A DNA stretch of 64,000 nucleotides from Convivina intestini (GTDB lineage: Bacteria; Bacillota; Bacilli; Lactobacillales; Lactobacillaceae). How positions within the stretch are numbered: the first letter of the stretch is position 1; each line of letters starts with the position of its first letter. Under the pieces are notes generated by a model that worked only from the letters and a program-made list of their open reading frames with translations, was not told where the DNA came from and did no database searches. The stretch spans positions 1-64,000 of the forward strand of contig NZ_QEKT01000002.1 of NCBI RefSeq assembly GCF_003096575.1. Direction: 5' to 3'. The translations under genes and the position numbers were made by a program. Of this stretch, positions 1-64,000 are shown in pieces.

Positions 1-43
1 GGTCAATTGCTTTTAATTTAGTTGCCAGTGAATATTTCGCCAT
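1..43 (-). CDS. Possible 5' end of a transposase (IS3-type OrfA), cut by window edge
   Basis: Only 14 codons are visible (MAKYSLATKLKAID), read from the ATG whose complement is at 41-43 and running off the window. The opening resembles the start of IS3/IS150-family OrfA helix-turn-helix proteins, which commonly begin with M-x-K-Y-S-x-x-x-K-L-K. No convincing ribosome site precedes the ATG; the sequence just upstream is the terminator hairpin of yhaM. It may be chance similarity or a decayed element. The call is inference from a very short stretch. Confidence 0.3.
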   Translation of the reverse strand, partial: MAKYSLATKLKAID

Positions 44-44
44 G

Positions 45-89
45 ATAAAAGGCGCCCCCTAGTTTGGATTTCTCCAATCTAGGGGGCGC
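45..89 (-). terminator. Intrinsic terminator after yhaM
   Basis: A long GC-rich stem with arms at 51-66 and 74-89 (about 15 pairs, one mismatch) has a TTTTAT tract on the minus-strand exit side. It lies just after the yhaM stop codon and closes the yhaONM operon. Confidence 0.85.
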
Positions 90-106
90 ACTTCATACGT
101 GTTTTT

Positions 107-1057
107 TTAGGCTTCTGGTTCACTTTTATAAAAGCGACGATTATCTAATCCAAAAATTCGAGTAGAAAAATTACCGGGAGCTGTTTTTTCTAAGGCACCT
201 GTCATCATCTGCATGCTAGCGTCTAAATTATCCAACTGATTCAAAACCTGAGCTTCCATAACCATTGGTCGTACCGGAGAACCGTATTCTAGTAGGCCGT
301 GGTGAGCTAGGACAACATGCCGGAGTAAAATCATCTCTTCACTGTTTAAGTCAAAATGTAATTCATTAGCTGCTAATACGATTTGTTCATCAATTAAGGT
401 AATGTGACCGATTAAGTCGCCAGCTAGCGTGTACTCTGTGGCAATCGGCCCACTTAATTCAATCACCTTCCCCAAATCATGTAAGAGCGCTCCTGCCAGT
501 AATAAGTCCGCATTCAATTGAGGATATTGCTGACTAACACTTTTAGCTAACTGGGCAATTGACAATGAATGAAAGGCCAAACCACCATTAAAAGCATGGT
601 GGTTTTTTTTGGCCGCTGGAAATTGCAAGAACTGATCATGATATTGTTTAAATAATCGCCGGACCATCCGATTCCAAGTCGGTTGGCTAATCATTAGCAG
701 ATAATCATTTAACTGAGCATCTAAATCAGCAGTTTTAACGGGAGCATGAGCCATGAAATCGGCTGGATTATTCGGTTCACCATCCTGGCTCAAGCGCAAA
801 CTAGTAATTTGTACTTGAGGTTGATTTTTAAAGGCCCCCCGTACTCCTTGCAGTTTCACAATTTTTCCCTGAGTAAATTGATCAATCTGTTCCTGGTTAG
901 CATCCCATAAATTTCCTGGTAGGTCACCAGATCGGTCGCTAAAGGTTAAACTAATATAATTTTTCCCAGTTTTAGTTAGCCGGACATCTGCACTCGTAAT
1001 TAAGGCAAAATTGTCAACGGCATCGTTATCCTGATACTGAGTTAATAAGCTTGTCAT
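107..1057 (-). CDS. yhaM: 3'-5' exoribonuclease YhaM
   Basis: The 316-residue protein fits the YhaM family, metal-dependent 3'-5' exoribonucleases that act on RNA and single-stranded DNA. An OB-fold-like nucleic-acid-binding region spans about residues 15-95. An HD phosphohydrolase domain follows, with His163 and the HD pair at 193-194 in LLHDLGKVIEL. The start is ATG at 1057. It is the last gene of yhaO-yhaN-yhaM, 16 bases after yhaN. This order matches Bacillus, where YhaM takes part in mRNA decay. Length and motifs are normal for the family. Confidence 0.9.
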   Translation of the reverse strand: MTSLLTQYQDNDAVDNFALITSADVRLTKTGKNYISLTFSDRSGDLPGNLWDANQEQIDQFTQGKIVKLQGVRGAFKNQPQVQITSLRLSQDGEPNNPADFMAHAPVKTADLDAQLNDYLLMISQPTWNRMVRRLFKQYHDQFLQFPAAKKNHHAFNGGLAFHSLSIAQLAKSVSQQYPQLNADLLLAGALLHDLGKVIELSGPIATEYTLAGDLIGHITLIDEQIVLAANELHFDLNSEEMILLRHVVLAHHGLLEYGSPVRPMVMEAQVLNQLDNLDASMQMMTGALEKTAPGNFSTRIFGLDNRRFYKSEPEA

Positions 1058-1073
1058 GGTATTACTCCTCTGT

Positions 1074-3434
1074 TTACCGTAAAGTTAGGCTATCTAGCAC
1101 CTCCCCATCCGACTGACTCGTCCAATAAATGATTTGATGCGTTTGGGCCAACTTTTGTAACAATGATAACATCTGTTGTCGTCGTTGTGGATCAAAGTTA
1201 ACTAAAGCATCGTCAATTAAAATAGGTAAATCAACCACATCTTCTAGGACTTTAACCATGGCTAATCGTAAGGCTAAGTATAACTGTTCCTTGGTGCCCA
1301 TTGATAATTGGTAGATTGGTAAGCGCTGACCATTGGCATTAATCACCAATAGTTCACCATTAGTAAAGGAAATTTGTTGGTAGGCCTCTAAAGTCATTTG
1401 GCTAAAATATTCTTGAGCAATGGTCTGCATCCGCGGAAAGCGATGGGCTGAATTTTCAGTTAGAACTTGTTCAATCCATTGACTACTTAGTTTTTGACTT
1501 AAATAATCGGTTAAGGCCTCGGTTAGCTCGCTTTGCTGACTAGCCAAATTTTGTTGCAAAGCCAAGTACTGATCACTGGTCAAGCCAGCTTGATAATTTG
1601 CTTCTAATTGAGCTAATTCTTCCTGTCCCTGTTGAACTGCTGATGCTAAGTTGTTAACCTCGATTTGTTCCCTTTGCAACTGGTCATTTAAGCTGTTTTC
1701 ATCCTTAATATTATGCAAAATGACCTGTAACTGCTTTTGATCAATTTGTCCTTGAATATCTTGATAGCGCTGTTGATAGCGCTGGTAATTTTGATATTGA
1801 GCCAAGCCTTGCATTAAATCGGCCATATTTCCAACTTGATAACGGCTAAAAATAGCCGTTATTGCCTGATTTAAGGCTGCTAAACGTTCTTGGTAATTCG
1901 TTAACAGGGTTAGCTGTTGACTGGCCGTATCTGTCAAGCGGCCTTGGAGACTGTCCTGCGTTAAATGCGCCTGCTCTTTTAGCCTTTGATAGAGTACTGG
2001 TAATTCCTCCTGATAATTAATGATACCTACTTTGGCTAATAGATTTTCAATAGTTGGCCTTAACTCGTCTTGTAATTGGCCTAACTCGCTCGTTTGAGTC
2101 AATATTTGTGCTTGTTGTCGTTGGGCATTTTGCAGTTGATCTTGCTCAGCCAAAATAGCTGCGGGTAGTAACGGCTGGTATCGAGCTAATAATTGCTGTC
2201 GTTGCTGATATTGGTTAAAACAACGATAATCTTGCCAGATAGCGCCCACCGCTAAGAAGACAATTAACCAGATGGGTAAGTGTAAAATTAAGCCAAGAAT
2301 TATCGCCCCATTTAGTCCCAGCGTGATAGCCAGCATTTTATTGTAGTCGATTAAAAGACTGCGTTCATGGGCTTGCAGTGGTGCTGGCAGCCGTCCTGGA
2401 AATTTTTCTTGGATTTGAGCCAGGTCCGCCTTAGTTTCTGACATACTAAGTTTCAGATAGTTAATGCGCTGAATGCTATCTGCCATTTGGTAAACTTGCC
2501 GAGCCTCAGCTGCACTCAAGGTTAAGGGTGTCAAAACCTGCTTTTGTTCTTGATTTAACTGATCAATACTGGCTTGCAAGGCCTCAATCTCTAGCGATAA
2601 TTTTTGGGCCTGCTGATAATCCTGCTGGTCAATTACCTTAACAGTGTCTTGTAAATGCTTTTTTTGAATTTGCTGAGCTTCTTGGTAAAGGCCATATTGT
2701 TTTTGCGCTTGGCTCAGTTGGTTGACCCGTTCTTCTTGCTTTTGTAAGGTTAAGCGTTGTTCCTGTAACTGGTCTTTTTTTAGTTGAATTTGATTTTCTT
2801 GTCCTACGAAATCTGCTACTTGTCCAGCCAAACTTTGAAGGGCTTGTTCATCTTGTTGATAAGCTTTTAAAGCCCGATTAAGAGGCCGACGACCAGTGGT
2901 ACTGACCGTATATTTTTGATCAGCTTGACGGTTCAATTGTTGGGCATATTGAAACCACCCCTCTCCCTGGCCAGTGCCTAAGTTTAAGAGCAAGCGCTCT
3001 AAATCCTGAGCAGATAATTTTTTAATTTCTTCTAGAGCCAGTAAATCAAAACTATAAATCGCTTGATACTCAGATAGGGACATCTTCCCCAGCTGATTTT
3101 CCAACCAATCACTTGGATTTTCAATTTGCGTATGATTATCCAAATTTTCCACGGTTAATTGGGAACTGGTACGATCTAAACGGGTAATTTGATAGTGTTG
3201 CTTATCAATCTTAACGATCAAACTACCACCATAACGGCTACCATCGACTGGTTCGTAAAGATTACGCCCCTTGGCCCTACTGGGAAAACCAAATAAAACT
3301 CCTAAAATAAAAGCGTTCAGAGTCGATTTTCCGGCTTCATTGGGACCAGCAATAACCTGCCAATCCTTCAAGTTATTCAAGCTAAATTGAGACCATTTTC
3401 CAAAACCTTGAATGGCTAGGGCTTCAATTTTCAT
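1074..3434 (-). CDS. yhaN: SMC/Rad50-like ATPase YhaN
   Basis: 786 residues. Walker A is at residues 30-38 (GPNEAGKST), long Gln-rich coiled-coil stretches fill the middle, and a C-terminal ABC half contains LSMGTKEQ (signature-like) and LPILIDDALVNFD (Walker B). This is the Rad50/SbcC-like architecture of YhaN. A hydrophobic pair of segments near residues 368-400 may form a membrane hairpin in the middle of the coiled coil, a known oddity of this family. It is shorter than the Bacillus homologue (about 960 residues). Its start overlaps the end of yhaO by 11 bases, so the two are translationally coupled and probably form a nuclease-ATPase complex acting on DNA ends. Confidence 0.85.
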   Translation of the reverse strand: MKIEALAIQGFGKWSQFSLNNLKDWQVIAGPNEAGKSTLNAFILGVLFGFPSRAKGRNLYEPVDGSRYGGSLIVKIDKQHYQITRLDRTSSQLTVENLDNHTQIENPSDWLENQLGKMSLSEYQAIYSFDLLALEEIKKLSAQDLERLLLNLGTGQGEGWFQYAQQLNRQADQKYTVSTTGRRPLNRALKAYQQDEQALQSLAGQVADFVGQENQIQLKKDQLQEQRLTLQKQEERVNQLSQAQKQYGLYQEAQQIQKKHLQDTVKVIDQQDYQQAQKLSLEIEALQASIDQLNQEQKQVLTPLTLSAAEARQVYQMADSIQRINYLKLSMSETKADLAQIQEKFPGRLPAPLQAHERSLLIDYNKMLAITLGLNGAIILGLILHLPIWLIVFLAVGAIWQDYRCFNQYQQRQQLLARYQPLLPAAILAEQDQLQNAQRQQAQILTQTSELGQLQDELRPTIENLLAKVGIINYQEELPVLYQRLKEQAHLTQDSLQGRLTDTASQQLTLLTNYQERLAALNQAITAIFSRYQVGNMADLMQGLAQYQNYQRYQQRYQDIQGQIDQKQLQVILHNIKDENSLNDQLQREQIEVNNLASAVQQGQEELAQLEANYQAGLTSDQYLALQQNLASQQSELTEALTDYLSQKLSSQWIEQVLTENSAHRFPRMQTIAQEYFSQMTLEAYQQISFTNGELLVINANGQRLPIYQLSMGTKEQLYLALRLAMVKVLEDVVDLPILIDDALVNFDPQRRQQMLSLLQKLAQTHQIIYWTSQSDGEVLDSLTLR

Positions 3435-4596
3435 GATGATCCTCCTCGACCAATTGGGCCTGCATGGCTTGTTTTAAGGTAGCTTGACCGGCTGGACTCA
3501 AAAAGAATTCTCGCAAGGCCACTGGTAAATCTCCTCCCAGTAGGTTGTTAATATTATCTGGCTGTAAGACTTGGTTTAGGGCCTTTTGCCAAACACGATC
3601 ATCAATATTGACATCCCCCCGCGGCATCACATTGGATAAATCAAGGGTAATTTTAACAATCCAAAGCCTTGGGCTGACTACCTGACGGGCTTTATCGAGT
3701 AGCAGACCAGAATTAAAGGCCTCCTGTATTAGCGCTGGTAATGGCCCTTGCAGGCGAATTGTTAACAGGGTTGGTTGATTTGGTTGTAGCGTATTTAATC
3801 GGCTCAATAAGTCATCAATCTCAGTTAACTGCTTAACCGCTAATTCTTGCCAAATAACTGGGGCAACTGCCTTAAAATCAGGAATTAATTGATTATTCTT
3901 GGCTTCTACTAGATAAAAACCTTTAGGACCGGTTTCTTTGGCATTTAAGCCTTGTATATTACCGGAATAAGCCACATAGGGATGTTCATGCAAAACTTCA
4001 CGGACATGAATATGACCTAAAGCCCAGTAGTCATAATTTTTAGCTAATAAATCACTCAATTTAAAGGCCGCATAGTTACTCCCGGCACTCCCCAAACTAC
4101 CATGGTAAAGGCCAATCTGATAGTCATAGCTACTATCTTTTAAGGGAAAGTCGGCCATAATTGACTTGGTTTGGCGTTGATCTTGATAGGAAAAACCAGT
4201 TAGCCCAATTTTAAGACCCGCTTTGGTTAATAAAGTATAAGTAGTAACAGCTTGCGGGAATACATGGACATTATCGGGCCAGGCTAAATGCGGTTGCTGA
4301 TCAGCCTGGAAATCATGATTACCAAAGCTCAAATAAACTGGAATTTGGGCGGCTTGTAATTGCAAAAAGGCCGTCCGTAGCTGGTCTTGAACGATGGGGC
4401 TGTTACGCTGTCCATGATAAAGATCTCCCGGAAACAAGACAAAATCTACCTGTTTTGTTAGTGCAACTTGAATCATTTTTTGAAAGGCAGTTAAGGTTGC
4501 CGAACGAACTAATTGTTGAAAATCAGCTGGCATATTACGATCTAAACCAACAAAGGGATTGCCTAAATGGACATCCCCGGCATGAATAAATTTCAT
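3424..4596 (-). CDS. yhaO: DNA repair metallophosphoesterase YhaO (Mre11/SbcD-like)
   Basis: 390 residues from the ATG at 4596. This start is chosen because GAAAGGA sits 7 bases upstream; an in-frame start further upstream has no ribosome site and lies close to the operator. Calcineurin-like phosphoesterase motifs appear in order: HAGDVHLG (residues 5-12), FPGDLYHG, SFGNHDF and GHIHVRE, giving the two-metal centre typical of Mre11/SbcD nucleases. First gene of yhaONM, and likely the nuclease partner of the YhaN ATPase. A LexA-type box in its promoter suggests DNA-damage induction. Confidence 0.88.
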   Translation of the reverse strand: MKFIHAGDVHLGNPFVGLDRNMPADFQQLVRSATLTAFQKMIQVALTKQVDFVLFPGDLYHGQRNSPIVQDQLRTAFLQLQAAQIPVYLSFGNHDFQADQQPHLAWPDNVHVFPQAVTTYTLLTKAGLKIGLTGFSYQDQRQTKSIMADFPLKDSSYDYQIGLYHGSLGSAGSNYAAFKLSDLLAKNYDYWALGHIHVREVLHEHPYVAYSGNIQGLNAKETGPKGFYLVEAKNNQLIPDFKAVAPVIWQELAVKQLTEIDDLLSRLNTLQPNQPTLLTIRLQGPLPALIQEAFNSGLLLDKARQVVSPRLWIVKITLDLSNVMPRGDVNIDDRVWQKALNQVLQPDNINNLLGGDLPVALREFFLSPAGQATLKQAMQAQLVEEDHHEN

Positions 4597-4613
4597 TAGA
4601 ATCCTTTCCAAAG

Positions 4614-4627
4614 AGAACAAATGTTCG
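4614..4627 (-). promoter_or_regulatory. LexA (SOS) box upstream of yhaO
   Basis: On the minus strand the site reads CGAACATTTGTTCT, matching the Gram-positive LexA/DinR core GAAC-N4-GTTC in both halves. It lies 5 bases after the -10 box and 17 bases before the yhaO ATG, a normal repressor position. The match is seen; the function is inferred. Confidence 0.7.
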
Positions 4628-4632
4628 CAAAA

Positions 4633-4661
4633 ATTATACCGAACTTCAACTACCCCTGCAA
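4633..4661 (-). promoter_or_regulatory. Promoter of yhaONM
   Basis: Minus-strand -35 TTGCAG (4656-4661) and -10 TATAAT (4633-4638) are separated by 17 bases, a near-consensus sigma-A promoter. The LexA-type box follows immediately. Confidence 0.75.
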
Positions 4662-4673
4662 GCTTTTAGGCAT

Positions 4674-4702
4674 AAAAAAACTACCAAATGACTTGGTAGT
4701 TT
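4674..4702 (-). terminator. Intrinsic terminator after the pdh operon
   Basis: An inverted repeat, AAACTACCAA / TTGGTAGTTT with a 5-base loop, is followed on the minus strand by seven Ts. It lies right after the hydrolase gene and ends the lplA-pdhABCD-hydrolase transcript before yhaO. Confidence 0.85.
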
Positions 4703-4705
4703 CTA

Positions 4706-5497
4706 TTATAAATATTTTTGTAAAAAGTTAACTAGACTAGTATTAAAGTCAACTGGATTTTCCAGATGTGGTACATGGCCAGTCTCTGAAATTACTGCCA
4801 ACTCCCCTTTTGCCAACAAAGCCAGGGTTAACTGGCCTTGATCAGCTGGCCAGAGGGGCGAATACTGACCAGTAATCACTAAATGCGGTAATTCTTCCTG
4901 CTGGGCAACTGGCCGCCAATCTTGGGGCAAACTATCCATTAATAAGGGTACGTTAGCACCCCAATTAAAGGGCCTGGCCTTTTGGGCCAGAAAAACCTGC
5001 AAATCATGAGGTAAAGGACGGTAAGTTAAGGACTGATGCCGTAATTTTTCAATTGCAGCCGTCAAATCCCCTTGATTAGCACCAAAGAGACCAATTGGCC
5101 AATCCGACGAGCGTAAGCACTTGGGCGGTAAATCCTCAGTCACAACGGCTGTTAGATTTTCCTGGCCAAACTGAGATAAATAGGACCAGATGGTACTAGC
5201 GCCAAGGGAATGGCCAATCAGCACTGGCTTGATTAAATGACAGTGGTCAATTAATTCCTTTAAATCCTGGCCCTGCCGTTTAATCGTTAAATTTTGCAAA
5301 GCAACCTGACTCAATCCCTGATTACGATGATCATAGGTAATCACTCGGTAACCAGCAGCCGTAAAATAGTCAACCTGTAATTGCCAATTAGCCTGATTAG
5401 CCCCAAAACCGGTGCTAAAAACTAAGGGCTGACCGGCATAGTCGCCACTAATTTGATAATTAATTTTAACTTGGTCACTGGTTAAAAAGTAAGACAC
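4706..5497 (-). CDS. Alpha/beta hydrolase in the pdh operon
   Basis: 263 residues with an alpha/beta-hydrolase fold. The nucleophile elbow is GHSLGA (Ser97), a likely acid is in QYSPLWPADQ, and the catalytic His is at about 241 in ETGHVPHLENP. The N-terminal FSTGFGANQANW is an oxyanion-hole-type segment. The nearest families are MhpC/AcoC-like esterases and hydrolases; the substrate is unknown. It starts 9 bases after pdhD and ends at the operon terminator, so it is co-expressed with pyruvate dehydrogenase. A role in acyl-lipoyl or acyl-CoA thioester housekeeping is possible but is only inferred from position. Confidence 0.75.
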   Translation of the reverse strand: MSYFLTSDQVKINYQISGDYAGQPLVFSTGFGANQANWQLQVDYFTAAGYRVITYDHRNQGLSQVALQNLTIKRQGQDLKELIDHCHLIKPVLIGHSLGASTIWSYLSQFGQENLTAVVTEDLPPKCLRSSDWPIGLFGANQGDLTAAIEKLRHQSLTYRPLPHDLQVFLAQKARPFNWGANVPLLMDSLPQDWRPVAQQEELPHLVITGQYSPLWPADQGQLTLALLAKGELAVISETGHVPHLENPVDFNTSLVNFLQKYL

Positions 5498-5506
5498 ATC
5501 AACCTC

Positions 5507-6916
5507 TTAAACGTGAATTGGCACACCATCGGCCAATTCAGCAGCATCCATAATCGCTTCACCCAAAGTGGGATGGGGATGAATCGTCAAGGCAATATCT
5601 TCGGTAGTTAAGCCGTTTTCAATCGCCAAGGACAATTCTGAAATCAAATCCGAAGCGTTGGCTCCAACAATTTGTCCGCCAATTAAAGCCTTGGTTTGCT
5701 TATCTTGAATCAAGCGGATAAAGCCAGTCGTAGCATCCATTGATAAGGCTCGGCCGTTAGCAGCCCAGGGGAACTTAACAATGTTAGCATCTAGATTATT
5801 TGCTTTCACACTATCAGGAGTTTCACCGACAGTCGCCAACTCATATTGCGTATAGGCAACGGCTGGTAAGGCATAGTGCAAATCATGGGCATCAGCTTGA
5901 CCAGCGATTGCGGCGGCTGCAATCTTAGCCTGGAAACTAGCCTTGTGGGCTAGCTGTGGACCAGGCGTAATATCCCCAATGGCATAGACATGGGCTACAC
6001 TGGTCTTCAATTGATCATCAACTTCAATCAATCCGCGATCAGTTAGCTTAATGTCGGTATTGTTCAAACCTAATTGATCAGTATTTGGCCGGCGACCAAC
6101 AGCAACTAGGAGGTAATCACCGGTCACGGTTTGGGTCTTGCCGTCAACTTCATACTCCAAAGTCACATCGTCATCGGTTTGACTAGCTTGTTTAGCCGAG
6201 GCGTTGGTAATAACCTCGCCACCATGGGCCTTAAAATCGGCCAAAACGGGGGCAACCATTTCCTTATCAAAACCATTTAAAATGTGATCAGTTCCCTCAA
6301 TGACAGTCACTTGGCTACCCATGTTGGCATAGGCACCACCCAATTCAAAGCCGATAACCCCACCACCAATAATCACTAATTTCTTAGGAATTTCTGGTAA
6401 GGACAAAGCCCCGGTAGAATCAACGATCCGCTTCGAAAGTGGCATGGTCGGAATCACAAAGGGATGTGAACCAGTGGCAATAATCACGTTGTTGAACTGT
6501 AAAAGCTGATGACCGTCTTCTTGAACCACATTAACCGTTTCATTATCAACAAAACTAGCATCGCCCTTAATGACATCAACCTTATGCTTTTTCAAAAGGC
6601 TGGCCACCCCACCGGTCAAATGATTAACAACGCCGTTTTGTTTCCAATCTTGCGTCTTTTGCCAGTCAAGGCTACTCTCCCCCATGGTCAAACCAAAGGG
6701 ATTGCTAGCTCGACTTTCACGAACATGATGACCAACATTAATCAAGGCCTTGGAGGGAATACAACCGATGTTTAAGCAAACACCACCGATTTTATCGCGT
6801 TCAATCAAGGTTACTTTTTGACCCAACTCAGCAGCACGGATAGCTGCCACATAGCCGCCAGGGCCCGAACCAATCACAACTGTATCAACCTCTGTTGCTT
6901 GTGCACCAACAACCAT
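5507..6916 (-). CDS. pdhD: Dihydrolipoyl dehydrogenase (E3 of pyruvate dehydrogenase)
   Basis: 469 residues of the FAD-dependent pyridine nucleotide-disulphide oxidoreductase family. It has an FAD Rossmann motif GSGPGG (about 16-21), the redox disulphide Cys47/Cys52 in GGVCLNIGCIPSKAL, an NAD motif in VIIGGGVIGFELGG, a second FAD motif VYAIGDITPG, and the catalytic His-Glu segment HPHPTLGEA near the C-terminus. It reoxidises dihydrolipoyl-E2 and passes electrons to NAD+. It starts one base after the pdhC stop and is co-transcribed with the other complex subunits. Confidence 0.95.
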   Translation of the reverse strand: MVVGAQATEVDTVVIGSGPGGYVAAIRAAELGQKVTLIERDKIGGVCLNIGCIPSKALINVGHHVRESRASNPFGLTMGESSLDWQKTQDWKQNGVVNHLTGGVASLLKKHKVDVIKGDASFVDNETVNVVQEDGHQLLQFNNVIIATGSHPFVIPTMPLSKRIVDSTGALSLPEIPKKLVIIGGGVIGFELGGAYANMGSQVTVIEGTDHILNGFDKEMVAPVLADFKAHGGEVITNASAKQASQTDDDVTLEYEVDGKTQTVTGDYLLVAVGRRPNTDQLGLNNTDIKLTDRGLIEVDDQLKTSVAHVYAIGDITPGPQLAHKASFQAKIAAAAIAGQADAHDLHYALPAVAYTQYELATVGETPDSVKANNLDANIVKFPWAANGRALSMDATTGFIRLIQDKQTKALIGGQIVGANASDLISELSLAIENGLTTEDIALTIHPHPTLGEAIMDAAELADGVPIHV

Positions 6917-6917
6917 C

Positions 6918-8240
6918 TTATACCTCCATCAACATGTATTCAGGATCACCAAGCAACTGCTTTAGGTAATTCATACCACCTTGACCCAACATACCGTCAA
7001 TCAAACGGTGATCATAGGTCAAAGACAACTTCATGTTTTGGCCGGCGACCACGGCGCCAGCTGCATTAACAACTGGTTCAGTACTAATCGTACCCAATCC
7101 CAAAATCGCAACTTCATTAGCATTAATGATTGGGGTAAACCATGAACCACGGGCCGAACCAAGGTTAGAAATCGTAATGGTAGCACCGTGCATTTGGTTA
7201 GGCTTAATCGTGCCTTCCCGAACCGCTTGGGCCAAATCTTCAATTTCTTGGGCAATCGTCAAAATTGACTTGCGGTCAGCATCATGAATGACTGGCACAA
7301 ACAAACCACTCGGTGCATTGACAGCTACCCCCACATTAACGGCCTGATGATACACAACTGTCTCTTTTTGCATATCCAGGCTAGCGTTAAATTCAGGGAA
7401 TTTCTTAGCCATGGCAGCCAAAGCTTTAACAGCGTAAGCCAAGTAAGTCAAGTGAATGTCTTGTTTCTTAGCAACTTCCTTGAAGTGTTGACGATGCGCA
7501 ACCAAATCAGAAACTTCCACTTGATCAAAGTTAGTAACCGATGGAATCGTCAAGTTCTGGTTCGTCATGGCCTTGGCAATCGCCTTCCGGATACCAGACA
7601 TTGGTTCAGTTCGATCACCTTCACTAGGCGCAATTGCTTGTGGCGCTGGCATGCTTGGCGCAGCCGGTGCGACTGGGGCAACTGGTGTGGCAGCCGCTGG
7701 CGTAGCTGAGGCGTCCACAGGGCCATTAGCCGTAAAGTTACGGACATCTTGCAAAGTAATGTGTCCATGACGACCGGTGGCAGGAACCTGAGTCAAATCA
7801 ATCTGATTTGATTTCGCAAATTCACGGACCATTGGCATGGCCAAAATATTACCATTGCTGGCAACACCAGCACCGGTATTTGTAACAGCAGCTGCTGGCG
7901 CACTTGGCTGGGCTGGCGTAGCTGTGGCCGCTGGTTGAACTGGAGCAGCCGGAGCGGGACTAGCTACTGGGGCAGCACTTTGACTATCAGCACTACCAGA
8001 ACCATCGCCATCAAATTCAATCAAAGGATCACCAACTGCTACTGTCGTACCATCGGGCACATAGAGCTTAGTAATGGTACCAGAATAAGGTGACAAAATA
8101 TCTTGCACCATCTTATCATTTTGCACTTCAGCGACTTCATCATCGGCCTTAATCGTATCACCGACTTTTACGAGCCAATGCGAAATCTCACCCTCGGCCA
8201 TACCTTCACCGATATCGGGCATTTTAAAAATCTCAGTCAT
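6918..8240 (-). CDS. pdhC: Dihydrolipoamide acetyltransferase (E2 of pyruvate dehydrogenase)
   Basis: 440 residues: one lipoyl domain (1-80), an Ala/Pro-rich linker, a peripheral-subunit-binding domain (about 133-168, VREFAKSNQIDLTQV), a second Ala/Pro linker and the acetyltransferase core. The core ends with the active-site motif DHRLIDG (His about 411). The lipoylated lysine is Lys43 in the context NDKMVQDI, with DKM where most E2 proteins have DKA. It moves the acetyl group from E1 to CoA. The start overlaps the pdhB end by 8 bases. The two lplA genes next to the operon fit its need for lipoylation. Confidence 0.93.
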   Translation of the reverse strand: MTEIFKMPDIGEGMAEGEISHWLVKVGDTIKADDEVAEVQNDKMVQDILSPYSGTITKLYVPDGTTVAVGDPLIEFDGDGSGSADSQSAAPVASPAPAAPVQPAATATPAQPSAPAAAVTNTGAGVASNGNILAMPMVREFAKSNQIDLTQVPATGRHGHITLQDVRNFTANGPVDASATPAAATPVAPVAPAAPSMPAPQAIAPSEGDRTEPMSGIRKAIAKAMTNQNLTIPSVTNFDQVEVSDLVAHRQHFKEVAKKQDIHLTYLAYAVKALAAMAKKFPEFNASLDMQKETVVYHQAVNVGVAVNAPSGLFVPVIHDADRKSILTIAQEIEDLAQAVREGTIKPNQMHGATITISNLGSARGSWFTPIINANEVAILGLGTISTEPVVNAAGAVVAGQNMKLSLTYDHRLIDGMLGQGGMNYLKQLLGDPEYMLMEV

Positions 8241-9213
8241 AATTCACTACCTCCACAGCCTTAGCCACGATGTCATCGGCCTTGACCATCCAGTCACCTT
8301 CTGCTTGAGGGAAAGGATAAATTGAATCAGGTGCGGCGACAAAACCAATTGGGGCTGCCAAACTCAAGATAAAGCGCTCTGAAATTTCAGCCATTACCTT
8401 GCTACCCACACCAGCTAAGCGTTGCGCTTCTTGGGCAACAACCACGTGGCCGGTCTTTTGTACCGTTTTGCCAATGGCCTCAATATCCAAAGGAGAAACA
8501 GTCCGCAAATCCAAGACTTCAGCATCAATGCCTTGTTCAGCCAAAGTATCAGCAGCCTTTAAGGCCAAAGGTACGGTCCCACCATAGGCAATAATTGAGA
8601 CATCCTTACCTTCACGAGCAACTGCGGCGGTATCCAAAGGCGTTGTGTAATAACCTTCGGGCACTTCCCCCTTCAAAGAACGATACAAGTGCAAGTTTTC
8701 CAAGAAGATAACGGGATCATTAGATTCAATGGAACTTAACAACAAGCCCTTGGCATCGGCTGGATTAGCTGGCATGACTACGCGAATCCCAGGTACCTGG
8801 GCAACGATTCCTTCCAAGTTATCAGCGTGCATTTCCGGTGTCTTAGTTCCACCACCATATGGCGAACGAACAACAATTGGCATGTGGCGCGTATTGTTGA
8901 AACGGAAACGATTACGTGACATTTGACCAGCAATTGAATCCATTACTTCAAAGATGAAACCAAAGAACTGAATTTCCATAATTGGTCGGTAGTTTTGAGT
9001 CGTTAGACCAATCGCTAAACCACCAATTCCAGATTCGGCCAAAGGCGTGTTGAAAACTCGGTCTTCCCCATATTTAGCCTGTAACCCATCAGTAGCACGG
9101 AAAACACCACCGTTTTGACCAACATCTTCACCAAAAATTAAGGTATCTGGATCTTTTTCCAAAGCTAAATCCAAGCCCTCACGAATGGCATCAATATAAC
9201 TTTTAACAGCCAT
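8233..9213 (-). CDS. pdhB: Pyruvate dehydrogenase E1 component beta subunit
   Basis: 326 residues, the usual length for the E1-beta family. The N-terminal MAVKSYIDAIREGLDLALEK, the segment FGEDVGQNGGVFRATDGLQ, and the C-terminal transketolase-like domain with VVAQEAQRLAGVG are characteristic. With the alpha subunit it makes the thiamine-diphosphate active site that decarboxylates pyruvate and acetylates the E2 lipoyl arm. It starts 2 bases after pdhA and overlaps pdhC, as expected for a tightly coupled operon. Confidence 0.95.
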   Translation of the reverse strand: MAVKSYIDAIREGLDLALEKDPDTLIFGEDVGQNGGVFRATDGLQAKYGEDRVFNTPLAESGIGGLAIGLTTQNYRPIMEIQFFGFIFEVMDSIAGQMSRNRFRFNNTRHMPIVVRSPYGGGTKTPEMHADNLEGIVAQVPGIRVVMPANPADAKGLLLSSIESNDPVIFLENLHLYRSLKGEVPEGYYTTPLDTAAVAREGKDVSIIAYGGTVPLALKAADTLAEQGIDAEVLDLRTVSPLDIEAIGKTVQKTGHVVVAQEAQRLAGVGSKVMAEISERFILSLAAPIGFVAAPDSIYPFPQAEGDWMVKADDIVAKAVEVVNYD

Positions 9214-9215
9214 AA

Positions 9216-10349
9216 TTACTTACCCTCCTCTTCAAACTTTTTAATCTGCTCCGTCATTGCGAAACTAGGTACTTCCAAAGTATGCTTCAAGAAATCACTA
9301 ATCTTTTGCTTTTCAACATTATCAGCCTTGGCAATATTCTCATCAATTTCTTGGTTGACTTGTTCAACATAGGCTTGTTCAATCTCTTCACTCCAAATGC
9401 CCAACTTTTCCATGTAAGTCCGCATCCGTAGCAAAGGTTCAAACTTCCAGTGTTCATCAATATCAGCTTGAGTCCGGTAACGCAAAGGATCATCCCCGGC
9501 CGTTGAGTGAGGTTCCAAGCGGTTAGTCAAAGTCTCGATGAAGACCGGACCATTACCAGCTACTGACCAAGCCCGGGCTTCCTTAGCGGCCAAATAAACG
9601 GCAATGGCATCATTTCCATCAACCACGACGCTTGGCAAACCAGCTGACCAACCCTTAGCAGCCAAATGAGGGGCTGCGGTTTGTAACTTACGGGGCGTTG
9701 AGATGGCAAAGCCATTGTTTTGTGAGAAGAAGACCGCGTTAGCATGATAGGCTCCAGCAAAATCCATTCCTTCATAGAAATCACCCTGCGAAGTTCCACC
9801 ATCACCAGTATAGGCATAAACGACGGCATCCTTCTTACGCTTCTTCAAACCCAAAGCAATCCCAGCGGCTTCGACGTACTGAGCCCCAATAATAATTTGT
9901 GGCATCCAAGAGTTAACCGGCTTACCATCTTCGGTCTCAAAGACGTTTCCTAGTTCATGGCCTCGTGACCAAAGAATTGCTTTCCAAATTGGCCAACCCT
10001 TAACCACGATTTCAGGGATATCACGGTAACCAGGCATCAACCAATCGTCGTCGTTAAAGGCATAAGATGAAGCCATTTGTGAAGCTTCCTGTCCAGCAGT
10101 TGGGGCAAAGAAACCAAAACGACCCTGCTTAGCCAACTTGGTCGAACGAATGTCTAGCTGACGGCTCATCACCATGCGCTTCATAATTTCTACCAAGTCG
10201 TCATTGGTCAAATTAGCCCGCTTTAAGGCTTCTTCATCGACAATTTCACCCTCGTTATTTAAAACGGACAAGGTTGGAAAACTTTCATCTTGTTGCTGTA
10301 ATTGATAGTCAAAATCTAAAATTTTCTTGTTTGTTTCTGTCGTTGTCAT
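9216..10349 (-). CDS. pdhA: Pyruvate dehydrogenase E1 component alpha subunit
   Basis: 377 residues. The thiamine-diphosphate-binding motif runs from GDGGTSQGDFYEG to SQNNGFAIST (GDG...NN), and the substrate region includes PGYRDIPEIV and GRFGFFAPTAGQEA. This is the E1-alpha family of pyruvate and branched-chain 2-oxo acid dehydrogenases. Pyruvate is the likely substrate from the operon context, although the 2-oxo acid specificity cannot be read from the sequence alone. It lies 10 bases downstream of lplA. Confidence 0.93.
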   Translation of the reverse strand: MTTTETNKKILDFDYQLQQQDESFPTLSVLNNEGEIVDEEALKRANLTNDDLVEIMKRMVMSRQLDIRSTKLAKQGRFGFFAPTAGQEASQMASSYAFNDDDWLMPGYRDIPEIVVKGWPIWKAILWSRGHELGNVFETEDGKPVNSWMPQIIIGAQYVEAAGIALGLKKRKKDAVVYAYTGDGGTSQGDFYEGMDFAGAYHANAVFFSQNNGFAISTPRKLQTAAPHLAAKGWSAGLPSVVVDGNDAIAVYLAAKEARAWSVAGNGPVFIETLTNRLEPHSTAGDDPLRYRTQADIDEHWKFEPLLRMRTYMEKLGIWSEEIEQAYVEQVNQEIDENIAKADNVEKQKISDFLKHTLEVPSFAMTEQIKKFEEEGK

Positions 10350-10359
10350 AACGTTTTTC

Positions 10360-11367
10360 CTATCCTTTCACTTTTCCCTTGTGGTCAAAAATCACTGACA
10401 ACAATTGGTCATCGGTCACTGAACCAAAGTACTGGCCATCCCGATTTTCCGCTAATATCTGCTTTAAGGTCGCTGGGGTATAGGCTTGGCCGATAAAGGC
10501 ATCTTTGATATCACGCCAATCCCGGACCCCTAAGAAATCGCCCCGGAACTCAATGTCATCAATCTTACCCTGGTGAACATCAATGTAGACATCAACGCTA
10601 CCACCATCAAACTTTTCGTGGTTGTGGTAGGTAAATTCAGGGCTGTGGCCATAGTTCCACTCCCAAGTGGCAAACTTTTGATCACGCAAATCCAGAATCG
10701 ATTGCTTTTGTTCATCAGTTAGCTTATACTCGCCATCTTTGCCTTCATCGGTCAAATAGTAGCGCAGCAAATCCATGAACTTTTCAATGCTCATATTTTC
10801 TGGGGCGTAATTTCGAATATTACCGACTCGTGATCGAACCGACTTAGCCGCCTTAGAAATAAATTTTTCATCCGCAACATTCAAGGCGCGCACCATGGCA
10901 TCCACATCGGTATCCCACAGTAATGTGCCGTGATGCATCAAGTATCCCTTAACATAACGCTGGGCATTGCCCGAAACCTTCTTATCGTCAATGGTCAAGT
11001 CATTTCGACCGGAAATTTCGGTCTCAATACCAATCGACCGAAGGGCATCACACATTGGTTGCACAAACTTCTTAAAATCAACTTCGGCACTCGATTTAAC
11101 CGGTACAAAGAAGGTAAAACAGATATTACCCAAATCATGATAAACGGCACCACCACCAGAAACACGGCGGACAACCTGCACATCATGCTCATCAATGTAC
11201 TTTTGATTAATCTCGGCAAAAGTATTTTGGTTACGGCCAACAATCACTGCCCGTTTATTACGCCAGAGCGAAAAAACCGGCTCCGATAAATCCAAATTTT
11301 CTAATAACCAGGTGTCCATAGCAATGTTGGTATAGGCATCTGTTCCAAAATAATTAATGTACTGCAC
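10360..11367 (-). CDS. lplA: Lipoate-protein ligase, first gene of the pdh operon
   Basis: 335 residues from a GTG at 11367. This start is chosen because AAGGAGGA lies 5 bases upstream; an upstream in-frame ATG would place that ribosome site inside the coding region. The biotin/lipoate ligase fold shows RRVSGGGAVYHDLGN (lipoyl-AMP binding) and GRNDLTIDDKKVSGNAQ, and a C-terminal accessory domain follows. It activates free lipoate and attaches it to the E2 lipoyl lysine. It leads the transcript with pdhABCD. It is a close paralogue of the gene immediately upstream. Confidence 0.9.
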   Translation of the reverse strand: MQYINYFGTDAYTNIAMDTWLLENLDLSEPVFSLWRNKRAVIVGRNQNTFAEINQKYIDEHDVQVVRRVSGGGAVYHDLGNICFTFFVPVKSSAEVDFKKFVQPMCDALRSIGIETEISGRNDLTIDDKKVSGNAQRYVKGYLMHHGTLLWDTDVDAMVRALNVADEKFISKAAKSVRSRVGNIRNYAPENMSIEKFMDLLRYYLTDEGKDGEYKLTDEQKQSILDLRDQKFATWEWNYGHSPEFTYHNHEKFDGGSVDVYIDVHQGKIDDIEFRGDFLGVRDWRDIKDAFIGQAYTPATLKQILAENRDGQYFGSVTDDQLLSVIFDHKGKVKG

Positions 11368-11384
11368 GCTAATCCTCCTTCGCA

Positions 11385-11399
11385 TGTAAGCGTTCTCAT
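11385..11399 (-). promoter_or_regulatory. cre-like (CcpA) site before lplA-pdh operon
   Basis: The minus strand reads ATGAGAACGCTTACA, matching the cre consensus WTGNAARCGNWWWCA at all but one constrained position. It lies about 10 bases downstream of the -10 box, where CcpA binding would block transcription. It implies carbon-source control of pyruvate dehydrogenase. Confidence 0.6.
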
Positions 11400-11409
11400 C
11401 TCTGACTTA

Positions 11410-11415
11410 ATTATA
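11410..11415 (-). promoter_or_regulatory. -10 box of the lplA-pdh operon promoter
   Basis: The minus strand has a perfect TATAAT. The -35 region is poor (GGTTGA at 17 bases or TTGAAA at 15). The cre-like site follows. Confidence 0.5.
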
Positions 11416-11469
11416 ACGCCAAATAGCCCTTTTCAACCAAAAAATTAATCAGATTGTCCAAAAAATAAC

Positions 11470-11498
11470 AAAAAACATCCCCATTAATTTAGGAATGT
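11470..11498 (-). terminator. Intrinsic terminator overlapping the end of the second lplA
   Basis: On the minus strand ACATTCC pairs with GGGATGT around an 8-base loop and is followed by TTTTTTG. The left arm includes the last codons of the second lplA, so the two ligase genes appear to be separate transcripts. Confidence 0.6.
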
Positions 11499-12511
11499 TC
11501 TTGATTAATAATGGCATTTTGAGCTTGGTTAAAAATAACGGACAATAACTCGCCGTCGCTAATTGAACCGAAATATTGACCATCATGGTGGGCTTGTAAT
11601 AATTGCTCCAGGACAGCCGGACGGTACTCTTGACCGATAAATTCAGACTTGATATCACGCCAATCCCGAACGCCTAAGAAATCACCGCGAAATTCAATAT
11701 CACTAATTTTACCGGCTTCGACATTTAGATAGACATCAATACTACCGCCGGTAAATTTAGCGTGGTTATGGTAGGTAAATTCAGGACTATGCCCGTAATT
11801 CCAATCCCAGGTAGCAAATTTTTGGTTACGCAGGGCCATAATATCCGCTTTTTGATTGTCAGTTAACTGATACTCGCCATCTTTTCCCTGATCAGTCAGA
11901 TGGTAACGAAGTAATTCAATGAATTTGTCACTGGTTAAATCAGCTGGCGCATAATCTTTGATATTACCAACTCGAGCCCGCACCGATTTAGCCGCTTTGG
12001 AAATAAATTTTTCATCAGCCACATTTAGGGCCTGCACCATGGCGTCCACATCCGTATTCCACAATAAGGTTCCATGATGCAACAAATATCCCTTACTGTA
12101 GCGTTGGGCATTACCAGAAATTTTTTTACCATCAATGGTTAAATCATTACGACCGGAAATTTCGGTTTCAATACCAATCGACTGCAAGGCATCATACATC
12201 GGCCGGACAAATTTTTGAAAATCAACTTCAGCACTGGACTTTACCGGCACAAAAAAGGTAAAACAAATATTACCCAAATCATCATAAACAGCCCCACCAC
12301 CGGTCATGCGACGAACCACTTGGACATCATGGGCGTCAATGTAGGGTTGATTAACTTCGGCAAAAGTATTTTGATACTGGCCGACAATCACCGCCCGCTT
12401 ATTTTGCCACAGGGCAAAAACCGGTTCCGTGGGATGCAAATTATCTAAGAGCCAAGTATCCATAGCAATATTGGTGTAAGCATCAGTGCCAAAATAATTA
12501 ATGTACTGCAC
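11489..12511 (-). CDS. lplA: Lipoate-protein ligase, tandem paralogue
   Basis: 340 residues starting at GTG 12511, with AGGAGG 5 bases upstream. It is co-linear with the downstream ligase and clearly a tandem duplicate: long identical stretches, the same YINYFGTDAYTNIAMDTWLL opening, and the same RR-x-x-GGGAVY-D-LGN and NDLTIDGKKISGNAQ motifs. Differences are scattered, e.g. RRMTGGGAVYDD versus RRVSGGGAVYHD. It has its own promoter region and terminator. The paralogues may differ in acceptor (PDH E2 versus another lipoyl protein) or substrate; the sequence does not decide this. Confidence 0.88.
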   Translation of the reverse strand: MQYINYFGTDAYTNIAMDTWLLDNLHPTEPVFALWQNKRAVIVGQYQNTFAEVNQPYIDAHDVQVVRRMTGGGAVYDDLGNICFTFFVPVKSSAEVDFQKFVRPMYDALQSIGIETEISGRNDLTIDGKKISGNAQRYSKGYLLHHGTLLWNTDVDAMVQALNVADEKFISKAAKSVRARVGNIKDYAPADLTSDKFIELLRYHLTDQGKDGEYQLTDNQKADIMALRNQKFATWDWNYGHSPEFTYHNHAKFTGGSIDVYLNVEAGKISDIEFRGDFLGVRDWRDIKSEFIGQEYRPAVLEQLLQAHHDGQYFGSISDGELLSVIFNQAQNAIINQEHS

Positions 12512-12543
12512 ATAAACCTCCTTTAATAATTCTTTCTGTCCTG

Positions 12544-12549
12544 ATTATA
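12544..12549 (-). promoter_or_regulatory. -10 box before the second lplA
   Basis: The minus strand has TATAAT in the context AGGTTATAATCAG, about 33 bases before the GTG start. No clear -35 is seen. Confidence 0.4.
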
Positions 12550-12592
12550 ACCTTAAAAAGGATTTTAACCGGATTTTTTCTAAAAATTCAAT

Positions 12593-12622
12593 AAAAAAGC
12601 TAAGCACCCAAGGCTTAGCTTT
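12593..12622 (-). terminator. Intrinsic terminator after glnA
   Basis: A ten-base stem, AAAGCTAAGC / GCTTAGCTTT, is followed by TTTTTTA on the minus strand, just after the glnA stop. It ends glnR-glnA. Confidence 0.85.
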
Positions 12623-12629
12623 CATTAAA

Positions 12630-13976
12630 TTAATAATTTTCAAGATAGTTGTCAATTTCCCATTTGGATACAAATTGACGGTATGAAGTGTATTCAATCT
12701 TTTTAGCTTCAATAAACTTATCGGCAATGTGATTACCAATGGCATTAATAACGATTGGATCTTCAGCCAAATCGGAAACAGCTGCCAACAAAGTATCAGG
12801 TAGGTTAGTAATACCAGCCCGCTTACGTTCATTTTCATCCATCAAATAGATGTTTTTATCAACGGAAGCTGTTGGCTCAAGTTGACGATCAACCCCATCC
12901 AAACCAGCCATCAAAATGGCTGCCAAAGTAGTATAAGGGTTAGCGGTTGGATCAACAGTTCGCAATTCCAAACGAGTAGACTGACCACGTGAAGCGGGAA
13001 TTCGAATCATTGGTGACCGGTTAGAAGCTGACCAAGCAACATAGACTGGTGCTTCAAATCCCGGTGTCAAACGCTTATAAGAGTTAACGGTTGGGTTAGC
13101 CAAAGCGGTAATAGCAGTGGCATGGGCTAACAATCCTCCTAAGAAATGATAAGCGGTTTGCGATAGACCCATCTCATCACTTTTATCTTCAAAGGCGTTG
13201 CCCTTTTCAGTGAAAAGTGACATGTTAGTGTGCATCCCCGAACCATTAATCCCAGCAACCGGTTTAGGCATGAAGGTTGCGTAATAACCATTCTTACGAG
13301 CAATGGTTTTAACCACCAACTTAAAGGTCTGAATCTTATCAGCTGCTTCCAAAGCATTGGTATACTTGAAATCAACTTCATGTTGTCCTTCCGCAACTTC
13401 GTGATGGGCCGCTTCAACTTCAAAGTTCATCTTTTCCAAAGTTAGGACAATTTCTCGTCGAACATTTTCACCCATGTCCAAAGGTGCCAAATCAAAGTAA
13501 CCACCCTTATCGTTCAATTCCATGGTTGGTTTACCATTTTCATCCAACTTGAAGAGGAAGAATTCTGGTTCTGTACCAACGTTAAAGGCGGTAAAGCCTT
13601 CTTCTTTGGCCTTGGCCAAGGCTGAACGTAGAGCATGCCGAGGATCACCCGCAAAAGGTTCACGATCAGCCGTATAAACATCAGCAATCAAGCGGGACAC
13701 TTTTCCACCATGGGAATCAGTTGCCCAAGGGAAAATCATAAAGGTTGAAAGGTCAGGATAGAGATACATGTCTGATTCATTGATACGAACGAATCCCTCA
13801 ATTGAAGAGCCGTCAAACATCAAATTATTATCTAATACCTTATCCAACTGGGAAATCGGCACTTCCACATTCTTAATTGCCCCCAAGACGTCGGTGAAAG
13901 TTACCCGAATGAACTCAACGTTCTCCTGAGCAACAATTGTCTTAATTTCCTCTTTACTGTAAGCCTTTCGTACCAT
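12630..13976 (-). CDS. glnA: Glutamine synthetase, type I
   Basis: 448 residues of type I-alpha glutamine synthetase, making glutamine from glutamate, ammonia and ATP. Visible motifs are [19 protein letters not shown], the catalytic ammonium/glutamate segment [14 protein letters not shown], and [15 protein letters not shown] with [14 protein letters not shown]. The length and lack of an adenylylation-loop insertion fit the Bacillus-type enzyme regulated by GlnR and feedback inhibition. It lies 29 bases after glnR in the same transcript. Confidence 0.96.
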
Positions 13977-14005
13977 TGTTTTCCACTCCTTTTCATTGCA
14001 CCCTG

Positions 14006-14344
14006 TTATCGGACATCAAAGCGACCAATCTTAGCAAACTCATCTTGCAAGGACCGGCGCAAGGCCTGATCCGTATTTTTACTTTGTCGAGCCTTGCGGG
14101 CCTGTTTTTCAAAAATCTCTTTGATGTCTTTGGTTGAATCACCGGCATCTAAGTGATCTTTGATATTCAACAATTGATCGACATCATTTAAAGAAAAGCG
14201 GCGCTGTCCACCATCTCCACGTTTGGGACTAATCAAACCGTGCTGCTCATAGTATCGAATTTGTCGATCAGTTAACAGCGTTAACTCCCGAACGGTCCCA
14301 ATCGGTAAAATGGCCAAATTCCGCCTTAACTCACGACCAGACAT
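14006..14344 (-). CDS. glnR: Nitrogen regulator GlnR (MerR family)
   Basis: 112 residues from the ATG at 14344, with GGGAGGTG just upstream; an in-frame GTG three codons earlier lies inside that ribosome site. The MerR-type winged helix includes [45 protein letters not shown], and a short C-terminal tail follows, as in GlnR, which senses glutamine-inhibited glutamine synthetase. Position directly before glnA is diagnostic. A GlnR-like site at 14409-14425 suggests autoregulation. Confidence 0.92.
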
Positions 14345-14408
14345 CCAGACCACCTCCCTTTAAACTTATCTAATATTGTAATGAAAAAAATACTCACTCG
14401 TTAATGTT

Positions 14409-14425
14409 GGTTAGTTTACCTGACA
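14409..14425 (-). promoter_or_regulatory. GlnR-type operator upstream of glnR-glnA
   Basis: The minus strand reads TGTCA-GGTAAAC-TAACC, one mismatch from the GlnR/TnrA consensus TGTNA-N7-TNACA. It lies 65 bases upstream of the glnR ATG and touches the end of polA. A second TTACA half-site lies nearer the start. Confidence 0.5.
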
Positions 14426-14427
14426 TA

Positions 14428-17109
14428 TTACTTAGCTTCATACCAAGTTGACCCGAAATGGCTATCAACTTTCAGCGGAATTTTCAATTTAATGGCAGAA
14501 TCCATGACCTTAGGCACCAATTCTTGAATTTGATCTAATTCATTAGCCGGTACTTCAAAAATAAGTTCATCGTGCACCTGTAAGAGCATCCGACTTTGCA
14601 AATGCTTTTCTTGTAGCATTTGATTGACCTTAATCATAGCCACCTTAATAATATCGGCAGCTGAACCTTGAATAGGCGAATTCATGGCTGTTCGTTCGGC
14701 AAAACTACGCAAATGGAAGTTTTTGGCATGGATATCAGGTAGGTAGCGCCGCCGATGGGCAATCGTTTCCACATAGCCCTGCTCATGGGCCTGCTTTTTA
14801 ATTTGATCCATCCATTCATGTACCTGCGGGAATTCCTTAAAGTAAGTATCAATAAAGCTTTTCGCTTCGCTACGACTAATGCCCAAATTATTAGATAGGC
14901 CATAGTCTGAAATCCCATAGACAATTCCAAAATTAACCGCCTTCGCTGTCCGACGCATCAAGGGATCAACCGGCGCATCATCGGCTAGGCCATAGACTGC
15001 CCGGGCCGTTTCGGCGTGAATATCTTCGCCGGCCAAAAAGGCCTTCTGTAGGTTCTCATCGCCAGTCACATCGGCCAATACCCGCAGTTCGATTTGTGAA
15101 TAATCGGCCCCAAAAATAACCCAATCGGCTTGGCTAGCGACAAAGGCATGCCGAATTTTCCGTCCCTCTTCCGTGCGCATGGGAATATTTTGTAAGTTAG
15201 GATCAACCGATGACAGGCGACCAGTTTGGGTTAAGGTTTGCAAAAAACGGGTATGAATTTTACTATCAGCCGGATTAATCACGGCTAATAAACCATCGAC
15301 ATAGGTTGATTTAATCTTATTTAACTGACGATATTGCAAAATAAAATCCACAATCGGTGCTTGCGGCGCTAATTGTTCTAAAACATCAACTGCCGTGGAA
15401 TAGCCGGTTTTTGTTTTCTTAATTACCGGTAGGCCCATCTTTTCAAAGAGGAGCACACCGAGTTGTTTAGGCGAGTTTAAATTGAATTCTTCGCCAGCCA
15501 GGCGATAAATCTCACTAATCAAATCGTTAATCCGTTTATCTAAGTCGGCGCCCATTTCTTCTAACCGCTCTGGTTTAACCTTAAAACCTTGATATTCCAT
15601 TTGGGCCAAGACAAAGGCCAATGGTAACTCGATATCAAAGTACAAATGGTCTTGCTGGTGTTCCTTGAGCTCCTTAAAAGTTGGTTCCTTTAGGTGCCAA
15701 ATCGCATCAGTCTGAGCGCCGATATGGTCTAATACAGCCTGGGTATCAGCGGGAATTTGATAGTGACTCCCTTTGCCATAAAAATCTTCATCGGCAGTTA
15801 AATAAATCTGAAAACGCTGGGCTAAAGTTGACAAAACGTTATCATTACCAACCGTATCCAGAAGATAAGCAACTAACAAAAAGTCAAACTTAACCCCTTT
15901 TAGGTCAATTCCTAGCCGCTTTAACAAGACCCATTGAGCCTTGACATGGAAAAGATCTTTGTCGATTTGGTCATTTTCTAGCAGGTTCTTTAAGATTGGT
16001 TCTTGCAAGAGCTCAACCTGCCGACTACCAAAATAACCAATTTCTGGATTACCGATAACAAAACCAACACTGTCAGCCGTATGGTAATTTTCGCCAGTGA
16101 AATCTAAATGAAAGGCAACTTCATCCTTTACATTGGCCAATAAATCTAAATTATCAACCGTCAATTCCTGAACCGTTAATTGCTTTTGAGCGGGTTGTTC
16201 TACCCCTTCAATTTGTCCTGAGGCTTGTAGGGCGTGTAATTTGGCCAAAGCCTGCTTAAAGTCTAATTTTTCATAAAATTCAGTTAATTCGGGTACGTTC
16301 AAACCAGTATAAGTCAAATCAGATAAATCAATCGACAGGTCCGCATCAGTGATAATGGTTGCTAGTTTCCGGGCTCGGAAGGCCTGCTGTCGATCATTAA
16401 TCAAATTTTCTTTTAATTTAGATTGCTTCATCTCATCAACATGGGCATAAAGGTTATCTAAATCATGGTACTGAGCCAGCAGTTTTAAGGCGGTCTTTTC
16501 CCCGACTTTGGTGACCCCGGGGTAGTTATCAGAAGTATCACCCGTGAGGGCTTTTTTTTCAATAATTTGGTCCGGTGTTAAATTATATTTTTCACGAATA
16601 AAGGCCGGCGTATAGGCGTCAATCTCAGTGACGCCCTTTTTGGTAACCTTAACGGTCACCTGGTCACTGGCCAATTGAATTAAATCTTGGTCCCCGGTTA
16701 CCACCGTTACTTCATAACCAGCTGCCGTACCAAGCTTAGATAAGGTACCAATAATGTCGTCGGCTTCTAGTCCTTCGTGCTCGTAATTATGCAGACCATG
16801 GTTAGCAACCAGCTTACGTAAATAGGGAAACTGTTCCTTAAACTCACTCGGTGTTTTCTTACGACCGGCTTTATATTGGTCGTATAAATCCCCTCGAAAG
16901 GTTTCTTTACCAGAAGTGGCATCCCAGGCCACCAAGGCTAAATCAGGCTGACAATCTTCAGTCAACCAATCTAAAAAATTGTTGAAAGCCACCAAGGCAT
17001 TCGTATGTAACCCGTCGTGAGTGATCATCCGTTCTAATTGATTGTACATGGCATAAAAGGCGCGAAAGGCCAAGGAGTTACCATCAATTAATAGTAATTT
17101 TTTACTCAT
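14428..17109 (-). CDS. polA: DNA polymerase I
   Basis: 893 residues. The N-terminal 5' nuclease domain (about 1-290) begins LLLIDGNSLAFRAFYA and has GLEADDIIG and VTGDQDLIQL. A degenerate proofreading domain (about 310-480) lacks the usual acidic metal ligands in AFHLDFTGEN, as in many Gram-positive homologues. The C-terminal polymerase has motif A (GADYSQIELRVLA), motif B (RRTAKAVNFGIVYG) and motif C (LLQVHDELIFEV). It performs Okazaki-fragment processing and repair synthesis. No terminator separates it from glnR downstream. Confidence 0.96.
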   Translation of the reverse strand: MSKKLLLIDGNSLAFRAFYAMYNQLERMITHDGLHTNALVAFNNFLDWLTEDCQPDLALVAWDATSGKETFRGDLYDQYKAGRKKTPSEFKEQFPYLRKLVANHGLHNYEHEGLEADDIIGTLSKLGTAAGYEVTVVTGDQDLIQLASDQVTVKVTKKGVTEIDAYTPAFIREKYNLTPDQIIEKKALTGDTSDNYPGVTKVGEKTALKLLAQYHDLDNLYAHVDEMKQSKLKENLINDRQQAFRARKLATIITDADLSIDLSDLTYTGLNVPELTEFYEKLDFKQALAKLHALQASGQIEGVEQPAQKQLTVQELTVDNLDLLANVKDEVAFHLDFTGENYHTADSVGFVIGNPEIGYFGSRQVELLQEPILKNLLENDQIDKDLFHVKAQWVLLKRLGIDLKGVKFDFLLVAYLLDTVGNDNVLSTLAQRFQIYLTADEDFYGKGSHYQIPADTQAVLDHIGAQTDAIWHLKEPTFKELKEHQQDHLYFDIELPLAFVLAQMEYQGFKVKPERLEEMGADLDKRINDLISEIYRLAGEEFNLNSPKQLGVLLFEKMGLPVIKKTKTGYSTAVDVLEQLAPQAPIVDFILQYRQLNKIKSTYVDGLLAVINPADSKIHTRFLQTLTQTGRLSSVDPNLQNIPMRTEEGRKIRHAFVASQADWVIFGADYSQIELRVLADVTGDENLQKAFLAGEDIHAETARAVYGLADDAPVDPLMRRTAKAVNFGIVYGISDYGLSNNLGISRSEAKSFIDTYFKEFPQVHEWMDQIKKQAHEQGYVETIAHRRRYLPDIHAKNFHLRSFAERTAMNSPIQGSAADIIKVAMIKVNQMLQEKHLQSRMLLQVHDELIFEVPANELDQIQELVPKVMDSAIKLKIPLKVDSHFGSTWYEAK

Positions 17110-17149
17110 ATATCCATCCTATCTTGGAAAACTAAGTTCAGTTTAACAT

Positions 17150-17173
17150 AAAAAAAGCCCGCCTTAGCGAGCT
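17150..17173 (-). terminator. Intrinsic terminator before polA
   Basis: On the minus strand AGCTCGC / GCGGGCT (one G-T pair, 4-base loop) is followed by seven Ts. It ends the BI-1 family gene transcript. Confidence 0.8.
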
Positions 17174-17189
17174 TCAAAATCAAAATATT

Positions 17190-17906
17190 TTACTGACGAC
17201 TGTCCCCAGTCAAACGAATCAAGGCGTAGAACATGTTAATGAAATCTAAGTAAAGCATCAAAGCCCCATTAACTGCCAAACCAGTCATATCAGTTTGACC
17301 TTCGCCAGCCATTTGAACATACAAGTCCTTCAAACGATTATTATCGTAAGCCGTATAGATGGCAAAAACGATTACTGAAACGGCTGAGATAATCAATGAT
17401 AGGGTGTTACTGACAAAGAAGATATTGGCTAATGAAGCGATAATCAAACCAATCAAAGCCCCAAACAAAATTGAACCTAGGCTATTGAGGGAACGCTTAG
17501 TTAGATAACCATAAGCCGCCATGCTAGCAAAAACCGCTGCAGTTGAAACAAAGGCAATAATTACTGAAGCGGTCGTATAGACGGCTAGCAAAAGTCCCAA
17601 GGTCAATCCTTGAATGACCGAAAAGGCCATCAATAACCCAAAGGCCCGGGCTGGATTTTGAGCACTGGCCGAACGCATCATGAAGACGATAATAAATTCC
17701 AAGGCCATAATAAGAATAAAGCCAAAAGCACTACCAGCCAAAAGATGGACAACCTGTTGCAAAAAGAAATTTTGGACAATATATCCGGTTAGCCCAGTAA
17801 CCAAAAGGGCAATCGACATGTAAGAATACATCTTCTGGAAGAAGGCTTGCATCCCCGCATCACGACCAGTTACGTCGCGACGGGTGTTACTATTAAAATT
17901 ATTCAT
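17190..17906 (-). CDS. Bax inhibitor-1 family membrane protein (YccA/YetJ-like)
   Basis: 238 residues with about seven hydrophobic segments after a short polar N-terminus. The pattern MYSYMSIALLVTGLTGYIVQ, an internal SALRSLNSLGSILFGALIGLI-like segment, and the C-terminal NGALMLYLDFINMFYALIRL are typical of bacterial BI-1 proteins, which in Bacillus (YetJ) form pH-sensitive calcium channels. Single gene with its own terminator. The physiological role here is unknown. Confidence 0.85.
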   Translation of the reverse strand: MNNFNSNTRRDVTGRDAGMQAFFQKMYSYMSIALLVTGLTGYIVQNFFLQQVVHLLAGSAFGFILIMALEFIIVFMMRSASAQNPARAFGLLMAFSVIQGLTLGLLLAVYTTASVIIAFVSTAAVFASMAAYGYLTKRSLNSLGSILFGALIGLIIASLANIFFVSNTLSLIISAVSVIVFAIYTAYDNNRLKDLYVQMAGEGQTDMTGLAVNGALMLYLDFINMFYALIRLTGDSRQ

Positions 17907-17978
17907 GAAAATCCTCCCGATTTATATAAAATCTCTATTAATTAAATGCCATTATAGCTAATTTAGCTTAAGCCAAGA

Positions 17979-19313
17979 TTAAACTAAGTCAGGCCGAACC
18001 TGCCCTAATAGCTTTTCATAGGCAAATTCATACTTTTGAATATCTCCGGCACCCATGAAAACCATTACCGCGTTTTCATAAGCCAGTAAGGCTGAGACAT
18101 CATCCTCGGTCACAATCCCTCGGAAGTTATCAATCGCAGCGCCTAGATCTTGGGAACTAACGGCCCCTTTTTGTTCCCGCGCTGAACCAAAAATGTTAGC
18201 TAGATAAACCTGATCAGCAGCTGATAAGCTTTTAGCAAAGTCATCCTTATAAGCAATCACCCGTGAGAAAGTATGGGGCTGGAAAATGGCTACGATTTCC
18301 TTGTCTGGATATTTTTGCCGAGCAGCATCGATTGTTGCTGTAATTTCAGTCGGATGGTGAGCATAATCATCAATGATGGTAATATCGGCCAGTTGCTTTT
18401 GACTAAAACGCCGTTTAACCCCTTGATAGGTCAACAAGTGCTGCCGAACTGAAGCTAAATCAACACCTTCCGTGTAAGCCACGGCAATAACTGCTAAAGC
18501 ATTTAAAATATTGTGTTGACCATATAGTGGAATGGAGAACTCACCCAAAGATTGCCCGTGGAAGACCACTTCAAAATGCGAGCCAGCCGTTGATTTACGA
18601 ATGGCTTGGGCCACAAAATCGTCTCGGTCCGCATTGAGACCATAGTAATAAATATCAGCACTAGCTGTTAATTTACGAAGATGAACATCGTCCCCCCAGG
18701 CAAAAATGGCTTTTTTAACATGTTGGGCAAAATCAGCAAAGGCCGAGGTAACATCGTCAATATCTTCAAAGTAATCGGGATGATCAAAATCAATATTCGT
18801 TAAAATAGCATAATCAGGCGTATAATCCGCAAAATGGCGCCGATATTCATCCGCTTCAACGACAAAGAAACGTGAATCTGGCACACCATGGCCACTACCA
18901 TCCCCAATTAAATAAGAAGTCGGCGCCGTGCTAGATAATACATGGGCCAAGAGCCCCGTAGTTGAAGTTTTTCCATGGGCGCCGGCAACCGCAATGGAAG
19001 TATGGGCTTGAATTTGTTCTTCCACTAGGGCCGGGTAAGTCACCATTGTTACGCCTAATTTTAAGGCTCGCGCAACTTCAACCTGATCATCTTCAAAGGC
19101 ATTGCCCCGCACAAAGGTATAGTCGCGGTACTGGTCAACATTTTTAGCCTCAAAGGGTAAAATTGGAATATTAGCTGCCTCTAACGGCGCTTGAGTATAG
19201 GTAAAACTGTCAATATCGGAGCCAACCACCTGATGCCCTTGATCATGTAAGATTTGGGCCAAGGCACCCATACCGGTTCCTTTAATTCCAATGAAATAAT
19301 ACTTCTCACTCAT
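17979..19313 (-). CDS. murC: UDP-N-acetylmuramate--L-alanine ligase
   Basis: 444 residues of the Mur ligase family. The N-terminal UDP-binding Rossmann motif is FIGIKGTGMGALAQIL, the ATP loop AGAHGKTSTTG, and the central-domain residues VEADEYRRHFADY and NIDFDHPDYF are visible. It adds the first amino acid to UDP-MurNAc in peptidoglycan synthesis. It starts 30 bases after ytpR and is probably co-transcribed. Confidence 0.95.
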   Translation of the reverse strand: MSEKYYFIGIKGTGMGALAQILHDQGHQVVGSDIDSFTYTQAPLEAANIPILPFEAKNVDQYRDYTFVRGNAFEDDQVEVARALKLGVTMVTYPALVEEQIQAHTSIAVAGAHGKTSTTGLLAHVLSSTAPTSYLIGDGSGHGVPDSRFFVVEADEYRRHFADYTPDYAILTNIDFDHPDYFEDIDDVTSAFADFAQHVKKAIFAWGDDVHLRKLTASADIYYYGLNADRDDFVAQAIRKSTAGSHFEVVFHGQSLGEFSIPLYGQHNILNALAVIAVAYTEGVDLASVRQHLLTYQGVKRRFSQKQLADITIIDDYAHHPTEITATIDAARQKYPDKEIVAIFQPHTFSRVIAYKDDFAKSLSAADQVYLANIFGSAREQKGAVSSQDLGAAIDNFRGIVTEDDVSALLAYENAVMVFMGAGDIQKYEFAYEKLLGQVRPDLV

Positions 19314-19343
19314 GCGATACCTTCCCCTTTGAAAGTTTCATGT

Positions 19344-20000
19344 TTAATAATTTGTGTCAATTTTACCGTCTTGATACAGTTGACGACCGGTGTTAAAATC
19401 AAATACTTCACCGACTTCACCAAAATCATCCGGTAAAACTAAAGCGCCCGGTCGATTAGGAGCCCCTGGCAACTGTAATTCCCGACCTGAAACAATCATT
19501 CCGGCCGAAGGGATTCCCCGTAATTCACCGGCCCAGATAACACTACCCGAAGGCATCATGCTGCCTGGCTGCGCTACTACAACTTTAATACCGGCCTTCA
19601 TATTTGGTGAACCGGAAACAATTTGAAGGTTTTGACCTTGTCCGACAGCAGTTTGCGTAATTTGTAAGTGATCAGAGTCTGGATGAGGAGCAACTGATTC
19701 AACATAGCCAATCGTCAACTTCGATGGATTCGGAGCCAATTGAACGGTAAAGCCAGCCTCAGCCAAAATTGCATTCACCCGATCAACTTGTTGTTGGTCT
19801 AAAAAGATTTGTCCACTTTGACCACCAAGTCCTAATTCTTGGCCATGGTCAAAGATGTTAAAGGCCACTACCTCATCGGTATTGGCATCCGTAATCTGCA
19901 CTACCTGGTCCTGCTGGTTGACTTGTTCAACGCCTGTACTGGGACCTAAAGTAATCATCAAAACATCCCCAGTTACTTGGGGGTTATAGGTTGTTATCAT
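19344..20000 (-). CDS. ytpR: YtpR-family tRNA-binding domain protein
   Basis: 218 residues. The N-terminal half is a DUF4479-like region. The C-terminal half (about 105-205) is an OB-fold tRNA-binding domain like that of phenylalanyl-tRNA synthetase beta: IGYVESVAPHPDSDHLQITQ, QIVSGSPNMKAG and GIPSAGMIVSGREL. It is a stand-alone tRNA-binding protein, not a synthetase; its role is not established. In Firmicutes it often sits near murC. Confidence 0.88.
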   Translation of the reverse strand: MITTYNPQVTGDVLMITLGPSTGVEQVNQQDQVVQITDANTDEVVAFNIFDHGQELGLGGQSGQIFLDQQQVDRVNAILAEAGFTVQLAPNPSKLTIGYVESVAPHPDSDHLQITQTAVGQGQNLQIVSGSPNMKAGIKVVVAQPGSMMPSGSVIWAGELRGIPSAGMIVSGRELQLPGAPNRPGALVLPDDFGEVGEVFDFNTGRQLYQDGKIDTNY

Positions 20001-20071
20001 TATTTAATCCTTTATTTTAAATCTATCGCTGGTTAATATCATACAATAAAAAACACATGTGATAAAGGTAC

Positions 20072-20098
20072 AAAAAGGAACGAGTTTATCCTCGTTCC
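20072..20098 (-). terminator. Intrinsic terminator after mtnN
   Basis: The stem GGAACGAG / CTCGTTCC with a 6-base loop is followed by TTTTTG on the minus strand and directly abuts the mtnN stop. Confidence 0.8.
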
Positions 20099-20099
20099 C

Positions 20100-20774
20100 T
20101 TATTTTTGTTGGTCTAAAAATGTTAATAAAAGTTGCGCTGAAGCACGGCCAGCTTCAACGACGTATTCATCAAAATCAATCCCAGAATCGCCGTTAGCTA
20201 AATCCGATACCCCCCGTAAAATGATAAAAGGAATATTAAAACGCTGGGCCACTTGGGCCACGGCAGCTCCTTCCATTTCAGCTACTAGGGCCTGGGGGAA
20301 GTGCTTTTTGATTTCAGTTTTTTGTTCCTGTTGTACAAACTGATCGCCGGAAACAATCAAGCCCGTCAGGCCCGTCGTTAATTTACTAAAAGTTTCAACT
20401 AGTGTTGAATCGGCCTCAAAGTAAGTTGGTTGACCAGGTAATTGGCCATAGTCATAACCAAAAACCGTTACATCAACATCACTATAAGCTAATTGACGGC
20501 CAATCACGGTGTCGCCGATTTGTAATTGTGGATCTAACGCACCGGCCGAACCCGTATTAATAATGGCATCAGGCTGATACTGCTGAATTAAAACCGTTGT
20601 CGCCGTTGCTGCTGCCACCTTACCGATACCAGATTCCATCAAAATCACTTGATGATGGCCATAGTCACCTACAATAATTTCCATATCAGCGATCAAAACA
20701 GTTTGCTTATTATCTAGGGCAGCTACCAGGCTGCCCTTTTCTTCGGGCATGGGGGTAATAATCCCAATTTTCAT
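20100..20774 (-). CDS. mtnN: 5'-methylthioadenosine/S-adenosylhomocysteine nucleosidase
   Basis: 224 residues of the purine nucleoside phosphorylase superfamily. The opening MKIGIITPMPEEKGSLVAAL, the ligand segment NTGSAGALDPQLQIGD, and the catalytic region MEGAAVAQVAQ...RGVSDLANGDS (Glu and Asp) match Pfs/MtnN. It removes adenine from SAH and MTA, detoxifying methylation by-products and supplying S-ribosylhomocysteine. It is the last gene of a run with a small membrane protein and nudF. Confidence 0.93.
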   Translation of the reverse strand: MKIGIITPMPEEKGSLVAALDNKQTVLIADMEIIVGDYGHHQVILMESGIGKVAAATATTVLIQQYQPDAIINTGSAGALDPQLQIGDTVIGRQLAYSDVDVTVFGYDYGQLPGQPTYFEADSTLVETFSKLTTGLTGLIVSGDQFVQQEQKTEIKKHFPQALVAEMEGAAVAQVAQRFNIPFIILRGVSDLANGDSGIDFDEYVVEAGRASAQLLLTFLDQQK

Positions 20775-20789
20775 GTAAAGTTCCTCAAT

Positions 20790-21077
20790 CTAATTGACAA
20801 AAAAGAAAAATAAGTAAACAGCAATAATTAATAAGACTAACACCCAAATTGCTGTATTATAACGATACGATAAGCGATCAGTTCGACCTTTGATAGTCAG
20901 CTCACCGTCCGAGCCCATTTCAAATTTACCCTTGTGAGTTAACCGCATTTCAGATCGGGTTTCGGGCTGGACTACTTCGATGCGAGCCGGATGAGTTTTG
21001 GCGTATTCTTTTTCAACCCGCTCACGTTCACGGATTCGTTGGCGCTGGCGGCGTTTTTCTTTTAAATTTTCAAACAT
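20790..21077 (-). CDS. Small basic tail-anchored membrane protein, unknown function
   Basis: 95 residues, not recognised. The first 35 residues are strongly basic (KEKRRQRQRIRERERVEKEY), the middle contains a beta-rich GKFEMGSDGELTIKGRTDRL segment, and the C-terminus is one hydrophobic helix (about 72-93, WVLVLLIIAVYLFFFFV). This suggests a cytoplasmic, possibly nucleic-acid- or phospholipid-binding domain anchored by its tail. It lies 12 bases after nudF and 15 bases before mtnN, so it is co-expressed with both. Confidence 0.65.
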   Translation of the reverse strand: MFENLKEKRRQRQRIRERERVEKEYAKTHPARIEVVQPETRSEMRLTHKGKFEMGSDGELTIKGRTDRLSYRYNTAIWVLVLLIIAVYLFFFFVN

Positions 21078-21089
21078 CGGGCTTTAAAT

Positions 21090-21644
21090 CTATCCCTTTC
21101 TTAAATTAGCCCAGTAGAGATAGGCTAATAAGGTTTTTTGATCGTTAATTTTACCTTGGACAAACCACTGTGACAACTCTTCAAAAGAAATCGTCAAGAT
21201 ATCTAAACTTTCCCCCTGATCACGAGGTAAAACAGCCTCTTGGTCGACTGGACTGAGCTGATTTGCTGCAAATAGCGTCATCTGGGCATCAGAAAAACCG
21301 ACTGCTTGATAAAAGGTTAAGACTGGCAGCAGTTCTTGAGCCGCTAATCGTAGCTCTTCATTCAATTCTCGAATCGCTGCTCGCTGCAAATTACCTTGAT
21401 CACGTTGGTCAAGCTTACCGGCCGGAATTTCCCAAGTAAAGGCTTGAATCGTAGCCCGCCATTGACGCTCGATTAAGATATGATCATCATCAATGAAGGC
21501 TAAAATCGCTACCGATGGCTGGTGAAAGATAACATCCCGCTGGGCTTGAGTCCCGTCAGCCAGAGCTACCTGTTGTTTTTCTACAGAAAAAATTGGTCCC
21601 TGATAAACGACTTGACCATTTAAATAATTTTCTTTATCGGCCAT
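21090..21644 (-). CDS. nudF: NUDIX hydrolase, ADP-ribose pyrophosphatase-like
   Basis: 184 residues from the ATG at 21644, overlapping the cold-shock-like gene by 11 bases; a longer upstream reading is unlikely. The ADPRase-type beta-rich N-terminus is followed by a NUDIX box, PAGKLDQRDQGNLQRAAI then RELNEEL. The box is two residues longer than canonical GX5EX7REUXEEXGU, its first Glu is not conserved, and EEL replaces EETG, while the metal-binding REL-EE is kept. ADP-ribose as substrate is inferred from overall similarity. Confidence 0.82.
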   Translation of the reverse strand: MADKENYLNGQVVYQGPIFSVEKQQVALADGTQAQRDVIFHQPSVAILAFIDDDHILIERQWRATIQAFTWEIPAGKLDQRDQGNLQRAAIRELNEELRLAAQELLPVLTFYQAVGFSDAQMTLFAANQLSPVDQEAVLPRDQGESLDILTISFEELSQWFVQGKINDQKTLLAYLYWANLRKG

Positions 21645-21855
21645 CTGAAGCTTCGATTGGATGCACTCGGGCGGCTTGCCAGTCTTGATAACCAGCGACC
21701 AAGACATAACCTACATGCTGACCGACTGTCAGAGCACGAAAGCCGTCCCCTTCAATCCCATTAAAGTGAACAAAGACGTCCGCACTACCATCATCAGGGG
21801 TTATGTATCCATAACCCCGATCTTTTTGCCAAATTTTTACTATACCTGTTTTCAT
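21634..21855 (-). CDS. Divergent cold-shock-domain protein
   Basis: 73 residues from the ATG at 21855, with AGGAA upstream. It has an RNP1-like DRGYGYI and RNP2-like VFVHFNGIE, the single-stranded nucleic-acid-binding surface of cold-shock proteins. The rest diverges from CspA: the tail VGYVLVAGYQDWQAARVHPI replaces the usual GP-A-NV ending. It overlaps nudF, so the two are translationally linked. Confidence 0.75.
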   Translation of the reverse strand: MKTGIVKIWQKDRGYGYITPDDGSADVFVHFNGIEGDGFRALTVGQHVGYVLVAGYQDWQAARVHPIEASDGR

Positions 21856-21862
21856 GTTTCCT

Positions 21863-21868
21863 AGTATA
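21863..21868 (-). promoter_or_regulatory. Extended -10 promoter of the cold-shock-like gene
   Basis: The minus strand reads TGTTATACT, a TGN-extended -10, 7 bases before the ATG. The transcript would have almost no 5' leader if this is used. No strong -35. Confidence 0.4.
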
Positions 21869-21902
21869 ACAGAGAAGCCGTCCTTGCTAAGCAATTTCTT
21901 GA

Positions 21903-24900
21903 TTAGAATTCAAATAGGCTTAACTGATTTTCCTCCGGTAGTCCGTCAAGGACTGAATTTTGACTCATAAACTCAATGATACTCTGGGAAACTTTGCCCC
22001 GTTTTTTCAAATCTTCCTTACTGATGAAATCTTTTTCAGTCCGGGCAGCCACAATTTGTTTGGCAACGTTTTCCCCTAAACCAGGAATGGTGACAAAGGG
22101 TGGAATCAAGGTATTGCCATCAATCACCCAGTCAGTGGCTTGGGACTCAGCTAAATCAACCATCTTAAAATCAATCCCTCGCTCCAAAGCCTCATTGGCC
22201 ATTTCTAGAACAGTCTGTAAGTTACGATCCCCCACTGTAGCATCATTGCCCAAAGCTCGCAATTTGGCCAAGGCGTCTTTGGTAGCTTGTTTACCACGAC
22301 TCATCACCACAATATCAAAGTTATCAGCACGCACTGAGAAATAAGTTGCGTAATAAATCGTTGGGAAGTAAACCTTAAAGTAGGCAATCCGCAAAGCCAT
22401 CAAAACATAGGCTGCAGCGTGGGCTCGGGGGAACATGTATTTAATTTTCAAACAGGATTCAATATACCACTCGGGCACTTGGTGTTCGCGCATCAACTGC
22501 TGATATTCATCAGTAATGCCCTTACCCTTACGCACCTTTTCCATGATATTAAAGGAATCGGCGGCGGGCAGTCCCCAGTTGATTAAATCGGTCATAATCT
22601 TATCACGGGTTCCAATCACGGTGCCGATTGTGGCCGTCCCGGCTTCAACTAGGTCGTGGGCATTGCCCAACCACACATCAGTTCCGTGAGATAGACCTGA
22701 AATCTGAAGCAATTCAGAGTAAGTCTTAGGCTGAGTATCTTCTAGCATTCCCCGCACAAAGTTGGTCCCAAATTCAGGCAAACCCAGGGTACCAGTTTTA
22801 GAGAAAATTTGTTCCGGTGTAACCCCCAGGGCATCGGTGGAAGTAAAGAGGCTCAAAACCCCCGGATCGTTGGCTGGAATTGATTGCGGATCAATCCCAG
22901 ATAAATCTTTCAGGGTTCGAACCATCGTCGGATCATCATGCCCTAATATATCCATTTTTAACAAATTATCGTGAATTGAATGATAATCCATGTGGGTTGT
23001 TTTCCACAAGGAATGTTGATCATCAGCCGGATATTGAACTGGTGTAAAGTCATAAACTTCATATTCACGAGGAACAATCAAAATTCCACCCGGATGTTGT
23101 CCAGTTGTTCGCTTAACCCCAGTCACGCCCTGGGCTAAACGCTCAACTTCAGCACCACGAAAACGTTCATCATGGTCACGTTCATAAGCTTTAACATAAC
23201 CAAAGGCCGTTTTTTCAGCCACAGTAGCGATGGTACCGGCCTTGTACACGTTATTTTCACCAAACATAACTTTCATATAGTTATGGGCGATTGGCTGATA
23301 ATCGCCTGAGAAATTCAAATCAATATCGGGCACCTTGTTTCCGGTATAACCCATGAACGTTTCAAAGGGAATATTTTGTCCATCCCCAATCAAAAACTCT
23401 CCCGGATGATTAGGATCTTCTTTATCCGGTAGGTCATAGCCGGAGCCGTATTTTTTAGAATCAACTAACTCAAAATAATCGCCATGGGCGGAGCGGTAGT
23501 GTGGTGGTAACGGATTTACCTCGGTAATTCCTGACATGGTGGCCACAAAGGAGGAACCAACTGATCCTCGCGAACCAACCAGATAGCCATCTTTATTTGA
23601 TTTGGCAACTAACTTTTGTGAAATCATGTAGTGGGGCGCAAAACCATTTCCCACAATGGCCTTTAATTCTTTATCAATTCGTTCTTGAATTTCAACTGGC
23701 AATGGTGTGCCATAGGCCTTTTTAGCGGCGGCAATCGTTTTGTCGCGCAATTCGTCACCGGCCCCTGGAATTTTAGGTGGATAGGAACCACTTTTTAAGG
23801 GTTCTAAATCTTCCAGTAAATCCGCAATCTTGTGGGTGTTGGTAATGACCACTTCTTTGGCGGTTGCTTCGCCTAAGAAAGCAAATTCATCCAAGAGGGC
23901 TTGCGTGGTTTTAAAGTAAACTTCAGGTAAAACCGTACGATTCAAAGGATTCCCGGGTTGAGAACCAATTAAAATGTCACGATAAATTTTATCTTCCGGA
24001 TTAGTATATTTCACATCACCGGTAACCACGACCAACTTATTTAATTCCTGTCCCAACTTGACCATTTCCGTCAAAAGTTGCTTTAGCTGTTCCTGACTTT
24101 CAATCAATTGCGTAGCTAACATTGGAGCATAGTTTTCCAGTGGCTGAATCTCCAGATAATCGTAGTACTGGGCCTTTTTACGAGCCGCTTCATATCCTTT
24201 TTCAATCAAGGTAATAATAACTTCCCCACTGGTATCACCACTACCTAAAAGTAAACCTTCCCGATAGTGATCCATAACTGAGCGTGGTAAACGTGGTACC
24301 TTGGCAAAAAAATCAATATTAGACGTCGAAACTAATTTATAGAGATTTTTTAAGCCGACCTGATTTTTAACCAAGAGGGTCATATGACTGGGCCGACCAT
24401 GACGCCAAGCCGCTTCATCGGTCATATGGTCGTTTAACTGCTGATGATTATCTAATTGATGCCTTTCATAGGCCTCTTTAATCAATCGCCAACCAATATG
24501 TCCGGTGGTTTCTGCATCATAAATCGCCCGGTGGGCTTGTTCCAAATTAATGTTAAAGCGCTTGGCAATCGTACCTAAACGATAAGATTTATAGTCAGGA
24601 TATAACCAACGGGTAAAGGGTAAGGTATCAATGATTGGATTGGTAATTGGCGCTTCTTGATACCGGGCGTAAGTAGCATTTAAGAAATCAACATCAAAGG
24701 TAACATTGTGCCCAACCATCACTGTACCGGCTGACCATTCCCGAAAGGCATCAATGACTTCTTTTTCTGGTTTAGCATTGGCAACCATGGCATCAGTAAT
24801 TGAAGTTAAATTGGTCGTAAATTCAGATAGAGGAAAACCAGGGTTAATATATTCTGAAAACTTATCAACGACGTTCCCCAGTTCCATTTTAACTGCTGAT

Positions 24901-26219
24901 AGTTCAATAATACGGTCACTGACCGCTGATAAACCAGTTGTTTCCAAGTCAAAGGCGACATAGGTTAACTTTGAATCCAATAAATTAATATCGGCTAAAT
25001 TAAAGGCAATCGGTTGGCCGTCTTCGACCAAATTCGCTTCCATCCCGTAAAGAATTTTCAGACCGTATTTTGCTCCAGCCGCAATTGCCACCGGAAAGCC
25101 CTGGACGTTCCCGTTATCGACCACGGCTAAGGCCGTTTGTCCCCATTTTTTCGCCAGCGCCCCGACCTGATCAAAATTAGTCACTGCATCCATGGCGGAC
25201 ATATTGGTGTGGGCCTGTAATTCAATTCGCTGTTCGTCGCCTTCGTAGGGTTCACTGCGATCCTCGTGATCAATAACTTCCAAATCATAGATATTCATCA
25301 CCAACTCGTGGGCATATTGATCCTCTTGCACATTCCCACTCATTTTGACCCACATCCCAGTTTTAATTTCATCAAAAACTGCTTCATCATTTTCGTTGTT
25401 GGAGAATTTTTTAGCTGAAATTGAACTAGAATAATCAGTTAATTTCACGGTCAATAGTTTACGTCCTGAGCGTAACTCCCGAATTTCCTGATTAAAAATA
25501 TACCCCTCGATGACAATCCGATTTTCTTCGTTATCAATCGTATTTAAACGAGTAATTTCAGCATTTTTAGCAATTTTACGTCCTAAACGAAGTGGCCCAT
25601 GTCCACTACTTGCACTGCCAGCCTGACTCTCAGCCGCAACAATCGCCTTTTGCAGACTTTCTTGTAATTGTTCATGATGACGAGCTACGTTATCTTGAAT
25701 TTGCTGGGCTAAAGCTTGATCTAACAGTGGTTCAAAGCTTAATTTTGGAAAACCAAAATCCTGATAGCTAGCCCCAATTTGCGCGACAATATCCGCATTT
25801 AACTGATCAAACAAAACCGGCGCTGCGGTTTTAATCTTAACCACTGTTCCCTGCTCACTCAACGCCAGTGATGAACTTTGGGTCAATTGTTCAATGGCCG
25901 CATGATTGAGCTCAGTTTGATGTAACACTAACGGCCAGTATTGATTTAACAGTTGCTCGTCAACAGCTGTTGCAGCACCTTTGATTGATAAAGTTACCTG
26001 GGCAATATTGGCAAAGGACTTTTGTAAGCTCTTTTGAAAATGAACGTAAAGGTCGAAGGGCAAAACCTGTGGCAACGTAATCACAAAGTGCCAACTGCCT
26101 TCGGCTGGATTAACTAAAACTTCTTGGATAGCACCAGCTTGAAAGGCTGCTCGCATGTCATCTGCTATTTGGACATGATCTAACAATTTAATTAATTGCT
26201 GACTTTGATCTAAGGACAT
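21903..26219 (-). CDS. polC: DNA polymerase III alpha subunit, Gram-positive type PolC
   Basis: 1438 residues from the ATG at 26219, chosen because AGGAGGAAGAAC immediately precedes it; the frame stays open 24 codons upstream through the proS terminator. Domain order: N-terminal region, OB fold (IVIEGYIFNQEIRELRSGRK), PHP domain start (QAHTNMSAMDAV), inserted DEDD proofreading exonuclease (YVAFDLETTGLSAVSDRIIE), PHP remainder, and the C-family palm with PDIDLNFSGD and GTIATVAEKTAFGYVK. It is the main replicative polymerase, following the usual Firmicute order uppS-cdsA-rseP-proS-polC. Confidence 0.96.
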   Translation of the reverse strand: MSLDQSQQLIKLLDHVQIADDMRAAFQAGAIQEVLVNPAEGSWHFVITLPQVLPFDLYVHFQKSLQKSFANIAQVTLSIKGAATAVDEQLLNQYWPLVLHQTELNHAAIEQLTQSSSLALSEQGTVVKIKTAAPVLFDQLNADIVAQIGASYQDFGFPKLSFEPLLDQALAQQIQDNVARHHEQLQESLQKAIVAAESQAGSASSGHGPLRLGRKIAKNAEITRLNTIDNEENRIVIEGYIFNQEIRELRSGRKLLTVKLTDYSSSISAKKFSNNENDEAVFDEIKTGMWVKMSGNVQEDQYAHELVMNIYDLEVIDHEDRSEPYEGDEQRIELQAHTNMSAMDAVTNFDQVGALAKKWGQTALAVVDNGNVQGFPVAIAAGAKYGLKILYGMEANLVEDGQPIAFNLADINLLDSKLTYVAFDLETTGLSAVSDRIIELSAVKMELGNVVDKFSEYINPGFPLSEFTTNLTSITDAMVANAKPEKEVIDAFREWSAGTVMVGHNVTFDVDFLNATYARYQEAPITNPIIDTLPFTRWLYPDYKSYRLGTIAKRFNINLEQAHRAIYDAETTGHIGWRLIKEAYERHQLDNHQQLNDHMTDEAAWRHGRPSHMTLLVKNQVGLKNLYKLVSTSNIDFFAKVPRLPRSVMDHYREGLLLGSGDTSGEVIITLIEKGYEAARKKAQYYDYLEIQPLENYAPMLATQLIESQEQLKQLLTEMVKLGQELNKLVVVTGDVKYTNPEDKIYRDILIGSQPGNPLNRTVLPEVYFKTTQALLDEFAFLGEATAKEVVITNTHKIADLLEDLEPLKSGSYPPKIPGAGDELRDKTIAAAKKAYGTPLPVEIQERIDKELKAIVGNGFAPHYMISQKLVAKSNKDGYLVGSRGSVGSSFVATMSGITEVNPLPPHYRSAHGDYFELVDSKKYGSGYDLPDKEDPNHPGEFLIGDGQNIPFETFMGYTGNKVPDIDLNFSGDYQPIAHNYMKVMFGENNVYKAGTIATVAEKTAFGYVKAYERDHDERFRGAEVERLAQGVTGVKRTTGQHPGGILIVPREYEVYDFTPVQYPADDQHSLWKTTHMDYHSIHDNLLKMDILGHDDPTMVRTLKDLSGIDPQSIPANDPGVLSLFTSTDALGVTPEQIFSKTGTLGLPEFGTNFVRGMLEDTQPKTYSELLQISGLSHGTDVWLGNAHDLVEAGTATIGTVIGTRDKIMTDLINWGLPAADSFNIMEKVRKGKGITDEYQQLMREHQVPEWYIESCLKIKYMFPRAHAAAYVLMALRIAYFKVYFPTIYYATYFSVRADNFDIVVMSRGKQATKDALAKLRALGNDATVGDRNLQTVLEMANEALERGIDFKMVDLAESQATDWVIDGNTLIPPFVTIPGLGENVAKQIVAARTEKDFISKEDLKKRGKVSQSIIEFMSQNSVLDGLPEENQLSLFEF

Positions 26220-26237
26220 GTTCTTCCTCCTAATTGT

Positions 26238-26264
26238 AAAAAAGCCGATAAAATCGGCTTTTTT
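26238..26264 (-). terminator. Intrinsic terminator between proS and polC
   Basis: The stem AAAAAAGCCGAT / ATCGGCTTTTTT with an AAA loop is followed by T-runs on the minus strand. It lies 10 bases after the proS stop and 20 bases upstream of the polC ATG, so part of proS transcription ends before polC. Confidence 0.85.
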
Positions 26265-26274
26265 GTGACTACTT

Positions 26275-27996
26275 TTAATCTTCTTGTCCATTTAACAAAA
26301 CTTGGATGGAGTCTTCAATTTCGCTAACCCGCATTTCAAAGTTAGTATGGCTGGCCCGAACCTTGACTTCGACAATGTCCTCGACTGCTTTTTTACCAAC
26401 GGTGATTCGAACTGGAATACCAATCAAATCCGCATCCGCAAACTTAACCCCAGCTCGTTCTTTACGATCATCAACCAAAACATCAAGCCCCTGAGCCTTT
26501 AGATTCTCTTCCAAAGTCGCAGTTAACTTAGCTTGGTCTTCATCCTTAAGGTTAACCGGGACGATATGAACATCAAATGGCGCTACGCTGGCTGGCCAAT
26601 CCAAACCTTCTTCATCGCCACGTTGTTCAACAATGGCACTTAACAAACGGGACACTCCGATTCCATATGATCCCATGATCATGTCAACATTGCGACCATT
26701 TTGATCCAGGACTTGAGCGCCTAATTTGGCAGAGTAACGAGTACCCAACTTAAAGATATGGGCAATTTCAATTCCCTTAGTAAAGTGTAACTTACCCTTA
26801 CCTTCAACGGCTAAATCACCCTCACGAGCCAAACGGAAATCGCCAATAGCTTCGTCAGCTAGTGCCACATCACGTTGCCAATTCACATTGGTGTAATGCT
26901 TGCCATTTTGGTTAGCACCAGCCGAAAAATTAGCCAAATCAGCGGCCCGCTCATCAACCAATAAAGTGACATCTTCAGGCAAACCAACTGGTCCTAATGA
27001 ACCAAAACCAGCGCCGATTTTTTCTTCGACTAAGGCTTCGTCAGCTAATTCAACAGCATTAGCGCCCAAGAAGTTTTGAACTTTAACTTCATTAACTTCA
27101 AAGTCACCAGTAGTTACAACCGCTACTAGCCGATCATCATCGGTTTTTAACATAATTGTTTTGACCAGTTGGTCAGCTGGTCGGTCCAATAGTTCAGACA
27201 ACTCCGTAATGGTTTTAACTGTTGGCGTATCAATTAAAGTCAATTCTTGGGCCGGACTGTCATCTGGTTGGCGTTCGTAGAAATCTTTGGCCATTTCCAA
27301 ATTAGCGGCATAATCGGTCGCATCCGAATAAACAATCGTGTCTTCACCGGCAGCAGCTGGCGCGGAAAATTCCTTAGAATCCGAGCCACCCATGGCACCG
27401 GCATCACCGACGATAATTCGATAATCTAAACCAACGCGATCAAAAATTTTTACATAGGCTTCTTCCATACTGCGGAAGGCCTTATCTAATCCTTCTTGGT
27501 CAGCACTAAAAGAATACGCATCCTTCATGATGAATTCACGCGTGCGTAAAAGACCAAAACGAGGCCGATTTTCATCACGGAACTTAGTTTGAATTTGGTA
27601 AACCAAAAGTGGCAATTTCTTGTAGGACTTAATTTCACTACCCATTAATTCGGTAAAGGTTTCCTCGTGAGTAGGTCCTAAGATAAAGTTACGGTTTTGC
27701 CGATTTTGGAACTTATACAAATCTGGTCCATAGGTAGCATAACGACCAGAACGTTCCCACAGCTCAGCTGGCAAGACTTCTGGTACTGACATTTCATTAG
27801 CATTAACCGCTGCCATTTCTTCTCGAATAATGGCTTCAATCTTATTTAAAACACGTTGGGCCAATGGTAAGTAAGAAAACATCCCCGCTGCAACTGGTCG
27901 AATATAACCAGCTTTTAATAACAATTGATGACTTTTTACCTCGGCATCAGCAGGTATTTCCCGCAAGGTTGGCATAAATAGTAGTGACTGTTTCAT
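26275..27996 (-). CDS. proS: Prolyl-tRNA synthetase
   Basis: 573 residues, bacterial type. Class II motifs are seen: motif 2 (TKFRDENRPRFGLLRTREFIMKDAYSF) and motif 3 (GSYGIGVSRLLSAIVEQ). A YbaK-like editing insertion (about 230-380) removes misacylated alanine, and the C-terminal anticodon domain contains VHIVPVNLKD. It charges tRNA-Pro. No T-box lies in the 44-base gap before it; it is co-transcribed with rseP. Confidence 0.96.
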   Translation of the reverse strand: MKQSLLFMPTLREIPADAEVKSHQLLLKAGYIRPVAAGMFSYLPLAQRVLNKIEAIIREEMAAVNANEMSVPEVLPAELWERSGRYATYGPDLYKFQNRQNRNFILGPTHEETFTELMGSEIKSYKKLPLLVYQIQTKFRDENRPRFGLLRTREFIMKDAYSFSADQEGLDKAFRSMEEAYVKIFDRVGLDYRIIVGDAGAMGGSDSKEFSAPAAAGEDTIVYSDATDYAANLEMAKDFYERQPDDSPAQELTLIDTPTVKTITELSELLDRPADQLVKTIMLKTDDDRLVAVVTTGDFEVNEVKVQNFLGANAVELADEALVEEKIGAGFGSLGPVGLPEDVTLLVDERAADLANFSAGANQNGKHYTNVNWQRDVALADEAIGDFRLAREGDLAVEGKGKLHFTKGIEIAHIFKLGTRYSAKLGAQVLDQNGRNVDMIMGSYGIGVSRLLSAIVEQRGDEEGLDWPASVAPFDVHIVPVNLKDEDQAKLTATLEENLKAQGLDVLVDDRKERAGVKFADADLIGIPVRITVGKKAVEDIVEVKVRASHTNFEMRVSEIEDSIQVLLNGQED

Positions 27997-28040
27997 AAAA
28001 TCCCCTTCATTCTAATTATGTACAATGGCAATCGCCATTT

Positions 28041-29294
28041 TTAACGCAAAATATCATTAATTGTAACGGCAATCATTAAGAGCATCAACAAACCTGCGCC
28101 CGTTAGGCCGATTGCATTTTGAACGATTGGTGGTAAAGGACGCCCCCAAACCCCTTCAATGCCGTCAATTAATAATTTACCACCATCTAACGGTGGAATG
28201 GGTAGCAAATTCATAATTCCCAAGTTAACAGATAGGGCGGCCATCAAACCAATCACCGTCACGATACCGGTTTGGCTGGCTTGTGAAGTGACCCGCGCCA
28301 TCATGACAGGTCCGCCTAACTGGTTCAAACTAAAATGACCAGTAATCATATATTTCAAGGCATTCAAAACCTGCATAGCTGTATTAACTGTATTACTTAT
28401 ACCAAATTGTAAGCGCGACCACAAGTCTGTATACACCTTGGGCGTAATCCCGATGTGAACCTGTTTGGTTGGATCACCCTTGGTGACCACCGGATTAACC
28501 GTAATTGTTTTTTGACCTTGAGCTCTTTTAACGGTTACCTGAAGCACTTGATCTTGACTTTGGCTAATCTGACTGGCAATATCCTTCCAGTTGGCGACCT
28601 TAGTATTATTAATTTTAACTACCTGATCCCCAGCCTTAATACCTGCCTGCTGGGCTGGCTGTCCATTAATGACACCGCCAATAATCGGTTCATTCAGACT
28701 AATGCCTGGCTGCATTAATCCGTAGACAATTGATAATACGAGCGCCAGGATAAAATTCATTAAAGGACCAGCAAAATTAATTGCTAACCGTTTAGAAATT
28801 TTAGCACTTTGAACCCAAGTATCCCGAGGCGCAATTTGAAGGGCTAGGCCGTTTTTTTGGATGATATGGGCATCATGATTAACAGCATAGGTCACCAGTT
28901 CTTCAGAATCTAAGCCGTAACCACTTAGGGTTAAGTGATCGGTTAAATCAAAGCTATCAACCCGAAAAACCAGTCCGCCCTGTTCTTGATCAACCCGGGT
29001 GTCCATTGTAATGATTTCTTGTTGATCATTAAAAGTTAACCGTAGCTGTTGGCCGGGCTCTAAGTCAGCTTCTTCGTCGGTACCAGCCATTCGAACATAA
29101 CCACCGACTGGTAACAAACGAATCACATAAGCAGTCCCGTTGCGTTGCCAACTCAATAATTTAGGTCCCATGCCAATCGCAAATTCACGAACTAAAACAC
29201 CAGCTCGTTTAGCGACAATAAAATGGCCAAATTCATGCACTGTGACTAAAATTCCAAAAACAAAAATAAAGGCAATGATGGTTGTAAATGACAT
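28041..29294 (-). CDS. rseP: RseP-type intramembrane zinc metalloprotease
   Basis: 417 residues. The HEXXH zinc motif is HEFGH at residues 20-24 in the first membrane segment, a PDZ domain lies around 200-285 (AQQAGIKAGDQVVKINN), and the third zinc ligand is in NLLPIPPLDGGKLL. About four membrane segments. Site-2 protease homologues cut anti-sigma factors and leftover signal peptides. It sits between cdsA and proS as in most Firmicutes. Confidence 0.92.
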   Translation of the reverse strand: MSFTTIIAFIFVFGILVTVHEFGHFIVAKRAGVLVREFAIGMGPKLLSWQRNGTAYVIRLLPVGGYVRMAGTDEEADLEPGQQLRLTFNDQQEIITMDTRVDQEQGGLVFRVDSFDLTDHLTLSGYGLDSEELVTYAVNHDAHIIQKNGLALQIAPRDTWVQSAKISKRLAINFAGPLMNFILALVLSIVYGLMQPGISLNEPIIGGVINGQPAQQAGIKAGDQVVKINNTKVANWKDIASQISQSQDQVLQVTVKRAQGQKTITVNPVVTKGDPTKQVHIGITPKVYTDLWSRLQFGISNTVNTAMQVLNALKYMITGHFSLNQLGGPVMMARVTSQASQTGIVTVIGLMAALSVNLGIMNLLPIPPLDGGKLLIDGIEGVWGRPLPPIVQNAIGLTGAGLLMLLMIAVTINDILR

Positions 29295-29331
29295 CGCAAT
29301 AACCCTTTCAGATTACGTTTACACGTTAATC

Positions 29332-30129
29332 TTAACGAAGCATACCCAAAATTGACATCAGGGGCATCACCACTAACATCGAATCAAAACGATCTAAAAT
29401 ACCGCCATGACCCGGCAAAATATTTCCCGAATCCTTGACCTTAAAGTAGCGCTTCAAAGCCGATTCAATCAAATCTCCAATTTGGCCACCGATTGACAAA
29501 ACAATCGCTAAGCCAAGCATTTCAATGTAGTTGTAGCTAATTAAATGCATTGCAGCATAAATAGCTGGCACAATAAGTGCTGCTAATAATGATCCCCCAA
29601 TTGAACCTTCCCAAGTTTTGTTAGGGCTAATTTGAGGCGCCAATTTATGCTTACCAATTTGACGACCAACCATATAGGCCCCCGAATCAGTAATCCAAAC
29701 AATCAACATCCCAAACAATACGGTTGCTAAACTCTTACTATCGGCCTGGAAGAAGTAGTGAAAACCAGTCCCAATATAAATCATCGATAGGAATAAAACA
29801 CCGGCATCATCATAATTAAAATGATTACGGCTAAAAACTGTCCGAACTAGAAGCAAGAAACCAATCGTATACATAACAGTTTGGGCTGACATAGTTAGTG
29901 GTAAATCAGCTGAATGCCATAGATAGTTAGGAATAATAACCGCCATAACACCAATGTAGGCAATGATTGCTTCAAAGGAAATCAGATAACTATGGGTCAT
30001 CCGTAAAATTTCACTCATCGCGACAATACCTAAACCAAGTGACAAAATCAAAAGCGGCATTTGGCCAACAATTAAAATCGGAATAAAAACGGCAAGGGCC
30101 ACAATGGCCGTAATAACTCGTGTTTTCAT
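29332..30129 (-). CDS. cdsA: Phosphatidate cytidylyltransferase
   Basis: 265 residues from the ATG at 30129 (a GTG five codons earlier is an alternative). About seven or eight membrane helices precede the CDP-alcohol signature near the C-terminus: SIGGQIGDLIESALKR, KDSGNILPGHGG and ILDRFDS. It makes CDP-diacylglycerol, the precursor of anionic phospholipids. It follows uppS by 11 bases. Confidence 0.94.
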   Translation of the reverse strand: MKTRVITAIVALAVFIPILIVGQMPLLILSLGLGIVAMSEILRMTHSYLISFEAIIAYIGVMAVIIPNYLWHSADLPLTMSAQTVMYTIGFLLLVRTVFSRNHFNYDDAGVLFLSMIYIGTGFHYFFQADSKSLATVLFGMLIVWITDSGAYMVGRQIGKHKLAPQISPNKTWEGSIGGSLLAALIVPAIYAAMHLISYNYIEMLGLAIVLSIGGQIGDLIESALKRYFKVKDSGNILPGHGGILDRFDSMLVVMPLMSILGMLR

Positions 30130-30140
30130 GAAGCAATAAC

Positions 30141-30908
30141 TCACTTTCTAACGTTTAAACCACCAAAACGTCGATCACGCTTGGTATATGATTCAATGGC
30201 TTTTTGAAGATCTTGTTGATCAAAATCCGGCCAAAGGGTATCAGTAAAATAAAGCTCACTATAAGCAGATTGATAGGTTAAAAAATTACTTAACCGTTGT
30301 TCTCCAGAGGTCCGAATGACTAAATCAGGATTAGCTAAATCACCTAGAAAAGCCGTTTGTAAGGTCGCTTCAAAGTGTTTTTGGTCAATTTGAGTGGCAT
30401 CTAATTGCCCAGTCTGTACTTGCTCAGCCAGACTTTTAGTAGCTTGAATAATATCCGCTTGACCGCCATAATTAAGGGCAAAATTTAAAATCATCCCGGT
30501 ATTTGCCTGCGTAGCCTCTACCGCATCAGCCACTGCTTTTTGGGTGGCAACTGGCAAGGCGGTTAAATCGCCCATCACCTGCATGCGCACATTATTGGCA
30601 ATTAAATCCGGCACAAATCGTTCAAAAAAAGAAATTGGTAATTTCATTAAAAAAGAAACTTCATCTTGTGGCCGGGACCAATTTTCAGTCGAAAAAGCAT
30701 AGAGACTTAAGACTTCTACCCCCATTGCTTGGGCCGCAATTGTGATTTTCTTGACCGCATCAACCCCAACCTTATGGCCAGCAACTCGATTGAGTAGCCG
30801 CTTTTTAGCCCAGCGGCCGTTGCCATCCATAATAATGGCTAGATGGTGCGGAATTTTCAAATCAGATGTTTGATCTGTATCGTCAATCTTTTTAGTAAAA
30901 AGCGCCAA
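30141..30908 (-). CDS. uppS: Undecaprenyl diphosphate synthase
   Basis: 255 residues starting at a TTG (30908), with AGGAGG 8 bases upstream and no competing ATG. cis-Prenyltransferase motifs: HLAIIMDGNGRWAKKR, GHKVGVDAVKKI, LSLYAFSTENWSRP, and RTSGEQRLSNFLTYQSAYSELYF. It makes the C55 carrier for peptidoglycan and other wall polymers. Confidence 0.95.
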   Translation of the reverse strand: MALFTKKIDDTDQTSDLKIPHHLAIIMDGNGRWAKKRLLNRVAGHKVGVDAVKKITIAAQAMGVEVLSLYAFSTENWSRPQDEVSFLMKLPISFFERFVPDLIANNVRMQVMGDLTALPVATQKAVADAVEATQANTGMILNFALNYGGQADIIQATKSLAEQVQTGQLDATQIDQKHFEATLQTAFLGDLANPDLVIRTSGEQRLSNFLTYQSAYSELYFTDTLWPDFDQQDLQKAIESYTKRDRRFGGLNVRK

Positions 30909-30952
30909 AACGCTTTCCTCCTATCTATTTTTAAGAAGATACTTTCCGTTTT

Positions 30953-30981
30953 ATTTTACCAGAAGCAACAATTTGGCACAA
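30953..30981 (-). promoter_or_regulatory. Promoter of uppS-cdsA-rseP-proS
   Basis: Minus-strand -35 TTGTGC (30976-30981) and -10 TAAAAT (30953-30958), spacing 17, just after the glmS terminator. Confidence 0.55.
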
Positions 30982-31006
30982 AAAACAGCCGGAATTTGTC
31001 CGACTG
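30979..31006 (-). terminator. Intrinsic terminator after glmS
   Basis: The stem CAGTCGGA / TCCGGCTG (one G-T) with a 5-base loop is followed by TTTTTT on the minus strand. It overlaps the -35 of the next promoter. Confidence 0.8.
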
Positions 31007-31030
31007 CCAAATTGTAGTTTATATAGGAAT

Positions 31031-32836
31031 TTATTGAACGGTCACGCTCTTAGCCAAGTTACGGGGCCGATCAACATCCAAGCCACGGGCCAAAGTAGCA
31101 TAATAGGCAATCAATTGCGCTGGAATGACAGCTAACAAGGGCATCAGCAGTTCGTCAACTTCAGGCAAAACATAGGCATCATCAGGACGAGCCAAGCTCT
31201 TAGATGAAATCGTAATTGTGTTAGCGCCACGGGCAGCCACTTGGGCAACTTCTCCACGGAGCAAACCGGCAGTTTTAGCCTGTGTTAACAAGGCAAAGAC
31301 GGGAGTTCCCTCTTCAATCAAAGAAATGGTCCCATGCTTTAATTCACCAGCAGCAAATCCTTCAGTTTGAATATAAGAAATTTCCTTTAACTTCAAGGCT
31401 GCTTCCAAGGCCACCGCCGCATCCAAACCACGACCGATATAAAAGGCAGAATGTTGATCCTTCAAAGCACTTTCAGCAATTGCTTGGAAAGTCGCTTTTT
31501 CATCAGTGATGGCCTGAATTTCGACCGCTACCTTCGCTAATTCTTGTTTCAAATCCAATTCAACCTCACCCAATGAGTAAGCCAAAATGGCTTGCACAAT
31601 AATCTGAGCGGTATAGGCCTTAGTTGAAGCTACCGCAATTTCTGGTCCTGCCAAAACAGGTAAGGCAAAGTCCGCTTCCCGAGTTAGCGTTGAGTTCATG
31701 ACATTAGCAATGGTTAAAGTTGGGAAACCTTGGCGCTTAATGTTATCCAAAACCTCACGTGAATCAGCGGTTTCACCAGATTGACTCAAGAAAATAAAGA
31801 AGGGATGCTCACTAAGGAGCGGTTGATCATAAGCAAATTCAGAAGCGATATGCACTTCAGTTGGGATATTAGCCCAGTTTTCAAAGTAACGCTTTCCTAC
31901 CAAACCGGCATGATAAGAGGTTCCGGCCGCAATGATGTATAGCCGGTCAGCTTGCTTAATGGTGTCGCCGATAGCACAACCAATCCCAACAATTTCACCT
32001 TCGTCATTAAAATAATGACCGGCTAAAGTCCGAGCCACAACGGCTTGCTCGTCAATTTCTTTCAGCATATAGTAAGGATAAGCACCCTTATCAGTTTGAG
32101 CTGGGTCAATATCCAAGTGGAAAGGTTCGCGCACAACAGCCTGGCCATCAGCGCCAAAAATTTCAACTGAATTAGGCTTAACTAGGGCAATATCGCCATC
32201 CATCAATTCAATAAAATTAGCAGTCATATCCAACATAGCGGCTGCATCAGAGGTTACCGCATTGCCATGATCAGAAACGCCAATTAATAAAGGACTCTTT
32301 TTCTTGGCTACATACAAAGTATCAGGCTCTTGGCTATCCATTAGTAAGAAACCATAAGCCGAGTTACCATCCAAGAGACTAATCATCTTAGCAAAGGCAT
32401 CTCGCGTGGAAAGTTCTTCTTCTTTGGCAAACTTATCCACTAATTGAACGGCAACTTCGGTATCAGTTTGTGAGGCAAAAGTAACACCGGCCAAATATTG
32501 TTCTTGTAATTCTTGGTAGTTTTCAATGACGCCATTGTGCACCAAATGGAAGCGATGGTCACTAGAAGCCTGCGGATGGGCATTTTCAACGGACACATTA
32601 CCGTGGGTAGCCCAACGCGTGTGCGCAATACCAGCCGTCCCGTAGACACCTTGAGCCTGCGCCTCAGCAACTAAAGCACTAACGCGTCCCTTTTCTTTAA
32701 CTAAAAAGTCGGTTCCATCAGGATTAGCCAAATAGACCCCAGCTGAATCATAGCCACGGTATTCCAACTTTTCCAGTCCCCGTAGCAAATAAGGCAAGGC
32801 ATTCTCTACACCAGTAACACCAACAATTCCACACAT
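31031..32836 (-). CDS. glmS: Glutamine--fructose-6-phosphate aminotransferase
   Basis: 601 residues from the ATG at 32836, which makes Cys2 the N-terminal nucleophile (MCGIVGVTG); an upstream start would bury it. The glutaminase domain (1-240) contains HTRWATHG and ENAHPQ. Two SIS isomerase domains follow (LSQSGETADSREVL, EIAVASTKAY, LKEISYIQTEGFAAGELKHG). It makes glucosamine-6-phosphate for peptidoglycan. No glmS ribozyme is seen: the leader between promoter and ATG is only about 50 bases. Confidence 0.96.
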   Translation of the reverse strand: MCGIVGVTGVENALPYLLRGLEKLEYRGYDSAGVYLANPDGTDFLVKEKGRVSALVAEAQAQGVYGTAGIAHTRWATHGNVSVENAHPQASSDHRFHLVHNGVIENYQELQEQYLAGVTFASQTDTEVAVQLVDKFAKEEELSTRDAFAKMISLLDGNSAYGFLLMDSQEPDTLYVAKKKSPLLIGVSDHGNAVTSDAAAMLDMTANFIELMDGDIALVKPNSVEIFGADGQAVVREPFHLDIDPAQTDKGAYPYYMLKEIDEQAVVARTLAGHYFNDEGEIVGIGCAIGDTIKQADRLYIIAAGTSYHAGLVGKRYFENWANIPTEVHIASEFAYDQPLLSEHPFFIFLSQSGETADSREVLDNIKRQGFPTLTIANVMNSTLTREADFALPVLAGPEIAVASTKAYTAQIIVQAILAYSLGEVELDLKQELAKVAVEIQAITDEKATFQAIAESALKDQHSAFYIGRGLDAAVALEAALKLKEISYIQTEGFAAGELKHGTISLIEEGTPVFALLTQAKTAGLLRGEVAQVAARGANTITISSKSLARPDDAYVLPEVDELLMPLLAVIPAQLIAYYATLARGLDVDRPRNLAKSVTVQ

Positions 32837-32895
32837 AATATTCGTTCTCACTTTCACACAGATTGGTTTAACTTTTTAATAATTTAACAAAGCCT

Positions 32896-32924
32896 ATTTT
32901 ATAGGATATAAGGACGTTGGTCAA
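32896..32924 (-). promoter_or_regulatory. Promoter of glmS
   Basis: Minus-strand -35 TTGACC (32919-32924) and -10 TAAAAT (32896-32901), spacing 17. Confidence 0.7.
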
Positions 32925-33017
32925 CTTGTTTTTAATAATTGGTATAGACAATACAACCCAAACTTTTAAGCTAAAACTATGATAAACTAAAAGCCAATTA
33001 TAAGGAGGAAGATAGTC

Positions 33018-34676
33018 ATGGGTACAACAATCAGCTGGAAGATTATTAACGGCCAGATTTTAGATGTTTTTAATCAAGAATTTATCAAAACCGATCTTTG
33101 GATTGACGGAGAAACAATCGTTTATTGTGGTAAGCGAGATGATTGGCAAGCCCAACAGACCTATGATGCCAACGGAGCATATATTGTGCCTGGTTTTATC
33201 GACGGACACGTTCATATTGAGAGCTCCCTACTAACACCAAGCGAGTTTGGTCGGCTGAGTCTACAAAATGGGGTCACTCGCATCTTTGCCGATCCCCATG
33301 AAATTGCTAGTGTAGCCGGTAAAAAAGGGATTGATTACATGCTAGCAGCCAGCCAAGATACGCCACTACATATTCACTATATGTTACCTTCCAGTGTGCC
33401 CGCAGCCCCCTTTGAACATGCTGGCGCAACTTTAAAAGCTGCTGATTTAAAGCCTTTTTATGACAATCCGCAGGTAAATGGTCTTGCTGAAGTAATGGAT
33501 TATCCAGCTGTTGCTAACCAAGATGATGACATGTTGACCAAAATTAAAGATGCCCAGGCAGCCGGTAAACATGCCGATGGACATGGGGCTGGTCTTACGC
33601 CAGCTCAACTGGCTGTCTACCGGAAGTATGGCATTGACACCGACCATGAGGCCAGTACTGCCCAAGCAGCACTCGATCGGGTTCGGGCCGGTTTTAACGT
33701 CTTTGTCCGAGAAGGCACCGTAGAGCGTGATGAACTCGCCCTACTCCCAGCTATTACCGAAAAAAATGAAGATCGATTCTCATTTGCTACTGACGATAAA
33801 ACAGCTGGTGATATTTACCACGAAGGTTCGATTAACTACAATGTTAAATTAGCCCTTCAGGCTGGTTTAGATCCAGCCCTAGTCTATAAAATGGCTTCTT
33901 ATAACGCCGCCCAAGCTCAACACATTGACCAGGTTGGGGCCATAGCACCCGGCTATGTAGCAGATTTATTGATTATTGAGCCCGGCCAAGAAGTTACAAT
34001 CAAGGATGTCATGGTCGCTGGCCAGTGGTTTGAAAATCAGGCCCAACCAATTTTAAGTTTAGTTGATCGCCGCTTTAACTTTACTTTGGCTTTAGCTGAT
34101 TTGGCATTGCCCTTACAGGCGCAAAAATCAGCCAACGTAATCAAAATTATGCCCCATCACATCACCACCAAGCATTTACGCGTGCCCGTACCAGTTGAGG
34201 ATGGCTATTTTGTACCAAATCAGAATTTCACTAAGGTTGTCGTGGTTGAACGCTACCATAATTTAGGTTACGGCCTGGGAATTATCCAAGGTCTAGCAAT
34301 CCATCAAGGGGCGATTGCCTCCAGCATTGCCCATGATTCGCATAATATCATCGCTGCCGGTGACAACGATGCCGATATTTTCTTAGCGATTCAAACCTTA
34401 AAAGACATCGGCGGTGGGCAAGTTGTGGTTCATCAGGGACAAATAACCACGCTACCACTGACAATTGGTGGCTTAATGTCTGACCAACCATTTGAAACGG
34501 TTATTAAACAACACCAGGAGCTATTAACTGCTTTTTCAACCTTGAGTGACCTGGCGTTTGATCCCTTCTTAACTCTTTCCTTTATGGCTTTGCCGGTTAT
34601 TCCGAGTCTAAAAATTACCGATCAAGGACTCTTTGATTTTGAACAGTTCAAATTTATTAAGATTCAAGAGGTTTAA
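33018..34676 (+). CDS. ade: Adenine deaminase
   Basis: 552 residues, ATG with GGAGGAAGATAGTC upstream. Amidohydrolase metal motifs are seen: GFIDGHVHIESS, FADPHEIASVAG, ADGHGAGLTPAQL, DTDHEAS and FATDDKTAGD, and the C-terminal adenine-deaminase-specific domain contains IAHDSHNIIAAGDND. It converts adenine to hypoxanthine plus ammonia in purine salvage. It is followed two bases later by a small unknown gene. Confidence 0.94.
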   Translation: MGTTISWKIINGQILDVFNQEFIKTDLWIDGETIVYCGKRDDWQAQQTYDANGAYIVPGFIDGHVHIESSLLTPSEFGRLSLQNGVTRIFADPHEIASVAGKKGIDYMLAASQDTPLHIHYMLPSSVPAAPFEHAGATLKAADLKPFYDNPQVNGLAEVMDYPAVANQDDDMLTKIKDAQAAGKHADGHGAGLTPAQLAVYRKYGIDTDHEASTAQAALDRVRAGFNVFVREGTVERDELALLPAITEKNEDRFSFATDDKTAGDIYHEGSINYNVKLALQAGLDPALVYKMASYNAAQAQHIDQVGAIAPGYVADLLIIEPGQEVTIKDVMVAGQWFENQAQPILSLVDRRFNFTLALADLALPLQAQKSANVIKIMPHHITTKHLRVPVPVEDGYFVPNQNFTKVVVVERYHNLGYGLGIIQGLAIHQGAIASSIAHDSHNIIAAGDNDADIFLAIQTLKDIGGGQVVVHQGQITTLPLTIGGLMSDQPFETVIKQHQELLTAFSTLSDLAFDPFLTLSFMALPVIPSLKITDQGLFDFEQFKFIKIQEV

Positions 34677-34678
34677 AC

Positions 34679-35170
34679 ATGCAAGCGATTACCGTTAGTC
34701 CCGCGCAACTCCTAACTATTTTTCTGGGAAAAGAGGTCCAGCTCAATCAACTGGCCGATGGCTTATATTTACTAGCTGCCCAGAAAAATAACAGTCCGCA
34801 ACTCCCCTCCGAAATGGCCGGTGCGATTGTGGCCCTGACTGCTGGTCAAGTCACTTTAGTTAGTCTGGTTCACCCCTTTGCCGTTGCTGATCAAACCGGC
34901 ATTTTCAACGTTGATGATGCTCAGATTCATCGCGAACCTTATAACTGGTTTGGCCCTCAAGCCTTAGTAATTGAAAAGAAATTACAGGACTTTCTAAAAG
35001 ATTATGATGGTCCCCGTGATGATCAACAGGGCGTTCCTCGCCAATATATTCCAGACGAAATTGCCCGACCAGTGCTCCTATCTGATCGGTACTGGCAGGA
35101 CTACATCCCCTTTGTCAATGATCCCGATGGTCAATTTGCCGCTCAAATTAAACCGATTTTCACCAAATAA
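34679..35170 (+). CDS. Unknown protein co-transcribed with adenine deaminase
   Basis: 163 residues, not recognised. Soluble, no signal peptide or membrane segment. It is acidic with many aromatic residues; the C-terminal half contains REPYNWFGPQALVIEKKLQ and DRYWQDYIPFVNDPDGQF. It starts 2 bases after ade and ends at the shared terminator, so it is tied to adenine deaminase expression. A purine-related role is only inferred from position. Confidence 0.6.
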   Translation: MQAITVSPAQLLTIFLGKEVQLNQLADGLYLLAAQKNNSPQLPSEMAGAIVALTAGQVTLVSLVHPFAVADQTGIFNVDDAQIHREPYNWFGPQALVIEKKLQDFLKDYDGPRDDQQGVPRQYIPDEIARPVLLSDRYWQDYIPFVNDPDGQFAAQIKPIFTK

Positions 35171-35202
35171 AAAAGGATAACCATTTAAAGTTATCCTTTT
35201 TT
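35169..35202. terminator. Bidirectional terminator between ade and ftsK
   Basis: AAAAAAGGATAAC / GTTATCCTTTTTT with an 8-base loop gives T-tracts on both strands, serving the convergent ade and ftsK transcripts. Confidence 0.85.
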
Positions 35203-35239
35203 ATCAGAAGTCAGTCCTAATTGGATGCTGGCTTCTTTT

Positions 35240-37579
35240 TTATTCAGCATTATTACTACGGCTAATATTAACTTGACGAGGACGAGCGCCGTCAGCTGGG
35301 CCGATATAACCGGCAGCTTCTAAATCATCGATTAAACGGGCAGCACGATTATAGCCAATTCGGAACCGTCGTTGTAAGAGCGACGTTGAAGCTTTTTGCT
35401 CCCCAATGACAAACTCGAGTGCTTCTTGAAAGAGTTCATCCTCACTCTGGCCTTGATTACTACCAGTAGCATCTTGGGCAATTTCTTCATCAGTGACGGT
35501 CATACTATCGGAGTATTCGACATCTTGTTGGCTTTTTACAAATTCAACCACATTGGTCACATCTTGGTTACTGATAAAGGCCCCCTGCACGCGCTGCATC
35601 GGTTTGCCAGGCGGCGCAAAGATCATGTCTCCTCGACCCAGTAACTTCTCAGCTCCATTACTATCTAAAATAGTTCGAGAATCCACTCCAGAGGCAGTTC
35701 TAAAGGCAATTCGTCCAGGAATATTACTTTTAATCGTCCCATTAATGACTTTGACATCAGGTCGCTGGGTAGCCAGAATCATATGAATCCCGGCTGCCCG
35801 GGCTTTGGCTCCTAATCGAGCAATCGAAACTTCAATTTCACTCCCGACTGTGCTCATCAAATCAGCAAACTCATCCACAATCGCCACAATGTAAGGTAAA
35901 CGATGCATGACTGCTTGCCCATTATCCTTAGCTGCAAGATTATGGGCATCAACGGCAGCATTATACTCATTAACGTTCCGTTTACCAAATTCCGCCAATA
36001 ACTGGTAACGATTTTCCATTTCATCAACTAATTTTTGTAAGGACTTGGCCGCCTTGCGTGGATCAGAAACCACAGGCGTTAGTAAATGCGGAATCCCATT
36101 ATAAATTGATAATTCGACTACTTTGGGATCAACCATCATTAATTTCACTTCGCTGGGTTTAGCCTTTAGCAACAAAGAAACAATAATCCCGTTTAACCCG
36201 ACTGATTTTCCTGATCCAGTTGATCCAGCGATTAACAGGTGGGGCATACTGGCTAAATCAGCAAAAACAATGTTCCCCGTGACATCCCGCCCAAGTGGTA
36301 CGGTCAAAAGATGATCATGGTCATTGGGGACTTGTTCCATCATATCGCGAAAGCCAACTACTGACTGAGTTGCATTGGGGACTTCGATGCCGACAAAGGG
36401 TTTACCTGGAATTGGCGCTTCAATTCGAATTGATTTAGCCGCTAAGGCTAAGGCCAAATCATCGGCTAAATTGGCAATTCGGTTTACCTTAACTCCTTGG
36501 CCAGGCTTTAATTCATACTGAGTCACACTAGGTCCCAGAGCCACGCTAGTCACTTCGGCCTCAACGCCAAAGCTTTGCAAAGTATCATGCACTAAGCGTG
36601 ATTTTTCGGTTAAGCTTTGGTACTCCTTAGTTTGGTCCGTTGGTTTGGTTTTGGTTAATAAATCAGTTGAGGGTAATTGATAATTTTCATCGATGGTATT
36701 ATTGGTAAAATCAGGTACTGCGCTACTAGTTTGACTAGTACTAGCCTCCGCTTCAGTTCCAATCGTATCACTGGTTGGTTGATTCCATTTAATTTCTGGC
36801 TCAACTGGTTCTGAAACTGGCATAACTGGCATTTGGTCAGTGACTGACTCTGACTGTGGTACCCCTGCCGACTGACTCTTATGCAAGCCCAAGGGATCAT
36901 CACCATAATCAACAATGTCGTGCCCCTCTTTTTTGGCTAATAAAGGCGTACGATCCCGACGTTGGCCACGCTTTTTTTGTAACTCTTGAACCTGAGTCTG
37001 AGCTTGTACAACCCCTTTTTGGGCAATATCTCGGGCTGGAATTTTAAATAAAACTATTGCCCCTGCCAGCAAACTCAAAACAATTAAGATAATAACGCCA
37101 ATATTGGATAGCAGTTGAAAGCTTAATTGGTACAACCAAGCACCAATTAAACCCGCTCCCACGGGCGTTCCAGCAGATTGGTTAGTAAAATCTTGTCCAA
37201 TAATTCGTAGCACCTGGTTAGCATACCCCGGTTCTGGAAAGTTCCCTTGGCTAAAAAAGAGCATGGAAGAACCTAGAAAAGCTGAAAAAGTAAGCAGACT
37301 ACCGCCCAGCCAAATCCGGCCACTGGGCCAGTAAGGCTTTTGCATGATTAAATAGTACAAGGATTGCAGAAGAGCTACACCGAGGACTACTTGATATAAA
37401 TCACCAACAAAGAATCGTAAACAGTTGGCCGCATAGATACCAAACAAACCAATTTTAAAAAGTGCAAAAATGCTGATAATAATAAAAACTAATAAGGTAA
37501 TATTAGTCGATTGATCCTTTTTTACGGCCTTTTTACTCACTCTTTTTTTAGGACGTGGACTTCGTTTTTTACTGGGCAC
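35240..37579 (-). CDS. ftsK: DNA translocase FtsK/SpoIIIE
   Basis: 779 residues from the GTG at 37579, preceded by GGGGAGG; the frame is open further upstream but has no ribosome site there. A basic N-terminus and four membrane segments (about 28-175) are followed by a Ser/Thr/Gln-rich linker (about 200-325), the RecA-like motor with Walker A AGSTGSGKSVGLNG and Walker B YIVAIVDEFADLM, and a C-terminal winged-helix gamma domain (RRFRIGYNRAARLIDDLEAAG). It pumps chromosomal DNA through the septum. Confidence 0.94.
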   Translation of the reverse strand: MPSKKRSPRPKKRVSKKAVKKDQSTNITLLVFIIISIFALFKIGLFGIYAANCLRFFVGDLYQVVLGVALLQSLYYLIMQKPYWPSGRIWLGGSLLTFSAFLGSSMLFFSQGNFPEPGYANQVLRIIGQDFTNQSAGTPVGAGLIGAWLYQLSFQLLSNIGVIILIVLSLLAGAIVLFKIPARDIAQKGVVQAQTQVQELQKKRGQRRDRTPLLAKKEGHDIVDYGDDPLGLHKSQSAGVPQSESVTDQMPVMPVSEPVEPEIKWNQPTSDTIGTEAEASTSQTSSAVPDFTNNTIDENYQLPSTDLLTKTKPTDQTKEYQSLTEKSRLVHDTLQSFGVEAEVTSVALGPSVTQYELKPGQGVKVNRIANLADDLALALAAKSIRIEAPIPGKPFVGIEVPNATQSVVGFRDMMEQVPNDHDHLLTVPLGRDVTGNIVFADLASMPHLLIAGSTGSGKSVGLNGIIVSLLLKAKPSEVKLMMVDPKVVELSIYNGIPHLLTPVVSDPRKAAKSLQKLVDEMENRYQLLAEFGKRNVNEYNAAVDAHNLAAKDNGQAVMHRLPYIVAIVDEFADLMSTVGSEIEVSIARLGAKARAAGIHMILATQRPDVKVINGTIKSNIPGRIAFRTASGVDSRTILDSNGAEKLLGRGDMIFAPPGKPMQRVQGAFISNQDVTNVVEFVKSQQDVEYSDSMTVTDEEIAQDATGSNQGQSEDELFQEALEFVIGEQKASTSLLQRRFRIGYNRAARLIDDLEAAGYIGPADGARPRQVNISRSNNAE

Positions 37580-37643
37580 AATAAGCCTCCCCCTCTTCAA
37601 GCTTGCCAAATCATTTGTATTATAAGCTATTAAATTGAGAAAA

Positions 37644-37677
37644 TAAAAAAGTTGCAACTTAACGTTGCAACTTTTTT
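37644..37677 (-). terminator. Terminator after tRNA-Glu
   Basis: GTTGCAAC / GTTGCAAC inverted repeat with a 5-base loop, flanked by A- and T-runs, directly after the tRNA. Confidence 0.8.
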
Positions 37678-37678
37678 A

Positions 37679-37750
37679 TAGCTCGTGAGAGAATCGAACT
37701 CTCGATTCCGCCGTGAAAGGGCAGCGTCTTAGCCACTTGACCAACGAGCC
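37679..37750 (-). tRNA. trnE: tRNA-Glu (anticodon TTC)
   Basis: 72 bases fold as a cloverleaf: acceptor GGCTCGT / ACGAGCT (first pair G-T), D arm GTC...GAC, anticodon stem CTGCC / GGCGG with loop CTTTCAC giving TTC, and T arm GAGAG TTCGATT CTCTC. The discriminator is A; CCA is not encoded. Single tRNA with its own terminator. Confidence 0.93.
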
Positions 37751-37822
37751 ATGGTCAGTTGTTATTTCTTGTCCGAAACAACATAGATAATAATATCAAA
37801 TAGTCAGCTAGCCGTCAAGCCA

Positions 37823-38332
37823 TTATTTTAATTTATCTTGGTCATAATGATGACTACTTTCCAATCCCGGAAAGCCTTGCTGCCGTAAGGCTTCATAAAG
37901 TACAATCGCCACGGTATTAGACAAGTTCAACGAACGAACATGTTGATCATCTTGAGGAATACGAATCGCTTTATCGGGGTTTTGGCGCATAAAGACTTCT
38001 GGCAAACCAGTCGTCTCCTTACCAAACAAGAAATAGCAATCCCCGCCCTGTTGATAATCGGCCTGACTATAATCCCGATTAGCAAATTTTGATACTAAAA
38101 ATAACTGATCGTCGGCTTTTAAAGTTGCCAAAAATTCTGGTAAATTAGCATGGCGAACCAACTGAACATGCTCCCAATAGTCTAATCCGGCCCGTTTAAC
38201 GTGCTTATCATCTAATTCAAAACCAAGTGGTTCAATTAAATGCAAAACGGCATCAGTTCCTGCCGTGGTGCGGGCAATATTGCCAGTGTTCGCCGGCATC
38301 AAGGGTTCAAATAAAACAATGTGATTAGTCAT
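37823..38332 (-). CDS. trmL: tRNA (cytidine/uridine-2'-O-)-methyltransferase TrmL
   Basis: 169 residues of the SPOUT family. The N-terminal [22 protein letters not shown], central [10 protein letters not shown] and C-terminal [29 protein letters not shown] are the knotted SAM-binding motifs of YibK/CspR. It methylates the wobble base of leucine tRNAs. Single gene, divergent from pgl. Confidence 0.92.
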
Positions 38333-38460
38333 GGGCTACTCCGTATTATTCTTTAACAGGTTTTTATGTTTTTTCTAACTTAAAAGCTACTCAGCCTTTA
38401 GGACAATAACAAACGCTATTCTACCACATTGCCGCCTAAGTGCGAGTAAAAAGGCTATGT

Positions 38461-38466
38461 TATAAT
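38461..38466 (+). promoter_or_regulatory. Extended -10 promoter of pgl
   Basis: TGTTATAAT (TGN plus a perfect -10) lies about 43 bases before the ATG; the -35 is weak. Confidence 0.55.
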
Positions 38467-38509
38467 GTTAGTGTATTTGATAACTATTAAAAGGAGTCAT
38501 TATTTAATT

Positions 38510-39541
38510 ATGTCGATTCATAAATTGTTACTTGGAACCTACACCAAGCGCACCTCAAAGGGTGTTTATGAGGTTGAATTGGATACCCAAAGCCAGCAGC
38601 TGCAAAATGCTACTTTGGTCTTTGAACTAACTAATCCAACTTATCTAGCGCTTTCTAAGGCTAATAAGGTCTATGCCGTTGAAAACCGCGATGGTCAAGG
38701 TGGTGTCGTAACCTTAGACAACACCCAACGGCCCATGGTTGAATTGGATGCCCAGTTAAGTGACGGATCCGCCCCAGCCTACATCGGCGTGGATGAAGCT
38801 CGTCAGTTGGTCTTTGCCGGCTATTACCACCGGGGTCTGGTTGAAGTCTACAAAATTCAAGCCGATGGTCGTTTACAACTAGCCGATAGCTTTCAAAACG
38901 AAGGTTCAGGCCCCCGTCCAGAACAAAGCGCTGCCCACATTCATTTTTGTAATTTAACACCCGACAATCGCTTAGTCGCAGTTGATTTAGGTGCTGATCA
39001 AGTTATTACTTTTGACGTTAGTGATGATGGTCAGTTAACCGAACTGAACCGCTATCAAACGGATGCCGGTTTTGGTCCTCGTCATATTCGCTTTTCTCCC
39101 GATGGACAGTATGCCTACCTATTAGGTGAGCTTTCCAGCCTCCTCAGTGTATTAAAGTACAATCAAGAAGACGGTTCTTTTGAACACCTGATGACCACTT
39201 CTACCATTCCTGATGATTGGACTGAACATAACGGGGCCGCTGCGATTCGGGTCTCAGCCGATGGTCGTTTTATTTACACCTCTAATCGTGGTCATGATTC
39301 CGTAAGTGTCTTCGAATGTACCAATCTAGGTGCTGAGATTGAATTAATCCAATTAATCAGCACTGAGGGAAGCTTCCCCCGGGATATGGCGCTTGACCCT
39401 AGCGAAAACTACCTAGTCGTCGCGAATCAAGAAACCGATAACCTTTCCCTATATGCTCGTGATGAACAAACTGGTGAACTAAGCCTTTTGCAAAAAGGCT
39501 TTACCCTACCCGAAGGTGTCCGAGTAACTTTTGAAAATTAA
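38510..39541 (+). CDS. pgl: 6-phosphogluconolactonase, YkgB/lactonase family
   Basis: 343 residues from the ATG at 38510. AAGGAG is rather far (13 bases), but no better in-frame start exists. A seven-bladed beta-propeller lactonase: repeated YxGVDEARQLVFAGYYHRG-type blades, plus AHIHFCNLTPDNRLVAVDLGAD, GPRHIRFSPDGQYAYLL, SNRGHDSVSVF and FPRDMALDPSENYLVVANQ. It opens 6-phosphogluconolactone in the oxidative pentose phosphate/phosphoketolase route, expected in a heterofermenter. Confidence 0.88.
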   Translation: MSIHKLLLGTYTKRTSKGVYEVELDTQSQQLQNATLVFELTNPTYLALSKANKVYAVENRDGQGGVVTLDNTQRPMVELDAQLSDGSAPAYIGVDEARQLVFAGYYHRGLVEVYKIQADGRLQLADSFQNEGSGPRPEQSAAHIHFCNLTPDNRLVAVDLGADQVITFDVSDDGQLTELNRYQTDAGFGPRHIRFSPDGQYAYLLGELSSLLSVLKYNQEDGSFEHLMTTSTIPDDWTEHNGAAAIRVSADGRFIYTSNRGHDSVSVFECTNLGAEIELIQLISTEGSFPRDMALDPSENYLVVANQETDNLSLYARDEQTGELSLLQKGFTLPEGVRVTFEN

Positions 39542-39550
39542 TAGCACTTA

Positions 39551-39584
39551 AAAGGAGCCCTGCTGATTAGCAGGGCTCCTTTTT
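39551..39584. terminator. Bidirectional terminator between pgl and the amino-acid transporter
   Basis: AAAGGAGCCCTGCT / AGCAGGGCTCCTTTTT, a 14-pair stem with a 4-base loop, lies between convergent genes. Confidence 0.88.
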
Positions 39585-41049
39585 AACGATGCATTCGACT
39601 TTCTACAAAGCCTAGGCAACGACTGATAGTAAAGGTCAAAGTAAAGTAAATTAATGAGGCAATAACCAGCGGAATAAAGGGTTCAAATGAAGCCCCTTGC
39701 ACCACACCTGTTTCATACATCAACTCGCCCACACCAATGACCGAAACCACGGAACCTTCCTTGATAACTGAGACGAACTCGTTACCTAGGGCCGGTAAGA
39801 TGTTACGGACGGCCTGTGGCAAAATTACCAAGCACATGGCCTTAGAATGCGTCAAACCAAGCGAACGAGCCGCCTCCATTTGACCACCATCGACTGAAGT
39901 AATTCCCGAACGAATAATTTCAGCGACATAGGCGGCCGAATTTAAGCCCATCGCTAAGGCTCCAGCGGCAAAGGCTGATAAATTCAAACCCAGTGCTTGA
40001 GAACCGAAGAAAACCATAAAGGCCTGAACTAGTAATGGCGTTCCCCGGACATACTCCACATAGATATTACCGATGGCTTTAAAGATAAAGACTGAAGACA
40101 GCTTCATCAGGGCAAAGAGAATACCCAGGGTTACCCCCAAAGCTACTCCAACAACTGCTAAGGCCAGGGTAATGCCAGTTCCAGTCACAAAGTAGTGGCC
40201 GTACTTTTGCCAGTAGCTGTCATTTTGATCTGCAAACATTTGCTGATTGGCCTTCTTTTGCCACTTAGTAAACTGACCATCGGTAGTCACCTTATGGATC
40301 ACTTCGTTTACCTTGGCTTTAAAGGCTGGAGAATCCTTAGGTAAGGCTACGGCACTTTGCGTACTGCCATCCGCAGAATAAGTTGGATAAATTACCTTGA
40401 AACTCTTATTTTGTTGCTCATAGGCTTGAGCAATCGTTTTTTCAGCAACGATTCCACTGATGACACCCTGACTCAATTGAGAAATCAAGTTAGGATACTT
40501 TTGTAAGCTAACCACGCTGGCCCCATTGATACTCTTAGCAATCTCTTCTTGGGTTGTTTGCGTTTGAGCGCCAATCTTAGTACCGGCAAAGGTTGATAAA
40601 TCAGTGGTGTATTTATTCTGATTTTTTTTCAAAATCAACATGGCCTGTGGTGAACGTAGGTAGACATCGGAAAAATCAACCTGTTCTTCACGTTCCGGTG
40701 TAGCTGACATTCCTGAAGCAATCATGTCAATTTTGCCGGTTTTTAAGGCCCCCAAGAGGGCATCAAAGCCCATATCTTCAACTTCTAGCTTAACGCCTAA
40801 TTTGTCAGCAATGGCCTGAGCCAAAGAAACATCAAAACCGACAATTTCATCCTTACCATTAATCTTAGTATGAAATTCATAAGGAGCATAATCGGCTGAT
40901 AATCCAACCGTTAACTTACCCTTTTTTTGAATTCTAGCTAAAGTTGGATCAGTTTCATCGGCCGCAACCGAAGTTCCAGCGCTCAAAAAAAATGGTATGA
41001 TTAACAATCCCAAAAGGGACCAAGTCAACCCTTTAAATATTCTTTTCAT
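39583..41049 (-). CDS. Amino-acid ABC transporter, substrate-binding protein fused to permease
   Basis: 488 residues from the ATG at 41049, with AGGAG 5 bases upstream. A signal sequence/anchor (1-31) is followed by a type 3 solute-binding domain (about 38-265, KLTVGLSADYAPYEFHTKING, GKIDMIASGMSATPERE) and a HisM/GlnP-type permease domain (about 285-485) with YVEYVRGTPLLVQAFMVFFG and the EAA-loop GQMEAARSLGLTHSKAMCLVILPQA. This is the LAB GlnP architecture. No ATPase gene is adjacent, so a GlnQ-type subunit must be encoded elsewhere. Confidence 0.9.
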   Translation of the reverse strand: MKRIFKGLTWSLLGLLIIPFFLSAGTSVAADETDPTLARIQKKGKLTVGLSADYAPYEFHTKINGKDEIVGFDVSLAQAIADKLGVKLEVEDMGFDALLGALKTGKIDMIASGMSATPEREEQVDFSDVYLRSPQAMLILKKNQNKYTTDLSTFAGTKIGAQTQTTQEEIAKSINGASVVSLQKYPNLISQLSQGVISGIVAEKTIAQAYEQQNKSFKVIYPTYSADGSTQSAVALPKDSPAFKAKVNEVIHKVTTDGQFTKWQKKANQQMFADQNDSYWQKYGHYFVTGTGITLALAVVGVALGVTLGILFALMKLSSVFIFKAIGNIYVEYVRGTPLLVQAFMVFFGSQALGLNLSAFAAGALAMGLNSAAYVAEIIRSGITSVDGGQMEAARSLGLTHSKAMCLVILPQAVRNILPALGNEFVSVIKEGSVVSVIGVGELMYETGVVQGASFEPFIPLVIASLIYFTLTFTISRCLGFVESRMHR

Positions 41050-41088
41050 GTTCACTCCTGCAAGGCTCTATTAAATAACTACCTCATC

Positions 41089-41117
41089 ATTATAGCCAGA
41101 ATATCAAACTATGTCAG
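41089..41117 (-). promoter_or_regulatory. Promoter of the amino-acid transporter gene
   Basis: Minus-strand -35 CTGACA (41112-41117) and -10 TATAAT (41089-41094), spacing 17. The transcript has about 35 bases of leader, with no room for a T-box. Confidence 0.75.
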
Positions 41118-41142
41118 TAAAGAATGTCGACGTCTTTATAAT

Positions 41143-41165
41143 AAAAAAATCCGCTTACGCGGATT
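41143..41165 (-). terminator. Terminator of rnpB
   Basis: AATCCGC / GCGGATT with a 4-base loop, then seven Ts on the minus strand. Confidence 0.85.
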
Positions 41166-41168
41166 CCT

Positions 41169-41560
41169 GTTGCAGATGCCTATAGGCCATGTTTTGTTCC
41201 AGTATAAGTCAGGAGCTTATACCTTCAGTAATCATCTATCTAAGTTCGCTAACGAACCATACCGACCATCGTTTCATTTCACTAGGTCAGCCGCCCCTAC
41301 CAAAGTTTGGGTTGCCCGCTTGTGGGGTTTACCTCGTCTCAAATACTAACTTTCATTAGCATATCCGTTTCTATAGCACTTTCAAACCTATTCATGCATA
41401 GCAAAGCCTTAGCACTTTCAGTTGCCGTAATGGTGTTACCACCACCCCTGGGTTTATTTCTTATCCCAGCACAAACACTACATCCGTCTCAGAATGTGCG
41501 AGCATGGACCTTCCTCACATAAGAAATATTATGCGCAATTACTCAGCATCTGCAATTGTT
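41169..41560 (-). ncRNA. rnpB: RNase P RNA, class B
   Basis: About 390 bases. Ends pair as P1 (TTGCAGATGC at the 5' end, GCATCTGCAA at the 3' end). Conserved core strings are seen on the minus strand: GAGGAAGGTCCATGCTCGCAC near the 5' end (shown here as a 21-base block ending at about 41497, key residues GAGGAA and TCCATGC), GAAAGTGC repeats, GACGAGGTAAACCCC and the 3' CCTATAGGCAT. It is the catalytic RNA of tRNA 5' maturation. Location just downstream of gpsB is standard in Firmicutes. Exact ends are estimated. Confidence 0.93.
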
Positions 41561-41565
41561 GAGTA

Positions 41566-42006
41566 TTAGCGGTTACGATTAGTACCGCTTTGATTCTTAT
41601 CAGAGCGTTCCCGACCAAAGACCGCTAATTCTAAGTTAGCCACGCGCTTTAGCAATTCAGTATCAACTGAATTAACCACAGCGGCTTGTGGTTGAGCTTG
41701 GGTCGTACTTTCTTCAGCAACTACGCTACGAGGACGTTCTACTTCAGATTCCTGTGGTGCAGTTACGGCCGAAATATGACCAGAGTTCTGGTAAGTTACT
41801 AGTTGCTTTTGAGCGGCCCGTAAGGCATCTTGCAACTTAGCGACTTCACCTTGAAGTTGTTCGATTTGGTCATTAAAAACACCATAATCGCTAATAACGC
41901 CATCCAAGAAGTCATCAACGTCTTGGGGATCGTAACCAACCCCCATCCGTCGTTGCTTAAAGACACGTTCATAAATATCTTTTTGGGTATATTTAACTTG
42001 AGCCAC
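41566..42006 (-). CDS. gpsB: Cell division regulator GpsB
   Basis: 146 residues. The DivIVA-like N-terminal membrane-binding coiled coil (KYTQKDIYERVFKQRRMGVG, YDPQDVDDFLDGVISDY) leads into a coiled coil (about 45-75). A variable linker and a short C-terminal helix (DTELLKRVANLELAVFGRE) that trimerises follow. GpsB coordinates penicillin-binding proteins at the septum, which fits the nearby ponA. The 3' end touches rnpB. Confidence 0.92.
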   Translation of the reverse strand: MAQVKYTQKDIYERVFKQRRMGVGYDPQDVDDFLDGVISDYGVFNDQIEQLQGEVAKLQDALRAAQKQLVTYQNSGHISAVTAPQESEVERPRSVVAEESTTQAQPQAAVVNSVDTELLKRVANLELAVFGRERSDKNQSGTNRNR

Positions 42007-42036
42007 AGATATTACTCCTTATAGTTCACTACTACC

Positions 42037-42065
42037 ATCTTAACAGGAAGCCAACTGAATCGCAA
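42037..42065 (-). promoter_or_regulatory. Promoter of gpsB
   Basis: Minus-strand -35 TTGCGA (42060-42065) and -10 TAAGAT (42037-42042), spacing 17. Confidence 0.6.
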
Positions 42066-42626
42066 TTAATCCAGATTATTTTCTCGTTGTTCTTGTAAAT
42101 CTAAAGCTGCCTCTTGCAAATTATCCATATCCAGTAACTGCAAGGGATACGGGTGTTTGGCCTGGTAGGCTAAAATTTTTTGATAATCGTACTGGGCTTT
42201 ACCTTCAAATTCGGCATCGTATACTAAGGCCGCTTGATCGGTATGACCTAGTAAAAAATCTTGATATTGCTGAAGTTGACTCGGGTTTTGATATTTTTGA
42301 TTTGAAACCGTACCAAAAAAATCAACTTGAGTTTTTAACTGAGCTAGTACCGCTTGCTTAGCCGGTTGCCAATTACCCCCAAAATCCGCAAAGGGTAAAA
42401 TCATGGCAATTTTAAGGTCTGGGTAGTCGGCTTTTAATTCTTGGGCCACTTGGATGGCCCACTGTTCAATTCCCAATTGCCCGCCAGTAATAATCCACTC
42501 CAGCCCTAAATCAATTTGTTCAACAAAAAAGGTTCGCAAGGCATACTGGATTACTTGAATTTTAGGATCATTATCTTTAAACACACCTAGTTCATAGCTA
42601 CGGTAACCACTAACCCACATTCTCAT
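42066..42626 (-). CDS. ypsA: YpsA-like SLOG-domain protein (DUF1273)
   Basis: 186 residues. The opening MRMWVSGYRSYELGVF, the central IITGGQLGIEQWAIQVAQEL, and the segment MILPFADFGGNWQPAKQ are typical of the DUF1273/YpsA family. The Rossmann-like SLOG fold binds nucleotide-type ligands; in Bacillus it is linked to cell division. Next to gpsB as in many Firmicutes. Biochemical activity unknown. Confidence 0.85.
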   Translation of the reverse strand: MRMWVSGYRSYELGVFKDNDPKIQVIQYALRTFFVEQIDLGLEWIITGGQLGIEQWAIQVAQELKADYPDLKIAMILPFADFGGNWQPAKQAVLAQLKTQVDFFGTVSNQKYQNPSQLQQYQDFLLGHTDQAALVYDAEFEGKAQYDYQKILAYQAKHPYPLQLLDMDNLQEAALDLQEQRENNLD

Positions 42627-42655
42627 TGCCTTTATCCTCCCAACTACTCGAAATT

Positions 42656-42682
42656 AAAAGCCCCGTTCAAGACAGGGCTTTT
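42656..42682 (-). terminator. Terminator after ponA
   Basis: AAAAGCCCTG / CGGGGCTTTT stem with a 7-base loop, just after the recU-ponA operon. Confidence 0.75.
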
Positions 42683-42685
42683 AAT

Positions 42686-45004
42686 TTAAGTTTTTTTGGA
42701 TTCACTTGAAGATGATGACACTTGACTGCTACTTGAAGATGCTGGCGCCGAACTAGCTGATGAGGAAGAGCTAGCCGCATCCCCACCATTGTTAGTCGTT
42801 GCTGGTTGATCTTCTTCAGTCTCTCGCCGCTGGTACTGAGAAGAGGCATAGCTACTGGTACTATAACTAGAAGTGCTATAGCTTGAACCAGTACTATATG
42901 ATGAGCTATCGGAACTATCATCACTGTCAAAGCTGCCGGTACCATTCATGGAAGCCACACTTGGCAAACCACCATTACTCCAGTTAGCACCTTTTACTTC
43001 GTACTCGGCAATATTGTTACGAACTGTCTTAGTCACCGTACTTGGGGCATGCCAATCCGTATTACTACGATAACGCATGGCATAGGACATGATTTCCTTG
43101 TAGTACTTTGATGGTAGGTCCTGCTTATCCCAAGGAATGTAGTGACCCGTTTGGTTAGGTTGATCATAGCCCATCCAAACTGACAAAACATAGGAACGAG
43201 TATAACCAGTAAACCAAGCATCTGAAATTGCTTGATCAGGCATGCCCGCCCGTTCATCATAGGCGACCAAACCAGATTTACCAGCCTGATGAAGGCCAGG
43301 AATCATAGCTTCTGAAGCAGTTCCAACATAACTAATAACACCCTTCATCATGTCAGTTAGCATAAAGGCCGTACTTTCCTTCATGGCCTGCTTACCGTTG
43401 ACCTTATTTTTATGGGTAGTCCCATCGCTAGTGATTACATCTTTGATGTAACTAGGCTTATAGTAGGTGCCACCATTGGCAATGGCGCCAAAGGCACCAG
43501 CCTCTTGTTCTGAAGAAATCGGAATTCCCAAGGCTGCCGAACCTTCTGGCAAATTGGCTGTAGTGATGCCTAAGCCAGTTAAGAACTTAGATGAGCGCTT
43601 AGCTCCCACCTCATCCAAGGTTTTGATGGCTGGAATATTACGAGACAGGGCTAAGGCCGAACGCATCGTCATGTTCCCCATGAAATTATTATCCCAGTCA
43701 TTGACTGAAATATCGGTTCCAGGGTACTTATACTTCTTATCTTCAACCGTCCGGTAAGTCGGCCAGTTTAAATATTCAACCGCTGGACCATAATCAACCA
43801 AAGGCTTAACCGATGAACCACCCGAACGCATCGTTTGGGTAGCACGATTAATACCAAAGGTGGTCTTGAGGTTACGACCACCGATTTGGGCAATTACGCG
43901 ACCGTTATCCGGATTGGTCATGGTTGCACCCAGTTGCAAATCTTTACTACCGTAATCAAGGGCAGAAGCATCATTGGCCTGTTCATAGAGCTTTTTTTGC
44001 AACTTATAATCCATGTCAGTATGGATTTTTAGACCACCCTGGGTAGTGTCATAGCCCATTTCTTTTGCTTCAGAAATAGTGGAGCTGACATAACCATCAA
44101 CCAGCTTACGTTTATCATCAGTATCTTGAGCCTTTTGACTGATATCTTGCAAACCATCATTAACGGGCACAGCGATTGCCTGATTAGCATCGTCTTGACT
44201 AAGAGCCCCGTACTTAACCATTGCCTGTAGTACCAAATTTCGACGTTTGGTGGTGATATCCGTATCACTAGCATAGGGATCGTAGTTAGTTGGTGATTGT
44301 GGAATACCGGCCAAAAGTGCCAATTGGGCTGTTGATAGCTCTTTGAGTGACTTACCGTAGTAGTAATCAGCGGCGGTCTTCATGCCGTAGATGCCATGAC
44401 CCATGTAGACTTTGTTAATATAGAAATCTAAAATCTGGTCCTTAGTATAATTCTTTTCAACCTGAGTGGCCAAATAAATCTCTTGGGTCTTACGCTTAAG
44501 CGTTTGGTCCGCACTAGAAGTACTAAAGACCGATAACTTAACCAGTTGCTGGGTCAAAGTTGAACCACCCTGCATTCCTAATGAAGAGCCGGCCAAGTTA
44601 CTAGCCAAGGCCCCACCAACACGAATTGGATCAACACCATGATGCTTATAAAAACGACGATCTTCAATCGAAACAATGGCTTGTTTAAGACCATCCGGAA
44701 TATCGTCTTGGGTGGCATACTCCCGGTTTTCAGTGGCAGTAGACCAGACAATATTATCGTCTTTGTCATAAATCCGGGTCGCATTTTCAGCTGATAAACT
44801 TGATTCGGTAATCTTAGGTGCAGTAATAAGATAGTAGCTAAACAAAGCAGTGGCACATAAGATTAAGGCCAACATGATTAGTCCTAACCATCGGAAGAAC
44901 CGCATCACTGGTCCTCTAGGTTTAGTCCGCTTTTGCGACGCTGAACTTTCTGACTGAGAACTCGGTTCAGGGGTTGATGGTTGAGCTTGATTATCCTTTG
45001 ACAT
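42686..45004 (-). CDS. ponA: Class A penicillin-binding protein 1A
   Basis: 772 residues. Cytoplasmic N-terminus, one membrane segment (about 37-57), a glycosyltransferase domain (about 75-250: AIVSIEDRRFYKHHGVDP, GGSTLTQQLVKL, KEIYLATQVE-like KTQEIYLATQVEK) and a transpeptidase with SSVK (in RSGGSSVKPL), ALSRN and KSG (AGKSGLVAYD) motifs. The C-terminal 95 residues are a Ser-rich, low-complexity extracellular tail. It polymerises and cross-links peptidoglycan. It follows recU by 18 bases, the classical recU-ponA pair. Confidence 0.94.
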   Translation of the reverse strand: MSKDNQAQPSTPEPSSQSESSASQKRTKPRGPVMRFFRWLGLIMLALILCATALFSYYLITAPKITESSLSAENATRIYDKDDNIVWSTATENREYATQDDIPDGLKQAIVSIEDRRFYKHHGVDPIRVGGALASNLAGSSLGMQGGSTLTQQLVKLSVFSTSSADQTLKRKTQEIYLATQVEKNYTKDQILDFYINKVYMGHGIYGMKTAADYYYGKSLKELSTAQLALLAGIPQSPTNYDPYASDTDITTKRRNLVLQAMVKYGALSQDDANQAIAVPVNDGLQDISQKAQDTDDKRKLVDGYVSSTISEAKEMGYDTTQGGLKIHTDMDYKLQKKLYEQANDASALDYGSKDLQLGATMTNPDNGRVIAQIGGRNLKTTFGINRATQTMRSGGSSVKPLVDYGPAVEYLNWPTYRTVEDKKYKYPGTDISVNDWDNNFMGNMTMRSALALSRNIPAIKTLDEVGAKRSSKFLTGLGITTANLPEGSAALGIPISSEQEAGAFGAIANGGTYYKPSYIKDVITSDGTTHKNKVNGKQAMKESTAFMLTDMMKGVISYVGTASEAMIPGLHQAGKSGLVAYDERAGMPDQAISDAWFTGYTRSYVLSVWMGYDQPNQTGHYIPWDKQDLPSKYYKEIMSYAMRYRSNTDWHAPSTVTKTVRNNIAEYEVKGANWSNGGLPSVASMNGTGSFDSDDSSDSSSYSTGSSYSTSSYSTSSYASSQYQRRETEEDQPATTNNGGDAASSSSSASSAPASSSSSQVSSSSSESKKT

Positions 45005-45022
45005 AAAAAAAACTCCTAGTAA

Positions 45023-45634
45023 CTAGGTCAAGTCTGACAACATTGAATCCAAAGCCCGTAAATAATCAAGACTAGGATTCAAACTAGTAGGTATTTGATA
45101 GCTATGTTCAACAATTGCCGCATAGGTAATCGAGCGTGCCTGTGATCGATCCTGCCATTGAGCAATCAGCCGACTAGCCGGATAGATGTAGCTTTCATTG
45201 AACTTGGTAAACTTAATAATGATAAAACCAATCCCGCCTTGCGATAAAACATTTGCTAAATGTCGAATCTGATGTTCGTGCAAATTTTTAAGCGGAAATG
45301 AAGTTTTATTACTGGTCTCTTTGGCATCAAAATCAATATAGCGACCTTGATAGACACCATTATAATCTGTTGTGGACGGTTTTTGGAAGTAGGCTTCGGT
45401 TATTTTAGCAGCAGAACGCATGGGATAGTCGACCCCAACAATTGTGACTGGGGTCGGCTTTTTGTGAATAACGGCCAAATGATTCTCTAAATAGTAGTCA
45501 TTGGCTTGGTTAATCTCATCTTCAAGTCCCATTCCCCGCCGGCTATAGAGCGAAACACGTTGCGTCTTTTTGCTACGAGTAAGCGCATTGCTTACCTTTT
45601 CCTGCCGATGAGTTCCCTTCGGATAGTTAATCAT
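45023..45634 (-). CDS. recU: Holliday junction resolvase RecU
   Basis: 203 residues, opening INYPKGTHRQEKV. Nuclease residues are seen in GRGMG-like RRGMGLEDEINQAN, YFQKPSTTDYNGVYQGRYIDFDAKETSNKTSFPL (Asp, Glu, Lys of a PD-(D/E)XK core). It resolves Holliday junctions in recombination and segregation. First gene of recU-ponA. Confidence 0.94.
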   Translation of the reverse strand: MINYPKGTHRQEKVSNALTRSKKTQRVSLYSRRGMGLEDEINQANDYYLENHLAVIHKKPTPVTIVGVDYPMRSAAKITEAYFQKPSTTDYNGVYQGRYIDFDAKETSNKTSFPLKNLHEHQIRHLANVLSQGGIGFIIIKFTKFNESYIYPASRLIAQWQDRSQARSITYAAIVEHSYQIPTSLNPSLDYLRALDSMLSDLT

Positions 45635-45780
45635 TCATACTCCAAATTTTGTACTCAAAATGTGATTACTAGTATTTTACCATAATTTTGAACTTAGCTC
45701 TTGTTTACAAAAGCAAGCACTAATTTAGACACAATTATTAACTTTTTCTTCCTATGATATGTAAATCATTTCTTACCATA

Positions 45781-45817
45781 AAAAAAGACTAAGTTACCTT
45801 CGCAACTTAGTCCTTTT
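45781..45817. terminator. Terminator after the BASS transporter gene
   Basis: AAGACTAAGTT / AACTTAGTC inverted repeat with an 8-base loop, and T-tracts on both strands. It closes the ilvD operon. Confidence 0.8.
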
Positions 45818-45842
45818 TACATTCGTTTACTAATTTTAATCG

Positions 45843-46805
45843 TTAGTTACTGATTTTACGATCATGATTCTTCCACCAGGCTGCTAAAGTTGAACCAGAG
45901 ATATTATGCCAAACCGAGAAAATAACGGCTGGTAGCGCTGAAGCTGGTGAAAAATAAGAAATTGCTAAAGTAGAGGCCAAGGCTGAATCTTGCATCCCGA
46001 CTTCAAAAGTAATGGCCTTTTGTTGTGGTTCTTTCATTGATAACAAACGTGAAAAACCATAACCAAGGGCGTAACCAGATAAATTATGTAACATAACAAC
46101 GGGCACTAGTAGTAAGGCTGTGGCCGAAAAAATATTATGGGCATTGGCTGAAAAAACCGCGGTAATAATAACTAAAATAGCAAATTGTGAAATCAAGGGC
46201 ATTACTTGAACAATCTTTTCAACATGCTTTTTTAATAGGGTATGCACAATCAAGCCCAAAACAATCGGTACGACCACAATTTCTAAGGCTGAAAAGAACA
46301 TTTCTTGAAATGGTACTGCAACCCATTTACCAGCCAACAATTTTAATAGAGATGGCATCATAATTGGTGCCAACAAGGTTGATAGCAAACCAATTGATAC
46401 ATCTAAAGCGACATCCCCACCTGATAGAAAGGACATCACATTGGAAGAAGTCCCCGATGGGGCCGAACCAACTAAGATGACCCCCACGGCTGCCGCTCCG
46501 GTCAAACCAAACAAATGCACCAAGCCAAAGGCCACCAGCGGCATAATAACATAATGGGCAACTGTTCCTAGGATTACCATCTTTGGATTTTTAGCCACTT
46601 CTTTGAAATTATCCACTGACAGCGTTACCCCCATGCCAAACAGGATAATCATCAATAAAATTGATACGGCTGATAGATGGCCAATTTTTGTCGTTGCCAA
46701 GGTCACACCGGGCTTGGGGACAAAGTAGGCAAAAGCACAAACTGCCAGGATAATTACCACAAAATACTTCGTTATCCAGTTCGACAACTGGGTTAATATT
46801 TTCAT
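45843..46805 (-). CDS. Bile acid:sodium symporter family (BASS) carrier in the ilvD operon
   Basis: 320 residues with about nine to ten membrane helices. BASS-family marks are VLVGSAPSGTSSNVMSFLSGGDVALDVS and TFEVGMQDSALASTLAISYF. Despite the family name, bacterial and plant members carry organic acids: pyruvate, ketopantoate (PanS) and methionine-derived 2-keto acids. It lies 23 bases after the SufT-like gene, inside the attenuated ilvD transcript, so a branched-chain 2-keto acid or ketopantoate is a plausible substrate. This is inference from context. Confidence 0.82.
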   Translation of the reverse strand: MKILTQLSNWITKYFVVIILAVCAFAYFVPKPGVTLATTKIGHLSAVSILLMIILFGMGVTLSVDNFKEVAKNPKMVILGTVAHYVIMPLVAFGLVHLFGLTGAAAVGVILVGSAPSGTSSNVMSFLSGGDVALDVSIGLLSTLLAPIMMPSLLKLLAGKWVAVPFQEMFFSALEIVVVPIVLGLIVHTLLKKHVEKIVQVMPLISQFAILVIITAVFSANAHNIFSATALLLVPVVMLHNLSGYALGYGFSRLLSMKEPQQKAITFEVGMQDSALASTLAISYFSPASALPAVIFSVWHNISGSTLAAWWKNHDRKISN

Positions 46806-46828
46806 ACTTCTCTCCCTGATTCTTCTTT

Positions 46829-47140
46829 TTAATGTATTCCTAAGGCCATTTTGGCATAGCGACTCATGCGATCAATCGTCCATGCTGGTTCCCAAACCAA
46901 TTCGACCTTAACGTCTTTAACTTCTGGTAATTCTCGCAAACTTTTTTGAACCATTTGTTCGAGGACTTCCATGATGGGACAGCCCATCGTCGTCAAAGTC
47001 ATGGTGACCGTCACTATGCCATTTTCAAAGTTCAAACCATAAACCAGCCCTAAATTAACAATGTCACAGCGTAATTCCGGATCAATCACCTTTTCTAAAC
47101 AGGCCAACATCCGGTCTTGTAGGTCACCACTATCACTCAT
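46829..47140 (-). CDS. SufT/MIP18-type (DUF59) iron-sulfur protein maturation factor
   Basis: 103 residues of the MIP18/PaaD/SufT domain: VIDPELRCDIVNLGLVYGL, then TMTLTTMGCPIMEVLEQMV with the conserved Cys. Family members assist Fe-S cluster delivery. It starts 2 bases after the ilvD stop, and its ribosome site (GAGGAG) lies within the last ilvD codons. IlvD is itself an Fe-S dehydratase, so a role in loading its cluster is likely, though not shown by the sequence. Confidence 0.82.
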   Translation of the reverse strand: MSDSGDLQDRMLACLEKVIDPELRCDIVNLGLVYGLNFENGIVTVTMTLTTMGCPIMEVLEQMVQKSLRELPEVKDVKVELVWEPAWTIDRMSRYAKMALGIH

Positions 47141-47142
47141 TT

Positions 47143-48888
47143 TTAGTACTCCTCAAATAATTCATCCACATTCTTCATAACCGCACCAGTGTTGGCTGAC
47201 TTGACTAAGGCTTGATATCTCAGTAACCAGCCACTAGTGATTTTAGGTTTAAAGGGTTTAATGTGTTCTTTACGCCGATTCAATTCTTCATCCCCGACGT
47301 GTAGTTCAATCGTTCTTTCAGTCAAATCAATTGTAATTTTATCCCCATTTTGAATTAACCCGATTGGGCCACCGGCTGCCGCTTCAGGACTAACGTGGCC
47401 CACCGATATACCACGCGAGGCCCCTGAAAAACGACCATCCGTAATTAAGGCCACATCTTTTCCAAGGCCCATGCCCATAATAGAAGAAGTTGGTCCTAAC
47501 ATCTCCGGCATTCCAGGGCCTCCTTTAGGTCCTTCGTATCGGATAATGACAACGTCTCCGGCTTTAATTTGGCCATTATCAATGCCATGCACGGCTTCTT
47601 GTTCAGAATTATAAACTACGGCACTCCCGGTAAAGGTCTTAATGGATGAATCAACCCCACCAGACTTAATCACCGCCCCATTCGGTGCTAAATTACCATA
47701 TAGGATCGATAGTCCACCCTGCTTAGAATATGGATTCACATCATATCGCCGAATAATTTCATCATTCAAAATTGCATGACCGGCAACATTTTCTCGAATC
47801 GTTTTCCCAGTTACGGTCATTCGATCAGGGTGTAAGACGCCTCCCATCCGAATCAATTCATTCATAATCGCTGGTACCCCACCAGCCTGGTGGACATCTT
47901 CCATAGTCCAACTAGAAGATGGCGCAATTTTCGACAGGTAAGGAACTTTTTTGGCTATGTTATTAATGTCAGCCTGATCAAATTCAATCCCAGCCTCATG
48001 GGCAATGGCCAAAGTATGTAGAACTGTATTGGTTGAGCCACCCATAGCCATATCTAAGGCCATGGCATCGTCTAAGGCATCTTTAGTAACGATATCCAAA
48101 GGACGAACATTTTCCTTAACCATCCGCATCAATTGTTTAGCCCCTTCCCGGACCAAATCTTTGCGTTCTTCAGAAATAGCCAGAGCAGTGCCATTAAATG
48201 GCAAAGCCAAACCCATCATTTCCATCAAAGTATTCATCGAATTGGCGGTAAACATCCCAGCACAAGAACCACAAGTAGGGCAAACACTTTGTTCTAGCTT
48301 TAAAAATTCCTCTTTGTTCATCAAACCAGATTCAAAAGTACCAACTGCTTCAAACATAGTTGATAAGGTAGCCGCCTTACCATTTGCATCCAGCCCGGCT
48401 TTCATCGGTCCACCAGAAACAAAAACAGAAGGAATATTACAACGCAGTGACGCCATAATCATTCCCGGTGTGATTTTGTCACAGTTAGGCATGAAAAACA
48501 CACCGTCAAAACAATGAGCATTAATCACTGTTTCAGCTGAATCAGCAATCAATTCCCGGGATGGCAAGGAATAGCGCATGCCATCATGCCCCATGGCAAT
48601 CCCATCATCAACCCCAATCGTATTAAATTCAAAGGGAATCCCACCGGCGGCTCGAATTGCCTCTTTGGCCACATCGGCCAAAGCCCGTAGATGAACATGC
48701 CCCGGTACGATTTCAACATAGGAATTACAAACCGCAATAAAGGGTTTGTTCATGTCCTCTGGATTTTTAATTTGTCCCGTTGCATACAACAAAGATCGCG
48801 CTGGGGCCTGATGAGCCCCCAACTTAATTCGATCTGAACGTGATTTTAAATCCTCACTAGTGATATTAAACGAAAAATTATCTGCCAT
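47143..48888 (-). CDS. ilvD: Dihydroxy-acid dehydratase
   Basis: 581 residues from the ATG at 48888. The frame runs 41 codons further upstream but through the attenuator, so it is not coding there. IlvD/Edd motifs: [62 protein letters not shown] (cluster cysteines) and GGSTNTVLH. It makes the 2-keto acids of valine and isoleucine. The only good ribosome site (GAGGAG) is 28 bases upstream, with a small GGTGT/ACACC hairpin between. Controlled by the leader-peptide attenuator upstream. Confidence 0.95.
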
Positions 48889-49060
48889 AGTTTTCTTGGT
48901 GTATGGGATTACACCGCTCCTCTCTTTTCGAATCCCAATGGTATCGGTTCCGTTAATTGATTTAGTTTCCCTACGCCCTCCCACGCATTTCTTACAACAA
49001 AAAATCCCCAACAGTTCAACAAAACTGTGGGGATTTCAGAAATAAACACACAAGTATGTC
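48889..49060 (-). promoter_or_regulatory. ilvD attenuator: terminator and antiterminator
   Basis: On the minus strand, arms AAATCCCCACAGTT and AACTGTTGGGGATTT (49023-49036 and 49002-49016 region; one bulge) are followed by TTTTTT at 48997-49003: an intrinsic terminator between leader peptide and ilvD. The 5' arm ATCCCCACAG (49025-49034) can instead pair 9 of 10 with CTGTGTGGAT (49067-49076), which encodes leader codons 19-22. The two structures are mutually exclusive. Confidence 0.8.
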
Positions 49061-49132
49061 CTAATTATCCACACAGAATCGCTGCAAAATAACGACTAGA
49101 ATGACGATAATCAAGACAATGAGCACTTGCAT
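49061..49132 (-). CDS. Ile/Val/Leu-rich leader peptide of the ilvD operon
   Basis: A 23-codon ORF, ATG at 49132 and TAG at 49061, with a perfect AGGAGG 8 bases upstream. Residues 2-16 read QVLIVLIIVILVVIL: the whole peptide has 5 Ile, 6 Val and 4 Leu among 23. It precedes an intrinsic terminator and then ilvD, the classical layout of ribosome-mediated attenuation. Ribosome stalling at Ile/Val/Leu codons would leave 49067-49076 free to form the antiterminator; a ribosome reaching the stop would cover it. The codons and structures are seen; the mechanism is inferred. Confidence 0.85.
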   Translation of the reverse strand: MQVLIVLIIVILVVILQRFCVDN

Positions 49133-49189
49133 AGTTATTTCCTCCTAAATTTATACATTCTTCACATATCGGCGATTGCCAATGACACT

Positions 49190-49218
49190 AATTTACTCAA
49201 TTATGAGCAAAATGTCAA
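49190..49218 (-). promoter_or_regulatory. Promoter of the ilvD leader/operon
   Basis: Minus-strand -35 TTGACA (49213-49218) and -10 TAAATT (49190-49195), spacing 17. It gives a transcript with about 50 bases before the leader ATG. Confidence 0.75.
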
Positions 49219-49406
49219 CAAAATATATTTATTTTCTAATTTTAATATTTTAATTTTAATCTTTTCACCATTTTTATTGCGGCCTAATTTTTTCCTTATC
49301 TATATCGATGGTGATAAGGTACCTTTTTTAAAAGATAAAAAGACTAATATTGTTCTTAAAAGAGCAAAAACTCATAAAATTTAGTGATTTATTTTAAAAA
49401 TAAGTG
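49219..49406. other. AT-rich divergent spacer between ilvD and ilvB promoters
   Basis: About 190 bases, strongly A/T-rich, without a credible gene on either strand. It separates the two divergent ilv promoters. No operator recognised. Confidence 0.5.
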
Positions 49407-49434
49407 TTGACAAATCAAAATAGCTTGTTAAGCT
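49407..49434 (+). promoter_or_regulatory. Probable promoter of ilvB
   Basis: -35 TTGACA (49407-49412) and a weak -10 TAAGCT (49429-49434), spacing 16. The metE-like T-box promoter has the same hexamers and spacing. Confidence 0.45.
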
Positions 49435-49511
49435 TAGAGGCATGTTAATTCGAAATTAGAAACATTCTCATTTAGTTCTAATTTTATTTTACTTTTGAAA
49501 GGTATTTGCCT

Positions 49512-51239
49512 ATGAAGGATAAACAAGAGAAAAATATATCAAAGTCAGTCCACCAAAGTGGTCCAGAAATATTAGTTCAAACTCTTCAAGATGAAAAAGT
49601 TGATTTTGTTTTTGGCTATCCGGGTGGCTCTGTGCTATCTATCTTTGATGCTTTCTACACAGCTGGCATTCAAAATATTCTACCCCGCCATGAACAAGGT
49701 GGCATTCATGCTGCTGAAGGTTATGCTAAGGCCAGCGGAAAAACCGGGGTTGTCTGTGTCACTAGTGGTCCGGGCATTGCTAATACTGTTACTGGTTTAG
49801 CAGACGCCATGCTAGATTCAGTTCCCCTAGTTGTCTTAAGTGGTCAGGTAGGAACCGATTTAATCGGCACCAATGCCTTTCAAGAATTAGATACGCTGAG
49901 TATGACCAAGTCAATTACTAAAGGAACATTTCAAGTAGACCATTTATCTGATTTGGAACCGGTACTTAAAAAAGCCTTTGCTTTGGCCCAAACTGGCCGG
50001 AAAGGTCCGGTGGTTGTTGACCTGCCAAAAGATGTCATGGCACCGGGTTTAAGTAATCAAAATGAAGCTAAAACCACTTTTTCTTCTAATAAAGAAGAAA
50101 GTTCCACCTTAACCGTTAATCAACTCACCCAACTAACTGCTATCGCAACGGCTTTGCAGCAAGCAAAGAAGCCCTTGCTTTTGGTTGGCGGCGGGGTGAT
50201 GGCAGCCCATGCCAGTCATTTAGCCCAAGAATTTGCCCATCAATATTTTTTACCAGCAGTGAGTACCTTAATGGGATTAGGCACTTTTCAAAAGGACGAC
50301 CCCCTATACATCGGAATGGTGGGGATGCATGGCGCCTATGCTGCTAATATGGCTTTACATGAATGTGACTTTCTATTAAATATTGGTTCCCGCTTTGACG
50401 ATCGAGTAGCTCTTTCACCGGATAAGTTTGCGCCACAAGCAAAGATTGCCCATATTGATATCGATGCAAATGAAATCGGCAAAATTATTCCAGTTGATTA
50501 TCCATTGATTGCTGACGCTAAAACCGCCTTAACCGCCCTACTAAAAATTGATACTCAGCCTACCAAACATCAAACTTGGTTACAAACCTTGGCTGAACGG
50601 CAAAGCCAACAATCCTATCCCTATCAGCCCAGCGACACTGATATTAAACCGCAAACTGTCGTTAAAAAAATTGGCCAATTAACTAAGGGTCAAGCCTATG
50701 TGGTAACAGATGTTGGTCAACATCAAATGTGGGCTGCTCAATTTTATCCCTTTAATCGCTCCAACCAATTAATCACATCTGGCGGCTTAGGCACGATGGG
50801 CTTTGGGATTCCAGCCGCAATTGGCGCTCGGTTGGCTGATGCTAACCATCCCGTCGTACTGTTTGTTGGAGATGGTGGTTTCCAAATGACCAGTGAAGAA
50901 CTAGAAGTTATCGGGGAGCGACAATTGGATATTAAAATTGTGCTCTTTAATAATCAGCGCTTGGGCATGGTACGGCAATGGCAAGACCAACTTTTTGAAC
51001 AAAGACGAGCTGAAACTGTCTTTGATCACCAACCGGATTTTGGCCAATTAGCCCAAGCATATGATATAAACTATGCCAATTTAAATGAACGTAGCCAGGT
51101 CATGGAAGAATTAAGTGCAGTATTTAATCAAACTGGCCCAATCATCATTGAAATTCCAATTCCAAGTGATGAAGCGGTCTCCCCCATGATTCTACCTGGT
51201 AAGGGTAATAACGAGATGTTGGGACTAAACCCGATGTGA
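49512..51239 (+). CDS. ilvB: Acetolactate synthase large subunit
   Basis: 575 residues from the ATG at 49512 (AAAGG 9 bases upstream; a TTG two codons earlier is less likely). Thiamine-diphosphate enzyme: catalytic Glu in ILPRHEQGGIHAAEGYAKAS-type segment (RHEQGG), central FAD-type domain, and GDGGFQMTSEELEVIGERQL with FNNQRLGMV. It makes acetolactate and acetohydroxybutyrate, the first common step of valine and isoleucine synthesis. Unusually, no ilvN regulatory subunit gene follows; ilvC comes next after a structured 129-base gap. Confidence 0.93.
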   Translation: MKDKQEKNISKSVHQSGPEILVQTLQDEKVDFVFGYPGGSVLSIFDAFYTAGIQNILPRHEQGGIHAAEGYAKASGKTGVVCVTSGPGIANTVTGLADAMLDSVPLVVLSGQVGTDLIGTNAFQELDTLSMTKSITKGTFQVDHLSDLEPVLKKAFALAQTGRKGPVVVDLPKDVMAPGLSNQNEAKTTFSSNKEESSTLTVNQLTQLTAIATALQQAKKPLLLVGGGVMAAHASHLAQEFAHQYFLPAVSTLMGLGTFQKDDPLYIGMVGMHGAYAANMALHECDFLLNIGSRFDDRVALSPDKFAPQAKIAHIDIDANEIGKIIPVDYPLIADAKTALTALLKIDTQPTKHQTWLQTLAERQSQQSYPYQPSDTDIKPQTVVKKIGQLTKGQAYVVTDVGQHQMWAAQFYPFNRSNQLITSGGLGTMGFGIPAAIGARLADANHPVVLFVGDGGFQMTSEELEVIGERQLDIKIVLFNNQRLGMVRQWQDQLFEQRRAETVFDHQPDFGQLAQAYDINYANLNERSQVMEELSAVFNQTGPIIIEIPIPSDEAVSPMILPGKGNNEMLGLNPM

Positions 51240-52391
<1,152 letters not shown>

Positions 52392-52444
52392 AAATCGCTT
52401 AGCTTGTAACTCAGAAACTTACTGGCTTACATAGTTAATCACTC

Positions 52445-52479
52445 AAAAAGACTTGGAACAGCTGTTCTCAGTCTTTTTT
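52445..52479 (+). terminator. Intrinsic terminator after ilvC
   Basis: AAAAAGACT...AACA / TGTT...AGTCTTTTTT, a stem of about 12 pairs with a small internal loop, followed by six Ts. It separates ilvBC from the ABC ATPase gene. Confidence 0.75.
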
Positions 52480-52498
52480 CTTACAGGAGCAATCAAGC

Positions 52499-53281
52499 AT
52501 GACAGCCATCTTAAAATTTACAAATGTTTCGGTTGCACGTGGTAACCGTCAAATCTTAACCGATATTAATTGGACCATTCAACCTCAGCAAAATTGGGCG
52601 ATTTTAGGATTAAATGGCGCGGGTAAAACTACCCTACTAAAAATGATTCACGGTGATCTCTGGCCAACTGATGGTCAAATTGAAGTTCTGGGTAATAAAT
52701 TTGGCCAGACCAATATTCCAGCCTTGCAAAGACGAATCGGTTGGGTTAGCACGGCCCTACAAGAACAACTTCACGTCAATGATAATGTCGATAAAATTAT
52801 TCTTTCGGGCAAATTTTCTAGTATCGGTTTGTATGAAAAATATGATGAAACTGATTTAGAAGCAGCGCGGCAAACCCTTCGTAATCTTGGAGGTGCTAAA
52901 CTGATCGGCAAATCTTATAGCATCTTATCTCAAGGTGAAAAACAATTAATTCTAATTGCGCGCGCTTTAATGGCTAAACCTGAATTATTAATTCTTGACG
53001 AGCCTTGTAATGGTCTCGACCTTTTTGCCCGGGAAAAGCTGCTCAATCAAATCCAACAATTAGCCCAACGGCCAGATCGTCCCGCCCTACTGATGGTGTC
53101 TCATCATATTGAAGAAATTATGCCAATTTTTAACCGGGTATTACTACTCAAGCAAGGACGAATTTTCCAAAAAGGTGAACGCATTGACTTATTAAATCGA
53201 GCCGTACTGACCGCTTTTTACCAACAAAAAATTGGTATCGAAGTTCTTGAATCAGGTCGGATGGCCGTATATCCTAATTGA
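52499..53281 (+). CDS. Orphan ABC transporter ATP-binding protein
   Basis: 260 residues, one nucleotide-binding domain: Walker A ILGLNGAGKTTLLKM (about 36-45), Q-loop around STALQEQL, signature YSILSQGEKQLILIARAL (SQGEK instead of LSGGQ), Walker B PELLILDEPCNGLD, and His switch MVSHHIEEI. Similar to YlmA-type ATPases. No permease or binding-protein gene is next to it. It sits between ilvC and the ilvA attenuator; whether it belongs functionally with the ilv genes is unknown. GGAG ribosome site upstream. Confidence 0.85.
   Translation: MTAILKFTNVSVARGNRQILTDINWTIQPQQNWAILGLNGAGKTTLLKMIHGDLWPTDGQIEVLGNKFGQTNIPALQRRIGWVSTALQEQLHVNDNVDKIILSGKFSSIGLYEKYDETDLEAARQTLRNLGGAKLIGKSYSILSQGEKQLILIARALMAKPELLILDEPCNGLDLFAREKLLNQIQQLAQRPDRPALLMVSHHIEEIMPIFNRVLLLKQGRIFQKGERIDLLNRAVLTAFYQQKIGIEVLESGRMAVYPN
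53247..53275 (+). promoter_or_regulatory. Possible promoter of the ilvA leader
   Basis: TTGAAT (53247-53252) and TATCCT (53270-53275), spacing 17, inside the end of the ABC gene. Transcription would begin near 53282, just before the leader ribosome site. Confidence 0.4.
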
Positions 53282-53303
53282 TATTTTCTTGAAAGGAACT
53301 ACT

Positions 53304-53366
53304 ATGTCAACTTTGAATATTCGAATTATGATTATTTTTTATCCACGAATACTTTCAGCTAGCTGA
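53304..53366 (+). CDS. Ile-rich leader peptide of ilvA
   Basis: A 20-codon ORF, ATG 53304 to TGA 53364-53366, with AAAGGA 6 bases upstream. It opens MSTLNIRIMIIFYPRIL; five of 20 residues are Ile. It precedes an intrinsic terminator and then ilvA, the committed isoleucine enzyme, so it fits a ribosome-stalling attenuator for isoleucine. The amino-acid match to the pathway is seen; the regulation is inferred. Confidence 0.8.
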   Translation: MSTLNIRIMIIFYPRILSAS

Positions 53367-53444
53367 CATATTGGTTTTTTTCAAGACGAATTTTACCCAA
53401 TAACCATTCTTTGTCCCTAGTTGATTGAAACTGGGGACTTTTTT
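53355..53444 (+). promoter_or_regulatory. ilvA attenuator: terminator and antiterminator
   Basis: Terminator: GTCCCTAGTT (53413-53422) pairs with AACTGGGGAC (53429-53438), ten pairs around a 6-base loop, then six Ts. Alternative: TCAGCTAG (53355-53362, leader codons 18-20) pairs with CTAGTTGA (53417-53424), eight pairs with one G-T, which would break the terminator. A ribosome at the leader stop would cover the antiterminator arm. Confidence 0.75.
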
Positions 53445-53466
53445 ATGCAAAAGCAAAGGAATTTAT

Positions 53467-54735
53467 ATAACCAAGAAAACACCCCAACTAACTGACCAAG
53501 CGGTACTCACCGCTTATAACGTCTTAAAAGACGTGGTCGATCACACCCCTCTCCAATATAGCGCCTACCTATCTCAACGCTATGACTGTCAGGTTTATCT
53601 AAAGCGAGAGGACCTCCAACCGGTCCGGTCCTTTAAAATTAGAGGGGCCTATTATGCCATTTCCAAAGTACCGGCCAGTCAGCGTGCTCAAGGAGTAGTT
53701 TGCGCTAGTGCCGGTAATCATGCCCAGGGAGTAGCTTGGACCAGTGCCAAATTAAACATCCCCGCTGTTATCTTTATGCCCACGATTACACCCAAGCAAA
53801 AAGTCGATCAAGTTAAATTTTTTGGTGGATCAAACGTAACCATTAAATTGGTTGGTGATAGTTTTGACGATGCCCAAGCAGCAGCCAATGATTACTGCCA
53901 GAGCCATTCCATGACCTTCATTGCCCCTTTTGATAATTTAGATACCATGGCTGGTCAAGGAAGCTTGGCAGTTGAAGTCATCAACGATGCTGTTCAAAAG
54001 GAATTGCACTTGGACTATCTTTTTGCCGCAGTTGGTGGCGGCGGTCTATTGAGTGGGATTAGTACTCATTTTAAAAAATCCTCTCCCCAAACTAAGATTG
54101 TCGGCGTCGAACCAGCCGGAGCAGCTTCTATGGCAGCCGCCTTTGCCAAAGGACAGCCAACCAATCTAACTCAATTAGATAAATTTGTAGACGGGGCAGC
54201 TGTTAAAAAAGTTGGCGCTTTAACCTACGCAACCTGCCAAGCTAATGTTGACCGTCTCATGCAGGTGCCAGAAGGCCAAGTTTGTCAAACTATTTTAGAC
54301 TTATATAGCAAAATGGCCTTAGTGGCCGAGCCAGCTGGCGCCTTGTCAGTTGCTGCTTTAGAACAATACCAAGACCAAATTCACGGTAAAACGGTTCTTT
54401 GTGTCATTTCTGGTGGTAATAACGATTTCAACCGTCTACCCGAAATTGAAGAAAAAGCCTTAATTTATGCTGGTTATCAACACTATTTTATTGCCCACTT
54501 TGCTCAGCGAGCCGGAGCCTTACGACAGTTTGTCAATGAAGTCCTTAATTCAGATGATGATATTACCAAATTTGAATACACTAAAAAAGTGCATAGTGAC
54601 AAGGGGCCGGTGCCGATTGGCGTCCGCCTCGGCCAGGTCGAAAATTTATCAGGGTTATTAGAACGTTTAGCTGAATTTGACCCGAATTATCTTAACTTGC
54701 AAGAAGATCAGACCTTGTATCGCATGTTAGTTTAA
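53467..54735 (+). CDS. ilvA: Threonine dehydratase, biosynthetic, with probable ATA start
   Basis: 422 residues if read from ATA 53467 (M/I-T-K-K-T-P). AAAGGA lies exactly 6 bases before this ATA. No in-frame ATG or GTG exists nearby; the only in-frame TTG (53425) lies inside the terminator stem. The PLP-binding Lys is in VRSFKIRGAYYA, the phosphate loop is AVGGGGLLSG, and one ACT-like regulatory domain (about 335-422) ends the protein. It deaminates threonine to 2-ketobutyrate, committing carbon to isoleucine. Attenuated by the Ile-rich leader. Confidence 0.9.
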   Translation: MTKKTPQLTDQAVLTAYNVLKDVVDHTPLQYSAYLSQRYDCQVYLKREDLQPVRSFKIRGAYYAISKVPASQRAQGVVCASAGNHAQGVAWTSAKLNIPAVIFMPTITPKQKVDQVKFFGGSNVTIKLVGDSFDDAQAAANDYCQSHSMTFIAPFDNLDTMAGQGSLAVEVINDAVQKELHLDYLFAAVGGGGLLSGISTHFKKSSPQTKIVGVEPAGAASMAAAFAKGQPTNLTQLDKFVDGAAVKKVGALTYATCQANVDRLMQVPEGQVCQTILDLYSKMALVAEPAGALSVAALEQYQDQIHGKTVLCVISGGNNDFNRLPEIEEKALIYAGYQHYFIAHFAQRAGALRQFVNEVLNSDDDITKFEYTKKVHSDKGPVPIGVRLGQVENLSGLLERLAEFDPNYLNLQEDQTLYRMLV

Positions 54736-54768
54736 AAAATTAGCCTTCCAGTATGGAAGGCTAATTTT
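54736..54768. terminator. Bidirectional terminator after ilvA
   Basis: AAAATTAGCCTTCC / GGAAGGCTAATTTT, a 14-pair stem, between convergent genes. Confidence 0.88.
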
Positions 54769-55393
54769 ATTTCTTAGTATTTTTAAAGTACAAGAAGGCA
54801 GCCAGCCCTAACGCAGCACTAATCATACCAAAACCAACACCCATTCTGATTGATGAATTATGCCAAAACATAATTATCAATAGACCGCCTACAATGAAAA
54901 TAACAGGGACAATTAGGGCATACTTTAAGCCATGTTGCCCACTCGTATACTCCTGCCAACGCCATTTAAGGCCTAAGTGGTAACTTTCATCAAATTTATT
55001 CAGCTGATATATGGCAATCAACAACAAAATAAACATCGGCCACATAAAGAGCCCAGCGATTGAGGATGGTCTGGAACCATTTACCATGGAAAATATCAAC
55101 CAAATTAATATAATGAAATCCATCCCCATCAGCGAAAAGCGAATCGGTTTTAAATTCTTAACCACTTCTTTTCGCTGTAAGGCTTCCCGCATCCCCGTAT
55201 CTTCCTTTAGTAGCGTGTCCAAAGAAATCTGATAATAGTCACTAAGCTCAACCAGACTGGCCACATCTGGATAAGTTTTTTCATTCTCCCAAATAGAAAT
55301 TGTCTGTCGGGAAACATGGAAGTGCTGGGCCACTCCATCTTGGGTTAACCCTTTGTTTGTTCTAGTTACTTTCAATCGATCACCAAACCGCAT
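54767..55393 (-). CDS. XRE-family regulator with membrane domain
   Basis: 208 residues from the ATG at 55393, with AAGGAGG upstream. An N-terminal Cro/C1-type HTH (LKVTRTNKGLTQDGVAQHFHVSRQTISIWE, here key residues TQDGVAQ and SRQTIS at about 18-38) is followed by four membrane helices (about 95-205). HTH proteins of this architecture occur widely in Lactobacillales and are thought to sense membrane or stress signals. Targets unknown; no operon partner. Confidence 0.8.
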   Translation of the reverse strand: MRFGDRLKVTRTNKGLTQDGVAQHFHVSRQTISIWENEKTYPDVASLVELSDYYQISLDTLLKEDTGMREALQRKEVVKNLKPIRFSLMGMDFIILIWLIFSMVNGSRPSSIAGLFMWPMFILLLIAIYQLNKFDESYHLGLKWRWQEYTSGQHGLKYALIVPVIFIVGGLLIIMFWHNSSIRMGVGFGMISAALGLAAFLYFKNTKK

Positions 55394-55494
55394 CGCTTTT
55401 CCTCCTTGATATGATCCCATCTTAGCTAATTATGATCAAAAAAGTTAGCAATGATTCCTTGCAGCCTTGATTTAAGTGGGTTTGATGATGAAAA

Positions 55495-56637
55495 TTATAG
55501 CTTGGCCGACCAAGCACGATTAGCAATCAAAAGACTAATCCCCATCCCACCAGCCACACACATAGTGGCAATTCCTAAGGCGGGTCGGTCAATTTGATTT
55601 AAACGATTTAATAATCGGGCTACTAAAATACCGCCAGTCGCCCCGTAGGGATGACCAAAGGCCAAGGCGCCACCCCAACCATTGAGTTTTTCATCCGATA
55701 AAGCAAAACACCTTTGAAAAAGAAGCGCCTGAACCGCAAAGGCTTCGTTTAATTCAACCGCTTGAATGTCATCCATAGTTAAATCATATTTGGCTAGCAA
55801 AGCTTGGGTCGATTTAATCGGACCGATTAAAAATTCCTGCGGTGCCACACCCAAACTCACCTGTCCTAAGTAATAACCCTCTCCGGCAATTTCACTATCC
55901 GAATTCGCTAAAATTACCGAAGAAGCGCCATCGTTAATTGGGCAACTATTTCCTGCCGTTACTCTACCGTCCGTAACAAAGGCTGATTTTAACTGCCCTA
56001 ATGTTTCCAAAGAGCAATCTGGCCGCACCGTTTGATCAAGCTCAATTCCCTCAATTGGTATCATTTCTTGGATTAATTGTCCCTTCTCTTGGGCTTGAGC
56101 CGCCTTATGATGACTATGCCAAGCGTACTGATCTTGTTCCTGCCGACTAATTTGATACTTTTGACTAGTTATCTCAGCCACCAACCCCATATCTAAATCT
56201 TCCATGTCACTAGGCGTCATGGGAAAACGTTGCCGTGACGCCTTGGTAATTGGGTCAATAATCGGCCTGGCCTGAGAAGTACTCTCAACACCACCGGTAG
56301 CCACAAACTTAGCATCCCCAACGCGAATGCTATTGGCCCCATTAATAATGGCAGCTAACCCGGAACCGCACTGACAATCTATGGTTTGGGCCGGTACCTT
56401 AATTGAAAAACCAGCCTTTAAGGCACAGCGCCGGGCCAAATTACCACCAAGATTAGTTACATTGCCTAAGATTATCTGATCAATTTGCTTTAAGGACAAA
56501 ACTGACTGTTGGGCAAATTGTTGGTCAATGAGCTTCATATATAGATAATCAGGCTGATATTGGCTCAAACTACCGTGGATTTTACCAATCGGTAACCGCT
56601 TGGCCGTAACGATTTTTACAGGTTGATTAAAGTTCAC
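55495..56637 (-). CDS. Thiolase family acetyl-CoA acyltransferase
   Basis: 380 residues starting at GTG 56637, with AAAGGAG upstream, overlapping the acyl-CoA ligase by 11 bases. Thiolase residues: nucleophile Cys in TIDCQCGSGLAAI, His in GHPYGATGG, and the second Cys in TMCVAGGMGISL. It condenses or cleaves acyl-CoAs. Paired with an acyl-CoA ligase, it may form a small acyl-chain module in an organism otherwise unlikely to have beta-oxidation; substrate unknown. Confidence 0.85.
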   Translation of the reverse strand: MNFNQPVKIVTAKRLPIGKIHGSLSQYQPDYLYMKLIDQQFAQQSVLSLKQIDQIILGNVTNLGGNLARRCALKAGFSIKVPAQTIDCQCGSGLAAIINGANSIRVGDAKFVATGGVESTSQARPIIDPITKASRQRFPMTPSDMEDLDMGLVAEITSQKYQISRQEQDQYAWHSHHKAAQAQEKGQLIQEMIPIEGIELDQTVRPDCSLETLGQLKSAFVTDGRVTAGNSCPINDGASSVILANSDSEIAGEGYYLGQVSLGVAPQEFLIGPIKSTQALLAKYDLTMDDIQAVELNEAFAVQALLFQRCFALSDEKLNGWGGALAFGHPYGATGGILVARLLNRLNQIDRPALGIATMCVAGGMGISLLIANRAWSAKL

Positions 56638-57832
56638 AAAAAGCTCCTTTTAAGTAGAGTGCAGTTAGATAAATCCGTGAAATTTTCTGGTTCCGAGTAC
56701 AAGGTATCTTATCGCTAGTTAAATAATATTGCGGCCGTTTAAAGGCTGGTAAGCGCTTCTTAAGAGTTGCTAGTAAATAAATTTTATCGACTGGATTGAT
56801 TAGTAGTAGGGCAATCTTTTGACCATAAATATCATCAGGAACCCCAAAGGCCACACAGTCGGTCGCTAAATCTTGAACAGCCGCTTCAATCTCACTGGGT
56901 AAGACTTTATTGCCACCATGGTCAATCAAATCGGCCTGACGACCTAATAAAAATAAGTGTTGGTGATCCAAATAGCCTAAATCATCGACCTGCCAGTGCT
57001 GTGGTCGAACCATCTGTCCTAAATAACCGGCAAACAGATAGGGACTAGTGACAACAATGGCTTGTTGCGGCGTTATTTGCAAGTTAACATCTGGAAAAAG
57101 TTGACCAACGCAACTGGCTACTTTTCCCTTGTTTAGGTCCTGCCAACTAATAAAACTAGCTTCGGAACTACCATAAAATTCAATTAGCTGGCTTTTAGGA
57201 AATTTATTTTGTAGTTGACTTAGTCCTTTTTGTGATAATTGACCACCACCTAAGATAATTTTTTTAAGGTAGGCGCTCCCACCTCCAGCTTGTAGTACAA
57301 AGGTCGGTACACTAAATAATACGGTATTGGCGGTTAATTGTTTTAATTCTGCTTGCGTGTTGATAAACTGAAAAGTTTTCCCCAGATAAAGAGCCAACAT
57401 CAAGGTGTGCAGTCCCAAGGAAGTCGTTAGCGGACTGGCAGTGGCAATCACTGAATCAGCCTGGAAATCAAATAACTGATTAGCAACCTGAAACCCCTGG
57501 CGCCAAGAGGGCCAATCTCGTACATAAAATTTTGGTTTCCCTGTTGAACCTGAAGTTTGGCCGATAAAAAAAGGCTGGTCAGTAGGCATTTTCAGCGGTA
57601 AAACCTCAGCAACGACCGGATAGTTGCCGGAAGAAATTACCGCTAGAAAATGTAAAATAAAGGCTTCAGGTGTAACATCATTAACCAAAATCAATTGGTT
57701 ATTGGTCTGGATTTTCTCCGCTGCTTGGGCTACGGCATCGTCTAACTGATCATAAGTGTACTCTCGGTTTGAAAATTTTAGGGCCGTCTTTTGATGATAT
57801 TTGGACACTAATTTTTGAAATTGAAACGTCAC
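56627..57832 (-). CDS. AMP-dependent acyl-CoA ligase
   Basis: 401 residues from GTG 57832, with AAGGGG upstream. Adenylate-forming motifs: QTSGSTGKPK (A3), EFYGSSEAS (A5), VDDLGYLD (A7), GRQADLIDHGGNKVLPSEIE (A8), and the A10 Lys in CTRNQKISR. It is about 100 residues shorter than typical acyl-CoA synthetases, mainly in the N-terminal part. It activates a carboxylic acid to acyl-CoA for the overlapping thiolase; the substrate cannot be read. Confidence 0.83.
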   Translation of the reverse strand: MTFQFQKLVSKYHQKTALKFSNREYTYDQLDDAVAQAAEKIQTNNQLILVNDVTPEAFILHFLAVISSGNYPVVAEVLPLKMPTDQPFFIGQTSGSTGKPKFYVRDWPSWRQGFQVANQLFDFQADSVIATASPLTTSLGLHTLMLALYLGKTFQFINTQAELKQLTANTVLFSVPTFVLQAGGGSAYLKKIILGGGQLSQKGLSQLQNKFPKSQLIEFYGSSEASFISWQDLNKGKVASCVGQLFPDVNLQITPQQAIVVTSPYLFAGYLGQMVRPQHWQVDDLGYLDHQHLFLLGRQADLIDHGGNKVLPSEIEAAVQDLATDCVAFGVPDDIYGQKIALLLINPVDKIYLLATLKKRLPAFKRPQYYLTSDKIPCTRNQKISRIYLTALYLKGAFCEL

Positions 57833-57900
57833 AGCTACCCCTTCTTAATTTAATATATACATTTATTGTAAACCATTTATAAATATTTTGGTTACAAAAA

Positions 57901-57930
57901 ATAAAAGAAGGTTCTTAAGCCTTCTTTTAT
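57901..57930 (-). terminator. Terminator after the metE-like gene
   Basis: ATAAAAGAAGG / CCTTCTTTTAT with an 8-base loop, then TTTTTTG on the minus strand. Confidence 0.75.
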
Positions 57931-57992
57931 CTATTATTTAATCAATCTCAGACCATCAGTTAAATCCATTAACTTTCAGTTTTCATTTTATT

Positions 57993-59123
57993 CTAATCCG
58001 ACCAAACTTTCTTAGCGGTATCAACTACCAATTGAATCTTACGCCATTGTTGAGCTTCCGTTAAATGATTACCCTCATCGGTTGAGGCAAAACCACATTG
58101 AGTACTTAACGAAAGATTTTCCAAAGGTAGATATTGGCTGGCTTCTTTAATCCGATTAGCTAAATTAACTGGATTCTCCAACTCTGGACTTTTAGAAGTT
58201 ACCAAACCCAAAACAACTTCCTTTCCTGACGGCACCTCTTGTAACGGTTGAAAATCACCGGAACGAGCATCATCAAATTCAAGATAAAAGGCATCGACTT
58301 TTTCTTTACCAAAAATTGTTTTAGCAACGGCCTCATAACCACCAGCTGAAGCCCAATCAGAAGCATAATTACCCCGGCAGATATGTGTGCTCAAATGTAA
58401 ATCTTCCGGCAAGTCAGCCAAAGCTCGGTTATTAAAGGCTAAATACTTATCTTGAATTTTTTGAATATCATCAACATCATAGCCCATCTTTTCCCAAACA
58501 CTACGGTCAACTAGCATTCCCCAGGTACAGTCATCCAGCTTCAAATCCCGGCAACCGGCATCATATAAGGCTAAAATCAAATCATGATAGGCTTTTCCTA
58601 AATCATCTAACAATTCTTCATCGTTGGCGTAATATTGATGTAAGGCCTTTAAATTAGCCTGTCCACGAACCAATTCAGCGTAACACTGAGCTGGGGATGG
58701 AATGCTCTGCCGAGGAATTACATCTAGATCCTTGGTGATTTGATATAAATATTGAAAGGCCTTTAAATCACAGTGGTCTTTGGTAAAACTAATTTTGCCA
58801 CAAACCTGAGCAGATTCGCGCCGGGTTTCAACATTATGAAAGAGATATCCTTGATTAATTTCGGTTTTCTTAATACCAGCAAAGCTCCAAAAAGTATCTA
58901 AATGCCACCAACTTCTTCTAAACTCCCCATCAGTCACAAATTTCAAGCCAGCTGCGACTTCTTTTGCCACTAACTTTTGGATTTCTTGATCTTGGATTTT
59001 AGTAAATTCCGCCAAACTAAGCGTACCTTTTTCAAAATCCTGCCGAGCTCGATGTAAAATTTCCGGCCTCAAAAAACTCCCAACAATATCATAATGAACA
59101 ACTTGATCCTTAAACTTTGGCAT
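57993..59123 (-). CDS. MetE-like methionine synthase family protein (YxjG/YxjH type)
   Basis: 376 residues, corresponding to the catalytic C-terminal half of cobalamin-independent methionine synthase. The opening VGSFLRPEILHRARQDF, GLKFVTDGEFRRSWWHLDTF, CRGNY (zinc-type Cys in HICRGNYAS), and the C-terminal STQCGFASTDEGN are the YxjG/H family marks. It is expected to methylate homocysteine to methionine, possibly from a methyl donor other than folate polyglutamate. The ribosome site GGGGAG is near the ATG. A T-box leader controls it. Confidence 0.85.
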   Translation of the reverse strand: MPKFKDQVVHYDIVGSFLRPEILHRARQDFEKGTLSLAEFTKIQDQEIQKLVAKEVAAGLKFVTDGEFRRSWWHLDTFWSFAGIKKTEINQGYLFHNVETRRESAQVCGKISFTKDHCDLKAFQYLYQITKDLDVIPRQSIPSPAQCYAELVRGQANLKALHQYYANDEELLDDLGKAYHDLILALYDAGCRDLKLDDCTWGMLVDRSVWEKMGYDVDDIQKIQDKYLAFNNRALADLPEDLHLSTHICRGNYASDWASAGGYEAVAKTIFGKEKVDAFYLEFDDARSGDFQPLQEVPSGKEVVLGLVTSKSPELENPVNLANRIKEASQYLPLENLSLSTQCGFASTDEGNHLTEAQQWRKIQLVVDTAKKVWSD

Positions 59124-59158
59124 AGCTATTTCTCCCCTTTTAGTTAAATTGAAATATA

Positions 59159-59460
59159 AAAAAAGCCCCTAAGTTACAGTTATCCTGCAACCTAGGGGCG
59201 CTTAAACAAGCGCGGTACCACCCACATTTATCGACCTATTGTCGAGCTCAAATTAGTACACTCGTGCTAGCTATACTAAAATACTGTATCGTGTATTAAC
59301 CGTAATTGGCTTATTCAGCAGAACTCACCAATTAAAGACCACTCCAAGACCATCTTCATTGATAAACAAGACCCCGCCTCTCAGCTAGTACGGTTTTCTG
59401 TAGAATTGTTAGATCAACTACTCATCTCTTCTTTGTAGTTAAGTTTCATATTTCGTTGCT
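59159..59460 (-). promoter_or_regulatory. T-box riboswitch, probably tRNA-Met
   Basis: On the minus strand the leader of the metE-like gene carries the T-box sequence TGGGTGGTACCGCG (59212-59225), a stem I region with an AAGAAGAGATGAGTAG segment, and a terminator (59160-59200, stem GCCCCTAGGTTGCAG / CTGTAACTTAGGGGC, then seven Ts). Uncharged tRNA would stabilise the antiterminator. The specifier is assumed to be ATG from the gene function; several ATG triplets fall in stem I and I could not fix it by eye. Confidence 0.88.
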
Positions 59461-59465
59461 TTTAA

Positions 59466-59493
59466 GCTTATCAATAAAAATAAAAATGTCAAT
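59466..59493 (-). promoter_or_regulatory. Promoter of the T-box/metE-like transcript
   Basis: Minus-strand TTGACA (59488-59493) and TAAGCT (59466-59471), spacing 16. Confidence 0.5.
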
Positions 59494-59608
59494 AGTGAGA
59501 ATTATTTTTATTTAGCTCTAATTAAAACAGCATAATAATTTTCTTATATATAGGCATTTAATCGAACAAAAATTAGATTTAAAAAATATTTTTTAATTAA
59601 TAACCAGT

Positions 59609-59637
59609 TTGACAGTTAGTTTTATGAGTGTTAGACT
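59609..59637 (+). promoter_or_regulatory. Promoter of the metY leader
   Basis: TTGACA (59609-59614) and TAGACT (59632-59637) with a TGN extension, spacing 17. Transcription should start near 59644, 27 bases before the leader ATG. Confidence 0.75.
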
Positions 59638-59670
59638 GCAAGGCATAGTAAGTATGAAAGGAGTCCTAAT

Positions 59671-59757
59671 ATGATTAAGCCAAATATGATGATGATGTAC
59701 ACATATCAAAAAATTAGGTTATCCCATGTTGGTGACTCTTTTTGTGTACTTCGTTAA
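59671..59757 (+). CDS. Met-run leader peptide of metY
   Basis: A 28-codon ORF, ATG 59671 to TAA 59755-59757, with AAAGGAG 7 bases upstream. It opens MIKPNMMMMYTYQ: four consecutive ATG codons at 59686-59697. It is followed by an intrinsic terminator and metY. The codon run, promoter, ribosome site and terminator together indicate methionine-dependent attenuation by ribosome stalling. The peptide itself probably has no function. Confidence 0.82.
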   Translation: MIKPNMMMMYTYQKIRLSHVGDSFCVLR

Positions 59758-59782
59758 TTGCTAAGTATTTCAAACCGAATTT

Positions 59783-59825
59783 AAGTCATTACCAAGGGCT
59801 CGCCTCTTGGTAATGACTTTTTTGT
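59783..59825 (+). terminator. metY attenuator terminator
   Basis: AAGTCATTACCAAG (59783-59796) pairs perfectly with CTTGGTAATGACTT (59806-59819), 14 pairs, followed by a T-run. It lies between the Met leader and metY. A possible antiterminator is TTGGTGACT (59729-59737, leader codons 20-23) with AGTC-ATT-ACCAA (59784-59795), nine pairs with a 3-base bulge. Confidence 0.88.
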
Positions 59826-59848
59826 TATAAAGAAAAAGAGGAAATTCT

Positions 59849-61132
59849 ATGACTAATCAACCCTATGCCTTTGAAACCTTACAAACCCATGCTGGTCAAG
59901 CCCAACCTGATCCAACTACCGGAGCACGGGTTACCCCCATTTATCAAACTGCTTCATTTGTATTTAAAAATACCCAAGAAGCTGCTCAACGCTTTAGCCT
60001 AAAAGATCCTGGTAATATTTATGGTCGGCTAACTAATCCAACCAATGCTGTTTTTGAAGAACGGATAGCCGCCCTAGAGGGTGGCGCTGCTGCTATTTCT
60101 TTAGCATCGGGAGCAGCGGCAGTTACCGCCGCCATTTTAAATGTAGCCGGTAGTGGTGATCATATCGTGGACGCCTCAACCCTTTACGGCGGCAGCGTCG
60201 AGTTGTTTTCTGAAACTTTAACCAAATTAGGTATTGCTACCACCTTTGTAGATCCAGACAATCCACAAAATTTTGAAAAAGCAATTCAAGCCAACACCAA
60301 GGTCATTTACTTTGAAAGTTTAGGTAATCCTAATATTAATATTATTGATTTTGAGGCTGTAGCTAAGATTGCAAAAAAACATCAAATTATTTCCATCGTT
60401 GATTCTACCTTCGCTACACCATTTTTAGTAAAACCTTTGGATTATGGCATTGACGTTGTTGTCCACTCAGCGACTAAATTTATCGGTGGTCACGGGGCCA
60501 CTTTGGGCGGGGTCATTATCGAAAAGGGGGACTTTGATTACCGCCGTTCAAACCGCTATCCCGACTTTATCCAGCCACGACCTGCTTATAATAATTTAGT
60601 TTGGGCCGACTTAGGTCCAGGAGCTTTTGTCACTAAAATTCGAGCTGAATACCTACGTGACACTGGTCCAACCCTATCACCCCAATCCGCCTGGTATTTC
60701 ATTCAAGGTTTAGAAACCCTATCGTTGCGAATTGAGCGTCATGTAGCCAATACTAGGAAAATTGTTCACTTCTTAAATCAGCATGATAAAGTTGCTTGGG
60801 TTAATTATCCAGAACTAGAAAATTCTCCTTATCAAGAATTAGCAAAGCAATATTTCCCTCGCGGTACCGGGTCAATTTTTACTTTCGGCCTCAAATCCGG
60901 TGAGGTTGGTGCCCAAACCTTTATTAACCACTTAGATATTTTCTCACTATTAGCCAATGTGGGTGATGTGAAATCCTTAGTCATCCATCCAAAATCAACC
61001 ACTCATGCTCAGCTCTCTGATGAGCAATTGGCGGCAGCCGGTATTGCTCCTGATTTAATTCGCTTATCCATTGGTATTGAAAATGTAGATGATTTACTAA
61101 CTGCTCTATCAAAGGCTTTGGACTATGTTTAA
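59849..61132 (+). CDS. metY: O-acetylhomoserine sulfhydrylase
   Basis: 427 residues, ATG with GAGGAAATTCT upstream. Cys/Met metabolism PLP family: [34 protein letters not shown]-type segment, and the PLP Lys in [11 protein letters not shown] (near residue 210). The length and the [17 protein letters not shown] insert fit the sulfhydrylase branch (MetY) rather than the shorter cystathionine synthases. It makes homocysteine from an activated homoserine and sulfide. Controlled by the Met-run leader upstream; the metE-like gene across the promoter region would then methylate the product. Confidence 0.9.
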
Positions 61133-61201
61133 ATAACCTTTAAAAGATGACCTCCCCCTGTGGCAATTGATGACAGTAAACAACTAAATCTAACTATCAT
61201 A

Positions 61202-61257
61202 AAAAATAACCCTATACAATGACCGATTGCCTGCCATTATATGAGGGTTATTTTTTG
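61202..61257. terminator. Bidirectional terminator between metY and the nucleoside hydrolase
   Basis: AAAATAACCCTATA and TATGAGGGTTATTTT arms (61202-61215 and 61239-61253) with a T-run on the plus strand. Confidence 0.65.
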
Positions 61258-61296
61258 ATTGAAATCTTTTATTAAGACGGTTATTTGATTTAGTAT

Positions 61297-62211
61297 TTAA
61301 TTCATCAAAGCCACTTGCTCTAAGAACCATTGATTAAAGTCGTTAGCATCAATGTCATAACCAACCAGGGCATTATAAAAATCTTTTGGATGCCAGCGAT
61401 GTTGAAAATCTGAAACAGTCGCACCAACGGCCGGACCATCGACTGCCACCTCGATTGCTTGGGGTTGGGTTTTAATTTTATCCGGTGCTAAGGCATATAA
61501 AATCGTATTAACATCATGCATTGGTTTACCACCAACATGGACATCCCCATAAGCAGTAATCATGCCATACAACATTTTCCCCGCCTCGCCTAAATTTTGT
61601 AAGGCATTGGTTGTTTCCGGCGTAATTAAGGCCTTTAAAGTAACATCTAAACCAATCATTACGATAGGCAAACCACTTTGGAAGACAATTTGAGCTGCAT
61701 CTGGGTCAGTAAAGACATTAAATTCAGCAACCGAACTAACATTGCCACCGCTAAGCGATCCTCCCATCAGGATTAATTCCTTAATGTTTTTTAAATCTTC
61801 GGGATGCTGCTGGATCAAGCAGGCAATATTGGTGTAAGCACCAGTGGCAATCAGGGTAATTGGTTCGGTTTGGGTCTGCAATTCATTATGAATCGCCGTT
61901 ACGGCGTCAATCTCTAATGCTTGACGGCTAGGCTGAACGAAATCATAGCCAGGCATCCCCGATTCCCCATGAATATAGGAAGCATCTGTAAAATCTCGTT
62001 TTAAAGGCCGTTTGGCACCAGCGGCAACGGGAATGTCTTTGTTGAAAAATTCTAATAATTTCAAAGCATTATTAGTCGTCTTATCAACACTAACATTACC
62101 GGCTACTGTGGTAATTAAGCGAACATCCAAAGCTGCATTATTGACGGCAACTGCCAGAGCAGCGGCATCATCAACACCAGGATCCATATCTAAAATAATT
62201 TTCTTTACCAT
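61297..62211 (-). CDS. Inosine-uridine-type nucleoside hydrolase
   Basis: 304 residues of the IUNH family. The calcium-binding N-terminus is IILDMDPGVDDAAALAVA (DxDxGxDD), with LIATGAYTNIA and the C-terminal HDVNTILYALAP (active-site His-Asp). It hydrolyses ribonucleosides to base and ribose for salvage. Ribosome site GGAGTG before the ATG. Substrate preference (purine, pyrimidine or nicotinamide riboside) is not decided. Confidence 0.9.
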   Translation of the reverse strand: MVKKIILDMDPGVDDAAALAVAVNNAALDVRLITTVAGNVSVDKTTNNALKLLEFFNKDIPVAAGAKRPLKRDFTDASYIHGESGMPGYDFVQPSRQALEIDAVTAIHNELQTQTEPITLIATGAYTNIACLIQQHPEDLKNIKELILMGGSLSGGNVSSVAEFNVFTDPDAAQIVFQSGLPIVMIGLDVTLKALITPETTNALQNLGEAGKMLYGMITAYGDVHVGGKPMHDVNTILYALAPDKIKTQPQAIEVAVDGPAVGATVSDFQHRWHPKDFYNALVGYDIDANDFNQWFLEQVALMN

Positions 62212-62290
62212 TTTTCACTCCACTTTTTAATCATTAAGTAGTCGCCTACATTGTAGCTGATTTAACTGTGGATTGCTGAACTTTTCTATT

Positions 62291-62319
62291 AAAAAAGCAC
62301 TGGATGATTTCCAGTGCTT
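62291..62319 (-). terminator. Terminator of the serine-rich surface protein gene
   Basis: AAGCACTGG / CCAGTGCTT with a 7-base loop, then TTTTTTA on the minus strand. Confidence 0.85.
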
Positions 62320-62326
62320 CTTAATA

Positions 62327-64000
62327 TTAATGCTTGCGCTTACGACGAGCACTGATACCAAATACTGAAGCTGCCGTAAGGGCCAAAGCCCCGACAATAC
62401 TGGTATTTTTTACAGCGTGTCGACTAGCTCTTGTAGCAGTGGCTGGCAAAGTGCCCGCTTGCTGAGAACCGTCGTTAGTGGAAAATAACGAACTAGAATT
62501 ATAGTTTAATCCAGTAGCAGCCGTACTCATTGGCATTACAGTCCGATTGGAATTAGAACTAGGAATTAATTGTGAATCACTAGTGGAATCCGATGTAGCG
62601 CCATTGTGAGAGCCACTTGTTGGTTGAGTAGCCGATGTTGAATCTGAACTAGATTTCGACGTAGACCCACTGGCCGACTTTGATTCTGAACTAGAAGTTG
62701 AAGTAGAACCACTGATCGACTTAGAGTCTGAACTTGAGGTTGACGTGGACCCACTTGCTGATTTAGATTCTGAACTTGAAGTGGACTTAGAGTCACTGGC
62801 CGACTTTGATTCTGAACTTGAAGTGGACGTAGAATCACTGGCTGATTTAGATTCTGAACTTGAAGTGGACGTAGAACCACTAGCTGACTTAGATTCTGAG
62901 CTAGAAGTTGAAGTAGATTCACTTGACGACTTTGATTCTGAACTGGAAGTGGACTTAGAGTCACTACCTGATTTAGATTCTGAACTTGAAGTGGACGTGG
63001 ACTCACTTGCTGACTTTGATTCTGAACTTGAAGTGGACGTGGACTCACTTGCTGACTTTGATTCTGAACTAGATTTTGACGTAGAGCCACTGGCAGACTT
63101 AGAGTCTGAGCTAGAAGTTGAAGTTGATGCACTAGCTGCAGATTCAGAAGCAGAAATAGAACTCGAAGTCGACGTGCTGGCTGCCGATTCGGAACCAGAA
63201 ATAGAACTTGAAGTTGACGCACTAGCTGCTGATTCAGAACCAGAAATAGAACTCGAAGTTGACGCGCTGGCTGCCGATTCAGAACCAGAGATGGAATTCG
63301 AAGTCGACGCACTAGCTGCTGATTCAGAACCAGAGATGGAACTTGAAGTTGAAGCGCTGGCTGCCGATTCGGAACCAGAAATAGAACTCGAAGTTGATGC
63401 GCTGGTTGCCGATTCGGAACCAGAAATAGAACTCGAAGTTGATGCGCTGGCTGCTGATTCAGAACCAGAGATGGAACTTGAAGTTGACGCACTAGCTGCT
63501 GATTCAGAACCAGAAATAGAATTCGAAGTTGACGCACTAGCTGCCGATTCAGAACCAGAAATAGAACTCGAAGTTGATGCGCTGGCTGCCGATTCAGAGC
63601 CAGAAATAGAACTCGAAGTTGATGCGCTGGCTGCCGATTCAGAGCCAGAGATAGAAGATGATGTTGAAGTTGACTGACTGTTTTGATCGATATGATAAAC
63701 AACCGTAATATGCGTATCACCCGTTGTTGCAGTAGTCATTTCTGATGGAATATTGGTTTTATCAGCAATATAGCCATTAATCACCGGCGAAGTCACCGCC
63801 TCATAAATTGCTTGATTAGTCACCCAGGGCGTGTAAGCAACTGCCTTGTCAACATCAACCAAATCAAAAGTGCCATTACGACTATATTCAACACTTTGAT
63901 CAACAGTTGGCGCAGCTATCCGACCATCATCATAAACATAGTTAATTACCCGATGAATCTGTTTGACTAAGCTATGAATATCCGTTCCCTGTGGATATTT
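62327..64000 (-). CDS. Serine-rich repeat surface adhesin, 3' part
   Basis: The frame is open to the window edge, so at least 557 C-terminal residues are present and the start is missing. The visible N-terminal part is a mucin-binding (Mub B2-like) repeat: INYVYDDGRIAAPTVDQ, VEYSRNGTFDLV, YEAVTSPVINGYIADK, ITVVYHI. It is followed by about 360 residues of Ser-rich repeats. The C-terminus has LPATAT, a hydrophobic stretch (IVGALALTAASVFGISA) and RRKRKH, a wall-sorting signal with LPATA instead of LPXTG. It is probably an exported, cell-wall-attached adhesin, the stalk being the Ser repeats. Confidence 0.85.
   Translation of the reverse strand, partial: KYPQGTDIHSLVKQIHRVINYVYDDGRIAAPTVDQSVEYSRNGTFDLVDVDKAVAYTPWVTNQAIYEAVTSPVINGYIADKTNIPSEMTTATTGDTHITVVYHIDQNSQSTSTSSSISGSESAASASTSSSISGSESAASASTSSSISGSESAASASTSNSISGSESAASASTSSSISGSESAASASTSSSISGSESATSASTSSSISGSESAASASTSSSISGSESAASASTSNSISGSESAASASTSSSISGSESAASASTSSSISGSESAASTSTSSSISASESAASASTSTSSSDSKSASGSTSKSSSESKSASESTSTSSSESKSASESTSTSSSESKSGSDSKSTSSSESKSSSESTSTSSSESKSASGSTSTSSSESKSASDSTSTSSSESKSASDSKSTSSSESKSASGSTSTSSSDSKSISGSTSTSSSESKSASGSTSKSSSDSTSATQPTSGSHNGATSDSTSDSQLIPSSNSNRTVMPMSTAATGLNYNSSSLFSTNDGSQQAGTLPATATRASRHAVKNTSIVGALALTAASVFGISARRKRKH
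62624..63127 (-). repeat. 42-bp tandem repeats coding a 14-residue Ser-rich unit
   Basis: Twelve units of the type STSTSSSESKSASG, diverged mainly at positions 2, 8-9 and 12-14. They lie next to the 45-bp repeats, on the C-terminal side, in the same gene. Confidence 0.85.
63134..63673 (-). repeat. 45-bp tandem repeats coding a 15-residue Ser-rich unit
   Basis: Twelve units of the type SASTSSSISGSESAA, nearly identical in protein (rare S to N or A to T changes) with mostly synonymous base differences. Such arrays change length by recombination and may be misassembled. Confidence 0.88.

Follow-up and report, generated by a model that had tools for sequence, protein, structure and literature searches.

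Organization of the ilvD leader region

In the window (the whole 64-kb stretch of DNA that was analyzed), the region that separates the divergent genes ilvB and ilvD carries on its minus strand, in this order, a putative promoter, a Shine-Dalgarno sequence (SD), an open reading frame (ORF) of 23 codons, an intrinsic terminator and ilvD (Table 1). An earlier note on this DNA had described this arrangement, including an ORF driven by AGGAGG, and reading of the minus strand shows the description to be exact to the base.

Table 1. Features of the ilvD branch and its leader, listed in the direction of transcription
Feature	Position	Strand	Basis
Putative sigma-70-type promoter, TTGACA-17-TAAATT	49190..49218	-	sequence and consensus scan
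Shine-Dalgarno sequence of leader ORF, AGGAGG	49141..49146	-	sequence
Leader ORF, MQVLIVLIIVILVVILQRFCVDN*, 23 codons	49061..49132	-	sequence
Segment 1, codons 5-9; partner of segment 2 if the leader is ribosome-free	49106..49116	-	minimum-energy folds
Segment 2 (antiterminator arm), codons 19-22	49067..49076	-	pairs with terminator 5' arm
Intrinsic terminator (segments 3 and 4), short U-rich tail	49001..49037	-	dG -20.4 kcal/mol
ilvD (dihydroxy-acid dehydratase), first gene after the probable attenuator	47143..48888	-	Pfam PF00920, PF24877
Gene of the iron-sulfur cluster assembly protein family, next after ilvD	46829..47140	-	PF01883
Sodium bile acid symporter-family transporter gene	45843..46805	-	PF01758

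The two promoter hexamers (49218-49213 and 49195-49190, 17 nt apart) match the consensus at 10 of 12 positions, and transcription is predicted to start near 49183. A promoter match of this kind is by itself at chance level in the consensus scan, with 4 found versus 4.7 expected. No promoter reaching threshold was detected in the same scan between the terminator and ilvD.

The leader ORF begins with an ATG at 49132-49130 and ends with a TAG at 49063-49061. Codons 3-16, and thus 14 of the 23, form a single uninterrupted run that specifies Ile (5 codons), Val (5) and Leu (4). This run is the longest of its kind across the six frames of the 64-kb window, where the next extends over 10 codons, and the ORF ranks first in Ile, Val and Leu content among 14 small SD-led ORFs; no comparable ORF was found elsewhere in the window. 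Translation of the leader is presumed. The near-even mix of the three kinds of codon suits an enzyme required for the synthesis of all three amino acids.

The ORF stop codon is separated from the terminator by 23 nt. The leader folds 3.3 standard deviations below shuffled sequences (z = -3.3), and an 86-nt region containing the terminator folds 3.9 standard deviations below shuffles. Further downstream (48887-48925, minus strand), the SD-like sequence GAGAGGAG of ilvD lies ~30 nt before the ATG, at a site where the spacing in Leuconostoc is normal, and a small hairpin, GGUGU-AAUCCCAU-ACACC, occupies the interval between them. A start codon bridged to its SD by the hairpin, or an additional layer of translational control, is possible.

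The ilvD gene is 80-82% identical to Leuconostoc-type copies, which are its closest relatives. By similarity, the family of this genome includes ilvD copies like those of Leuconostoc, Companilactobacillus and Liquorilactobacillus, and on this ground the genome is referred to the Lactobacillaceae. The iron-sulfur assembly gene and the symporter-family gene are likely members of the ilvD operon, and by eye the same three kinds of gene occur in the same order in Leuconostoc carnosum (locus L065). The divergent branch comprises ilvB, ilvC, an ABC ATPase gene and ilvA. No SD-led ORF rich in Ile, Val and Leu codons was found upstream of ilvB, and thus the attenuator appears only on the ilvD branch, the one with an enzyme needed for all three amino acids. 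The ilvB gene (49512-51239, plus strand) is only ~51% identical to Leuconostoc ilvB, versus 82% for ilvD, and there is no ilvN-like gene between ilvB and ilvC. As judged from these sequences, the divergent branch may be of other origin.

Predicted switching of the leader RNA

The earlier note had also pointed to pairing between codons 19-22 of the ORF and the 5' arm of the terminator. This pairing is present: positions 49076-49067 and 49034-49025 form 9 of 10 pairs with one mismatch, at a predicted free energy of -11.8 kcal/mol. When the stretch between the ORF start and the terminator was subjected to dinucleotide shuffling, only 0.6% of 2000 shuffled versions matched this duplex (P = 0.006; mean -6.1, sd 1.8). 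In addition, folding of the leader reveals that codons 5-9 can pair with the stretch from codon 20 to the stop codon, such that all four classical segments are present. What had been taken for a minimal switch is thus better described as a classical four-segment design with its own segment 1.

We simulated the passage of a ribosome by folding the nascent RNA ahead of the ribosome at each codon, with the transcript ending before the 3' arm of the terminator. The probability of antiterminator formation is 0.98 when the A site is at codons 3-15, falls to 0.73 at codon 16, and is 0 from codon 18 on. It is likewise 0 when no ribosome is present. The effective stalls therefore span codons 3-16, and this range is the Ile/Val/Leu run itself. 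The range is robust for footprint edges of 10-17 nt, its two limits moving by no more than one or two codons. A synonymous change of codons 19-22 made in silico abolishes the antiterminator. The switch by ribosome position that the earlier note had envisaged is thus supported in simulation, where a stalled ribosome leaves segment 2 free and a ribosome at the stop codon covers it. Once the whole terminator has been transcribed, equilibrium folding favors the terminator in every ribosome state. Since the terminator wins at equilibrium wherever the ribosome stands, the switch can only be kinetic and must operate during transcription.

The leader is very probably a ribosome-mediated, four-segment transcription attenuator that controls ilvD and probably also the two genes behind it. 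Beyond its anatomy and the simulations, this reading is favored by the absence of CodY and of a T-box at ilvD, by the lack of a second promoter behind the terminator, by the Leu-rich leader ORF of leuABCD, by a similar range of effective stalls at locus L053 and by the frequency of leader-peptide attenuators before ilvD in the Lactobacillales. The negative search for a homologous leader in 396 other genomes of the family, the leaderless ilvD loci of the nearest relatives, the equilibrium advantage of the terminator and the mismatch in the antiterminator count against it. RNA polymerase would start near the predicted site, followed by a ribosome translating the 23-codon ORF. A shortage of Ile, Val or Leu would stall the ribosome within codons 3-16 and break the stem formed by segments 1 and 2. 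Codons 19-22 would then be free to capture the emerging 5' arm of the terminator, and RNA polymerase would continue into ilvD. When all three amino acids are plentiful, the ribosome would reach the stop codon and cover segment 2, and the terminator would form. With no ribosome on the leader, the 1:2 stem and the terminator would form together and produce basal termination, and folding of the ribosome-free leader indeed predicts termination. We infer both the response to amino acids and the kinetic nature of the switch from this arrangement.

It is also conceivable that the ORF encodes a small hydrophobic membrane peptide with a job of its own, for instance a small membrane protein or a type I toxin of the Ibs kind, with a terminator that merely ends its transcript and with ilvD expressed from elsewhere. 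Uninterrupted stretches of Ile, Val and Leu are also typical of small membrane peptides such as the Ibs toxins, and the stretch in this ORF resembles them. The only Pfam match of the peptide is insignificant (PsbH, E = 0.58). We nonetheless consider this reading highly improbable. It leaves unexplained the position of the ORF before ilvD, the antiterminator pairing at P = 0.006, and the fact that the effective stalls fall on the Ile/Val/Leu codons. Moreover, no promoter-like site lies between the terminator and ilvD, and none over threshold was detected on the plus strand across the ORF from which an antisense RNA could arise, although a consensus scan is weak evidence on this point.

Slightly less probable still is control of the leader and terminator by a trans-acting factor, a riboswitch or a T-box-like tRNA sensor and not by the position of a ribosome. 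Sensing of tRNA is a common strategy in this genome (~1.6 Mb, 98.9% complete), which contains 27 T-box matches. However, covariance-model searches detected no T-box (RF00230) upstream of ilvD between 48 and 50 kb of the window and no match to any Rfam family over the leader region, and we therefore rejected T-box or Rfam riboswitch control of ilvD. The segment of ~23 nt between the ORF and the terminator is also too short for an aptamer or a T-box. Control by CodY was ruled out as well, since no match to PF06018 was found in this genome; nor was one found in nine other Lactobacillaceae genomes, whereas the controls and a genome from another family were positive. Elsewhere in the window, a T-box match below threshold (77.9 bits; 59191-59442, minus strand) lies upstream of a methionine-synthase-like gene (57993-59123), and two adjacent, very similar lipoate-protein-ligase-like genes (10360-12511, minus strand) appear by eye to be a tandem duplication.

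A decayed element, or a chance assembly of pieces that no longer regulate, is the least probable of these explanations. A DNA search of 396 other genomes of the family returned only short, weak matches and no homologous leader, and the promoter taken alone does not exceed chance expectation. Against this stand the joint presence of the SD, the 14-codon run, a terminator of -20.4 kcal/mol and an antiterminator at P = 0.006, the z of -3.3 for the leader fold, and the position of the whole before the first common gene for Ile, Val and Leu synthesis.

Leaders and regulators at related loci

In the same genome, the leuABCD operon is preceded by a Leu-rich leader ORF of its own, MQNTQKNIIINQSSALLSLLRYS, with an AGGAGG and a terminator of 13 pairs (L217, 5897-5826, minus strand; G000:C2 near 253396). 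In a sister species (L218, 5780-5851, plus strand), the Leu codons, the stop codon and the terminator are nearly identical. Each of the 30 leuA loci that were read in the family has an SD-led, Leu-containing ORF between about -245 and -120; among the seven of these loci that were scanned, no Rfam leader family was found except for one T-box match (L251). Folding of the leu leader in the ribosome scan gives a peak at paired CUC codons and no clean switch. By its anatomy alone, this region may be a second attenuator-like leader.

The region upstream of ilvD is organized differently in the nearest relatives examined. No leader was found at ilvD in the Leuconostoc-type loci L017-L021, L023, L065 and L066, nor in the g2 locus L022. 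In L. carnosum, a divergent regulator-like gene (L065, 2772-3611, minus strand), which by eye begins with a helix-turn-helix, lies upstream of ilvD, and two further genomes of the Leuconostoc type have matches to it at the corresponding position. The g2 genome has one interrupted copy; no match was found in the present genome or in the sister species. Inverted repeats, GTCTACTAA...TTAGTAGAC, lie between ilvD and the divergent regulator-like gene in Leuconostoc. From these gene arrangements, the presence of a regulator gene in Leuconostoc and of a leader here likely represents a swap of control. The earlier note had regarded relatives that lack the ORF as evidence against an attenuator. Leuconostoc-type genomes do lack it, but the element here is not thereby refuted, because both the upstream region and the regulator differ in those genomes; what the lack records is a gain or loss specific to a lineage.

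Elsewhere in the Lactobacillales, ilvD is commonly preceded by a leader ORF, and at least three leader architectures occur across the order. Rli60-like leaders with conserved motifs behind the stop codon occur in other families, with peptides such as MKTTKSVITILLL in the Rli60-matching locus L171 and MKKTNNNHVLVIILSCRT. A second type, MKTTNALLLLQIIVLVVIIII, occurs in genera g12, g13 and g29 of this family, and compact leaders are found in the present genome and at locus L053. Leaders of the Rli60 type were seen at L003-L011, L013, L124-L174 and L177, and weakly in Sporolactobacillus (L071); among the loci scanned, those at L006 and L130 score below the threshold of Rfam RF02414. The alignment of Rli60-type leaders permits a hairpin at the stop codon, AGGACUUAG:GAGUCC, with 94% of cells paired, and also an AUGGGAU:AUCCCAU antiterminator together with a terminator. 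These leaders are possibly five-segment cascades.

Comparison with known attenuators

The earlier note knew of no attenuation described for this operon layout. Ribosome-mediated attenuators directly before ilvD have in fact been published, and leader-peptide attenuation has experimental support both in Staphylococcus aureus (PMC5794164) and, as Rli60, in Listeria monocytogenes (PMC5864092). It has further been predicted for Lactococcus, Corynebacterium and Streptococcus, and the mechanism has been called common in Gram-positive bacteria (PMC6123439). We found no publication on attenuation in the present lineage. Thus, the mechanism was already known before ilvD, and what is new is a compact copy, embedded in the ORF, that is absent from the nearest relatives examined.

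The leucine-rich S. aureus attenuator likewise has Ile and Leu codons in its leader peptide (26 aa), a terminator and ilvD as the first gene. It differs in that the terminator lies 52 nt after the stop codon and the antiterminator is arranged differently (PMC5794164). CodY acts on the same promoter in S. aureus, whereas no CodY gene was found here.

Rli60 (RF02414) similarly combines a short leader peptide rich in branched-chain amino acids with a terminator before ilvD and is ribosome-mediated. Rli60-like leaders have an ORF of 13-24 codons, a AGGACUUAG...GAGUCC hairpin at the stop codon and an AUGGGAU arm. Their terminator, in most cases of the GCAUCCC type, lies some 60-75 nt past the stop, as opposed to 23 nt here. 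Unlike in those leaders, the antiterminator arm of the present element lies inside the ORF. No RF02414 match was obtained on L184 at E up to 0.1, compared with 179.6 bits for the Listeria-type locus L171. Our extended Rli60 covariance model (R1) yielded 13 bits and an E of 0.037 in 1.2 kb, whereas a 220-kb search with it returned no hit for L001 at E up to 1. The motifs AGGACUUAG/GAGUCC, AUGGGAU and GCAUCCC do not follow the ORF in order. Only UAGGACAUA at the stop codon resembles the first of them, in the form UAGGACUUA of Rli60-type leaders; the model search gives this likeness no significant support, and both the pairing partner and the terminator motif of the Rli60 type are absent. Membership in the Rli60 family was rejected on the combined results of RF02414, our own model and the missing motifs. 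A GGGAUUC...AUCCCAU pair immediately ahead of the start of ilvD was considered as a relic of an Rli60-type antiterminator, and the model search does not favor it.

A counterpart in design within the Lactobacillaceae is locus L053 (G118), where an SD-led ORF likewise contains an internal Ile/Val run with the antiterminator arm behind the run inside the ORF. The terminator there lies 15 nt after the stop codon, and neither the peptide nor the RNA is related in sequence to the present leader. In the ribosome scan, the effective stalls at L053 fall on codons 12-18 (AVIILVI, in the reading frame of the run).

We tentatively propose, as a possibility that falls short of an even chance, that a four-segment attenuator for Ile, Val and Leu, with no sequence kinship to the Rli60 type, arose afresh before ilvD in a lineage without CodY, where it replaced the divergent regulator gene of the Leuconostoc type, and that L053 represents a parallel origin. 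If true, the same switch would have evolved repeatedly and convergently at the same gene. Alternatively, the leader may have diverged beyond recognition from an ancestral one. The attenuator would add a lineage that is related to Leuconostoc and lacks CodY to those in which ribosomes control the synthesis of branched-chain amino acids, and it offers a clean case for the origin of attenuators, with the same gene, close relatives under different control and several leader architectures in one order. Since the stalls predicted by folding coincide with the regulatory codons, each codon of the run offers a sharp test of the model. In practical work with lactic acid bacteria, the model predicts when the synthesis of branched-chain amino acids and of 2-keto acids, which are flavor precursors, is switched on.

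Enterobacterial attenuators of the ilvGMEDA, leu and trp operons consist of four segments, of which the second is covered by a ribosome at the stop codon, and control of ilv is multivalent, responding to Ile, Val and Leu. The present element has in common with them the four segments, the covering of segment 2 and the predicted multivalent control. It differs in its shorter leader, its uninterrupted 14-codon run and its Gram-positive host, and we claim no relation in sequence; the E. coli ilvGMEDA leader, for comparison, has 32 aa with 15 branched-chain residues (PMC6123439). In its compact design, the ilvD leader resembles the enterobacterial attenuators more than it does Rli60.
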